60,000 nucleotides of DNA from Bolinopsis microptera (taxonomy: Eukaryota; Ctenophora; Tentaculata; Lobata; Bolinopsidae): NCBI RefSeq assembly GCF_026151205.1, contig NC_087079.1, positions 14,138,445 to 14,198,444 on the forward strand, read 5' to 3'. Shown one piece after another: positions 1 to 60,000 of the stretch. A program made the translations under genes and the position numbers. The notes below the pieces were generated by a model. It was not told the DNA's origin, did not search any database, and saw only the letters and a list, made by a program, of their open reading frames with translations. Every line of letters begins with the position of its first letter. Positions within the stretch are counted from its first letter, which is position 1.

Positions 1-825
<825 letters not shown>

Positions 826-1103
826 AATTTCTGGTCGGTTATATTGAAAAAACGGTAAGAGTAACAGGACTGGTTTTTTCGGTATAGTGTCGACAAAACT
901 CTGACTAAGCCCGTATGCTAATTTTTTATAAATCGGCTGGCGGTAAGTGGCTTAATTTCAATAGTTTTGTACTATTAATGCAACATTATGGAGTGAGCCA
1001 CTAAAATGGCTCAATTTTCCTTCCTATTCGCTCTCTCTTCCATTACTGCACTGTAGATTGTATCGCTGGTAATTAGGTTAGCTCCGCAAGTGATATTAGG
1101 AGT

Positions 1104-1262
1104 GTAGGGCACTGATTGCGGTCTGTTTAATCTGTAGAGAGAGTTCATACTTTCATACGAAAATGTTTATGCGTGTTATACTATAATAAGCTTATTAGGG
1201 GGGGGGGGGGGGGGCACTCATTGCGGTCTGTTTGTTTACTTTCATACGACAATGTTATGCAT
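1104..1262. repeat. Imperfect direct duplication around a 17-bp G run
   Basis: The segment around GGGCACTGATTGCGGTCTGT (near 1106) recurs as GGGCACTCATTGCGGTCTGT immediately after a homopolymer of 17 G (1198-1214). Both copies are followed by related text containing CTTTCATACGA. The rest of 826-2432 shows no gene or other repeat. Confidence 0.6.
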
Positions 1263-2432
1263 GTTTTCAAATATAAGGCGGGTGTGGTGCGGAGTAAATA
1301 AGGGTTAATTTCTAAATAGATTTGAAGCGGTTTAAGACGGGAGTGATGAGGTGTAATAGTCGTGATACAGATACTATTGGATACGCGAGGGAACTACGAA
1401 TAGAATTGCTCACCTAATGCGGGTTTTGACTCAGCGGGTAATTACTCCTACCCTTTTTAACTGCGGCAGTGAAATCCCGGCAGAAGGCCGGGTTACACTA
1501 GTTATGCCATAAATTCTAAAAGAAGAAATCAAAACTCCATCATAACTTCAGCAAAATAGAATTTGAAGCTGACCATTACAAAACAACTTTGATACATAAT
1601 CATTCCTCAAAATTGAAAAATTCCTCAAAATTGAAAAAATAAACATAATAACACACCTCGTCAGAACTAAAAATTTGTAAGAATTTGTCAAAAGTTCAAA
1701 CCAAACAAATGATCTGCCATGATGATGATAATGAATAGAGAAACACCATATATTTGATATATTACCAAGTACAAGAAAACCAGATATTGCCAGCATTCTG
1801 TTGGTTAGATAATATATTGTAACGGCTCTCGTGAGAGTATTTCGTTGCTAAACCAGATGAACCATGTAATTGATATATAATGCGTATAAAAGCAGTCAGC
1901 AATTTTTTTAAAGTGTGGCTTGCCGCTGGATTCTCAAATCTTAATGTCGAATAACCCCATAATCAGTGATCATATTGTATGAATTTCTCTTCCGACCATC
2001 AATAAAAAGGCTAACGTCTTGGCCATGCTTGCAGTAGTTGTAAGTTTAAAAAAGATATGAACTCTTACAAAAAGTATCGAAGAAATAGCACCAATCTTGT
2101 CAGTTCCTTTTTCGTCGAACAGTTGATCCATTTCTCTTTAAATGATCGAAAAAATGTCTATCCCCGATTCTGGATCACAATTCAACTTCAACTTCAAGAT
2201 ACCCTGCCTTATCTAAAATGTCCTATATCTTTGTTTTCTCCTTAAAATTCACTTTCAGTCTCAAAATATCTCAATCTCGGGCCTTTTTTCTTTAAAGTTC
2301 GGGATTGACAATGATAAAAACCCGCCTATTGGAGCATAGCATATTGATATAAAGCACAATGATCATCAGCTTTTCTAGGAGAAGACCACTTTTGTTATTT
2401 CTCGTAAAAGCTTTCAATGATATATTGCATGT

Positions 2433-5400
2433 TTAGAATCTCCTGCCACTTTTCTGTAATCGCGCTCTGAATATCGCAACTGTGTTCAGTAAATCTGTTC
2501 CTGTAAAAAATTGAAAAATTAAAGTGAGTGAAAAAGTTCATGCGGTCGCGGTTGCTCTAACACAAAGTACGGCCACGGGCGATACAGTAGTCACCATAAA
2601 ATTTTCAGTTAAGACCAGCTTGAATTTATTAACTTAAAAACATTAAAAATTAAAAATGATAATTGAGAAATGTTTACAGTTTTACATTTAATCAAAAACT
2701 AAATTAAAACGGAGGAAAATATAAATTTTTGTCTTACCTTCCGCTCTGTTTGTGAAGTACTGGAAAAGAATAAAATCGACCACACACGCTATCCCTAAAA
2801 CTGCGGCCATCATGGTCAGCCATTTTAACTTTCCATCTTCGATAGTCCAGTATAATATTAGACACAGCACAACTGAGAGATAGACATTATTAAGAGGAAT
2901 ACAAAACTACATCTATGTAATGTAACAATGTGTAATGATTAAATATTGATGAATCAATTTAGAAATTACAATACAATATTCCTCCTCTATAACGTGGTTT
3001 TTCGGATGAAAGATCATATTTTATCGAAAAATAATCGCGTTATACAGGGGCCGGGGTCACTTATTTTCGAGATGTTGTATTGTTTTTCCTTTGTTTATTT
3101 GAACTTTAATAGATAGGTTTCCTACAGGAATAGTACATGCACAAATGCACAAAGAACATACATACTGCTTCAATCAGTAGTATGTATATTGTACACTGTA
3201 TGTGACTTTGTGCAGTCGATTATACTTACGTATTATCATTTATCAACTTATAGAATTATGTAGGATTGATTATAAAGGACACCCAGTCGCCTGGCACGAG
3301 GTAGCTTTGCTTGCCATTGAGCAGAAAAATAAATTAAGAAATAGGCAAATAACATAGATTAATTACTCTAATCAATAAATTCATATAATAAATTAGAACA
3401 ACAATATCACAGTGCTGGCAAGCACGAACGTTGCATTTATTGTGGGTATACTATGTTCCCCATTTACTATTATACCCCCTTTACTATTATACCCCCTTTA
3501 CTATTATACCCCTTTTACTATTATACCCCCTTTGGTACACGTTACAAGCCTCTTTTGTGCACGCGAAGCGTGCACTCCGGCCGGAGGCGGCGGCCGAAGG
3601 CCGCCGCCTCCGGCAGGAGTTTTCCAGGCATTAAGACTCATCGGAAGTCGTTCAGCAGATTTATTTTTAGTTCAAAACATTCTAATTTGATGTCAAAGAT
3701 GACAGGAATAAAAAATAGTTATGTTCAGATTTTTAAGAAATTTGCATAAAATACTCGCCAGCACTGTTATACGAAATTCGGTAAAAAACCCAAAATCGCC
3801 ATATTCAGGTGCCCTAAAAACCATGTTAAAATTGAGTTAGAGATCTGAAATTTTTCAGGGCGTCTAGACGTTGACCAAATTGACTGCAAAAAAAGTTTCA
3901 GGTTTCAGGAGCATCGGGAAATGGGTTTTCTAGAACCCCTGTTTTACGACAGATTGTCGGGACATATACAGATATACATACAGATATACATATATATTCA
4001 GGGATAGACGCTTTGCCAGTCAATTGTAGCCTGTATTTAAGTGTCCATAGATTCAAAAGTATAAAAGATACAGCCATTTCCGACCACAGGTCTTGCAAAT
4101 AATTGTTTACACTTTAGTTTACATTGTATAAAAAATTTATTTGACGTCATAAACACCCCTTGATGACGTCATCAAGTTAACCGTTTTTAAAACTTGATTT
4201 TTGACAAAGTAATAACTTTTAAAATTAATTTTAACCCATTAAGGAGTAATTTTATTCAAAATCTGAGGAAAATTTCACCTTAGATAATTGTTCAAGCATT
4301 CTGAAAATCTACCGGAAAGTTTTTCTAGCTTGCTCCTTCATAAAGATATTTGTCATTGAAGTTTGTGCTTTTTTGACGAATTATTTTATAAAAACGTCAA
4401 TTTTGCGATTTAGTATTCTTTGGTGTTGGGCCATGCCTTGGGTTGTGGAGCTCAGTTCTGCTTCCTATAGGTATAAATTGTGCATTAGGCTAGTTTTAAA
4501 GTTGAAAATCGAAAAGTTGCACACGTGGGGACACGCCCAAATTGATAGAAAATTGCTAAAATCACTGAAAATTGCTGTTTTCGTCATTTTCTGTCAACTT
4601 TAGAGTGCCGTTGTGATTACAGTTCTTCTTGAAATACTTTGAAACTTTGCATGCTTATCAAGCTATATATAAAACAATTACATGCAAAAATTCACGGCGA
4701 TTCAATATTGGATGCGCATGCAACGTCCGCTCAAAGTTTGCACGTGCGAAAGGTGAGAATTTTGCTCATTCGTGATTTCCAACAAATTCTGCTTTGCCAC
4801 GACAGTTTAATGCCATTATATATGAATTTAATGTCAACTTGAATGAGTATTAAGTGGTATATTCAGTCAGTGATGGACCGATATGCTTACCTAAACACAA
4901 GGAAATGTTTTTAAAGGAAAAATTTCGAAATCGTTGAAACTTCCTCCTTATTATAATGAAGATATCAGTTTATATGTCGACTTTATAAAGTACCCTGACA
5001 TTATAATCAAAAAGAGATGATATTTTACCAAAACCCATAATCATGGGTAGAGTGGACCGCTGCCAGTGTCTCTCTTTCCCAAACAAAAGGAAATGATATT
5101 AATTTGATTGACCGTTCTCAAATGCAAAATGATACCGAGAATGAAATCGGTCGCTCGCTTTTCCCATTCATTTACAATTGTAATAGATTAAGAAGAACTA
5201 CCCAAAGGCAGCTGTACTCGGCAATAAAGATTCAATAAACTTCAGCTAATGCAATAAGTGATAACTACCACCCTTACCCCGAAATACTAGGTATCGACCC
5301 GAACGCAACCCAAAGAGATTTTTACAGCATCTGATTGACATGTAATCAATCGAAAATTATTACAATTCGTAAGCCGTGAATGAATGGGAAAAGCGAGCGA

Positions 5401-6755
5401 CCGATTTCATTCTCGGTATCATTTTGCATTTGAGAACGGTCAATCAAATTAATATCATTTCCTTTTGTTTGGGAAAGAGAGACACTGGCAGCGGTCCACT
5501 CTACCCATGATTATGGGTTTTGGTAAAATACATAATTAAAATAAAACTACTAAAGTATTCAGCAGAGACTTACTGAGAGTTGGCAAGATGTATAACAATA
5601 TCTGAGTTATTCTGTGCATCCATATTACAATGTTCCTCCTCTCCTTGGCTCGTTCTACTGCCGCTGAAATTACCACATGTAAGTATTTTTATCAATTAAT
5701 TCAATTAATTTCGAGATTCTCGACTATTTATAGTTCTCAATTGTTTAAGAACGTAAGACATCATGGCTGTGCGCTCTCGTTGTACCAAAAATAGCTGATT
5801 ACCTAAATGGGATCGCCTTCACAATTGTCGTCACAATTAGTGACGATACTGATCATTTGATCATGAAGCTGTTTGAGGCGTATGATCAATCATGACAATT
5901 TGTAAGTTTTACGTCAACTTGATGACTGGCAGCTGAACAATACTATTCGGAGGGCGGAGATTTTTAAACATTTACAGTCTCAATGAAGCCCTAAGAAGCA
6001 GCCTGTTATGTAAGGGTAGGTAGCACTTGAAATTTAATCAAATGTAAGTGACCAAGTTACTAAGTCAGGATTGAAACCTTACGTACATTATGAATGACGT
6101 TTGGTTTTAAATTCTAGATTTTCGGTATAACCTGACAGTCTAAAGATAAACGTGAGGATCATACTGCTTCCTAATGAAGTGTGAAAACATTACGAAATGA
6201 ACTAAATAAACTCTGGAATGAATATCTAAAGCGACGACAGTAAGTGTAAAATAGTGAATAAATTCCACAGACGTAAGTCACATACAGAAATAGATAAAAC
6301 TAAGAACTTGTTCTATTCTGACATTACCGACCTGCAGCCCCCTCAGAGCCAGTGTGACTGAGAATATCAAGCGCGGAGGGTCTCCTAGAGCCAGTATCAA
6401 ACACCTCCAACACATTAACTGACATCTTCTCTAGTTCTATATCCCCAGAGAACCTTCTAGAGGAAGGTCGGGAATGGCGGGAGCTGCTTAAAGCTGGCGA
6501 TGCTCCATTACCAATCCTGATTGTTACTGGAGCACTTTTCCTGGTGTCTAGCGGAGTTTTCAAGTGCGTACTTCTCGCACCGGGAGAAGACGGTATTTTT
6601 ACGAGGGGCTTGGGTTTCGGGCTGGCCACATGTTGGTTAGATGGAACGGGTGTCACAAATGGTATGGTGGCCTCGTCTTCAGGTGATATATCCAGTTCCA
6701 CTTCAGCTGCTTCGATAGCGGGCGATAGTACTACGGTGTGGGAATTACTAGCCAT
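2433..6755 (-). CDS. Predicted two-pass membrane protein, 238 aa, four exons
   Basis: I do not recognise the family. The exons on the minus strand are 6332-6755 (start codon at 6755), 5574-5663, 2738-2872 and 2433-2500. All three introns are phase 1, with donors CAG/GTCGGT, TCA/GTAAGTC and AAG/GTAAGAC and acceptors TTTCAG, CTCTCAG and TTTACAG. Residues 1-141 are Ser/Pro/Arg-rich and look cytosolic and disordered. A basic stretch (VERAKERRN) then leads into a hydrophobic segment beginning IVIWMHRITQILLYILPTL that spans the exon 2/3 junction. After WTIEDGKLKW comes a second hydrophobic segment, LTMMAAVLGIACVVDFILF. The C-terminus is short, basic and soluble. The membrane topology is inferred from hydrophobicity only. 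The last exon is the least certain because another frame of it is also open, although only the chosen frame fits the phase. A mariner-like MITE sits in intron 2, ending 45 bp from the exon 2 donor. Confidence 0.62.
2984..3050. mobile_element. Short MITE-like inverted repeat, about 67 bp
   Basis: CCTCTATAACG on the left and CGTTATACAGG on the right form imperfect inverted ends, with a second matching patch (TTTTTCG/CGAAAAA) inside. This resembles solo ends of TA-inserting pogo or mariner MITEs. The arms are imperfect, so the call is tentative. Confidence 0.35.
3458..3533. repeat. 18-bp minisatellite, about four units
   Basis: TTTACTATTATACCCCCT is repeated in tandem about four times, with a one-base variant in one unit. 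It lies in intron 2 of the membrane-protein gene, immediately left of the two GC hairpins. Confidence 0.9.
3557..3575. repeat. Perfect hairpin with GAA loop (8-bp stem)
   Basis: GTGCACGC, then GAA, then GCGTGCAC. The apex reads GCGAAGC, the heptamer known for an exceptionally stable DNA mini-hairpin. It abuts the larger GC hairpin to its right. Confidence 0.9.
3575..3619. repeat. All-GC perfect hairpin with GAA loop (16-bp core stem)
   Basis: The left arm is 3580-3595, the loop GAA is at 3596-3598, and the right arm is 3599-3614, a perfect 16-bp match. After one G/A mismatch the stem continues for four more pairs (CTCC with GGAG). Nearly all stem positions are G or C in an otherwise AT-rich intron. 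The proline/glycine-rich open frames across it are incidental. Confidence 0.92.
5021..5530. mobile_element. Mariner/Tc1-type MITE with TA duplication, about 506 bp
   Basis: Long terminal inverted repeats of roughly 150 bp (about 5023-5173 and 5379-5528) begin TTTTACCAAAACCCATAATC and are flanked by TA on both sides (5021-5022 and 5529-5530). The core of about 200 bp has no open frame. The long arms and lack of coding capacity fit a non-autonomous DNA transposon. The TA target duplication points to mariner/Tc1 or pogo mobilisation, which is inference. Confidence 0.85.
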
Positions 6756-6875
6756 TCTCTAACATTACTTCTTGTTTCACACTGAGATCCTGCGTCTTTA
6801 GTATTTCTTTTGGTTGAGGAACTAATTCGGGATTAGAAGAGTTAGTTAGGGACAATTAACATTAATACAGGACCA

Positions 6876-8787
6876 TCTGGGAAAAAATTTGCAACAAGCT
6901 GATTTTTACAGGAATGTGTTGTCCATAGTGTCAGGAACCACCCCAAAGAGTTTCCAATCTGGATCTGTTGAGCAAAAAAAGTTACAGCCAATTTTCTTCA
7001 GGCGCGTATGTCAGCCTGAGGACCGCACTTGAAAAACTCGTAACTATCGTAATAAAGACCCCCAGGAGCACCATAGGGGGTGCAAAATGACCGCAATAGT
7101 GACATTATGTGGGGCGAATCAGTGTTTCAGGGTCGTCAGATCTTTACTTATTGAGATAATTTCATTTTTATAGGCTAACCTCTCAAAAATTTACTAAAAT
7201 TTTGAAATTTTACTTAAATTTGGAAATTTAGCAAAATTGTTGTACAATTAAAACATTGTCTAGTTATCAGTATTCAAATTCTAAAATTTACTTTCAATTG
7301 TCAATTGATCCTTATATTAGTATAGTAAATAATATACATATCACATCAAATTCTGTAAAAAAAGGTCCTGAATTATTAGCATGGTGTCTTTGATTGGCAA
7401 CTATTAGGTCACTTCTGGCTATCCCATTTCCTCAGAGTTGTTTGATTCTCCTGAATCGTCCTGTCTTTCGAGTGCATTAGTGCAACTTAATCCATGACAT
7501 TGGCCACATGCAGGTAGACATTTAAAGCCATACTTCCGTCAGGAACACCTTAAGTACTTACAAGGGTTCTCAACCTCCACCGAGCAATTGCAGCAAATGA
7601 GGTTGAGCATCCCTGCCGGGGCAATCGCAGCTTTAGTCGGGATTGGCCGGTAGTATCCTTCAGAACTCATCTCCCATCCATAATGTAGTGGATTTAGACT
7701 TGCAGTGTCGAGTGTCACCCAGTTATGGTACTGAAGATATGATCTTAATATATGCTCAGTTGCAGAGGATGTAGACGGTGGTAGCCTTGATGGGTTGAGT
7801 TTTTTCTTTGCTATCATTCTACTGTAGCTGTAAGCTGAGAAATCTGAGAGTTTCAAGTGCCTTGGTTTTATCTCCATAGATATGTTGAAACAAGGAGTTA
7901 GGAGAGGCCAGCTTCAATTACTTCATTTGTTGAAACTCTCACAGTGAGTAATGATGCTAAATGACCCTCCTCATGAAAAGAAACTGCCTTTTTCAATATC
8001 TTCACCTTACCAAAGCCATGTATACTGCTGACCGTGTCACATCCTGGGAAACTGTGAACAAACAGTAATATGCGTTTTATGTTGGCATCAAGAGCATTTA
8101 CTATTTTACTGATCGAGTGTGAGCCGTTTCTGGTCGTCATCACAATTTCATTGTCATTCTCAGTAAAATGATGAATAAGGAGGCAAAGTATATCAGTATC
8201 CTCTGCTTTTACCTCAACATCTTCGTAGAAGGACAAGTTTAAAGCTTTACTAGCTACCATGGTATCAGCATCATCAGTAGCTACATGTACTTCAATTCCA
8301 TGTTCTGTAAAAACGTTCGACAGAAGCTTTATAAGCTCATGGTTGTTCTTTGAGTTGCTGAACAGTTTTTTCATCGGAACTGTGCACACAGTAGTACTTT
8401 TAATAGCTATATCAGAGCAGTATGCCTTGATTCTTCGCTGATGCTCATGATCTTTTGTTGATCGGGCATAGCCATCAAACACAACAATCACTTTCCGCTG
8501 TTCGGATTTCGGAACTAGCTTAAGGTATTCATTAGCTATGTCGCCGTATGTTTCAAAGCCTGTGAACGAGGTAACTTGATACGAGTAGCCATCCACCATC
8601 AATTATTAATGGAGAGGATGGGTTGCTAAATGTCACAGTACAATCAACAACATTCTTGAGGTATTGTCCAAGGGCTGCCTTGTTTGCCTTTCTCATCATC
8701 TGCTCATTGTTAAAAAGACTCATCGGCATTGCTGTGAGCTCATATTGGAAGCTTTCCTCCAGTGTAGACTCTCGTTCAGATGCGAAG
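6876..8787 (-). repeat. Left arm of the inverted repeat
   Basis: This arm is inverted relative to 9443-11340. About 540 bp at its outer end (6876-7418) is non-coding and corresponds to the 3' flank of the decayed gene. The match to the other arm stops at TGCGAAG (8787). Confidence 0.93.
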
Positions 8788-9440
8788 ACAAGCCGATTAA
8801 AAATTGTCAATGAGTCTATAACAATGTCTTTTTCGTTCACCCTCACTGTCCTCTTTAGAAGGGTCAAGTTTCCTACTCGAAACTTATCGATAAAGCTTTT
8901 GCCATCCAGCTCTTTCTGGAGGGCAGTACCAACTGAAATGCAATCTTCTGGGTTGACATTATCCTTCTCTTTCTGTGATATGAGACCCGTTGAGTACGAT
9001 AGCAGTTTAGTCTTGTCTTCAGATTCGTCGAAATCAGCTGTATCTTTAAACCAACACAACAGCTTGGTAAACACTGCAATATTTTTCTGTACAGAAGATT
9101 TGCTAAGATCTGAGTGATTAGCACTAGAGGCTTTTGTTGTTGTGTCATCGACACTCTCGTTTATCAACGCCATTTGGTTGAGGGTTGCAGTCCATAACTT
9201 ATGGGCAGATTCATGAGTTCGCATTCTCCCTCCAGACAAACCCCCTGATGAATTTGCAGCCTTCGTTAGTCGCTGTTCGATCGACAGGTCTGTCCACACA
9301 CCAGACCACTCGTGTTCATTATATCGAACTGTGTGCAGACCTACGACCTTGAACGTTTTGACTAGTGCCCCATACTGAATCTCAAGTACGGTAATCTGCT
9401 CAAGATACAGCCGTAGAGCTTTGGAGTACTGACCTCGACC
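7419..9440 (-). pseudogene. Decayed PIN-like/Cys-rich repeat-family gene, longer copy
   Basis: The frame is open from the spacer edge (about 9440) through 8585. It includes WSGVWTDLSIEQRL, a Gly-rich GGLSGGR patch and a region ending SPLIIDGGW. An extra base at 8582 then shifts the frame. The next part (7898-8582) carries acidic residues spaced as in PIN/FEN-like nuclease folds (VVFDGYARSTKD, ATDDADT, AEDTDILCLLIHH) and the motif PGCDTVSSIHGFGK. A further stop and shift precede 7539-7877, which holds the NPLHYGWEMS motif and the start of a Cys cluster. After an in-frame TGA at 7539-7541 the Cys cluster continues to a TAG at 7419-7421. From memory, this architecture recurs as an uncharacterised multi-copy family in many invertebrate genomes. 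The nuclease-like fold is an inference from the acidic motifs. The true N-terminus is missing. Confidence 0.72.
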
Positions 9441-9442
9441 TG

Positions 9443-11340
9443 CTTCGCATCAGAACGAGAGTCTACACTGGAGGAAAGCTTCCAATATGAGCTCACAGCA
9501 ATGCCGATGAGTCTTTTTAACAATGAGCAGATGATGAGAAAGGCAAACAAGGCAGCCCTTGGGCAATACCTCAAGAATGTTGTTGATTGTACTGTGACAT
9601 TTAGCAACCCATCCTCTCCATTAATAATTGATGGTGGATGGCTACTCTATCAAGTTACCTCGTTCACAGGCTTTGAAACATACGGCGACATAGCTAATGA
9701 ATACCTTAAGCTAGTTCCGAAATCCGAACAGCGGAAAGTGATTGTTGTGTTTGATGGCTATGCCCGATCAACAAAAGATCATGAGCATCAGCGAAGAATC
9801 AAGGCATACTGCTCTGATGTAGCTATTAAAAGTACTACTGTGTGCACAGTTCCGATGAAAAAACTGTTCAGCAACTCAAAGAACAACCATGAGCTTATAA
9901 AGCTTCTGTCGAACGTTTTTACAGAACATGGAATTGAAGTACATGTAGCTACTGATGATGCTGATACCATGGTAGCTAGTAAAGCTTTAAACTTGTCCTT
10001 CTACGAAGATGTTGAGGTAAAAGCAGAGGATACTGATATACTTTGCCTCCTTATTCATCATTTTACTGAGAATGACAATGAAATTGTGATGACGACCAGA
10101 AACGGCTCACACTCGATCAGTAAAATAGTAAATGCTCTTGATGCCAACATAAAACGCATATTACTGTTTGTTCACAGTTTCTCAGGATGTGACACAGTCA
10201 GCAGTATACATGGCTTTGGTAAGATATTGAAAAAGGCAGTTTCTTTTCATGAGGAGGGTCATTTAGCATAATTACTCACTGTGAGAGTTTCAACAAATGA
10301 AGTAATTGAAGCTGGCCTCTCCTAACTCCTTGTTTCAACATATCTATGGAAATAAAACCAAGGCACTTGAAACTCTCAGATTTCTCAGCTACAGTAGAAT
10401 GATAGCAAAGAAAAAACTCAACCCATCAAGGCTACCACCGTCTACATCCTATGCAACTGAGCATATATTAAGATCATATCTTCAGTACCATAACTGGGTG
10501 ACACTCGACACTGCAAGTCTAAATCCACTACATTATGGATGGGGGATGAGTTCTGAAGGATACTACCGGCCAATCCCGACTAAAGCTGCGATTGCCCCGG
10601 CAGGGATGCTCAACCTCATTTGCTGCAATTGCTCGGTGGAGGTTGAGAACCCTTGTAAGTACTTAAGGTGTTCCTGACGGAAGTATGGCTTTAAATGTCT
10701 ACCTGCATGTGGCCAATGTCATGGATTAAGTTGCACTAATGCACCCGAAAGACAGGACGATTCAGGAGAATCAAACAACTCTGAGGAAATGGGATAGCCA
10801 GAAGTGACCTAATAGTTGCCAATCAAAGACACCATGCTAATAATTCAGGACCTTTTTTTACAGAATTTGATGTGATATGTATATTATTTACTATACTAAT
10901 ATAAGGATCAATTGACAATTGAAAGTAAATTTTAGAAGTTGAATACTGATAACTAGACAATGTTTTAATTGTACAACAATTTTGCTAAATTTCCAAATTT
11001 AAGTAAAATTTCAAAGTTTTAGTAAATTTTTGAGAGGTTAGCCTATAAAAATGAAATTATCTCAATAAGTAAAGATCTGGCGACCCTGAAACACTGATTC
11101 GCCCCACATAATGTCACTATTGCGGTCATTTTTCACCCCCTATGGTGCTCCTGGGGGTCTTTATTACGATAGTTACGAGTTTTTCAAGTGCGGTCCTCAG
11201 GCTGACATACGCGCCTGAAGAAAATTGGCTGTAACTTTTTTTGCTCAACAGATCCAGATTGGAAACTCTTTGGGGTGGTTCCTGACACTATGGACAACAC
11301 ATTCCTGTAAAAATCAGCTTGTTGCAAATTTTTTCCCAGA
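9443..11340 (+). repeat. Right arm of the inverted repeat
   Basis: This is the inverted copy of 6876-8787. It begins exactly inside the codon run Phe-Ala-Ser-Glu of the gene and ends with the same terminal motif as the left arm. Compared with the left arm it lacks 6 bp in the Gly-Lys/Ile-Leu region (near 10221) and 7 bp near 10388. Confidence 0.93.
9444..10797 (+). pseudogene. Decayed PIN-like/Cys-rich gene, 5'-truncated inverted copy
   Basis: This is the same gene's 3' two-thirds in inverted orientation, beginning mid-codon at the arm edge. It keeps the frame across the position that is shifted in the other copy (9651 region), so IIDGGWLLYQVTSF reads through. It has its own nonsense codon at 10269-10271 (TCA in the other arm reads TAA here), shares the frame break just downstream near 10320, then reads LFQHIYGNKTKALETL to an in-frame TGA at 10675-10677. 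Beyond it, RKYGFKCLPACGQCHGLSC continues the zinc-binding-like Cys cluster to TAG at 10795-10797. The TGA sits where the family has Cys. Lesions are distinct between the copies, so both have decayed since duplication. Confidence 0.72.
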
Positions 11341-11879
11341 CATTTTACATTATTCCCTAACTAAGTAATGAATTTCATTACATCTATTACTGATTCAAAA
11401 TCGTAAATTAGGTTTACAAGTCGAGTATCAGAAATAATTGGATGTGCCAAATTCCAAATTAATTTGGGGTCTGATTAAGGAATCAAGGAATTAAGAATGT
11501 GATAAGAAGAAGTACAAAGTTAACGATCAAAAATAAATAAAGTATGTGATTTGAAGTTACAAAACAACATAGGTAAATTCATTTGTCACTAATTACAATG
11601 CAGCAAAATTTAGAGTACGAACGAGACGTGGTGACACTAACCTAACCATGAACAGTCGGACTGAAAATGGGTCGACTTGAATTGGGATTTGGTATTACTC
11701 TAGCAATAATCACAATATCGTAAGATGAAAACACCTGGTCAGACGACGGTTTGACCAAACCATGCTGATAAGTATACGCCCATTACCATTTTCTTTCATC
11801 ACTCTGCGAAGATGATCGATAATACCGGAAATTCAAAATTTGTTTGAAAGGTTATTAAATCGAAGGTAGACTGATCATC
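11341..11879. other. Gene-free spacer
   Basis: AT-rich sequence with no open frame above background and no repeat that I can match elsewhere in the window. Confidence 0.4.
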
Positions 11880-13250
11880 AAATGACGTTTCCCTGGAGAA
11901 TCATCCAGAATTCACGGGTGAAATGAAAAGTGAAAGACAGCAAAATGACCACACCCAAATGTGATAGGATAAACAATAAAATATGTAAATGCCTGAAATT
12001 TATCAAAGATCACTATCGCTGTCGTGATGGCAAATAATCATGAACGAACATCGACCACTCATGTGATGGAGCCAGGGAGCTGGTCTGAGTGGTCACGTAC
12101 ATGTGTACTATTCGTCTTCGGTCTGATCTTAACACATGATCTCAAAACTAACATCAGAGAACAGCAAAGATCTTCAAGCTCATTATCAACGGACAACGAT
12201 AAACAAGGTTAGTTCGTAAAGATTTCTCATCATTTAACTAAAATAAAGAGAATGACACTGCGTTTATGTTTATAGTTAGTATACTTAATAAGTTTAACAA
12301 GGCATACCAATTTACAGAGTATGACACATATTATAACAGATTGTTGTCTAGTGCAGGGCAGGCGGAGTAAGTTGTAAAGTTGTAAGGTTGGCCGTATCAT
12401 CATATCCAATGATGTTTAACTTTAAGATTATGTTTGCGTTTCATTGCTCAACAGCTGTTCGAAGGATCAAATTTAAGATGTTTAACTTTATTGTTTATTT
12501 GTAGAATGTTCCAAAATGTACAATCGAAATAAAAGCGAAAAACACAAAAATAACCTCGCCCAAAAGTTATCACAGGTTATCAAAGATTACCATTGCTAAC
12601 GTCATGGAAGATAAAAATGAACGTCGGCTGCTTAAAATTCTTCGAGGCGGTTCTGAATTACACACGAGAGCTAATATCGGAGGAGGGAGGAGACTATAAT
12701 CCACGATAAATAAGGTTCGTTAAGATTCTTTATTATTACTAAAAGAAAGAGATCGACACTTCGTTTATTAAGCGTATAAATGAGTATTGAGTAAATATAT
12801 ACTCAATACTTTAAGTCTAGCAAGGCATATTACCAATTTAAATTTTAAAGCGCATTTTATAACTGACAAACCGGCAGGATAAGTCGTATTTGTAACGCGG
12901 CCATATTTGCCTGGAGAATCAACCAGAATCTACGGTTGTTATAGAATTATGAATATAATTCCGGACCAAATATGATGGCAAATTAGGTCCACGAACTACA
13001 CAGTACACATTGTAAAACCAGCTATAAACATTAGAGAACACTACAGATCCTCAATACCATGCTAAATGTAAAGAAGTCGGTTATGATTCGTCATTATGTA
13101 ACTTAAAGAATTAGAAAGGTAATGACTCAAATGAGGTTGCGTTCAGTAATAGGTTATAATACTTATAACTTTTAACTTTAACAGTAACTTTAAACTGTCT
13201 TCCTGCAAAAAAAAAAGCTGGAGCGAGTTGTAGCGCAGATCATATCAGAC
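11880..13250. repeat. Three diverged tandem copies of a ~400-500 bp segment
   Basis: Shared landmarks recur in order. CCTGGAGAATCA...CCAGAA occurs near 11891 and 12911. A GTGATGGCAAAT-like start occurs near 12024, 12602 and 12973. AACATCAGAGAACA-like text and an AAAGAGAATGACAC-like tail follow each. The 12024-12212 open frame (62 aa, one hydrophobic patch) lies in the first unit and is broken in the others. It ends at a possible donor (ACAAG/GTTAGT), so it could be a stranded first exon, but I cannot support a protein. Confidence 0.55.
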
Positions 13251-15371
13251 TAATATGCAGTATCAGAGTCTCTTATCCGCCATGAGTCTCGGAATATACC
13301 AAAGAGTTAAAGAGTATTAAGATTTGCAGAAGAGAAGATCTACCATTAGTGAGCATGTCTAGCAACAATAGTATAATTCCAACTGTAATGGAACTAATAT
13401 TTACAATGGAAGTCGGATACTGAAGCGGGTGTATTCCTTTGTTGCAGTCGGCCACGGAACGATTATTGAACTAAGTTATATTATTACATGTTCTCGTATA
13501 ATGATCATTATTAGATAATACTGTATATAATTCATTATGTATATTGTATAACGATATTGGCCTTACATACCTAAACAATAGCCCAATTAGATTCTATTCA
13601 AAACTATTCACAGATCACCAATTTGGTGATATTTCGTTCAAGTAGATGGATTGGTATTAGGAATAATTATTGGTTTAAACCGGAGGGTGCTCCACAAATA
13701 ACGTCGAAGAAGAGCTTACTTGCGAAACATAAGGGTAGCCATGTTGTCAAAAAAAAACTACCCCGTAAATAAATTGCTGTGAGGAGATTACCTACAATAT
13801 GCTAAATGTTCGCCTGACACCCTATAGGGGCTGTTCGCATGATGCCTTATAGGGGCTGAAGACTGAAAAATAGGGGCTGAAGCGTATCGGATTCTTGAGT
13901 TGACCAAGTGATTTTTCCCATGCACGTGATCAACTCACAGCTAATTTCATGGATATCCGCACTAAATTTCTACAAGACGAAAAATGGCAAAAGCAAGTCG
14001 GTACTACACTTATCAGCTTAGTACTGGTCATGGTGAAATGAGAATCTGCAGTTTTTTGCTGCAGTGATTCATATCCATACCCTAAATTCTCGTCATACTT
14101 TATTGACAATAAGGATTCACTAATCGAGGTGACAAACATGCACTTCTAGGGATTTACCATTTAAGTTTAACGGAGTAAGTCTAGGGTTAATAATAAATAT
14201 TATAGAAGAGGCTTTTGCAGCTTCTGATATTCCTTCAATAAAATTTAAGGCCGTCGGAACGATCCGTAAATGTTAGGCATATCATAGACTATGTGAGAAT
14301 ATCGTAAAGATCCAGATGAATAAAGATGGAAAATACTTAAATGGTATGCCGAGGGACGACGGACATATCACTAAGCTTATTCACAGAAAACAGACAACAC
14401 CAACAAAACCTACAAAACATGTCAAGCAAATATTCATACTCCCAGAGCAAGTGTTCCTAACAGCGACAAACTTACTGACAAGAAACAGCATGGCACGCCG
14501 ACATCTGTGTTTAAATTTTATTTGCACCAGTCGGACGAATCAAGTGGAAGTAACCCAAAGGGTTAGTCTGACGAAATACCTATATTGGCAATTGCTTGAT
14601 GCTGCAGGCTGCTAAATAAGTAAATAAAACTTAATCGGACATTAGAATTGGTAAAATATTTATTTAATGGCATACCCTCTGTCACAAAGTTGTCTTCGCA
14701 AGTCGCAAATTCGCGGACTTGTTGACAATAACGAAATTTAAACACCTCCCCTAATAAACACGCAAAATGCGAACCTGAACCGTCTCTACTTTACAATGAA
14801 TAGAATCCACAAAAAACCTTCCAAATTTAAAAATTTTAAAAGTCAGATTTGACATATAGGGCTGAGAAACTTCCAGACGATTCAAGCCGGGGCCCGGTCC
14901 GACGGTATAAAAGCAAGTGGCACCCGCCTAGACGTTCAAGCAGGGCTTGTCAGCGGTTGGGGAGGTGATGACACCGTTTTTAAACCTTGTGTGGGGAGGC
15001 AGGCTATTCGAGATTATGTGCCTGTTTTATACGGGTATGTACAAATAGGTTTGTTCTAGAGCAGCTGTTTTAAGGCGGTGATTTGCGAAGCCGATGAAGA
15101 TTGCACGTCACAATTTCATGGAGGCTCGAATAGTCTGAGTAGAAAATGATGAAGTGGAATAGCCTCGAATGAAGGGAATTCATTCTGTCCTCTAAGCTCC
15201 AATTCAATTTGAAATGACTTTAAAAATTACACAAACAACTCATTATTTAACAGAACAAATATAAGCTCATATTTGGTTGAAAAGCGACCCTCAAAATCAG
15301 CTGAAAATCATCAAAAGCAATTATCATGACATTAGAAAGGAATGATTACCAAATCAGTATCGAGTGAAGAT
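13251..15371. other. Gene-poor stretch with TATA-like promoter candidate
   Basis: No convincing exon is seen. TATAGGGGCTG-like text repeats three times between 13823 and 13880. A GC-richer patch near 14885-15000 contains GGTATAAAAGC at about 14906 followed by GC-rich sequence, which could be a TATA promoter with no gene I can attach. The 99-codon plus-strand frame at 14316-14615 has no recognisable motif and is no longer than expected by chance over this length. Confidence 0.3.
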
Positions 15372-15997
15372 CAAGGTTGTTAAATACGTATTAGGAGGGA
15401 ATACGTATTGGAATACGAATACGTATTAATCCTCGAAAATTGACGTATTACGACGTATTCTTTATTCAAAAAATTCAAAAATTCAAATATGTTGAGGGGA
15501 CTGAACTTTAGAAAATGGTCTTAAACTTTGATAATTGCGAGATCGTTTTAGGAGCAGCCTCTAATCCCTAATTAGTAATTACTGACGGCTAACAAACTGA
15601 AAAATTAATTCCCAGACCGGAGTAGTGCACTGTGAAGCTGACTGATCTTGACGAACTTCTCGCTCTCTGAACATCAAAATCATTAAATATGTATTAATAT
15701 GTAATTGATAATTTCGCAAAAAATGTTAGCTTATCGGATTATCCATTAAATTTGATTACAAATTTAAGTTATCATGTATAACTGCACTCCTTTAATGCAT
15801 GATCAATGATGAGGGTGGCGCGCAGCTGTAATGTTTAATTTTGACAAATCAGCGTATTACGGCGTATTATGGCGTATTCGTGGACGTATTTAACAATCCA
15901 TAGAAATTACCGTATTCCGGCGTATTACGACGTATTCTTTATTAGAACCGAATACGTCGTATTCTTTCACGAAAATTTGACGTATTTAACAACCTTG
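15372..15997. mobile_element. hAT-type MITE, 626 bp, with 8-bp target duplication
   Basis: The ends are inverted (CAAGGTTGTTAAATACGT on the left and its complement on the right) and are flanked by perfect direct repeats GTGAAGAT at 15364-15371 and 15998-16005. The 8-bp duplication and short inverted ends are diagnostic of hAT elements. Subterminal regions are packed with short TACGTATT and CGTATTACGG variants, as in transposase-binding arrays. No transposase frame is present, so it is non-autonomous. Confidence 0.93.
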
Positions 15998-16811
15998 GTG
16001 AAGATACCTAGACTCATGACTTGTTAGTTAGGATGAGATATAAAGGAAGAGTCCTACACTTTCTAGCTATAATTATCCTTTACTACAACTTTTACAGTAC
16101 ACTCTAATGGGCCAGACAGTCGCCGAGCCTGCTAAAATTGCAGCGAAATCTGGCTAGGAAAGTAGAACTAGACGAAATATTTTTAATATTGACCCTGGTT
16201 AAAGTGAACTTTGCGGGTATATTCATATGTTAACCTATATTTAGACAATATAAGTTTAAACTGTATTAAAAGGTACACGTCTATCAGATGTCTAAATATA
16301 CAACGGTTTAATATTCCGTGGAAAATAATACGTCATTATCTTACTAAATTGTTGATATCCAATTTTAAGGAATCTGTCAAATTTCCATAAATAACATCGC
16401 TGAACTGCACCAACGATAAGAACCAACGGAACAACGTGTTACTTTACAGCACCTAAACAAGTTTATCCGTACAGAGAACAGAGTGGTGTACCACTACTCG
16501 AGTGGCGTGAGGATACGGCCAGCAAAACAATTTGACACGAATAACTGTGTCTCACATCTATCAATCCTGTTACCCACAAAACACACACACTGCGTACCCA
16601 ACAACACACGCCGAGGCGGCATTTCCTCAGAAAGCACAAGGTGTCTACAATCTCACTTAACAGTGTCGAGACTGGAGCTGGTGCCTCCTCCTCAGCTGAA
16701 CACAAGAGAGACCGTGCCGACCTCTCTGTATCAAGATATCAAAGTGATGAGCTTCGTGACTAGTCGCATGTATATATATCTCAGGAACAGTGTGCTTGCT
16801 TTGTGAATTAT
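15998..16811. other. Gene-poor stretch with GC-richer open patch at 16463-16806
   Basis: The patch is open on both strands (107 codons plus, 80 codons minus) and richer in G+C than its surroundings. A minus-strand stretch reading EEEAPAPVSTLLSEIVDTL follows a possible acceptor (GTTCAG). This may be an exon or a promoter, but no family is recognised and no partner exon was found. Confidence 0.25.
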
Positions 16812-16847
16812 TAGAGGTCTATTAATTTAAATCATGATAGACCTCTA
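16812..16847. repeat. Short inverted repeat
   Basis: TAGAGGTCTAT and ATAGACCTCTA are perfect 11-bp arms separated by 14 bp. No poly-T or other context indicates a function. Confidence 0.6.
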
Positions 16848-19800
16848 GTAATCTAGAAGTAGTTAATACAGCTATGTATTGTTATGTGCTGTATTATTCT
16901 TGGTCTTGGAAGAATAGGAATGTAGAACAACTAACGGTAAGTAACTACAAAAATAGGTGGAATTAAATAAGATAATATAAGTAAGAGGGATGCAACGCTG
17001 AAAGACTCGTATGGGTTCCAGGAAAACGTTAGAATTTACATATGTTTTTCAAGTTGATTTCTGACGTATTCACATTTGTGCTGCTGCTCTGGGTTCATTT
17101 AAAACCAATTTCAAAGCGAAACTACCTTTTTAAATTTATTATTTTAACCACTTATGAGTTATGGGATGAGTTTTGAGGCGCGCAACATCTGCTTAACATT
17201 TTTCAGTCTGTCTAAGGTATAGACTATAGTAAGGGCAAGATTAGAGAAGAAAAAAACAGATCAACGCAAATAGAAACCATCGCTACTAAATTGGTGAATA
17301 AGGAAACTGTCTTTATTAGTTTGGCTCACTATAAATGGATAAGATCAAATCATCATTTGCAATTTATAAATAGAAATTGATGACTCAGTTTTACAACGCA
17401 ATACTAAAATTATCGAGAAGAAAAAAACCGCCAAACACCTTCGAAACTGATGTTGAGAAATTATCAAGCTATCGAATTTACACATAATAGATAATAGATA
17501 ATAGATGACAAGTGAAAATAGTGCAAAAACGATACACCACAAATATCAATTATATGTAATAATTATGTGTTATTGCCATTTGTGCAACTATGTGTAGAGC
17601 CCAAACCAAAAGTAGTTTGATAATTCAGATGAAACTGCTGTGAAGCGTGACAGTGCGATAATCGAATTTTACTATCGCTTCCGTATGCGATGATAGATGA
17701 AGTGCATTTATGGCTAAATAGTTACAGTGACCAAATTTAGGGTAAATTGCATTGAATGGCTGAATATTTGTGCGACTCTATGATCTATCAGTAAAATGAC
17801 AAACTGATTCTGATATTTAAGAGGATTCAGTAGGGTACAATGGCATCATATAGTCCTATATAAGTATACGCTCTGTCTCGGTGCGATTATAATACCTTAT
17901 GATGTCAACTAGGTAGGTCTGATATTCGGTTTCGGTGACAGAACACACTTGTTAGTGCTGTCACTTCCGTCAAACAGAAACGGCACTCTATAGTGAACCT
18001 ATATAAGTACAAAAGAAGGGACCAGGGCTTCTAGACAGTTCTACGATTACCAAACTTCAAAGTGCAAGTTGGCAGAATGTAGCAACTGGAATTGCGGCAA
18101 CTTTAACACGGTATAGATTTCGGCCCTATTGTTGGGAAGTTTCGCTCTTTTGTATATGAAACAAAGATGATACCTCATACAAAGATACGGAAGATACCTG
18201 TCAGATGTTTGGTATGATGGTATGTGCCAGTTGGAAGGAATGGAATGAGTTGCTGGTGTATTACTACTAGTCAAATAATCGCGATCTTAACTGCCGTTGG
18301 ACATTTCTTATCTGGAGGGAAGACATGGATCTCTGATTATCAGCGAGGTGTTATCTTAGAGAGCAAATCAAGATATGAAAAATTGGCTCTTTTTATGGTA
18401 TCAGTCTGGACAGATTTGATCACAAATGAAATTTTTCAGAAGTGGAAACTAAACTTGCTGCTTAAATAATAATTTTCGCAGCCTAACTTAATGACACAGC
18501 TCTGGAAAATTCAACACGTTCTTAAAGTTAACATAAGCGGAAACAAGTTTTTATAAGAAAACGTGCCAAGACATGTTGAATTTGTTGATATATGCTGATA
18601 ATTCAATCAATAGTCGGAATGTAAAGCAATAAAGGTTTGACACTCCGCTTTATATCGTAATTTCTAAATTTGAAGGCACGAGGGCGGAAAAAATTCCTGA
18701 AAAACTGTTCGTCACGGAAACTTTTTGACGCCTGGCAAAAATACAGGTATTTTGATGATTACAACTTCCTGGTAGCCAAAGTTTAGCAGTTAGTAAAGTA
18801 ACTACAGCATCAAGTCGCAGAAAGTTATATGAGTGATGTGCTCTTTGAATCGTCGAATAATTCGGTATATATAAATATTCGAATCTGACACACCACAGAC
18901 TGTTTCTTGATATTTGATTCTTAACCTAATATGGAATTTGGTAAAGAAAGCCCTAAATAATACCGAATATTTGTCAGTGAATTTGACAACTCCGCCTACA
19001 AGAGTAAATTTAAAGTAAAGAAGCTAATATTAAGTCCCCGTCACTACAATAACTTTACAATAACATTACATGATTGCGTTACAAAACAGCATAACTCACG
19101 AATTAGTCCAACTCTGTAAAAGAAAACAGGATTAAACAAAAGAGAATTAAGTTAGTAGAATTACAAAAGAACGGGGTAACCAACTAGAACTAACTCTCAA
19201 AGGGCAGGGGTCAAATAATTGTACTGTTACACAACTAGCAGTATAATAAAGATCATGTAATTATAGTTGTAAATGGAAACAATGTTATGCGTTCATCTTC
19301 AACAATATGGAGTATCTTACTTAGTAGAAGTTGTATAGAGCGCTGTCAATTATTGTCGTTTCAGGCACGTGGTTTACATATGTGGCTGAGAGGCAGATAA
19401 TATCATTCATCAGTGGAACGAGCATGATAAAGGCAAGTAGTAGTAGTATGGGTCTAACACGGCGATAACACACAACTAGTACAACTACAACTACACATAA
19501 TTACACATAATAACAGTGCAATCATCTTTCTTATATTAGACCCTCAATGATGAGACTTAGCACAGGTATGAGAATGTTCGCCAAACAATATGCACAGTCT
19601 CTTGAGATCAAGCGAAGGACAATATTGTTTTTACCGCAAAAATCTACAGGCAGACCGCAAAAAAGTCATAAAGTATGGAAAAAATGCAAGATTTTATAAA
19701 ATATTGTTTATAAAATATTTTTTAATAAAATATTCAGACTAAGGATGAGAAGTTTCAGAAGATGTCATCAACAGTCATCACACAAATGCAACAATCAGGA

Positions 19801-20315
19801 AACTAAGACCTGGATATCGGTGGGGATCGGTACCTCAGGTGAACCATATTTATACCGACACGCTGTCACGCGCCGGAAAATACAGTTCACAGCCTCTCCA
19901 CCAGTATCCAGATATAACAGGCACAATGGTGAGGGTTAGCGCTTGGTACGAAGCAGTGCTATTTAGCTAAGATCAGGGAGACAAAAGGAGAGAATGTGGG
20001 CTAGAACGGCTCTGTGACGGGATCACACTGCAACACATCAACTATTTACACACAGCTATATAACTTAACTAAGTTACGTGAGGCTCTTTACCAATTTGGG
20101 ACACGTTTTATAGTGTTTTATAAGTTACATATTCATGAAGTGAATCCAAAGTGGGGTGTCTATTCGTGTAACTAAGAGGTCTATTCTATTGTTACACTGT
20201 AACAGCTTAATTGCACCCCTGTACTCTGTATTAAAAGCCGTCTCAACGACGGCACACCGACTATCACTAACAATAGGAGAACCTCAGTCAAGAAAAGATC
20301 TGGTAATTTCGGTGA
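16848..20315. other. Gene-poor stretch
   Basis: No exon with matched splice sites is seen. The 81-codon frame at 18224-18469 has one hydrophobic run but no known motif. Short TATAAAATATT-type iterations occur near 19695-19735. Confidence 0.35.
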
Positions 20316-20880
20316 CCGACAACTAGGAACCTCTCATTTCGGCCTCCCACAGGTATCACATCACATGGCCCAATCAGTGACGTATCATTTGTGATGTGAT
20401 CCATATTATAACCATCCTAACAGCCGGACAACCAAGAACCTGGGTAGGGTTCACATGTCAGTTTAGTATTATGAAGTATATTAAGAAGTGTTTGAGCTCT
20501 CGGTATGTGTTCACATTACGGACGTGAGCCGTCAGCCGGGTCCGAAGGATGTGAGCTGGGTCCGAAAGGGGCTGGTTCTCGTATCCAAGGATGTGAGCCG
20601 AGCATGCAATGGTAGTGATACGAGACATAAAATCACAAGTGCGGGAGTTGATCAGCTGTTAATATACAACCGCAATCTGTTTGAGATTGCCAAATACTTT
20701 GGCCATGAGATTGATATTGAGTAATGTATTCTGTATGTAATTATTATGTTGGGTTTGAACTATCATTATCTTGAAAAAATCTTTGTCTTAATTAATGAGT
20801 GCAGAAATATATACAGCACAGCTGTGAAATCGGTGGACACCTGAAAGTTTTAAGTATCTCCAGAGGTTCCTAGTTGTCGG
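20316..20880. mobile_element. Candidate DNA element with 19-bp terminal inverted repeats
   Basis: CCGACAACTAGGAACCTCT at 20316-20334 is perfectly complementary to 20862-20880. Further partial copies of GGTTCCTAGTTGTC lie just outside at about 20896 and 20970, and a related ACAACCAAGAACC lies at about 20428. The interior lacks a credible protein. No target duplication is obvious, so the true ends may be elsewhere in the cluster. Confidence 0.5.
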
Positions 20881-23467
20881 GGATATGTCATGATTGGTTC
20901 CTAGTTGTCGGAGCTGATTGGATTTCCCAAGCTTGCATGTTAATTAGTTAACTAGGTAAAATTGAAAGGTTCCTAGTTGTCCGTCAGAAAAGTAGTTTAA
21001 GAAATCATTTAATTAGTTGTTATAGCGCACTATAACTTTAAACGAACAGCATTTATCATTCTGTTTAATAATATTCCTTTAACTTGTTTAGAGAAAAAGA
21101 ATGATCTAAAGAAGTTCGCAACTTCAACAAATAAATCTACCAACATGATAATAATAACGAGCGACAAGTATGTGACTTGATCTTGGTACTATGATAAATA
21201 CCTCAACAAACACAACAAGTCACAATCCAAGCAGCTGATTTGATATTGGGTAAATTGCAAGCACGCAGAATGGAGATGCAAATGCAAGCTTATCCTGGAA
21301 CAAACCAATCAACAATTTCCTGTAAACTAGCATGGATAACCAAACTAGATCTTGTCAGTGTGTATCAGAGTAATTGTGAAGTTACAGCCAATCGGGTTGA
21401 AGTATCATGAAGCCTCATGGGCAACCTGCCAATAAAATCTCATAACAGTATCACAATTTTGAAGACACACTAGCCAATTATAGCCGTGAAGCAAATTTAC
21501 TGCGGAAACAATGTGACAATACGAATATAATTATAAGATTATACTGTGATTATGATTACAATAGGAAAACTTCTAGATCTTGGCGGGATCAGGAGGCCTC
21601 CCTCCTCAGCTCTGTGATTTTAGATGATTTGTACAGTTGAATACGTGAGCTGAGAGTGAGTGTACGTAACACAAACAAGTATAAAAGATGCTGCAAGGTG
21701 ACTGCGATAGGACGGGACCATGAAAGATGAATGTGGTCTAGGAATGGGTTCTTGAAGTCTTGAAGTAGCATGCGGTCTATTTTGATTTTGATTTTCGTGA
21801 GTATGTGACTCATTCAACAGCGAGTTCCCTTGAATTTTCGTATTAGCTGAAGAAGATTATTGTTGAGGCTTTGATGGAGGGATCATGAGAGATGCATGTC
21901 TATCATACGTCATTCATAATAACTTCAAAATTAGACTCGGTGTGAAATTGATAACATTAACCAACGACGACTACGTATGTTCTGTAAATATATAAAAAAT
22001 AATTACTAAATACTACAAGCAAATCTGATAAAAAGTACGATTTTCAGAGCATTTTGCGTTCCATATTTGAGCCACGGAGCAAAGTTAAATCATTGTACGG
22101 CATAACACAAAAGTAAAGATAGGTAAACAAGCAAATTGGACGACAACAAAGGGAAATGACGGGAAAGCAGTGGTCACCAGGGCGAGAAGCGGAAAAGCCA
22201 GCTCATGATTCAGAATACCAGGCTACAATGCTAAATTTATAATAGATCACATCCTATCGGTGATGTCAAGCTATCATACACGTAATTACACAGCCGACAA
22301 TATACTGATGTTTCTTTATCAGCTCCACTTTGTATTCATATAAACATCTAATTGATGGTTGTCGGCGACCGCTTTCTCGTTCGGTAGTGGAATATTGGAT
22401 GAAGCGGTGAATGCAAAGAGTTGGGAATCTGGGAGGGGTCCAAAGAAGAAAAATATGTGAAAGCGTTTCCGGATGAGCAGTTACAAAGAGGTTGTATGAG
22501 CTATTATATGTCAAATCAAGTTGAAGCGAATGCAGAGCAGTTGTCATCAATGTCATTTTCCATTCAAAAGCGCCTTTTAAATGGTGAAACATCAACCTTG
22601 GCAAGACAGAAGCGGAACAAATAATGACATTAGATTATGGTCGGAAAACACAGCACTCTCGGACGTCAGTTCAACTAAATTTTAAATCTGTTTCCTCTAA
22701 ACGGCGAGACTATTTCGACCAATTGTATCTAAATACTTCATAATCAATGACCGGTTACTACACAGACACAAGATTCAGCACTATTTCCGCTCACGTGACA
22801 GTCTCATAAGAACAAGCACGGTCTGTAATAACAGCCAATTTATCTAATGTTTCAACTTTCAGCGATTTCAGTGTGGCTCCGAGAATGATAAAATCATAAG
22901 ATCTCCAAATCATTTGATTTTTGATAGTTGAAAATATTTAAAAAGAAAAACATTATTCTATCGGATCTTACGCAGCTCATAAGGGTTCATGAGTTGGCTG
23001 TGAGCCAAAACATTGATTTATACTTCCTCTACGTGAGGGCAGAAATTTTTACATTTCTTATAATTTCATGAATATTTTCAGCTGATCAGATTTCAACTTT
23101 ACTAATATAAAAGGGGCCCTGAAACGCTGTATTCGTGATTTGATGCGGTTAACTGCTTTTACCTGTTTACTAAACGCGTGACTAGACCACTAGTGACTAG
23201 ACGAGTAAATCGCGTTTAACACTGTTTGAGCTAATTTTTCGGTTGGCGGACCGAATCCCCAACGAACGTAATCCCTATAAAATATATAATAGCGGTATAA
23301 CCTAACCCTATATATAAATATAATATAACCCTAACCCCATCACCAACTTTATCCCTACTGGTATGGATCCAGTCCGTTCAATAAATATAATTATCAAATT
23401 AACAAATCTTCCATTGCAAATTTGGTTTTGAGTGGATTAAATTTAGTTTAATTTAATTAGTTTAATT
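20881..23467. other. Gene-poor stretch
   Basis: A 67-codon plus frame at 22421-22624 (KEEKYVKAFPDEQLQRG onward) has balanced composition but no flanking splice support. Near 23296-23340 there are two short CCCTAACCC-like patches, too brief to call telomeric. Confidence 0.3.
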
Positions 23468-23535
23468 AGTTGATTATATTAATAGTATCGATCACTAAAT
23501 CAGTTGATTATATTAATAGTATCGATAACTCATAA
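23468..23535. repeat. 34-bp direct duplication
   Basis: AGTTGATTATATTAATAGTA followed by TCGAT occurs twice in tandem with a 34-bp period. Confidence 0.8.
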
Positions 23536-23618
23536 CAAATGTATTAATTACAGAAAGAACATCAATTACTAAAGCAACAATCTAAAGGCATGGGATCAGC
23601 AACTTCTAAAACACTAAC

Positions 23619-23766
23619 CAGTAGCTTGAACATGCTCGATAGTCTCGTCGTTCTCCTTTAATGAGTTAGCTGCAAGTTCCAACAACACTTCGTTCCTAAG
23701 ATCTGACGTTTGTCTCTTCATCTCCTCCGGGCCCTCCATCACCAACCTACGAGGTAACTTGTTCAT
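23619..23766 (-). CDS. Probable first coding exon, unknown gene
   Basis: From an ATG at 23766 the frame reads MNKLPRRLVMEGPEEMKRQT and continues acidic and helical (RNEVLLELAANSLKENDETI) to a donor CTACTG/GTTAGTG after 23619, in phase 1. GC content is higher than in its flanks. Charged heptad-like spacing suggests a helical or coiled N-terminus. I recognise no family and found no downstream exon, so this is a partial gene model. Confidence 0.45.
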
Positions 23767-24982
23767 TTTCTAGCACTTTCTTCAGTTAAATTTAATAGTT
23801 TAAATAATCGGACTACTTCCACGGATCAACCCACAATCAGACCAAACGTAACAGAGGTGGTAAAATATTAATACGTGTTTTAACGGTATTTTGAGGAAAA
23901 TGGAGGTGAAGAAAAGGCGAAATTGTCAAATATTACTGGACAGTGGACACATTGTTCTAAACTATGAAGTAAAAGGTAAATCAATTGTTGGATGTGGTCG
24001 TCCATGAGCAATTTGAGTGTACATGGGTTATTTGAGTGTGTAAACGATTAACAAAGTAACAAAATAGGACAATAGCTAACACTATTCCAACAAGATGTTA
24101 ACAATACACAAGGCTCAGCACTATACGAACTATACGAAAGCTACTACAAAGATCCCTATATAATTTCTCAAGATCCATTTATCATTGTGTTACGACGTCC
24201 TCATCATGGTGTGATGACGTCACGCATGGTGTTATGGTTTTACAGACGTGATGTATCGAGGATTAGAGCAAGGCCGAGGTTAGTTGACACTCCAGCGCGT
24301 TTATTATTTTACGAGTAGTATTGCTAAGTAAAAATGAGGATCAGATAAAATGAAGATCAGGCATTTCTTCTTCGATATTCTACCGCCTGTTGTAGAGTTC
24401 AGGCAAGGTTCTGGGTTGGTGTGAGGGTTCCGTTAAATTTTAAGATTGAGAACAAAAAGTTAGGATTATCTCTAGCTGTGGTACTACGATTCAAGTAAAA
24501 AGTCCAAGCATTGTGAGAAACAAATTTAGCCAGGCTAAAATTTCGCACGCAAGTAAAAATAATGAGGGAAGGTGAGAAAATAAGATGATAAGAACACGGT
24601 ATGATTATATAATATAATAATACCCATATGAGGAATGATAAGGATAGAGACAACAACAAAGAATAGCCAGCTAATTAGCTATGAGCACCTAGCTAATTAT
24701 CATAATTTAATTATAATAACCATAATGACCTTTACATACGAGTCATGCCCGAATAAAGACCAAACATAACCTTTAACATTACAACCTTTACACTACTGAG
24801 TATACTGCAGTAGAAAATAGAAACACCTGAGCCGCTAAGGCATGTGACATGGTTCAAGAAATTACCAGTAACATCAAGAACATGAGTAATTATTACAGTG
24901 TTAAATTATCATAAAGTGTTGACAACGAAAGGGGAAGAAGAGCATAAAGGATGAAACATCAACTCAGTGACGTCATAGTCAC
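23767..24982. other. Gene-free stretch
   Basis: No supported exon. An 86-codon minus frame at 24399-24659 is Leu/Ser-rich with AT-driven composition, typical of chance frames here. Confidence 0.35.
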
Positions 24983-25426
24983 GTGACCAAAATTCAAGGT
25001 TTTCTAAAGGCACAACGGATAATTCATGTACAGTTTTCTGCGTACCTATACCAGAAAATCAGCAACACACGGTTACATATTCTGATTGTACCTGCACCAA
25101 TTCAAGATAATATCACACTGCATGTTTCTCAAAGATTAAAATTGTCACAGAATGCACTCTTCCCTATCATAAAAACCAGGACCACTCTCCAGACATATAT
25201 AACGATTGATGGCCTCGTACTTCCTTTCACGAGTGAAAATACTGCATATTTAAGATTATATCGTGGGACACAACTGCCATTATTTTGGAGGGAAAAGAAC
25301 AACTATGGAACGCACTGTGAAACGTACTATGGACCATGTCACAGCATGACACGAGTATTGACTATCGATTTAATATGCACAGCTGAAATAACAGCGGGGG
25401 TCTCAAGTGCTGTAGAACAGGTGTAG
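24983..25426 (+). CDS. Unidentified open frame, 147 codons
   Basis: This is the longest single frame in the gene-poor middle of the window that is not explained by a repeat or known exon. It starts at a non-ATG codon in the track (GTG), so if real it is more likely an exon than a complete gene. It contains ITIDGLVLPFTSENTAYLRL and later three Cys in 18 residues. There is no signal peptide, membrane span or recognisable motif. A weak donor-like CAG/GTGTAG follows at 25421. It could equally be a chance frame. Confidence 0.25.
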   Translation: MTKIQGFLKAQRIIHVQFSAYLYQKISNTRLHILIVPAPIQDNITLHVSQRLKLSQNALFPIIKTRTTLQTYITIDGLVLPFTSENTAYLRLYRGTQLPLFWREKNNYGTHCETYYGPCHSMTRVLTIDLICTAEITAGVSSAVEQV

Positions 25427-25446
25427 TATGAGTCAATACTGGAGCT

Positions 25447-25910
25447 CTTACGCGCGTAGCTGATATATCTGGATATGACATCGGGCTTGATTACTTTCTA
25501 CGATACTATTAGGCATCAAAGTGCGCTTCTGATAGCTATTAGTGCTGTTAATTCACCCTTGATGTGCTTCTGAAGGAAAATAGAAGAGGATGAGCTCCAG
25601 CGTTAAAATTAGCTCTTACCATATATCTGACAAATCTGGATATGACATGAAACCTAAATACTTGTTACGATGTTATTAGAGGATTCGAGGCATCAAAGCA
25701 CCTCTGATAGCTGACTCACCCTTGACATACCTCTTAAAGAAAAACAGAAGTGGTAGAAGATCAAAGTAATAGTGAATTAGGTGATGTAATACCGGTAAAA
25801 CTGTTAAAGCAACAGCTGAAACACAGGTGATGTAATACCGCGAAAGCTGTTAAAGCCGGCAAAGCTGTTAAACAAACACCTGAAACACAGCTGTGATGAA
25901 ACACCAGCTT
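25447..25910. repeat. Diverged tandem duplications
   Basis: A unit of about 160 bp (landmarks ATCTGGATATGACAT, GGCATCAAAG and TTCACCCTTGA-like text) occurs at about 25447-25605 and again at 25606-25765. It is followed by two to three copies of a roughly 50-bp unit containing GGTGATGTAATACCG and AAACTGTTAAAGC-like text up to 25910. Confidence 0.6.
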
Positions 25911-26029
25911 CTCGGGACGAGGACTCCATGCTGACGGTTAGTACTCCTTTAGAGGAAAATAAAGAAATATTATTCACGCTCCATTTGTAACATCGTGTTG
26001 TAGATAGAGATTTGAGAGGTACAGTAAAA

Positions 26030-26245
26030 CCCCGATTTACTGTAAACCCCGATTTACCACAAACCCCGATTTACCGCGCCCCGATTTACCGCAAACCCCG
26101 ATTTACCGCGGCCATCTCTTCCCCCAAATGGGGCTTAACATGTATAATGTACTAAACAAGCAAAACCCCGATTTACCGCGAACCCCGATTTACCGCGGAT
26201 GTTGTCTTCTCCCCAAACTCCGCGGTAGATCGGGGTTTTACTGTA
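26030..26245. mobile_element. Pogo-like MITE with amplified terminal repeat
   Basis: TA plus CAGTAAAACCCCGATTTAC begins the element, and the complementary GTAGATCGGGGTTTTACTG plus TA ends it, consistent with a TA-inserting pogo/Tigger-type MITE. The subterminal AAACCCCGATTTACCGC motif occurs in extra tandem copies within both halves. A simpler relative lies at 50035-50137. Confidence 0.82.
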
Positions 26246-29200
26246 TTTAGTATATTGATGTGAACCGTTTACTCTTGGAAAGAATGTACACTCAATGTCC
26301 ACGTATTTGTAGCAGTAATTCTATTGATGGCAACTTGCCAAATCTATAAAACATTACTACAAAGGCAAAACATTATATTAGTGAGGAGTGCAGTGATGAT
26401 TTAATCATTGACCAAGCTTAATAAGTTAATAATTGTTGTTATCGTTTTTGGTAGAACCACTGAATCGGCATGAGCAATCGATTAGGCAATCTGGAGACCA
26501 TAGCTGGAGACGAGCCACTAAAATGTATGTAATCGTATTTAAGAGAGTTAAGTTCCGTAAGAAGATCCGGTAAAGTGTGGCAAATAATAAAGTTCATAAT
26601 AACCGATCTGAATGATGGACAATGGAAATAATGAACGCGCAGGGTTTTCAAATGATAGTTACTTAGTTGAACACTGGATCATCATGCTTTATGGAGTTTT
26701 TGTATAAACTATGCATGTAATTGTAAAGTAAAAAGTTAAAATCATACAATTCTGAAAAGAGGTAAATACTGGATAACAAGAAATCGCCTGATTGTAATGG
26801 AAAATACCTGACAGTAATGGAAAATACCAGTAATAATAATAAATTGATAATATAAGAAATTAAGCTAAAGGATGTTGTGCAGGTTTCGTATGATCGAAGT
26901 TGTAGTTTCCAATCCACCGTTTCGAGAATCGAGAGCTTATGTACACGATTAAACCCTATTAAAAATTGGCCCAAACAAAGCAATTAAATCGTCCGCAGTT
27001 TTGCTGTCAAAGAGTTACGAATCCCAACAACATTCGAAATATTGCGACATCTCGAGAAAAGAGATCTGTTTGACAGTAACTACTTATTTATTACGCAATT
27101 ACAGAAAGGTTTCAATCATGCTGACTTAAAGGAACAACAGTCATCAGTCAATGGGGAAATGTGGGCAAATCGGCTGGAAAATGAAATGTTACTTTTTCTG
27201 GGAAGAAGATGTAAGTTGAATAATGAATATGCTGTTGTCGAGTTCAAAGGCTTGTTTTTTAACAGAGCCGTTTCATCACAGTCACACCGCAACTGCGTGA
27301 TATTGAGATGTGACAATCGTCACACGCTGATTCGTCATGATGATGATTCTAGAGGATGATTCAACTAGATATGAATGCGAAGTTTTTGCTCACTTATATT
27401 CAAATACTTTTTTTATATTCATATTTATTAGTTCGGATACCTCTTCCGACAATACACAATATAGCACAGAGCTCGGAACAGAAGCAACGTATTAGTGCAG
27501 TGGGTGCGGAATCGCTCTATTGACAAAATACCGTACTTTATTATGAGATTTGTGTACTTGGTACCGCTGTGTACAATGAGATAAGATCGACATGCCCACA
27601 ATTGTAGTTAGGGTCAAACGTTTTTCCCGATGTAACATCGGAACAAGTTCATTATTCTTATTACCAAATGGAAAATTGATAATGCAGCAACTTTAATATT
27701 ATCGACAATCGACATTTGACTAAAATAAACAAAAGAAGGTGAATCTTGGCAATCAATAACTCGTCAAGCTGGATCGTTATCCATCAACAGATGATTGAAA
27801 ATTAGTCACTTTAGTCATGAGTTGATGTTTTATAGTAAAATAATATTACAGTTTGCAGGAATTTTAACTTAAACAGCAAAATGTGTTGGAATCTAATGTT
27901 GTAAAGTTACAATATCGAATACTCTGCCTCAATCATCACCAGCTCAGCCAGCCCCGCTGTGTGTTTCTTGAGTCTTGAGTCTTGAATACAAGCAATCATT
28001 GGTTGATAATTAAGATTGTGCACGGTCGTGTGTAATTTTAAGTTACACTACGTGATTCAGTTTGTTCTATTTGAACAGATTTTCTTGTGTCATAAGTAAG
28101 TAAGTAAGATATTATTTATATGGTATTTTCGGGAATAAAGATAGATGATTGTATAATTTTGATCCATGGACCAATCAGCCACATTTGCAAGCTAAACACA
28201 CTCACAGCATCCAAAACTCCAAGATTTGGCCTAAGCTATTTATTGTCGAATATCATTAATATTTATAGTTTCTGAGGCAGATATATTTAGGACAGACATA
28301 TTCAGGACAGAAAGTTGCCGAGAATGTTAACACTAAAGTTGAGCGACACCCAAAAATATAGCCGCGAACTTGGCATCACATCAAGTTCACCCCTTGATTG
28401 GCTTCTTTATTTATATGCGACCAATCCCACACTACCGCAACTAAAAGAGGTGTGGGAGGTTTCTTGTGGCAGCTAGAACAATCTAAGTATTTGATCTAGA
28501 ATATGGAAGTTCTTTCTTATGAAATTCGAGTGGAAAATGTCGTAGAACCAGTGTAATAAGTGCTCCGTTATTTGGCGTCAAGGAGTTCCTTTTTACAGAG
28601 CTTTTATCGTATTTCAATGTCTTAGTTAAAATAGCTTTTTGAAAATGTTACATAACTCTTCTCTGTAAGCCACTTTACACATGAGAAAAAAAGGAATAAA
28701 TAAATAATGTTGCTTCAATAATAGTATGTATATTAATTTTTATAAGGTGACCACAGCAACCAATAATCGTCAAAATTCAAACGTAATAATACCAACTCTA
28801 TATTTTATCAACGAAAAGCACGAGTATTTGATGTGCCCTTAACTCACAATCATAACACTACGGATTTACCACACGAAATAACGAAAACATACGTATTATT
28901 GCAAACTGATAGGTACCTTGCATCTATTGACTACAGATCGCTAGTATTGTTTTTAATGAATGTAATTGAACACTATTAAATCTGTAGTAATGAATCTAGA
29001 AGGTCACCAGGGAATGATTTTATCAGAATAACTTAAGTCGATAAATCGGAAAACAAACTATACGGTCGATGGTGTCTGATTCATCCGGCTCGAATTTTGG
29101 TACGGATATAATTACAATAATTCGTGTTAATTCTGCTTTGAAGATAATGAATCTCAGTAAGTAAAAGTGTGAAAGTGGGCAGGGAGCAAGAATGAATTTA

Positions 29201-29452
29201 GGAGAGTATGAGGTATAATTGGGGTATAATTGGGCTATGAAATTAACAAATTGATCTAATCCTAATGATGTTGCTAACTATAAATAATTCTTCTTGTCAC
29301 TCCTTACCAAGGATAATAAAAGCCTAATTGGCCCAGATTTAAAACATTTAAAGAGGCTGATTGTTGTGCGATGACGCAAACAAAAACACAAATAAAACTG
29401 ACAAACTGAATAACAATCATGCGAATCAAAACAAAAAACAGACAAAACTTAC
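26246..29452. other. Gene-poor stretch with one weak plus-strand exon candidate
   Basis: At 27105-27210 an acceptor (ATTACAG) and a donor (GAT/GTAAGT) bracket a plus-strand open segment reading KGFNHADLKEQQSSVNGEMW onward. It has exon-like composition but no family, no partner exon, and an open minus frame across it. The rest shows no genes. An iterated GTAAGTAAGTAAG lies near 28096. Confidence 0.25.
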
Positions 29453-29565
29453 GGTTCGTAATGTCCATTGGGCTGTTTTGATTCGGTATCGGTGGAGAAG
29501 CTGGTCTCCTTTAATCCAACATACTGAATAGTTTCTTTGGTCTCCTCCCCTTTCGTCTCAGTCAT
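29453..29565 (-). CDS. Probable first coding exon, unknown acidic N-terminus
   Basis: From an ATG at 29565 the frame reads MTETKGEETKETIQYVGLKE and goes on to KQPNGHYEP, ending at a consensus donor (ACC/GTAAGTTT) in phase 2. It is Glu/Thr/Ser-rich, soluble and probably disordered. A GC-rich region with an E-box lies 0.45 kb upstream (30000-30190). No downstream exon could be phase-matched. The exon at 23619-23766 begins with its own ATG, so it does not obviously continue this gene. It may be an alternative first exon or a separate gene. Confidence 0.42.
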
Positions 29566-29999
29566 TTTTCATACCTTTTCCTGTTAAAATAACTTCGTTA
29601 ATTAAACATCTTTCAAACAAACGAATTACCTGTTAGATTAGAGTTTTATCCAGAGACGATTGGGTGGATGATTTCAGGATAAAATTTTGGGATTTTGGGA
29701 TTCCCGAAATTTTGGGATTCCCGCGAATAACAACATAAGTATAACAAGATTAACAAAGACTAAGTCTAAGACTTAAGTGCGTATAGGTTGCTTTTGCGTA
29801 AGATTCCTTTGGCTAGCAAATGGCTCGTTATGTTGTTGTAAGCGTACTTTTGTGCTTTAATTTCAAGTGGGTCTTTAATTTACAATAAGAACTTTCTCTC
29901 TTTGTATTTGATTTACTTTGGATTTGGGTTTGACAAGGTATACAGTTGGATAGAAATTTACAAAATATACTATCAAAGTATAACTCTCAATCGATTGAT

Positions 30000-30190
30000 C
30001 CAACTCCGTTCTGAGCCCTTCGATCAGCATCCCGGCTTTACAAACTGCAGTGATCACGTGCTTTCTTCGTCACCACCGTCCTCCAATCACCGAGCTCCGC
30101 GACCAAGCTGCTTTCTTTCGAACTGTTGTTTTGTCCTCCGGGGTTAAGCCGTCAAAACAACTCTGTCTCGTCGCTGTGATCTGGAAGGGT
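30000..30190 (-). promoter_or_regulatory. GC-rich candidate promoter for the exon at 29453-29565
   Basis: The G+C content is clearly above the surroundings. The region contains CACGTG at 30055 and several CCTCC/CCGG patches, and it lies upstream of a minus-strand initial exon. The assignment is positional inference. The 81-codon plus frame here (29902-30147) is better explained by this composition. Confidence 0.3.
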
Positions 30191-30353
30191 GTTTTGGCTG
30201 TCTCTGTTTAACTGCGTGAGAAGGAGTGAACGGCTGAAATCGGATAACGGTTAATATTAACACAAAATCAAAATCACTGAATAATTTGAACTCGAGTAGA
30301 GATACCTAAATAGCTTAGGGATATAACAATGTCTTATCTCGTTTCCAATTAGT

Positions 30354-30416
30354 AAGCAGTAATTATTTGTCCAGTCATTATTTGTTCAGTCATTATTTGA
30401 CCAGTCATCATTTGTC
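30354..30416. repeat. 16-17 bp minisatellite, about four units
   Basis: CAGTCATTATTTGTC-like units (with variants TTC, ACC and ATC) run in tandem. Confidence 0.75.
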
Positions 30417-30873
30417 CCACAAAAGCTATTCACGCTGGAGTGATGCACCCATTTAATTGCTTTCTCGGGAAACTAATTAAAATCAAATGACCTTAACTTC
30501 TATCTCTCTATTCGAATAGGTACGTTTCTTCATTTCCTCTTCGTAATATAACTCGAGTTTTGAAACGTGAGTCAAATTTTCCAAACGTGAGGAATTATTT
30601 TACAATGAAGTAATCATGAAATTCCATAGTAAAAAAAACATCAAGCGGTTATACCAAAGTCAGCGTGTGCGTGCAAATAGCAACGTCAAAGTATCGAGGC
30701 TGTAATTAGGTAGTGCGCCATCGACAGTGAGCCGCGCGTGCTGACTGTAGGATGGTTTTTTAGCGCTAATTTCGGCCAGCACAATTTTCTTCAATATATA
30801 TAAACAAAAGCTCTAAGAAACAGATAGTAAACAAAGTAAACATTTCTGTCCCCTAATCTTTCTCAAACAAAAG

Positions 30874-31240
30874 TCATGCAATTTGCATACTTCTCCATTT
30901 AACTCTATTCTGAGCGATTAAAGTTAAATTGTTTAAATCACATAAATTATTTAACGATAATTTTCGAACACTAAGGTCGTGTAGAATCAGTGAGAAAAGG
31001 TTTGACTGCGGTCTTCCACGCCGCCCTTGAAGCTGTAAGGTGTTAACAGCAAAAACAAGCGACGAATAGGCTGGACCATCTGTAGGCCCACGCAGTACAT
31101 GTCCGAGCATCCTCCACCGACTACGAGCCACTTTAGCTGACAATGGTTCGCTATTGCAGCGTTTATACAAGTTCTTGTTGGAAATGATGTGAGGGTATTT
31201 GTAATTCAAACAAATAGATATTGAGTATCTTTCCCGACCT
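30874..31240 (-). pseudogene. Non-LTR retrotransposon remnant, C-terminal end of ORF2
   Basis: The minus frame (stop at 30874) reads ISNKNLYKRCNSEPLSAKVA, then RSRWRMLGHVLRGP, GRRGRPQSN and a Leu/Asn-rich tail ending AQNRVKWRS. The RW(K/R)MLGHVLR and GRRGRP signatures are typical of the region after the reverse transcriptase in many invertebrate LINE polyproteins. It is 5'-truncated near 31240, the usual fate of LINE insertions. The remaining frame of about 110 codons is intact, suggesting a fairly recent copy. No endonuclease or RT catalytic region is present. Confidence 0.78.
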
Positions 31241-32393
31241 CCAATTGCAACAAAAATTGGTGAGCTTACTCATAGACTTACAAGGAAAGTGTCCGAAAAA
31301 TTTAAAGCATATCCAACCATTAGACATTATGTTACAGCTAAAAGCAGCGTATTTTGCCCCATTTTGATCACTATATCAACTCCGATATCCACCAAATTTT
31401 TCGGACAGTTGTGAAAGCCCAATTGGAAGGTCGTCGCCGATTTTCAGAATGATCTCATTTAAGGAACTGAAGATAAATCCGAATAATACGACAAAAATGG
31501 TCAAATTTGGACGAATTTGGTCAAATTACGCGACTTTTACAGCTACTTTTGCTCCAAAAGCCGCGCACCATCAAATATGGCACCTAGGCGAAACTCACTG
31601 ATCTTTCCAAAAAGGTATAACAAATTTGGTATTGTGAAAATTCTCACAGTCTCTAGAAAACAGTGGTACAAAAATGTTTAAAATCCGAGCAAGTTTATTT
31701 TTATCGTGCACCCCCTACTGTAATCTGTGAGCAACGATCCGCTAACCGGAGTATTACCTTACTGTTGTGGAATCTCCCATTATAAGTAAATTTGTGTAAA
31801 TTAATGAGTATTAAGCAAAATAATCTATTTATAATAATCTGGACCTATAAGCCCACACTAGGACGCCCTAACTACATGAGCTGAGGTTCTGGTTAGACTT
31901 GACTTCAGTCATAACAAAGTGAGCTCTCAAACGGTTAAATGATAAAACGCTAGAGTCGAAAATGCCCTTCTTAACCTTTAAACTGTGTCAGATGGGGTAA
32001 TTTCCACAGATTTTCATTGTAAAATATGGCTTTACGGTGTGCTGTAAACTGTAAAGCGGTAGGTAAGCGTATATCATCGCGGAAAATATTTAAATGATAA
32101 TAAGTAAACTAGCTCATTACAAAGACCTCACACAATTACAACGACGTCATACCTTATCTTATAATGTTAAATGTGATATCAAAATTATCAACATTCTTTA
32201 TCTAGCTTGATATTGGTAAATGTGATATCACAACTATCATTATTAATATATATTCATTGCGTACTGACATACTATTACTACTACTATACTTTTGTCAGGT
32301 CTTTACATATAAATATCATAATATTCCGGAAACGTCCGGAAAAGTAATATTCGCAGGACTTTTCACTTAATTCCAATAAAGGTCTATATATTT
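31241..32393. other. Gene-free stretch
   Basis: No exon or clear repeat. Part of 31241-31770 may still be LINE-flanking or untranslated sequence, but I see no diagnostic end. Confidence 0.3.
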
Positions 32394-32443
32394 CCAGGTA
32401 GACATAATTAACGAATGGATATACGTTAATTATGTCTACCTGG
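32394..32443. repeat. Perfect 20-bp hairpin with 10-nt loop, plus adjacent tandem duplication
   Basis: Arm CCAGGTAGACATAATTAACG (32394-32413) pairs perfectly with 32424-32443. It is immediately followed by a roughly 22-bp direct duplication of GGTCAATTTTAGATAAATAA (to about 32485). Confidence 0.93.
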
Positions 32444-33851
32444 TCAATTTTAGATAAATAAAGGTCAATTTTAGATAAATAAAGAAAGAGAAAAGGAGAG
32501 TAAAAACTAAAAGTAGAGCAACACCAAAATTTGAAAGAAAAAAATCCCATAGAAAAATTCCCAAGAACGGAACAGGGAATTGGTCCTTGCCTACTGACGT
32601 ATCAAATTAAGACTAGATTGACGACTGTATTCTGCTAGGCGTCAGCCACGATCTGTTGGTCCAGCTGTTTAAAAACCTTTGTGTCATGAAATCTATTGTA
32701 AATATAGTGGTGTATCATAACGGAAAATGACTTATTCAGATTTTAGAATTTAGCTAAAGACAACATTAGGATTCAAGTCGCCCTACATAGATTGGAATTA
32801 GGATAAAATTGGATAATGATCAAACAAAATATGAACATGAGGGAAACTATCATTTTAACATTCAAATATTTCTATGTAGATGACCTGAAGGTGAAGATTT
32901 AATTTTTTCGAAGAGACAAAAAAATTTCAATTTTCTGGAGAGCGCTTATAGATTGAATCAAACGATTGCTAACTTTTTAACTGGAATGAAATAACCATCG
33001 CCATCATTTATAATGAAACCAAAAATGGCGACTAAGCAATGCAATTATAAGCAATCCCATCTCAAACGCAAACGTTTAAATTTAAACGATAGAAAGTAAA
33101 ATTAGAAAATGGCCTCTCTAAGCCTAAGATTGTGCAATGTGCCACATGATGAAGCAATTTCCACAGTTTTCCGGATCAAAATATCATTTTAATCTTCAGT
33201 AAAGTGGTAAACTTGCAGCCGAGATCAGAAGAAGCGTTTAAATAACAATCAATAAATATGGCTCACTGCTCATCATTTCTTAGGTCATCAATCTAATGTC
33301 ATGGATGGTCGGTCATTTTCAAAATAATCTTAGAACTTTCTTGATGATTTTAATATCAAAACTATCATTATTCCTTAAATATTGCCTTCTAAGTACTATC
33401 TAACATCTTTCTACGTCAAGTGCAAGTTAATTAAACGTGGAGCGTGGAGTAGAAATAATATATGGGTAGGATGCTAGAAAAAAACAGAAGTAATAACAAC
33501 AAAAAGCCAAAGTTAAAAGGGGAAATCCAGTCCGAAGTGCCCGAAAGTTGAAAAAGGAAAAAACTGTCGTAAAATATGAAGGTTTAAAATGAAAAAAAGA
33601 CTGCTGTATTTTAAGTACGAATAAGTTAAAAGTTAAAAGTAAAAAATAAGTTAAAAAGTATGAGACAGCTCTGAAAAACGAAGAACTAACCACGAAAGTG
33701 ATCAACAACGAACGGGAAATATGCAAATATTTACTGACAGATTAAGATTAGATCTCGCTGGCTAGCGCCGGAGACCCACTTCCGTGAAACATCTAATTGG
33801 TAATTAGTGCGCAAACAGATCGACTGGAGTAGAGTTTCCACAGAAAGGAAG

Positions 33852-33929
33852 AAACCTTTTGATTGTTAATTATTGCTTATTAGTGAAATTTACTAATATA
33901 ATAAGCAATAATTAACAATCAAAAGGTTT
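33852..33929. repeat. Perfect 29-bp-arm hairpin
   Basis: The arms 33852-33880 and 33901-33929 are perfectly complementary (starting AAACCTTTTGATTGTTAATT). The 20-bp middle contains a further TAGT/ACTA pairing. No coding capacity. Confidence 0.93.
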
Positions 33930-34580
33930 TCTCTTTTCTGAATGATAGTTGATTGAGAAGTGTAAATTTCAAAGCCGTTATTAACGTTTTGTTCCATGCC
34001 TAGGCCCTAGAGCTAAATTAGTATGAAAAATATTGAAATATTGTAAGTAGGACAGTACATTTATTCTTTAATCAATTAGCCATTAATTGGCCTCGTGACA
34101 TACTAAACTAAGATCTATTCATATCTCCGATAACTGATAGGAAGAAATGAGACAACAACAGGATTTATGAAGGTTAGGAAAATATTAATGAAATTCAACA
34201 CTAAACAGCAGGAGTGAGAGAATATTAAAACATTAGTAAAACATATTTCGGCTAAACCAAAACACGGCGGTTAAACCATGATAACTATGGTAACCATGAT
34301 AAACATTGGTTCCCACCCTACATTAAATACAGAATTGAAATCATTAATTAATTGAAATTATTAATAAATTGAAATCATTAATAAATCATGAATAAATTAT
34401 CAAGAAACTAATAAAAAAATGTATACCCAACCTTTTCACTACTATTGATCCACAGGCATACACATCATAACTACAATAAAAATGGTATAATGTATTAATA
34501 TAGATTATAAATATATCCCCAGATATGCATACCAGTCAGGCCTACATATATAATTATCAGAAGACCACATGAATTCTGTT

Positions 34581-34687
34581 AGCTTTGGTTTGAAAAAGGA
34601 ATATGTAATGTCTGTCTGACACAAGGTTGCATTGCATTCCACAGAGGCATTGTTCTGCTGAACAAAGCATAGTTAGTCCAAGCAGCT
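34581..34687 (-). pseudogene. Short non-LTR retrotransposon C-terminal fragment
   Basis: The minus frame reads AAWTNYALFSRTMPLWNAMQ and then stops at 34581. The FSR...PLWN word resembles the conserved 'FSxRxVPLWNxLP' end of many LINE ORF2 proteins. Only about 35 codons remain, so homology is suggestive only. Confidence 0.4.
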
Positions 34688-34889
34688 AAAACAGAAGGTA
34701 ATAAAAAATAAATACCACAGAAAAATAAACAAGAATTGCGCCCGTTGTTTCGTTTTGGCGGACGCTAGATTTCCGTTCACTATAACTATAAGTATAAGCT
34801 ATAAGCTGTATAAGTATAAGCTGTATAAATATAAGCTCCAATCAGCTCACTTCATAATAGCATAGTATACATTTAAATACACTCGCGCC

Positions 34890-34985
34890 GCGCATTCATT
34901 GACAGGCTAGCTATATACATCATATCTCCGCAAGCAATACTCGAGCGCTGCACTGCGCGCTAGTTGTCATGGTAACGGACGGAAG
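34890..34985. promoter_or_regulatory. GC-rich candidate promoter with X-box-like site
   Basis: GTTGTCATGGTAAC at 34963-34976 differs by one base from the classic RFX X-box GTTGCCATGGTAAC that marks ciliary gene promoters. It lies in a locally GC-rich segment with GCGCCGCGC (34886) and TGCGCGC (34954). A candidate plus-strand first exon lies 0.3 kb downstream. Function is inferred from the motif alone. Confidence 0.4.
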
Positions 34986-35292
34986 GAATGACACCATATT
35001 TTAACTTTTTAACCCACCTACTGCTATCTCCAAAATCCACGTTTTTCTGCAAAAACGTCCATTCGTAACCTTTCACTATTGCCTTTTTACAAAAGGGTCA
35101 ACGGAAAAAATAAAGTAGAGTATTACTGTTCAAACTATGGGGTCGTCAAAAATTCGAGTATAATAAAATTTATAATACATCAAAAATTGTCGAAAATTTC
35201 GCGAAATTTACCACATATTTCGTTGAGATTTGATGAATCACAAAAATTTCAGTAGATTCTTAATATTTCTGACAGGTAGAATATCCTAAATT

Positions 35293-35413
35293 ATGAACGG
35301 GAATCCCATTACGGGATGGCTGCCAAGTCTGCCAGGTCTGTGCGATCCTATCATTGATCCCTCAATTATAAGAAGGATAATGAACAAGGCCGAACAGCCG
35401 ATTCGGCTAACAG
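35293..35413 (+). CDS. Candidate first coding exon downstream of the X-box-like site
   Basis: After a possible 5'-UTR acceptor (TTCTGACAG at about 35276), an ATG at 35293 opens MNGNPITGWLPSLPGLCDPI followed by DPSIIRRIMNKAEQPIRLT. A consensus donor CAG/GTGAGG follows at 35413/35414, phase 1. If not spliced there, the frame ends at 35478, giving 61 aa. Composition is richer than in its flanks. I do not recognise the protein. The X-box-like motif upstream would suggest a ciliary gene, but no downstream exon was found. Confidence 0.35.
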
Positions 35414-35559
35414 GTGAGGAGTCAACCCAAATCATGCAACTAAGCGCAGTCAGATTGTGCCATCTGCTGAACAACTAGAGCTAGAGTACAACAAGATGGA
35501 TAGCTGTTACTATTAGTACGGTTCATATCTGATATAGCACCACTGTCAAGATAACAATT

Positions 35560-35742
35560 GTATTATAATCTCTCTCTCTCTCTCTCTAGAGTAGTATTTC
35601 TTTTAACCAGGGGAATATAGAGCGGACCTTCAGGGAGTGTGTGGACTGTATCAGTGAGACTACATCTATATAATGTTATGGTTGTTACTTCAACTGTTAC
35701 TTCAACTGTTACTTCGACTGTTACTTTGACTGTTACTTCAAC
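35560..35742. repeat. TC microsatellite and 12-bp minisatellite
   Basis: A short (TC)n run at about 35570-35587 is followed at 35690-35742 by about five units of ACTGTTACTTCA. The Thr/Val repeat frame on the minus strand derives from it. Confidence 0.85.
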
Positions 35743-37869
35743 ATATTCCGACATCCCAGAGACCAAGATTCAATACTCCCACTTGTCAATACAATTGTCC
35801 GCGGGTTTTGGGTGAAAATAACAGCCTTTCGATGTTGAAAAAGGTATGAGAGTATAAGCTGTTTTATTAACAGAAACGCTATTTTGAAATACGTCGACTA
35901 AGATAAGATAGTATTATATTTGTTAAATAATCTGAGAGTAGTATGGGTGATACGTAAAAATCTAAAACATTTAGATAATTATAATCCCATTGTAACGTTT
36001 GTCCTAAGATTTTATTGTCTTAAATAACCGTCAAGTCAATTTGCTGATAATTAGAATCGTTTAACGTCATTTGTCGAAAGTATTTGTCAACAACCTAAAT
36101 GGTGATGAATTAAATTCTCGTATAACCGATAATAAACACCATGTGTGGATAAACTTGGCACAACAAATACACAGCCTTTTAAAAAAATACTTACACAATG
36201 TTCATTGCTCTAATCTTCTTAATTTTTGGTCAATCAAAAGTCAAAACAATAATTTTACGAATGACCGTATTGATTTCTCGCGGTTCAAACAATTTGCAAG
36301 ATATTATTATTCCTTAAGAATCGTTCATTATCCGACAAACCAATATGAAATTAATATACTGTCGGCTATCCTTTTGTCAATGATTTAGTCACGTGGCTAT
36401 TTTCATCCAATCGTGGTCACGTTACAGTTCCTACCAGCGGCGCGGCGCCACCATATTTCATGAAGGATTAGATACCTAATGAAGATCGATTATCGATATT
36501 TCGATTACTTGTCCTACCCAAGTACCCAGATATTGGCACAGTACTAGGTTACTAATACTATTCAAGTAAAGTTTTGATCAACATAGATGGCAGTTTAATC
36601 GCCAGGCTATGCTTGAGTAGATTGTGTCAAGAAAGCAACACCATCTTTCTACAGCTCTTTCTATTCATTTTATAATCATCTTATAATGATTTGATGACAA
36701 TCAAAATTAAATATTTGTACCGTAATTAACTATTTCAATGTTTTTTTTTGCTATTTGCTCAACTTGATTACAACTTACGATGACAAGTGTAACTGTAACT
36801 AACGCGACAGTAGTTGTCCAAGTCGATTATACCGAAATTTAGAAGACAATAGAGTTCGAATGAACAATGAACATAGATTTAGACTTCATGGAATTCGGAT
36901 TAAATTGAATTCGGATTAAATTTTAAAATGTTGTATATCCAAGAATCTGAATATCTGGAAAAATCTTGCTAGATAAACAATAACGAATATTCGGTGGAAA
37001 AATAATGTCATTACTGCACAAAAAGTGATGAACCAGAATATAAGAAAATGAACTAACACCTCGTATAGATACGACTAAACTGCGAGCAGGCTCAATGATT
37101 CCAAACATTTTTTCTGAACGAGAGAGGAGAGCCTAGAATAAATCTACAGGCAAAAACAAAAATAAGAACGTTCTAGTAATGACGGTAGATGCTAGGTATG
37201 TCTAGGTTACATGTCAAAGTATTAAATATTTAATTGCAAACGTTTTCTGGGAAGTTTAACAACCTATGAAGTGTTTCTGTAGTCGGAGCTGGGATGGATT
37301 TACCAATTATTCAGGAGTGCTCTAAGTGGGGAATTATTAATATTATTCAAGAAATACCAATATATAGTGAAAAATGTTAAAGGAGGGTTTCGACTAATTA
37401 TACCGGAAAATAAGAAATGTGAAACACAGGTAGAACGGAATAAACAAAAACGGGAATTTTACCCTCATTATATTTACGGTACTACGGTAAATGTTGCACA
37501 ATTGTTCTGGCCAGTCAGCAAAACCGATCACTCGTACTCGTCTCTGCCTGCAGATTGGTCGCACAAATCTCATTAAAAAAGTCAGCTTACTACCTCCAAC
37601 GTGCTTACTACCTCCAACTTGCTTCATGAAAATGGTTCGCTAATCGCCGTAAGGTATATATCATCAAAAAACGGTATAGCAATACCATACTACTTTATAA
37701 CACTGAAGACATTATCGATTACAAGTCACAAGTACAAAAACTAACTAAACGATGAAATCGCACTGTTTTTATATCAAACAAAGCCTCCTAGACGGCACGT
37801 CATGATCATTGGTGCACTAAGATCAGGATTATCACGAATGGAACAGAGATCACCTGTATAATATGGCAG
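35743..37869. other. Gene-free stretch
   Basis: AT-rich. The 105-codon plus frame at 36071-36388 is Asn/Ile-rich with no motif or splice support. Confidence 0.35.
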
Positions 37870-37879
37870 ATGGGGTCGA

Positions 37880-38030
37880 AAAAAGCACGTGGTCAGGAAA
37901 GAAAGCATAACGTGGCCAGGAAAGACGTAGCACGTGGTCAGGAAAGAAATACCACGTGGCCAGGAAAGAAATACCACGTGATCAGGAAAGAAATACCACG
38001 TGATCAGAAAAGAAGTATCACGTTGACTCA
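37880..38030. repeat. 22-bp minisatellite carrying E-boxes (CACGTG)
   Basis: About six units of CACGTGRYCAGGAAAGAAA (R, Y variable) are arranged head to tail. Four of the units contain the palindrome CACGTG. The open frames on both strands here come from the repeat. Confidence 0.85.
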
Positions 38031-38894
38031 CAACAAACGATCTGCTCCGTGCATTATGTGTTGTATTTTGCCTTTTGAGAGGGCACGAGTGGAAGGGTAG
38101 GGGTACCTACTACCTGCAATGTACACATTATATCACGCTGTACAGGTTTACTTCAACACAACAGTTGTGGCGGCCACAGAGTATGTTTTAGTGAATAACA
38201 TTAGCTGCTAGTAAGCCTTATACCACGAGCTCTGGTATCAGGTACTAAAGATACTTTTTACGCACGGGAATTTAGGCTAAGATAAAAATACTCAGGGTAA
38301 ACTGGCTTGAAAAGCTGACAAATCCCATCAAGATTAACTGAAAAGCTTAAAACTCATTGTGGGTACTATCAGTAATACACATCACGTGTTCGCAGATTAT
38401 TCAGCCCGTGTGAACAAGATGAAGTATCGAGTATAAAATCTAAAAATACAAAAGATGAAAACTTTGGTTACGAACATTCCACAGCGCGAGCGATCATAAA
38501 TCTTATATGTACGAGTGAGAAAACAAACACGAATGACTGGCAATGATTTAATATGAGACCACAGGGAACCAAATTCCGCAATGAACAGCAAGCAATAACG
38601 TCGCAGTGAAATTTCATTATATTGTCATTTAGTGGATTGGAAAACTAAGTTACGACTAGGCCAAAGATCTACGAAACATAAGATACTATAACTTCACAAG
38701 ATTTAGTGACCACTGATTTCGAAAGTATTTTTTCGATGCATAATTAAAATTAAAATCACGTCGCCTTAATCCAAATTTTTCGTACATACGTGAGCTGAGC
38801 GATAGTTTTATTTACTCAACATGATGGTTAGCACTTACAACCTTAAAGTTATACACACTGTCGGTTCTCACACAGTTAAAAACCTGATAATAGA

Positions 38895-39002
38895 ACAACC
38901 GACAAGATAAGTTCAGAATATCCGGTATTTCACAGCCGACAAGATATACAGAATATCCAGTATTCCACAGCCGACAAGATAAACAGAATATTCCACAGCC
39001 GC
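38895..39002. repeat. ~33-bp minisatellite, three to four units
   Basis: Units contain CACAGCCGACAAGATA followed by CAGAATATYC. The last unit is shortened. Confidence 0.75.
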
Positions 39003-39508
39003 GTCTGTCCAACACACTATTACTATAGTCACGCATACAGCACTCAACATACCATTTGTACCGTGCTGTTCGTGCCACACCGTCCAGCACACAATCAAAT
39101 ACAGATACAATCAAATTAATGAGGTCTCGGATTGGCACTGTATTCCACTACAGCTAGTACTATCTGGCTCTCTCCGATCGATTTGTGGAATTACACAATT
39201 TATTGGAGTGCATACAGACACTGGACGCGGTGGGCAAAGTAATCACGTAATTGCGGAGTATTAAAATCATGTGCGCATCTTGAAAGTGAGAAAGTCGGCG
39301 CATTATGGCGTAATTATTCCTTTATCGACAATGTCATTAGCATTATCTATATCGTTGTGTTGTGCCACATATTGAACTGTTGGCAGCAACCGTTCTCAAG
39401 ATTTTATGTTAGGGTGTCAGATTGACTGTTCGATCAATTTGTTGGATCTCAGTTTTATCGAACTGACTCTCAAGGTAGGTTCAGTTTTTATAAAGTCTTG
39501 TTCGGCAA
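39003..39508. other. Gene-free stretch
   Basis: Nothing recognisable. Confidence 0.3.
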
Positions 39509-39618
39509 CATAAACAATGATAATAGCATAAACAATGATAATAGCATAAACAATGATAATAGCATAAACAATGATAATAGCATAAACAATGATAATAGCA
39601 TAAACAATGATAATAGCA
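39509..39618. repeat. 18-bp minisatellite, six units
   Basis: CATAAACAATGATAATAG is repeated about six times with no visible sequence variation, suggesting recent expansion. Confidence 0.95.
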
Positions 39619-41527
39619 TTTTATGTTCAAGCCGAGTCTCATGAAATCTAAGGTAACTACAAACTATTCGATCATGAAAACACGTGCAACTTTACCAAAC
39701 GAAAGTTTTTTAAAAAATTTCCTAACGTTTCCAAACTGAGGTATAACTAAATCAAGATAGTGAAATGAGAATATTTCCATTTAATTTAGTAGATCAAGAC
39801 AAAGATTGTTTAACGATGACATAATCAAATCTCTTCAAACAATAAAAATAATTGCTCGAGAAAAAAAAAAGTTCAATTTTTAAGTTCCAACTGAATTTTT
39901 GAACATGCAAATATTTTCACGAAAATCAAGTAACAGCGATAGTGTCGAACAAAACGTTTAAAAAGCTGACATATACCAAATTAGCCTGCTTTCAACAGAA
40001 AGAAATATTTGCCCCTGGACATGGAAAATTATGTACACATAACAAAGCTACCAGGTAGGAATGTATACCCTTATTATATTAGTTAGACCCAAGGCCATGT
40101 TATGTGAACAATGTGATTGAAAGCGGAAAAAGCGTCGACATACGTTTATAGGTCCATAACTAATTTAGGTATGATAAGAAAGTAATAAACGTTGTCGGAA
40201 GTTACAGATATATAAATATTCAGATATTTGTTAGATAAAATCTGATGAAAAATTCGCATTTATATTATGGCACATATGCAAGCAATGAAGGTATATCCTG
40301 GAAGTCGGAACACATAAACTATAAATCCATCTTAAGTGTAAATTACTTACGCTAAATGATGTTAAATATAGCTGCAGTCACACTATAGATATTAATAATG
40401 GACACTCGTCACTCAATCTGGTCAAAATTAGCATAAATGCCTGCTTCTGCATTCCATTTTAAAACTATTATACTTATAACTTACTTTTGTAACTCTCTGA
40501 TAACAAATACCAGAGATAACAGAATCTAGACTTCAGAACAAAAACAGAGGCCGTTCTCGAAACTTTATGACTCTGAAGAATGCGCCATAAATTTTTCTAG
40601 AGTTCACTAAGGTATACTTCTTCAATATTTGAATTTATTGAAATTCCACATATGCAGAATGCATTTAAACAAAAATAATGTTTGCTCAGGAATAAGAAAT
40701 GGATCAACTAAAATCCATCACAAAAATGAGAAACACGAGGTGACCAGGCTTCTATTATACCACACAGACAAACGATCACTTTTAGTGTAGTGTAGTGAAC
40801 TGTACGCTGTTCGAGTCTGGTGATTTCCCGGCAGTAGCATATTGCACAAAGCGCTGATATATATCTGAGAGTGAGACCAGCGTAGTCTCCTCATTAATAA
40901 TATTGCTGTAAGACAAACCTGCTGGCAGGTAGACAAACAAAACAAAGCGCAATCTAATCCACAGCACACCTCGAGATCGGAGCGTTCAAAATATACCAGA
41001 TGATTTAATATTAAAGTAGTGCAGACCTATCATAGTGCGGAGTGAAGTGGGCCGTTTTATGACCACTGAGCTATACTCAGTACCTGAAGGGTTTTCAGTG
41101 CGAATATAGTCGAGCCAGGAAGTATGGAAATGAAGGTTAGAGTAGGCTCATAATATATACTGGTCACTACAATAGTTGAGGTGATCCCCGGTTGTGATGG
41201 TACGTATTCAAGTTAATGAACTTATACAGCCCGCTCCTTCAGCTACGTGTCAAAATATTCTACATATATATTTAATATTTTTATTATCATGTGTTTATGA
41301 TTTGAAGGTCAAGGTTGGGTCTACATTCTACAAGTACAATGAGTTGGTGATTTATATCATTGTCTGGGCGAAATGAAATTGACCTAAATAAGGTCTAAAT
41401 AATAAGGTCGACTGAAACTAAGTTAACTGATTGGGTAACACAGTAACTTGAGACATATAAATCTTCATCACATGAAATGCGAATATAAATATTAAATATG
41501 TGAGTACGTGTCTACCGTCCATTTCGT
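39619..41527. other. Gene-free stretch
   Basis: No supported exon. The 83-codon minus frame at 40718-40969 has no motif. Confidence 0.3.
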
Positions 41528-41574
41528 TTCTAAAATGAACAGCTACAACTTCGTTGTAGCTGTTCATTTTAGAA
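41528..41574. repeat. Perfect 22-bp hairpin with 3-nt loop (TTC/GAA)
   Basis: The arms 41528-41549 and 41553-41574 are perfectly complementary around TTC (41550-41552), so the minus strand presents a GAA triloop closed by C-G. The arm starts TTCTAAAATGAACAGCTACA. Confidence 0.95.
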
Positions 41575-41817
41575 TGTTAATCATTATTAATAAAACGGTA
41601 TTCGTTTCACAATACCAAACAATGTATCCTCAATCAAATTGATCAGAAATGTGGAGAATGTTGACGGCAAGTGAAAACGCTGTGTTCATGCTTTGACCTT
41701 ATACCTTATGTTATACCTGTGATAATTACAGCGCATAGCAATGAAAAGAGAGCTCTGGATCGATCTGGAGGGAGCTCAGGGTAAAGACTATACTAACCCT
41801 TAGTATACACCCTAATT

Positions 41818-41886
41818 ATACCACCAAATACACGCCTCTTCGACAAATACACGCCTCTTCAACAAATACACGTCTCTTTCTATACC
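41818..41886. repeat. 20-bp minisatellite, three to four units
   Basis: AAATACACGCCTCTTCRACA units run in tandem and then decay. Confidence 0.75.
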
Positions 41887-44124
41887 ACCAAATACTAAAC
41901 AGGCTGTGTATGAGCTTGAACACTCTCCCGTGGAGCCGAGCCCATTATCATAATCCCTGCCAACAAATCCCTGGATTATTAGCCGGGCTCTTCCGGATGA
42001 TTTGCATATCAAAAGAGGGCGGCGCTTGCCAGAATATCATAGATCTGAAGGAAGGAGAGAGAGATGCATGTGTAAGCCTAGACAAGTTATATAGAGATTG
42101 TGAGCTGTTTCTGACAGGGTGTTTTGTGTTGGTGGATATGGTGACAGAGGAGATTTAGTAAAAAGGAAGAGCAGCTGGCCCAGGTTGGTGTGTATGTTTT
42201 ACATTCCACGTGGCTATTTTAGTTTATGTCGTCATAGTGAAAATTGTCCATTTTAAAGACGAATGAAGCCGATGTAAGATTAAAATCTTAATGACATTGC
42301 AAATTTCCCTAGTACCAAAATTCAGATAAGGAGACGGAATAAAGCAAACTTTGCCAGATAAACGGGAAATGAACAAAGGGCCTCCTTCAATTCTATAGGT
42401 TTGAGATTTAAAGAATTGTCGGGATCTGATGTTGCCTAGTGCCCGTCCCTACAAATACTGTGTTAAGTATTACCCCCCTGGGTGAACTTCTAGTCCACCA
42501 ATTAGCACCGAGAAAAGTAATCACGTGATGTTATAATTATATCATGCAATCAACGTCGCGTTGAGCACGATCAGATTAAAACAATGAATATGCGTCAGTC
42601 CAAATATCCGCTTTATCTCACCTTATCATTGCTTATTTAAAATAGGCCGTTTGATGAGTCAAATTATGGTGTTGGATAGTGGATAGTGGATACTATAATA
42701 TAACAGTTTGACACTTTTTTTTCTGTTCTGGATTGGAATAGCTGAACCAGATGGAAGTCTTGATTTCCAACATGAGGATGCAGAGCCAGACGTAGTTTAT
42801 TGTTATTATTTATTATTGCACAGAGCACCACTTTACTTTTCAAAAATAGATGCATCAAATATAAGACTTACAGACAATACAGACGTTAACGTATCCCAAA
42901 ATTACGAGAAATAAAAAAGTCAAAAGAACTTGGTAATGTCAAATGGGCGTGAACCGTGCCTAAACTATGTGTTAAGTGTCTGTCGACAGATTACCAAATT
43001 GCCAAAGAGAATGACAAACCATACAAATAAAAGGAACAAATAAGGCGGATGAATATTTATTAAGTCGAACATAGGTTCTTGAAAACGAAAACGGAACTGA
43101 CCACATTATCTATAATACCTTGCTGATATGCCTATGCTTCAAAGATTCTAATAGTAAACATAAAGGACGATAAAGGACGATAAAGGACGATAAGGGACGA
43201 TAAAGGACGATAACTATGGTCTCTACTTTTCCTCCCTACTAGACTTCAACTGGGGAAAAGCAAAATGACAGTGGTTCTAATCAAATCTGAAGTGCAACGA
43301 CTACTATGTAATAATTCATTCAATTCACACAATATTATAATAGAGTAATAATATTGTACAAACTATAGGATTAATCAAAATTTTAACATTTTTCAGCTTG
43401 CTCCAGTAATAATAAGTATCATGGTTCGTACAAAACATCGTAGAACAAATTCAGGAAACCCGACTATCAGAAATTATCGCTGATTAGATATGTAGAATGC
43501 AGATGGAGACTTTAATTTGTATCGAAACGTAAAACCCTAGATAATCTACAAATTTTACTCAATATAAAAGCAACAGCAATAAACAGAAATTACCTTCATT
43601 TTCAGAATTAAGTCTTTCCTCCCCACTTCAGTCAAGCATGTCCACTTGTCCATATTTTAATTGTCTGTCGACAGACTACCAAAGTGCCCCATGTCTCGTA
43701 AATCCAGAGCTTCTGGTCCCGTAAAGCCGACCGGAAGTAGGCCGGAAGTGCTATATGACTTCTCGTTGTTGGAGGAGTTCTGAGCATGCCTAAAATATTA
43801 ATGTTGTTGCCTACAAAATAAGCCGTACGGACAGTATTCCTTTATATTTCATCAAGAAGTTTATATCAATCAATGGATGCATTATTTGTTATCGGATTAG
43901 AAATTATTGATTTTATATGAGTCGGGGTTCAAGAACTTTACGTTGCATTAAAACTGTGCGGGTGTAATGGTGGTTAAAATCTGGTTATAAATTCTGTGAA
44001 TCGGGATTCGAGCAAAAACATTTGTACAAGCTTATTTACAATATCAATGGTCTGATAAATCTATGTTTTTGATAAAGAATAGAATGAATCACGAGTCTCT
44101 CTGGGTTTCTTTATGTTTTTATCC
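41887..44124. other. Gene-poor stretch with a 10-bp tandem repeat
   Basis: ATAAAGGACG is repeated five times at about 43163-43213. The plus frame at 41910-42158 (EGERDACVSLDKLYRDCELF near its end) is the only frame with exon-like composition, but it lacks splice support. The sequence around 42700-42900 has no credible gene either. Confidence 0.35.
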
Positions 44125-47100
44125 TCATGGTTGCCAAGTGATGACGTTGATGGCAGTTTTTGCTACTTTCTGCATCATGGGTCCGCCTGTGTTGGCAATA
44201 TCTCGAAGCTGAAAAGAACAAAGTTTTAGTTTTCATGTCTTACAATTCCTTCCATGGCTCATTATAAAATTTGGGATCAATTTCTATTGGTAGAAACTCG
44301 GTTTATTCATCTTGTCTGCCACCAAATGCAGACAATAATAGAGAAGAAGCATGGCTCCCGCTCATAAGAACTTCTTCTTAAAGAAGTAAGAAATACAGTA
44401 CAAACTACAAAACTGTCTGACATTTGAACTTCACGGATCCCTGATATTTCAACTTACCAGTAACAAGTGAAAACGATATTAAAGCAAGTTAAATAATAAA
44501 ATGAATAGCAAACTCACAGTAGGAACGATCGCTGTAAGTTTCTCTCTTCCCGAGGGTGCTTCTGCCAGCATCGTGATAGCCTTAAATATGTGAAATGAAA
44601 AGACCAATCTTAAAACTAGTCATACATCTTATCTTGAGAAAAAGATAAGGTAAGTGTCCAATTTTTCAGAAACACCGAACCTTGAGAGATCTTGGCGAAT
44701 TACCTCAAAATTCCAGTGACTATTTAGGTTAAATAATGTCACCGAAATCTGTGAGATTTGTATACTTGTGTGGGGGATTTAATCTTTAGTTTGTTCCCAG
44801 AGTGTTTATTTTTAGAACAGCGTTTTAAAAGTTAAGTTTCATTACCAAACGAAATATATCAACATGGATTTATGATACAAATATTGTTTAAGGTTCTTCA
44901 ATAAAGATATTCAGCAAGATATTCAGCAAACTATTTTAGCAGATCATAACGAAGGAGATTGAAGTTCTCGCCTTATAAGTCTCAGAGCTAAATTCATCGG
45001 CACAAATTTGGAGTAAGTATAATTTAGTCTCAGGGATATTTATGTATAATATAGCCTCAGGGCTACGTTGTTATGTAATCGCAGAGCTATATTTTTTGAT
45101 TTGACGTTGATCATTTTTTCAGTAAAATTGTATCGCTCAAGTGCATTTATGCACTTGAGCGATACAATTTGACTACCTATAAATAGGTGCTGCCTGGTTA
45201 AGATGAAATTGAATAAACTTAGCTATTGAGATTTCATTTCACAGGTTCCGAAAATGGGCCAATAAAATGTCATGATCTGCAAGGAGACTATTTCAAGCGG
45301 TTCTATGATATATGTCAGCACTCAGCAAGGGTTACTACATCATAGTACATCGACTGGTATATGTCAGCAAAGGTGCTCGCAAAACAGACAAACATTTCAA
45401 TTTGAGAGTTGAGGAAGCATCAAGATTCAAGTAAGAGACTACATCTCGAGCATTCAGGGGGTAGATTTAGATTTTATAAAGCCAAAATCAGACCACATCT
45501 TGAGTATTCAGGGGAGTTAGATAAAAGAGCCAAATATGGCAACATTCAAACCAGGGTGGTGAGTCAGCTGGCTTCGTCCACAATTTCGCAACCAGGATAA
45601 TTCGGGCAGACTCAACCTCAAAATATTAATCATGCCTCTTGACAATGAGGTTTCTTTGTACAGAATAACATTTGACCACTAACGTCGACCATTAAGTGAC
45701 ATAACAGGGAAAGTAGCTAACATACCATAGGTTCAAACAGGGTTATCAACTTTGAACGTTCAAACTGTCACCCAAGTTTTTACGGCATGAAGAGGACTCA
45801 TCTTATATATTATCTTATTATATTAGAATTAGTACAAAACTATAATGAAATTCGAGCATAACAGTGATAGCATTCAGCTCAGTTATAATTTCAACTGTGA
45901 TCAAATAAACTTGATTGTACCTAAATAAGTTGATTAACGTACAGTAGGCTATACTGCACGGGCAGACTTATTTTTATTATGCTTACTTTTAATTATGCTT
46001 TTTATAATCATTCCCATTCATACAGCTGGAACTTCACAATGGTACATTTCGGCCCGAGCTTTCACATTAGCCAGCTGTAATCAGCCAGATAATAATTGCG
46101 TTTCTTATTATTATTTCTCCTAAAATCAAAGAAAACTGTTAGTTTGGATGAGGTGAAAGCTGGAGAGAGGGTAAGGATACACCCTGTTATAACTCGTATA
46201 CATTTACAGCCAAAACTCAGAACATTCTCTAATTCCACTGAGAATCTCAACGAGATAAGGCAAAACCGAGAGCAAAAACAGGACATCACCCCTAACCTCC
46301 TCCAGAACCACTCCTATCCTAACATTCCAGCAGACGAAACAACAACAACTACGTTTTATGATACAGGTGCTATGACACGCAACATAACGTATAACGTGTC
46401 GTCTCACACCTTCACCGTCAAGAGTCGTACGTTTGAGCACGTATTAACCTTGATCACGTTTAACCGCACGTCGGAGGAATCGTCAGATTGTAGCAGTTTC
46501 ATCAACGCTTCCACAGCTCCCGCACTGATCGACTCTCGTTTTCCTTCCGTTGTGATCGCTATACTGAACAGTGGGATAGTGGTCAGGTGGGTATACTGAA
46601 ATCCGTTATTATAGGAGATTTACAGAAACAAGGGAGTAAAAACAGGGGAATTTTGTGGTTTAAATTTTAATGGGAGCAAATTAAACAAATTACGGGTAAA
46701 TGCCTCACAGAATGGCTAGCCTCACAGAATGGCTAGCCTCACAGAATGGCCAAATTTGTAAATGTTTTTGTAACTAATTTTTTATAAAAGACTGGTAGGT
46801 TTTGTGGATACCATATGAAACAAAAGTCTTTTGGCAACACTTCCTGTGGTGAAATCATTAACTAGGACCACATTTTCTGGCATAAATATGACTGTTTATG
46901 TAGAAATTTTGAGCACTGAAAAATTTGTTTTCAAATTTTTGAACCAAGTTTACATTTTGGTGAGAACTTCTGGCACCAGTATGACAGAAGATGTCCAAAG
47001 AATAGTATTCATCAAAAAAAACGAACATTGTTCAATATAGGAAGAAAAAAATGCTAAAATGGCTACACGCCTCACAAAATGGCCAAAATATGCCTCACCA

Positions 47101-50100
47101 AATTTGTTTTCAAATTTTTGAACTAAGTTTGCATTTTGGTGAGAACTTCTGGCACCAGTATGACAGAAGATGTTTAAAGAATAGTATTCATCAAACAAAA
47201 CGAACATTGTTCAATAGAGGAAGAAACAAAATGTTAAAATGGCTAAACGCCTCACAAAATGGCCAAAATATGCCTCACAAAATGGCCAAAATTTAAAACT
47301 CCTTTTATTCAATGAAACCATAAGTCTAAAGTATTCACAAGCTATTTATCATACAATAACACCCCAGATGGAGTGTTTTTACAGCCGAATGAAGGTTATA
47401 AATCATGAAATCAGGGAATATGAACAACGCCACACAAAATGGCCATTTTTGGTGTAGGAAATTATGCCCTTTTTATTCAGTTCTAAGAAATTTCACCTAT
47501 ATGGGGGTGTTAACAAGGCATATTAATACCAGCAGCATGCCTGAAACAAGAGCCAAAGGTTTTAGAAAAATAAAATTTTCTCGTTTTCTTTTTTTTTTGC
47601 CATTTTGTCAGGCATTTTTTCTTTTTTGTGAAATAATTTTTCACAGCTCAGTTTTTTCGTGAGTTTTAGGTTATTACCCCATTCCTTAATAGGTTTTCTA
47701 ACAACGTGTGGTGTTAGAAATTTAAAAAGTATCTCCATCAACAAAATTATAGAAATTCAGATTTGGCCATTCTGTGAGGCATGTTTTTTTGGAGGAAGAT
47801 TTTCCGGCCAATTTTTCTCAAAGAAAAAATGGTTATGAGATTAAATCAACCCCCGGGAAGACAAATATGAGTGTCAACTTAGCTTCTTATGAGATAAAAA
47901 CTGGAATAAAGTGTGTTTTGTGATTTTGAGAGACCTTCCTTTTTTTGGCCATTCTGTGAGGCAAATACCCGTAAATAAAATGAAATAAACTGCGAAATAT
48001 TTGTACCTCATCAAAGCGCCAGCTGCCTGCGCTCGCACGTGAAAATGTTTATCAGCCAGTAGTTTGACCAACACAGGAATACACCGAACTTTCACCGCCC
48101 TCTTCTTACCTTCCAATGGGAAACTGAAAATGGTAATTAACGGTTTATTGCATCATGATCTTATACCTAATCTTAACAGTTCTTCCTAAATTCATATGAT
48201 TGTCATGAATTCCACTGCGCCAAATTCGGTTGGAACTCCTCGATCAATCATGAATAAACCCACCTGATATCCATTATATCTCGAGCTGCTTTTCCTCTTA
48301 TCTCCCACGTCTCATGACCCAGAAGGGAGGTGAAGACCTCCATAGCCTGAGCTGCAAGGGCCTGATTTGTGTCCACTTTCATGCAGTAGTGTAGGGTATC
48401 CAATACTAGTTGCTGAAAACAGACCAGTACTTCATGATTATACTCAATATTTATTGAGTTGACAAACTCACCCAACAGTGCAACATGTACATTGTACAAA
48501 TACATTTAAATATTTATGTGGGTATTTTACCTTAATTTCGTCGGTTTCAGTTTTAAGCTTTTCGACTAGTTTCTTGATGAGATTAGCATTAACAATCCCT
48601 TGAGCACCATTGACTGTATGACTAACACTCTCAACAGCCCTGAAGAATTTTATTCTTCTCAATGCGCCTCACTTTAATCACGGAAATCGTAGATTCGATT
48701 AAAAATTACCGAAATAAATCTACGTAGACTTTCTTGTGGATACCTGTGAGACATAAGTCTGGCATCTTCGTGTTTGTCGTCAAATAATGCTGATATTGGC
48801 TGAATGAGATCAAACTCTAATATAGCATCTCGACCGATGGCGTGGTTAGAGCAAATGAAAAGCACCTCAGTTGCTTTCCACCGGACAGTCCCATCTGAAT
48901 CACCTAATAGTTTCTTTAGACTCTTGGCCATTCCTGAAAAAAAATTTTAAATACGCACAGGGAAATCCTAAATAACTTACCCTTCATTTTGTATACCTGC
49001 TTCTGACTGTGATACATCAATCTACCTTTTGTAGTGTTAAATAATAATGATAGTACATTGTCATGTATATTGTTTGCACTGTGCCGCGCGCGCGACGGTT
49101 GTTAGGGAAACGCGCGAAATAAATAGTCTTTTCGTATAAAGCACTAGGCGCCCTACAAAACTGTATTTTTTATGATGGTTTGGGACAGGTAGAACCCATT
49201 TTTAAACTAAAACATGTCCCACCTACCCCGGAACATAAAAGCACTACAGCCTACAGGGGTAAAGATTTTAAAGTCTGGATTTTAGCTGGATTTCGGTAAT
49301 TTTGGGATGGGCGTGGCCCCTGGGAGTGGCCTGAGTGGGTTGAGAGGTCGAAACTTGATTTTTATGATGGTTTGGGACAGGTAGAACCCATTTTTAAACT
49401 AAAACATGTCCCACCTACCCCGGAACATAAAAGCACTACAGGGGTAAAGATTTTAAAGTCTGGATTTTAGCTGGATTTCGGTAATTTTGGGATGGGCGTG
49501 GCCCCTGGGAGTGGCCTGAGTGGGTTGAGAGGTCGAAACTTGATTTTTATGATGGTTTGGGACAGGTAGAACCCATTTTTAAACTAAAACATGTCCCACC
49601 TACCCCGGAACATAAAAGCACTACAGGGGTAAAGATTTTAAAGTCGGGATTTTAGCTGGATTTCGGTAATTTTGGGATGGGCGTGGCCCCTGGGAGTGGC
49701 CTGAGTGGGTTGAGAGGTCGAAACTTGATTTTTATGATGGTTTGGGACAGGTAGTACCCATTTTAAATCTAAAACATGTTCCACCTACCCTGGAACATAA
49801 AAGCACTACAGGGGTGAAAAGCACTACAAATGCACTCCAAAAATCGAGGAAACGTGCTCTCCAAAACTGGCGATGAATCCAACTCACATCGTCTAGTAGA
49901 TCTTCTATACAAGTGTAAGCGAATGTCGCCCCAGTTCAGATGCAAGATAATTCCTTTCATTTAGCCAATAAAAAACGTACTGGTAATGTCCAACCAGAGT
50001 TTGCTAGTAGCCATCATTGCATATTATTAGTTAGTACAGTAAAAACTCGATGTACCGCGTCTCCAATTACCGCAAACCCCGATTTACCGCAGTTTTTTCT

Positions 50101-50714
50101 TTCCCCAAACTTCGCGGTGAATCGGGGTTTAATCGTATATTTTATATGCAAATTAAGGTAATTATTAGACCATTTTAGCCGTGATATAGGGCATATCGCA
50201 GGCGATACTTGTCGAGGAGAACAATTAGAAAAGGTTTGAATATGTAGCAGTAGTCTCAAAATGTTATATTAAATTGGTATTGTGTACACAAAAATACTAA
50301 CCAACTTTAAGTGCAGCACTGACATGTTCAGGGTTGTGTAACACATCACACAGAGCATTGAGAGCTCGTTGTCTTGTTATCAATGTACTATCTTGCAGCT
50401 GTCTGTTCTGAAAAATAAATAGCAAGACTCAATTTGAATTTCATTGAAATCGAATGAAACTTTACTATCCTAAGTACTTTAGGAATTTTCTACTTATTGA
50501 CCTCAACAGAATGACAAGAAAGAAATTTCTCTCAAAGTATAGTAAAATTAAGCAACATTTGTCAAGTAACTGTTTGTACTCACTATGGAATAAAAGCTTA
50601 AAAGTATTAACAATTTCTTACCAGCTTTGGAAGCATATGTTCTCCATAAGCAAGCTCTGCTTTGGTTATGTCGATATTTGGAGGTAAGGCAGTGGTGATC
50701 CGTGTGGTGGCCAT
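44125..50714 (-). CDS. RSPH14: Radial spoke head 14 homolog (armadillo-repeat axonemal protein), complete, 341 aa
   Basis: Nine minus-strand exons: 50622-50714 (start ATG), 50302-50407, 48744-48933, 48531-48639, 48264-48412, 48007-48123, 46449-46563, 44518-44580 and 44125-44208 (TGA). Every junction is phase-consistent and yields one 341-residue frame, close to the usual family length of about 345. The order of family words is preserved: LPPNIDITKAELAYG at the N-terminus, RQRALNALCDVLHNPEHV, LKKLLGDSDGTVRWKATEVL, HRAVES...NGAQGIV, LDTLHYC, PLEGKKRAVKVRCIPVLVKL, RAQAAGALM, TTEGKRESI, KAITMLAEAPSGRE, and a C-terminus AINVITWQP. The protein is built of armadillo/HEAT-like helical repeats and belongs to motile cilia and flagella. 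The exon 8 acceptor is AAG rather than CAG/TAG. Intron 6 hosts a 1.3 kb inverted-repeat element, intron 2 a 185-bp tandem repeat and a pogo-like MITE, and intron 7 a perfect palindrome and a retrotransposon scrap. Confidence 0.94.
45125..45170. repeat. Perfect 22-bp hairpin with 2-nt loop
   Basis: The arms 45125-45146 and 45149-45170 are perfectly complementary around TT. The arm starts AAATTGTATCGCTCAAGTGC. It lies in an RSPH14 intron. Confidence 0.95.
45409..45600 (+). pseudogene. Fragment resembling a non-LTR reverse transcriptase C-terminal segment
   Basis: The frame contains FRFYKAKIRPHLEYSG followed by LDKRAKYGNIQTRVVSQLAS, recalling the 'LY..(L/I)(V/I)RPHLEY' plus 'L..(V/I)Q.R' region downstream of many LINE reverse transcriptase domains. 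It is short, ends at 45600, and the text after it (to about 45690) may be frame-shifted continuation. Opposite strand to the host gene, inside an RSPH14 intron. Confidence 0.45.
46690..47974. mobile_element. 1.29 kb element with inverted termini and internal terminal-motif copies, in RSPH14 intron 6
   Basis: The left end TTACGGGTAAATGCCTCACA and right end are inverted matches (27 bp with two mismatches). The terminal motif GCCTCACARAATGGCC is repeated many times internally in direct orientation on the left (three tandem copies at 46706-46752, more at 47071, 47094, 47250 and 47273) and inverted on the right (47764, 47947). An internal segment of about 180 bp is tandemly duplicated. No transposase frame is present. 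Host exons on both sides keep their splice sites. Confidence 0.72.
46917..47275. repeat. ~180-bp tandem duplication inside the 46690-47974 element
   Basis: Two adjacent copies (about 46917-47096 and 47097-47275) share long runs such as GAGAACTTCTGGCACCAGTA. They differ by a few substitutions and small indels. Confidence 0.9.
49166..49812. repeat. 185-bp tandem repeat, about 3.5 units, RSPH14 intron 2
   Basis: Units start with TTTTTATGATGGTTTGGGAC at 49166, 49359, 49544 and 49729. The first is about 193 bp because of a 9-bp extra CTACAGCCT-like insertion, and the last is partial. Units are nearly identical and include GGATGGGCGTGGCCCCTGGG, a GC-box-like core. Each also holds an imperfect inverted pair (GGGACAGGTAG with CTACC/TGTCCC). 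Confidence 0.95.
50035..50137. mobile_element. Second pogo-like MITE, about 100 bp
   Basis: TACAGTAAAAACTCGATGTA on the left and a decayed complement ending GGGGTTTAATCGTA on the right, with internal AAACCCCGATTTACCGC, relate this to 26030-26245. The TA at both ends fits a TA duplication. It is older and shorter than the other copy. Confidence 0.75.
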
Positions 50715-51670
50715 CCTGACTGAGGTTTTTTGTAAGGTGACTATAATGATCTGAACAGAATTAAATTCGAGAGTAATAGAATAATTGGATGACTGGGTGA
50801 GTGAGAAGGGGAGGAGGATGGTTTAGCGATAAAATAATGTTCTAGCTCAACTGAAGAACTATCCTCTAAGTCAATGACTGGGTTAGCTCGGCTCTTTAAT
50901 TCATCATGGAGAAGTCTTGTAATAACAGCTGGTCAGAATTTAATATTTGATACATTATTGGATCGTTGTTGTTTGATACAATAGTTGAAATGAAACTGAC
51001 CAGTGACCAATAACCAATAACCAATCTTTCTATGTTCGAATTTTACTCGAACATCCAATTGTTTGGCGCCGAGTTAAACAGGTTGACGAAATTCTCGTCA
51101 ATATAATGTTTTGTTAAAGACCACAGTTCTTATTGTTATATTAGTCGTTATTCTGCAACTATAAATTGTCTAATTTAACCAACAAGTCTCAGCTTTAACC
51201 AAATGATTTGACCATAAGAAACACATCAAAGCCAAAGCTTTGTTGGTTCTGACAATTATATATCTGGCCATTATTCTGCACTCTGCTTTTGTTACCAAAT
51301 TTTAAACAATGAGAAATATATATGTTTTACGAAAAACACAGCGGCAGCGTTATTTATTTTCGCAACTATTAGCCTGTTTTCATTATTTAAAAAAAATGTT
51401 TTAATAAGCTGTTTTCATTATTCAAAATATACGTTTTACGAAAAACTTCTTTATTATCGCAACTAATAACCTTTTTTCATTATCCACAAAACCTTCTACA
51501 AAGGCTTTTTATAAATTTTCCCCAAATATCTGGAGCCATAATCAAATTCATTTGACTATTAATTGTAAAGCTCTGAAGACTGAATAATAATTCGCATCAC
51601 AATTCGTTTTATTTTGGACAATTTGTTTTGAACTCCGTCTGCTCCAACCTCGAGAAGATACCTCGAGAAT
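50715..51670. promoter_or_regulatory. Divergent intergenic region between RSPH14 and the lectin/transglutaminase-like gene
   Basis: The two start codons are 956 bp apart and point away from each other, so both promoters must lie here or in unseen 5' introns. I see no clear TATA box, CpG island or X-box. It is AT-rich with a near-duplicate of ATTAGCCTGTTTTCATTAT / ATAACCTTTTTTCATTAT around 51368 and 51466. Confidence 0.4.
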
Positions 51671-54600
51671 ATGAACCAGCTAGTTTTGCTGACTTCGGTA
51701 TTGGTGGTCTGTTCTATCGCAACAGACCCGATCGTGAATGATTCCAAGAATTATTTGGTCAGACTTCGAAGGGCAGCAGAAGAGACTAAAGGTACACAAT
51801 TGTTGAGCTTATATTTTTAGGAATTATGAACGAAAAAATAGAAACCACCCACAATTCTCGTCCAAGCTTCTTACTCTTAGAATTGCCGTTTCTGCTCATA
51901 CACTTATAGATTTAATGAAAATGTATAATCACCATTAACCTGAAGTTTATTTAAGTTTCAAACCCAAGATTGCACAAAACAGAAAAAAATGTTTTAATGG
52001 ATAATTACATCGATATTTTTACAGATACATACGTTGGCCTTTATAATATTTTCCACGAATTATTTCCCCGAAAAGTCGTGGACACTGGTAACCGATAATT
52101 TCCCGCAAGGGTTGCTAGAGTATTATGAGGACAGACTGCAAGTCACCTCCAACTGGGTGGCGGGAAGTTTCAAAACAAATAACAGTTGCGCACTATATCG
52201 TATCAGCGCACGTATCACATTACCCATTGTTTCATCCAGAACCGGAAAAAATTATTGTATTATAATAGCTCAGTCACTGTGGACCTGATTGAGATAATTC
52301 TTTCTGGTATGACTTACTATCACCACTCATTCGACTATTCGAGGAGTTTATAAAATCAAAGAATATCCATGTCCATTTTTTCAAAATGAAGGTTCATTCT
52401 CGCATTTATTCGATATTTTGAATAATCGGAGTGATTCAAATTGTGATGAGTTGTGTTTAGTCATTCGAATTACACCTGCCTTGCAAAAATGAGATTTCTA
52501 GCTTCTCAAATGACCGAAACATTAAAAGCACTAGCAGGAACCCGTCTAACCCTAAAGTGGTGTCAAGACTCGAGAGACTAAAATAATTTTTACCTATTTA
52601 ATTCGCGTTTTTGACACCACTTGGCGGTCCAAATTTTGGGCACTAAAATTCTTATTTCTTGACAAATTTTTTATTTTTTCATGCTAATTTGAAGGCCATT
52701 AAAGCATTTGACCCAGTCAAAAAAGTTTCAGTTGTATATCTTTTACGGTTTTTGCGAAAAGTCGCGTTAAAGTTGATGCCGTGGTGTCAGTAAAATGGCA
52801 CGGATCCATCCATCCATATATTTATTATCGTCTCGCTTTATATATAGTAAGATAACAAGTTTATTCATACCGTGTGATCAGGTGATTGGCTTAGCTGATC
52901 ACGTGATTAGGTGACCCCCGACCCCCTGTATCGAGTGGCATAATCGATTATACGTATCATCCTTACTAAACACTACAGTTATTTTGTTAAAGTAATGAAA
53001 ACTTTCGCAAGAATCAGTTGCACACAATGAAGATTAAATTTAAAAGTACAGCTAGATAACTAATGCTCTTAAATTTCGTCAGGTGGTGCACGTATAAGTC
53101 TTGACTGCTGGGGGGACGGTCATAATCGAGCAATCAGTGGCGGTATAAGATTCACAGGATCAATTGAAAAATGTGAAAAATTTGCCATAGATAACAATTT
53201 CAAGGTCTTTGCCGTTCAACATGGTGGAGAATGCTTTACTGCAGAAGATGCTGGCCAAAACTGACCCTGACCCTGACCCTGACCCTGACCCTGACCCTGA
53301 CCCTGACCCTGACCCTGACCCTGACCCTGACCCTGACCCTGACCCTGACCCTGACCCTGACCCTGACCCTGACCCTGACCCTGACCCTGACCCTGACCCT
53401 GACCCTGACCCTGACCCTGACCCTGACCCTGACCCTGACCCTGACCCTGACCCTGACCCTGACCCTGACCCTGACCCTGACCCTGACCCTGACCCTGACC
53501 CTGACCCTGACCCTGACCCTGACCCTGACCCTGACCCTGACCCTGACCCTGACCCTGACCCTGACCCTGACCCTGACCCTGACCCTGACCAATTGTCGTA
53601 CTAAACCCTAGATTTCGCGACAATTGACCCCAGTTACATATAATAGGGGTTAATTGTCGGGGGGTTAATTGTCGGGGGTCAATTGTCGGGGGTCAATTGT
53701 CTAGTACTATATAATAGAATATTTTGATATCCTAATTTGTTTACTATACAATATTTATTATTTATATTATTAATATTATAATAATAAGGCTTATATTTCA
53801 GAGGAAGAGGAAGTTGTTGTAAATTATTGTCCTACTGATTATCCCAACGTCTACTACAACGGACAGTACTGTTGTAAATCCAACATGGAGAAGTTCAACA
53901 AGGCTCAGGGTGCCCAATGTGACGGCAGTGTGATTCAGAGAGACAGTTTGTGTTGCGCGGGAGACAAGTACACGTCGTGCCCCGGTGAAAACTGTGTGAG
54001 CAGTGGTCACAAGTTTACAGGTTCGTAGTTTATCAGTAATTAATAAAGGTATTCGACAATGAAAACGAGATGAATAACTATGGTAAAAAAGGGTAAGAAC
54101 CAATATACTATAAAACGCATGTTTTTACTCTGCCCTTACATATCACGGTCAACCCTCGTTGACCGTCTCTGACGGAGTCTTACCCTTAAACTACACTTAC
54201 CCTTAAACTAACACTTTCAGCCCTTGCTGACCGTCCTTATATCAGGCCCAAATCCACTATAGTTCATTCTTGCTCTACCTGAGCCCGATTGTTGTTGACA
54301 CGAACTCACTCGCGTTTGATCACCCCGTGTTGACCCTGGCTACAACACAGCCAATTCCTGCTCTGCTGAGTCAACCTTTGTTGACTCTCCCTACGATTAA
54401 GCCAGACTGCTCATGTCCTCCGCACAGTTCCACTAACTACAGACCACGATAATGCTCTCACCAGGACCCTAACGTAACAGGTCTTGGCTCCAAAGTATCC
54501 TACATCAATGGCCCTCTTCGATTCGGGCAAACTCAATCTGACTCTTCCAGGTCCAGCTCCCAGACATAAATAATGTTCCGTGTGTGGTTTTCACCCGACC

Positions 54601-57600
54601 GTACCAAGCTCACAGGATCTTTACAGCTGTCCTTATCTGTCACAAAAGGGTCCACTCCGTCTCATTGTCCCGGGTGCAGGTGTTAGATTGATCTATCTTG
54701 ACCCAAATCTCCCTGTCTGACGGCCTTTGTAACTATTGTTTAGAACTCTCGTGCTTTAGGGACTAGCTTTAACTCCAGTTACATACAGGATTTATGTCTG
54801 ACAGGTGAGGTTCCAGCTATTTTCTCCCCGTCTTCTCTCCTCCCCTCACTTACGATGTCACCTGCCTAAACTCTGATGTCGAATTGCTGATTATGGCCAT
54901 CTCCTAACTCCTCCAACTATAATACAATAATATAACAATCACGGCTTACAACTGTGAGAGCAACCCAGCACCCACTGCAGTCACACCAGGTGAGTTGGTC
55001 GTATAATTAGTATAATTAGTATAATTAGTTTATAGGCTTCAAATCTTGATATCCTTTAATTCGTCCGGAGAGAGGGATGCAAGTTGATCTTACGAACTTA
55101 GTAAACCTCAACAAAAAGGGCATTTTAAGAGAAGCACCGCATCTAGTTGCTAGGTGCTTCTTTAAGTTTAATTTGTAGGTTTACAACCTACCAGGACGCG
55201 CGCCGAGTTGGAATATATGGAACAGATATTTTACGAGTATCACCCGTTAAAGTTTAAGAGAAGTACCCTATCTATTTGCTATGTGCTTTTTTAAGAGAAG
55301 CACCATATCTAGTTGATAGGTGCTTCTTTAAGAGAAGCACTGGGTGGGCGACAATTGACCCCATAATTTGACCCTGACCCTGACCCTGACCCTGACCCTG
55401 ACCCTGACCCTGACCCTGACCCTGACCCTGACCCTGACCCTGACCCTGACCCTGACCCTGACCCTGACCCTGACCCTGACCCTGACCCTGACCCTGACCC
55501 TGACCCTGACCCTGACCCTGACCCTGACCTTGCTTCAAAGTAGCGCGCGCCGGGCTAGTCCATTAAAAATGGACAAGGAGTTTATCAAATCAAAACATAT
55601 CTATGTCCATTTTTTCCAAATGAAATTGAAGGTTCATTCTCGCATTTATTCGATATTTTGAATAATCGGAGCGATTCAAATTGTGATGAGTTGTGTTCAG
55701 TCATTCGAATTACACCTGCCTTGCAAAAATGAGATTTCTAGCTTCTCAAATGACCGAAATATTAAAAGCATAACAAGTTTAATCATACCGTGTGATCAGG
55801 TGATTGCTAACAAAATAAACAAAATGCTTGATAACCTCGTCATTTCAAATCTCTATCGCCTCATATTTTTGCAGATCAGATGCAACAATCAATTATTTAC
55901 AGTAATCTGAAAAAAATAGGGCGTCCAGCATGTTCGAAATAAACAACATAGGTGATTTAATATTGAATGTGCGTGATCTAAAATATTCTTATTTTCAAAT
56001 TTTGGCGACATAATCCTTGAATAAGTAGGTACAGTATTTGAGTAACAAGTCTCAAATATGAAACAAGGTGGTGGTATAAGACTAAACGTATATAAACCGA
56101 CTTTTGCCCCAAGTTCAACAATAAACATGGTTGCACAAGATAAGAATAAGTTATCTTTTTGTCAAAGTAATGAAAACTTTCGCAAGAATCAGGTGCACAC
56201 AATAAATATTAAATTTTAAAGTACAGCTAGATAATTAATGCTCTTAACTTTCTTCAGATGGTGCACGTATAAGTCTGGGTTGCTGGAGGGACGGTTGGAA
56301 TCGAGCAATCAGTGGCGGTATAAGATTCACAGGATCAATTGAAAAATGTGAAAAATTTGCCATAGATAACAGTCTCAAGGTCTTTGCCGTTCAAAATGGA
56401 GAATGCTTTACTGCAGAAGATGCTGGCCAGACTTACCAAAAATATGGCAAAGCTGGTAATTGTAAGGACGGCAAGGGCGGTGGTTTCGCTAACGATGTCT
56501 ATCAAGTTGGAGAAAGTCAATCTAGAAATGGTAATAAGAACTCTTTGAACCCAAAGATTGAAAGTAACCAATAAATTATATAACCTTATATAGGAGATTG
56601 GAGGATGCAATGCTAAATGCTTATCGAAAGCTTCTACTTTGAATCGTTCACAATTATAATTTTATCTTTACAGATGACGGTATAGTAGAAAATCCTGTAA
56701 AAAATGCCAAGTACAGCTTAGGCAAGGACTTCGAACCGGGAGATTTTATAGATGTCCATGGAATCTATAATTCTAGATCCGAATTTGGCATCATTGACAT
56801 CTTTGATGGAAGTGACAACATTCTAATTCACATCCTCATTAAACCAGGCTGGCAGCACATATGTGAGTCAGATCAAGTTGGCAAACCGTAAAAACATAAC
56901 TGTTTTATAAATTAGTACTAGTTTAACGTCCCTGTTAAATGTTCACGGAAACATTCCAATCCATTGATCAGTTAGCCGACTTTAAAATCCATGTCTTAAA
57001 TATCATTTAAAAGTAAATGTGCATGAAATTTCAGATCTAAATTCGAGATTTGGTGGAGGGTTTGGAAATCCACAGTATGATTGTGAACTTCCAAAGACAT
57101 TGCAATCAAACGAGGATTTCGTCATGAGAATAGTTATGATGGACGAACTTTACAAAATATTTGTCAATGGAGTGAATCTCTCACATAAATTCCCATATCG
57201 AGCACCGATTTCTACATCGAAATACATCGTGATCAGGGGCACGGATGGCTTCAAATGGAACAAATTTATTTTACCACGAACGGAAAAAGCTGGTTAGTGA
57301 AATAAAATATTGTTCTATCCTTAAAGAAAATTTGTGTAGCCATTTATTATAGTTAACAAATAATAAATAAAAAGATCACAATTTTTAACAAAGGATAACA
57401 TTTTCAGAACAATATAAGGAATTTAGAGCATTTCAATCAAGCATTGAAGGACTAAAAAAGGTAATTCTGAAGAATGTAGTTGGACAAAGCCTTTTGGACG
57501 TCAAATCATATGCTAGCTCAACTCAGGGATCACTTGACGTCTTCCAATGGTGGCTCAAGAAACAAATCCTTGAAAATGAAAAAGGCGGTGTTCTACAGTT

Positions 57601-59254
57601 TGGTGACGAGACAGTTGACTGGATTCTAGCAAACAGAGAAGCATTAGAAATGTTCATGACCTCAGGAGATATAAAAGGCAACAAATATCAAGAGGCTCTG
57701 GAAATACTAAGAGACCTGATCCAAGAAGATCCTGCCATCAAAGAGGAAGCCCTGAGACTCAGACTCGCTGTTGCCACTGCCATCGTCTTTTCATCACCAG
57801 TAGATGGATTCGGCTTTAAACGACGCAAAATCGATTGGATGTCAAGGTACCATACCTACATGAGATGGAGTCAAGAAGGTATTTTGTACTCTCCATTCTA
57901 TGAAGGAACTGCTTGGCATCTCCGTTTTGTAGTTCACTCACGATCAAGAGAGGAAGAGCATCTTTGGGTACGAGAAAACACTCCAGAGGGATTTGATAAC
58001 CCAAACAAAATAGGTGATGCATGCCATCAAATGATTAGCTACAAAATGAATAACGATGACGGAGTTTCAATCCACCCTCACACTCTCCGATACTATTACT
58101 ACGTTCCAATAAATCTGAAAGCATGGCATGATATTGGAGGCGTCTGTGGTTCAATATCAACAATGGCTGCAGGGATGTGCCACGCATATGGAGTACCAGC
58201 CGCAACTGTAGGGCAGCCTGGTCACTGTGCTTACGTATGGTATAGAAATGGCAACTGGCAACTAGGAAACAGCGTCTCTGATTGGGCGGAAACGTTTCAT
58301 GGCGACATGTATATGGGTCGAGCGTATTTCTTTCCAGTGATGAATGAAGCTCAAAAGAACCTTGAGGGTTACAGACTGTCTGAAAAAATGAGAATCATCA
58401 GTCGGCTGGCGAATCCTGAAGATCGATTTGAAATATTGGAGGATGCTACAACAGAATGCCCGTACAACTTCGCTGTGTGGCTTGATCTGGAAGGTGCAAT
58501 AGACGAACCGAATCTGCAGAAAGAAACAGTACAAAATGTACTGTTACCAACCCTTTTGAAACAGCAGGAAAAAGAAACACAGGTTTCGGACATTGCCAGG
58601 GAAAAGGTTGGCACGTCTGAGTGCTTTGGGGATGACAGAATGAAAAAGCTTCTTGTTGGTCTTGGCAGTGTTCAGTGCAAAGATCAAGAAACATTTGATT
58701 TTGAAGTAGATTTGGGGAAGCCTTCAACAATAAAGGAGGTTAAGATTAAGTGGATTGGATTTAATAGGGGAGTTGAGTATGGTATCTATGCTCTGGGCGA
58801 AGATAGTGACTACGTTCTGGTAAGAACACACAAGGATGAGAAAGTCGAAGGATGGTGGTACCCTTTGATTACTCTTGATGGATGGGACATGACAACTACT
58901 AAAATAAAATTTCACATGACAAAAAAGGGCGGAAGAGCGAACTCCTTTGCCATCACAAAATTAATTGTCATGGGAGTTTGCCACGATTTTCCTGATGACA
59001 TGTCGAAGGGTAAGCCGGTAAAAGCAAATCCTGGTAGTTCAGATCCTGTTACTCTGGTGGATGGTACTAACTCTACCATATGGAACGGAAACAGTGAGAC
59101 TAGCTGGTTTGAGATTAATCTCAAGAGAATTTGCGCTCTAGATGACATAGAATTCTTTTGGGTTGATGGTGCGAAACCAGAAAATGTTAAAGTCGTATAT
59201 AAAGTGGGGAGTGGCCAAGATGCTCAAAAATTGGGAGAAGATCCTTTTGAAAAG
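51671..59254 (+). CDS. Secreted multidomain lectin / transglutaminase-like protein (at least 969 codons, 3' end beyond window)
   Basis: The exons are 51671-51791, 53802-54020, 56258-56530, 56674-56862, 57035-57292 and 57408-59254. The first five introns are all phase 1, so the modules are shufflable. Exon 1 gives a signal peptide (MNQLVLLTSVLVVCSIA) and a basic linker. Exon 2 is a Cys-rich module with two CC pairs (GQYCCKS, SLCCAGDKYTSCP). Exon 3 is a WSC-like Cys module (LGCWRDGWNRAI, FAVQNGECFTAEDAG, GGGFANDVYQ). Exons 4-5 form a galectin-like lectin (LNSRFGGG, YKIFVNGVNL, FPYRAP). Exon 6 holds a transglutaminase-like core with a Cys-His-Asp candidate triad at 58145 (GGVCGS), 58223 (QPGHCAYVWY) and 58280 (VSDW). 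After it come one F5/8C-like sandwich (FDFEVDLGKPSTIKEVKIKW) and the start of a second (59016 on). Exon 6 ends at a perfect donor AAG/GTAAGT, so the protein probably continues. Read through, it would stop at 59263. It is inferred to act outside the cell on glycan-bearing targets. Confidence 0.82.
52034..52288 (+). CDS. Unplaced open frame in intron 1 of the lectin gene
   Basis: After an acceptor-like TTTTTACAG (ending at 52023) the frame reads FSTNYFPEKSWTLVTDNFPQ and on to LEYYEDRLQVTSNW before a TGA at 52286. Joined to exon 1 in phase 1 the frame would be a different one and would stop after 23 codons, so it does not fit the main transcript. It could be a decayed exon, an alternative terminal exon or chance. 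Confidence 0.25.
   Translation: MAFIIFSTNYFPEKSWTLVTDNFPQGLLEYYEDRLQVTSNWVAGSFKTNNSCALYRISARITLPIVSSRTGKNYCIIIAQSLWT
52531..52852. mobile_element. ~320-bp insertion unique to copy A
   Basis: Copy B reads straight from ATTAAAAGCA into TAACAAGTTT, giving the empty site. Copy A has about 320 bp between them, beginning CTAGCAGGAACCCGTCTAAC and ending in an AT-rich tail with a CATCCATCCA iteration and TATATATAG. The asymmetrical structure with a repetitive 3' tail resembles a short retroposon, but no family is recognised. Confidence 0.55.
53083..53261 (+). pseudogene. Duplicated WSC-like exon truncated by a hexamer array
   Basis: An acceptor (TCGTCAG) and about 59 codons match functional exon 56258-56530 (LDCWGDGHNRAISGGIRF, FAVQHGGECFTAEDAGQ). 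The reading frame then runs directly into the CCCTGA array, whose first TGA (53262-53264) is a stop in this frame. The last third of the module and the donor are missing. The core Cys residues before the break are intact, so truncation may be the main lesion. The main transcript must skip it. Confidence 0.82.
53262..53590. repeat. (TGACCC)n hexamer array 1, about 55 units
   Basis: Perfect TGACCC tandem array. The opposite strand reads (TCAGGG)n, one base from the metazoan telomeric TTAGGG and with the same GGG spacing needed for G-quadruplexes. All long open frames across it (Asp-Pro, Gln-Gly, Leu-Thr, Arg-Val) are artefacts. Confidence 0.98.
53640..53700. repeat. 14-bp tandem repeat GGGGGTCAATTGTC
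   Basis: About four units of GGGGGTYAATTGTC follow the array. The complementary motif GACAATTGACCCC occurs at 53620 and at 55350, directly left of array 2. These may be the sequence from which the hexamer arose. Confidence 0.85.
54021..55120. other. Composition-shifted intron segment, unassigned
   Basis: 54120-54910 is noticeably richer in C and T than its surroundings, with iterated CCCTNGTTGACC-like and TTACCCTTAAACTA-like text. Short open patches occur (54270-54452, and one reading CSVCGFHPTVPSSQDLYSCP near 54571), none splice-bounded or recognisable. It could be a degraded element. A possible donor CACCAG/GTGAGT lies at 54989. ATAATTAGT is repeated three times near 55004-55030. Confidence 0.35.
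55121..55340. repeat. Cluster of related hairpins (AAGAGAAGCACC ... GGTGCTTCTT)
   Basis: TTTAAGAGAAGCACC and GGTGCTTCTTTAA pair across about 16 bp at 55121-55166. A diverged copy lies at 55250-55300 and another good copy at 55293-55333, followed by a half unit to 55340, immediately left of array 2. Confidence 0.8.
55369..55529. repeat. (TGACCC)n hexamer array 2, about 27 units
   Basis: Same unit and orientation as array 1. It is bounded on the left by ACAATTGACCCC and on the right by a GTAGCGCGCGCCGGGC block related to the cluster at 59.5 kb, after which duplication copy B begins. Confidence 0.98.
55574..56420 (+). repeat. Segmental duplication, copy B
   Basis: Partner of 52343-53261. It begins about 45 bp after array 2 and its right block includes the intact WSC-like exon of the main gene. 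It lacks the roughly 320-bp insertion. Confidence 0.9.
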
Positions 59255-59519
59255 GTAAGTTAAGCAAAAAATTTGACATTTCGATTGGTATGGTCATAAT
59301 GCAGAACTCAAATTCAATAATCAAGATCAAACTTACATCCACTTTGACTGCTTTTTTGCAAATACTTTTTTTCAGATCCTGGCCGGGCCTCACATAAAAT
59401 CGCAATTTTTTAAGTTCTCCGCATCAACTTTTGCATTTTCCTTTAAATCTTTGTATCACATAGTGACCCCACGGCCGTTTCATTATGGTGAGCTGCGCGA
59501 TAGTGTGCGGCGCGTCATA
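59255..59519. other. Intron or 3' flank of the lectin gene
   Basis: This follows the AAG/GTAAGT donor. No further exon is visible before the window ends. Confidence 0.5.
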
Positions 59520-59925
59520 CATTGACCATTGTTAATGGTCTGGCCCGGCGCGCGCTACTTCGTAGCACGTGTTGACGGATGTTACTCGTCTAAATTTCTT
59601 CGAAGTAGCGCGCGCCGCTTTCTTCTCGAAATGGTCCGATGGCACGTGCTACGAAGTAGCGCCCGCCGGGCCAGATCATTAACAATGGTCAAAGCACGTG
59701 CCATCGAGAAGTAAGCGGCGCGGCGCGCGCCGAGCTACTTCGAAGAAATTTAGACGAGTAACATCCGTCAAGTTATATAACGTATGACAATTAAATTTGA
59801 CGGATGTTACTTGTTTAAATTTCTTCGAATTAGCGCGCGCCGCTTTTTTCTTGAAATGGCCCGATGGCAAGTGCTACGAAGTAGCGCGCGCCGAGCCAGA
59901 TCATTAACAATGGTCGACATGAATT
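59520..59925. repeat. Nested GC-rich inverted and direct repeat cluster
   Basis: The outer pair GACCATTGTTAATGGTCTGG (59523 on) is inverted at 59642-59690. An overlapping pair of about 75 bp (GACGGATGTTACTCGTCTAA ... GCACGTG) at about 59571-59645 is inverted at 59694-59770. A third, direct, diverged copy runs 59802-59918. All share the core GAAGTAGCGCGCGCCG. A solo core lies at 55540-55560. The open frames on both strands here are incidental. Confidence 0.88.
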
Positions 59926-60000
59926 AAATCTGAGGACCAAATTCGCGTATTTTCCTTCAAATCTGTGGGCCAAATATATCAATCACACACAAACTTCCGA
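59926..60000. other. Window edge, nothing recognised
   Basis: Unremarkable AT-rich sequence. Confidence 0.3.

Follow-up and report, generated by a model that had tools for sequence, protein, structure and literature searches.

Gene structure at the locus

The window analyzed here is a 60,000-nucleotide stretch of the Bolinopsis microptera genome (C8:14138445-14198444; the genome comprises 264.65 Mb in 13 chromosome-scale contigs). It holds a modular gene predicted to encode a secreted protein with a galectin domain, a Cys-His enzyme core, and F5/8C-type modules. A first-pass annotation, made from the letters of the window, had proposed six exons joined in phase 1 over 969 codons. This structure was borne out: the borders were AG/GT, the joins were in phase 1, and the spliced translation contained no stop.

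Exon 1 (51671..51791; + strand, like all coding features below) is an open frame ending at a GT donor. Read from the sequence, it encodes a hydrophobic leader, taken by eye to be a signal peptide, and then a short pro-segment. RLRR at 51761-51772 is a site of the furin type, at which we infer processing by furin. A TDPI..NYL.RLRR-like stretch also precedes the galectin in an intronless paralog on C4. Exon 2 (53802..54020) encodes a cysteine-rich module that had no match in the Pfam scan; it is defined by its splice borders and by a 96% identical exon in a paralog on C8, which gave no corroboration for the join between exons 1 and 2. Exon 3 (56258..56530) encodes the module previously described as WSC-like. 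It is a cysteine module, but membership in Pfam WSC (PF01822) was not supported, as the score of 20.0 bits fell below the cut-off of 27.8.

The two halves of the galectin domain (PF00337, E 2.7e-11 on the spliced product) are encoded by exon 4 (56674..56862) and exon 5 (57035..57292), the latter containing a hot spot of change at 57035-57120. Exon 6 (57408..59254) encodes the enzyme core and the F5/8C-like modules. The gene had been given the span 51671 to 59254; the exon coordinates stood, but 59254 is not the end of the gene, as it is followed by a splice donor (GTAAGT at 59255) and coding continues to 62763. The last coding exon lies outside the window, at 62560-62763 when counted on in its numbering; it follows a CAG acceptor and contributes 67 codons and a TAA stop. 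It was corroborated by the C-terminal end of the paralogs and brings the full product to ~1036 residues.

Intron 1 contains a feature that the first-pass annotation had not listed: the WSC-like exon is present a second time in truncated form (53083..53257, + strand), and the translation of this copy runs into a stop. The block at 52982-53257 is 92% identical to 56157-56429, and the copy is cut off by a (CTGACC)n hexamer array at 53261-53590.

Paralogs in the Bolinopsis genome

The enzyme core matched 24 stretches of the genome, which we grouped by hand into ~15 loci, with copies on C3, C4, C5, C6, C7, and C8. Elsewhere in the genome, 18 innexin matches, which are not specific, and an iGluR whose best PDB hits were the entries named ML032222a, a Mnemiopsis gene, agree with a ctenophore; a second iGluR was uninformative, as it hit kainate-receptor entries first and ML032222a was not among the 60 of 205 hits listed. 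The copy at C8:4.40 Mb, hereafter the C8 twin, contains the Cys-rich, WSC-like, two galectin, large, and last exons with identical splice sites; a search of the 6.3 kb preceding its second exon did not reveal an exon 1. At C4:12.10 Mb, an uninterrupted frame of 956 amino acids runs through leader, RLRR, galectin, core, F5/8C, and C-terminus. This frame is the strongest evidence that the galectin and the core belong to one polypeptide, and it repeats, in the same order, the combination that the first-pass annotation had assigned to a single secreted protein, a claim we uphold.

N-terminal regions differed among other copies. At C4:4.02, the N-terminal module is weakly similar to DUF3011 (E 0.0089, with 16.4 bits where the cut-off is 25), and two similar Cys-rich modules lie in tandem upstream of the core at C5:2.88, where we assume that they belong to the same gene as the core. 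On C3, clustered copies combine the core with repeated F5/8C modules. A sibling on C7 has an in-frame TGA. The family contains intronless, intact, diverged, and broken copies. Among the 11 ctenophore copies examined, Cys600 and His626 (discussed below) were kept in all, and the position of Asn641 was occupied by Asn in 10.

Judged from genomic sequence, the locus is one gene encoding one secreted protein that joins galectin, Cys-His core, and F5/8C modules. Under neutral divergence from the C8 twin, ~15 stops would be expected in the frame, and none was seen; because of this, and because the same modules recur in the paralogs, the gene model is not a product of chance.

Galectin and other recognition modules

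In agreement with the earlier description of a two-exon galectin-like lectin, the spliced product matched Pfam Gal-bind_lectin at 43.5 bits, against a curated cut-off of 22.1. The classical galactose-binding motif of galectins consists of H-N-R, N, and W-E-R. When these seven residues were located by eye, the window copy retained two (H and N), the C8 twin six, and the C4 paralog all seven. Recognition of galactose by the window copy is therefore less likely, its classical site being largely lost. Compared with galectins, the window protein shares the above-cut-off Gal-bind_lectin match but differs in having a signal peptide ahead of it, in being fused to an enzyme, and in the replacement of most classical galactose-binding residues.

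Discoidin-like (F5/8C) modules had also been proposed to follow the core, and this was supported. PF22633 scored 28.0, marginally above its cut-off of 27.8, whereas PF00754 scored 25.9, below its cut-off of 28.2; the F5/8C modules of two paralogs (L095 and L097) were clearly above the cut-off. The first module (58613..58970), recognized by Pfam, is a hot spot of change in the identity profile, and the second begins at 58971..59254 and is completed by the exon at 62560-62763. Genome-wide, the WSC-like exon had 58 matches (its own included) and the galectin profile 30 (the window's included), and on these counts both are common local modules. The first-pass annotation had called for profile searches of the whole product; in these, the galectin and, marginally, PF22633 were detected, but Transglut_core and WSC remained below their cut-offs.

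Enzyme core and predicted active site

The bacterial-type Cys-His core (57410..58612) was supported by its bacterial relatives and by structure prediction. As the first fold was of low confidence from residue 392 on, the core was refolded separately, giving an AF2 model with a pLDDT of 89.9 and a pTM of 0.90. Conservation was assessed in a smaller alignment of 29 relatives and in a larger one of 53, drawn from 79 bacterial loci. Cys600 (58145..58147), which opens a helix and is predicted to be the nucleophile, and His626 (58223..58225), the predicted catalytic base, were present in 29/29 and 53/53 relatives; as one of the two scan patterns used to collect relatives included His626, only the conservation of Cys and Asn is independent of the search.

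The site had been annotated as Cys-His-Asp at 58145, 58223, and 58280. All three codons are there and the first two residues are invariant, but the Asp (Asp645, 58280..58282) did not hold up as a catalytic residue: its position was Gly in 29/29 and 50/53 relatives and Asp in 0/53. Asn641 (58268..58270) is the likeliest third residue. It was shared by 27/29 and 37/53 relatives, position 641 in the larger alignment being Asn in 37, Tyr in seven, and a gap in nine. In the model, Cys starts the helix 246-259, His precedes the strand 275-279, and Asn (model residue 287) follows the strand 282-286. A Cys at the start of a helix, a His before a strand, and an Asn or Asp after the next strand is the order typical of transglutaminase-like enzymes. 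Asn641, just after the strand that follows the His, is a likely, though not certain, third catalytic residue. The neighboring S642 is Ser in only 5/53 relatives, making the window copy unlike most beside its active site.

A Foldseek search of the core model gave a best probability of 0.96 with a best E of 0.31, which is not significant. By our count by eye, 35 of the best 50 rows listed had a transglutaminase fold, including three 3isr chains and protein 4.2, which we took to have this fold. Transglutaminases 2 and 3 and factor XIII were among the matches listed, and the top match was a putative cysteine protease by title. The Transglut_core profile (PF01841) reached only E 0.17 and 12.6 bits on the window product, against a cut-off of 23, and it matched 5/30 core sequences at E up to 0.1 (best 0.023). 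None of the genome's five PF01841 matches was at a member of the core family. The transglutaminase-like core described earlier is therefore supported by its predicted fold but not by the family profile, and a transglutaminase-like fold is probable from the model.

No Pfam or NCBIfam model exceeded its cut-off on the core. Comparison of the core with PDB sequences gave no match (best E 1.1 in a profile search), and NCBIfam gave none for the 615-aa product of exon 6. One NCBIfam family that appeared on the core alignment, at up to E 0.019 in 2/30 members, was rejected as a chance match.

Bacterial relatives of the core

A tblastn search matched six of 72,556 records, all of them Enterococcus plasmids. 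When one genome of each species was scanned with patterns, 292 stretches were returned, from which 111 relatives were recognized and 79 loci kept. These were chiefly from Planctomycetota, Akkermansia (Verrucomicrobiota), and Bacillota. Over the best segments, the core was 24-40% identical to the bacterial proteins, with Planctomycetota leading at ~36%. No relatives were found in phage records, nor in two scans of viral contigs, the second of which gave 285 pattern matches with none confirmed.

Uncharacterized Planctomycetota Cys-His proteins, among them L003, L004, and L015, align with the core over most of its length (~31-38% identity for the L003 type) and share the GGVCG...VGQPGHCA motif and the Asn of the window core. 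Signal peptide-like N-termini, as in the window protein, were recognized by eye in 6/6 Planctomycetota proteins inspected. In L003, L004, and L015, unlike the window protein, Pfam detected no galectin, and neither F5/8C nor any other binding module exceeded its cut-off. Relatives from Akkermansia, Clostridium, Eubacterium, Gottfriedia, Erysipelotrichales, and Enterococcus plasmids showed about 25-33% identity in local alignments. Among ten bacterial relatives scanned, F5/8C was above the cut-off in four (L027, L029, L040, and L049), one of which (L040) also had NPCBM, and Mucin_bdg was found in one other (L031). Four of the ten, three of them from Planctomycetota, had no recognized binding module, and F5/8C was below the cut-off in L053. 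Two Enterococcus records are annotated as putative mucin- or carbohydrate-binding proteins. The relatives with such modules follow the same logic of enzyme plus binding module as the window protein but carry bacterial modules where the window protein has animal ones.

In an even sample of 294 genomes from the phylum of the genome carrying L003, 36 matched the core, and only three did so at E <1e-100, the L003 genome included. On this count, the close form of the core is rare in that phylum.

Phylogenetic position of the core

For phylogenetic analysis we used 66 rows: 53 of the 79 bacterial loci, two from Enterococcus, and 11 from the ctenophore. The 26 loci left out were near-duplicate or short, and included L019, which is titled Bacteroidia and lies near Planctomycetota rows. 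The C7 copy with the TGA, two split C3 copies, a further C3 copy, and fragments on C13 and C10 were not placed. The root is arbitrary, the only eukaryotic rows are those of this ctenophore genome, and the program flagged long branches and odd composition. With this scope, the 11 ctenophore rows formed one clade with support of 100/99. Equal support (100/99) linked this clade to 21 bacterial rows that themselves group at 98/90; of these, 18 are titled Planctomycetota and the other three 'uncultured bacterium'. Two Planctomycetota rows, L044 and L056, fell elsewhere on long branches. The join was retained in a reduced set that lacked six long branches; the ctenophore row from C6 was among those removed, leaving ten ctenophore rows. 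Forcing the ctenophore rows to group with the Bacillota-type rows, a group named post hoc, cost 21.3 log units (p-AU 0.0147).

The gene is host-chromosomal and not a contaminant, as shown by its introns, by animal modules in the same gene, and by copies on six chromosomes. Because all 11 placed copies form one clade beside Planctomycetota-type rows, in a tree with this genome as its one eukaryote, the core was likely acquired horizontally, probably from Planctomycetota-like bacteria. Domestication of bacterial genes, mostly enzymes, has been described in ctenophores (Hernandez and Ryan 2018, PMC6005172). The nine functions listed there include no protein of transglutaminase-like or F5/8C type, unlike the window gene, and the terms transglutaminase and lectin were absent from the text searched. 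The list includes one uncharacterized Firmicutes-type protein without a Pfam domain.

Divergence between the window gene and its C8 twin

Over 987 codons, the window gene and the C8 twin differed with a dN of 0.126 and a dS of 0.152 (dN/dS 0.83). Their three short introns were 94-98% identical (18/396 positions differed). Other non-coding stretches differed strongly in length or did not align throughout, the last intron being 3.3 kb in one and about 0.3 kb in the other. Synonymous sites were more different than the short introns (Fisher p 1e-6), an excess that was not significant outside the divergent patches (p 0.08).

The divergence was patchy. Hot spots fell on the galectin sheet and its site, the loops before Cys600 and after His626, the first F5/8C module, and part of the last exon. 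The hot spot beside the active site (58262..58335) had a dN of 0.579 and a dS of 0.422 in a patch chosen post hoc, and identity dropped to 58% in 58260-58319, compared with 90-97% in the two flanking windows on either side. Within the six patches dS was 0.371, compared with 0.079 outside; as the patches were picked from the identity profile after it had been seen, their dN and dS are inflated. A permutation test independent of the patches showed that amino-acid-changing codons were clustered (0/5000 permutations; n=205). Purely synonymous codons were not significantly clustered (300/5000; n=44, so that power differs). In bacteria, the loops before Cys600 and after His626 were on average more conserved than the rest (entropy 1.34 and 1.41 versus 1.72). 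Diversifying selection, gene conversion, or both would explain the patchy divergence between the two copies.

Predicted function and alternative explanations

The reading we favor, with a probability of roughly 0.55, is that the gene encodes a lectin-guided secreted cysteine hydrolase that would act on glycoproteins and would combine a bacterial-type core with animal modules. Under this reading, a secreted Cys-His enzyme would have passed from bacteria to an ancestral ctenophore, where shuffling of phase-1 exons would have supplied it with recognition modules of animal type. These modules would tether the enzyme to mucus, to prey, or to glycoconjugates of microbes. There, Cys600 would cleave peptide or amide bonds after activation by His626 and probably also by Asn641. 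The family would then diversify through swaps of N-terminal modules and through rapid evolution of three regions, namely the lectin site, the walls of the active site, and the first of the F5/8C modules, so that each copy might meet a different target. A hydrolase of glycoprotein or cell-wall amides is favored because of the predicted secretion, the binding modules, and the bacterial kin with mucin- or carbohydrate-binding modules. An immune role, raised in the first-pass annotation, is possible.

The same annotation had offered matrix crosslinking as the alternative to immunity, and for this we found no specific support. A crosslinking transglutaminase, placed by lectin and F5/8C modules to join Gln and Lys on mucus or matrix, would suit a ctenophore, a gelatinous and mucus-rich animal, and the nearest PDB folds do include transglutaminases 2 and 3 and factor XIII, animal enzymes with the same predicted fold class and Cys-His order. 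Those enzymes have Asp where the window core has Asn at the likely third position, and Pfam listed none of their N- or C-terminal domains for the window protein. Since, in addition, the core falls below the Transglut_core cut-off, the genome's own matches to that profile lie outside the family, the relatives found are bacterial and some have mucin-binding modules, and the best fold match bears the title of a putative cysteine protease, we consider crosslinking improbable. Loss of catalysis is somewhat less so, though still unlikely: the window copy may be inactive, given its mostly lost lectin site and the residues S642 and D645, unlike those of most relatives. A pseudoenzyme or plain recognition protein, in which the fold persists as a scaffold for diversifying binding surfaces, would also accord with the rebuilt loop after His626 and the gene-wide dN/dS of 0.83, but not readily with the retention of Cys600, His626, and Asn641 or with a frame intact where ~15 stops were expected. 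That the exons are separate genes, or that the gene is dead, seems very improbable. The model does rest on genomic DNA, exon 1 of the C8 twin was not located in the 6.3 kb searched, and the C7 paralog has its in-frame TGA; against this stand the single frame of the C4 paralog, the same last six exons in the C8 twin, and the absence of stops.

Two further alternatives concern the history of the hydrolase that we favor. The core might not be a bacterial transfer but an ancient gene of eukaryotes that other lineages have lost or that has escaped detection in them. With a eukaryote search that covered this genome and an arbitrary root, this has a real but minor chance of being correct; the 100/99 join of the ctenophore rows to Planctomycetota-type rows inside a bacterial tree, the rejection of the Bacillota-type grouping (named post hoc), and the confinement of the core to one exon argue against it. 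The patchy divergence, in turn, could stem from gene conversion by unseen paralogs and not from selection on the protein, an explanation compatible with the favored function and only slightly short of an even chance. The raised dS inside the patches speaks for it. The clustering of amino-acid changes but not of purely synonymous ones speaks against it, with unequal power (205 versus 44 codons), as does the coincidence of the patches with binding and active-site loops.

A broader and doubtful extension is that the ctenophore maintains a diversifying arsenal, in which one planctomycete-type enzyme would have given rise to ~15 loci with interchangeable heads (galectin, WSC-like, Cys-rich, and DUF3011-like) that change fast where sugar is bound, along the walls of the active site, and in the first of the F5/8C modules. 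If true, such an arsenal would fit a system for innate immunity, digestion of prey, or self-recognition, in a branch that may be the oldest among animals.

A search of one open library, which is not proof of novelty, found no papers on the combination of galectin, core, and F5/8C modules, nor any on the bacterial-side enzyme. The first-pass observation holds in large part; what the present analysis adds is the bacterial type of the core, a correction to the catalytic residues, evidence from paralogs for the fusion, and the hot spots. Here, close to the animal root, an enzyme family below Pfam and NCBIfam cut-offs is joined to a galectin of animal type. This provides a tractable example in which an enzyme of bacteria, probably transferred, would have taken up animal modules via exon shuffling. 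The family also points to an apparently uncharacterized enzyme in Akkermansia and other gut bacteria. Its intronless, intact, diverged, and broken copies form a natural series in which the co-evolution of lectin targeting and catalytic specificity could be tested.

Repeats in and around the galectin-enzyme gene

Intron 1 carries a truncated second WSC-like exon (53083-53257, plus strand). This copy shares about 92% identity with exon 3, and a perfect (CTGACC)55 array (53261-53590) follows on its 3' side. Another array of hexamers spans 55369-55529, and two pairs of duplicated blocks were found, at 52342-52530 and 55576-55770 and at 52982-53257 and 56157-56429. Within the last intron, 59522-59915 holds repeats in both direct and inverted orientation that contain GCGCGC motifs. 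Shortly 3' of the gene, an orphan galectin-exon fragment (locus L090:3518-3616; about 63074-63172 in window coordinates) shares 67% identity with exon 4 across 33 residues.

Enzyme core on plasmids and other features

The enzyme core is encoded at 4756-7179 and 6621-9050 of Enterococcus plasmid records L002 and L001, respectively. Five of the six core-bearing Enterococcus plasmids were typed as conjugative, and both annotated records name the protein a putative mucin/carbohydrate-binding protein.

Elsewhere in the genome, innexin pairs score identically (C1, 4254005 and 4378223; C7, 6754013 and 6935049), which suggests recent duplications or haplotypes left uncollapsed in the assembly. In the window, long open frames at 7898-8602 and 8553-9449 (minus strand) form a near-identical inverted pair with 9417-10271 (plus strand) and appear transposon-like by eye. 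Exons of a helical-repeat gene (about 47874-49101, minus strand) resemble, on inspection, radial-spoke protein RSPH14; when two pieces were searched against Pfam, only one gave repeat matches, all sub-threshold.
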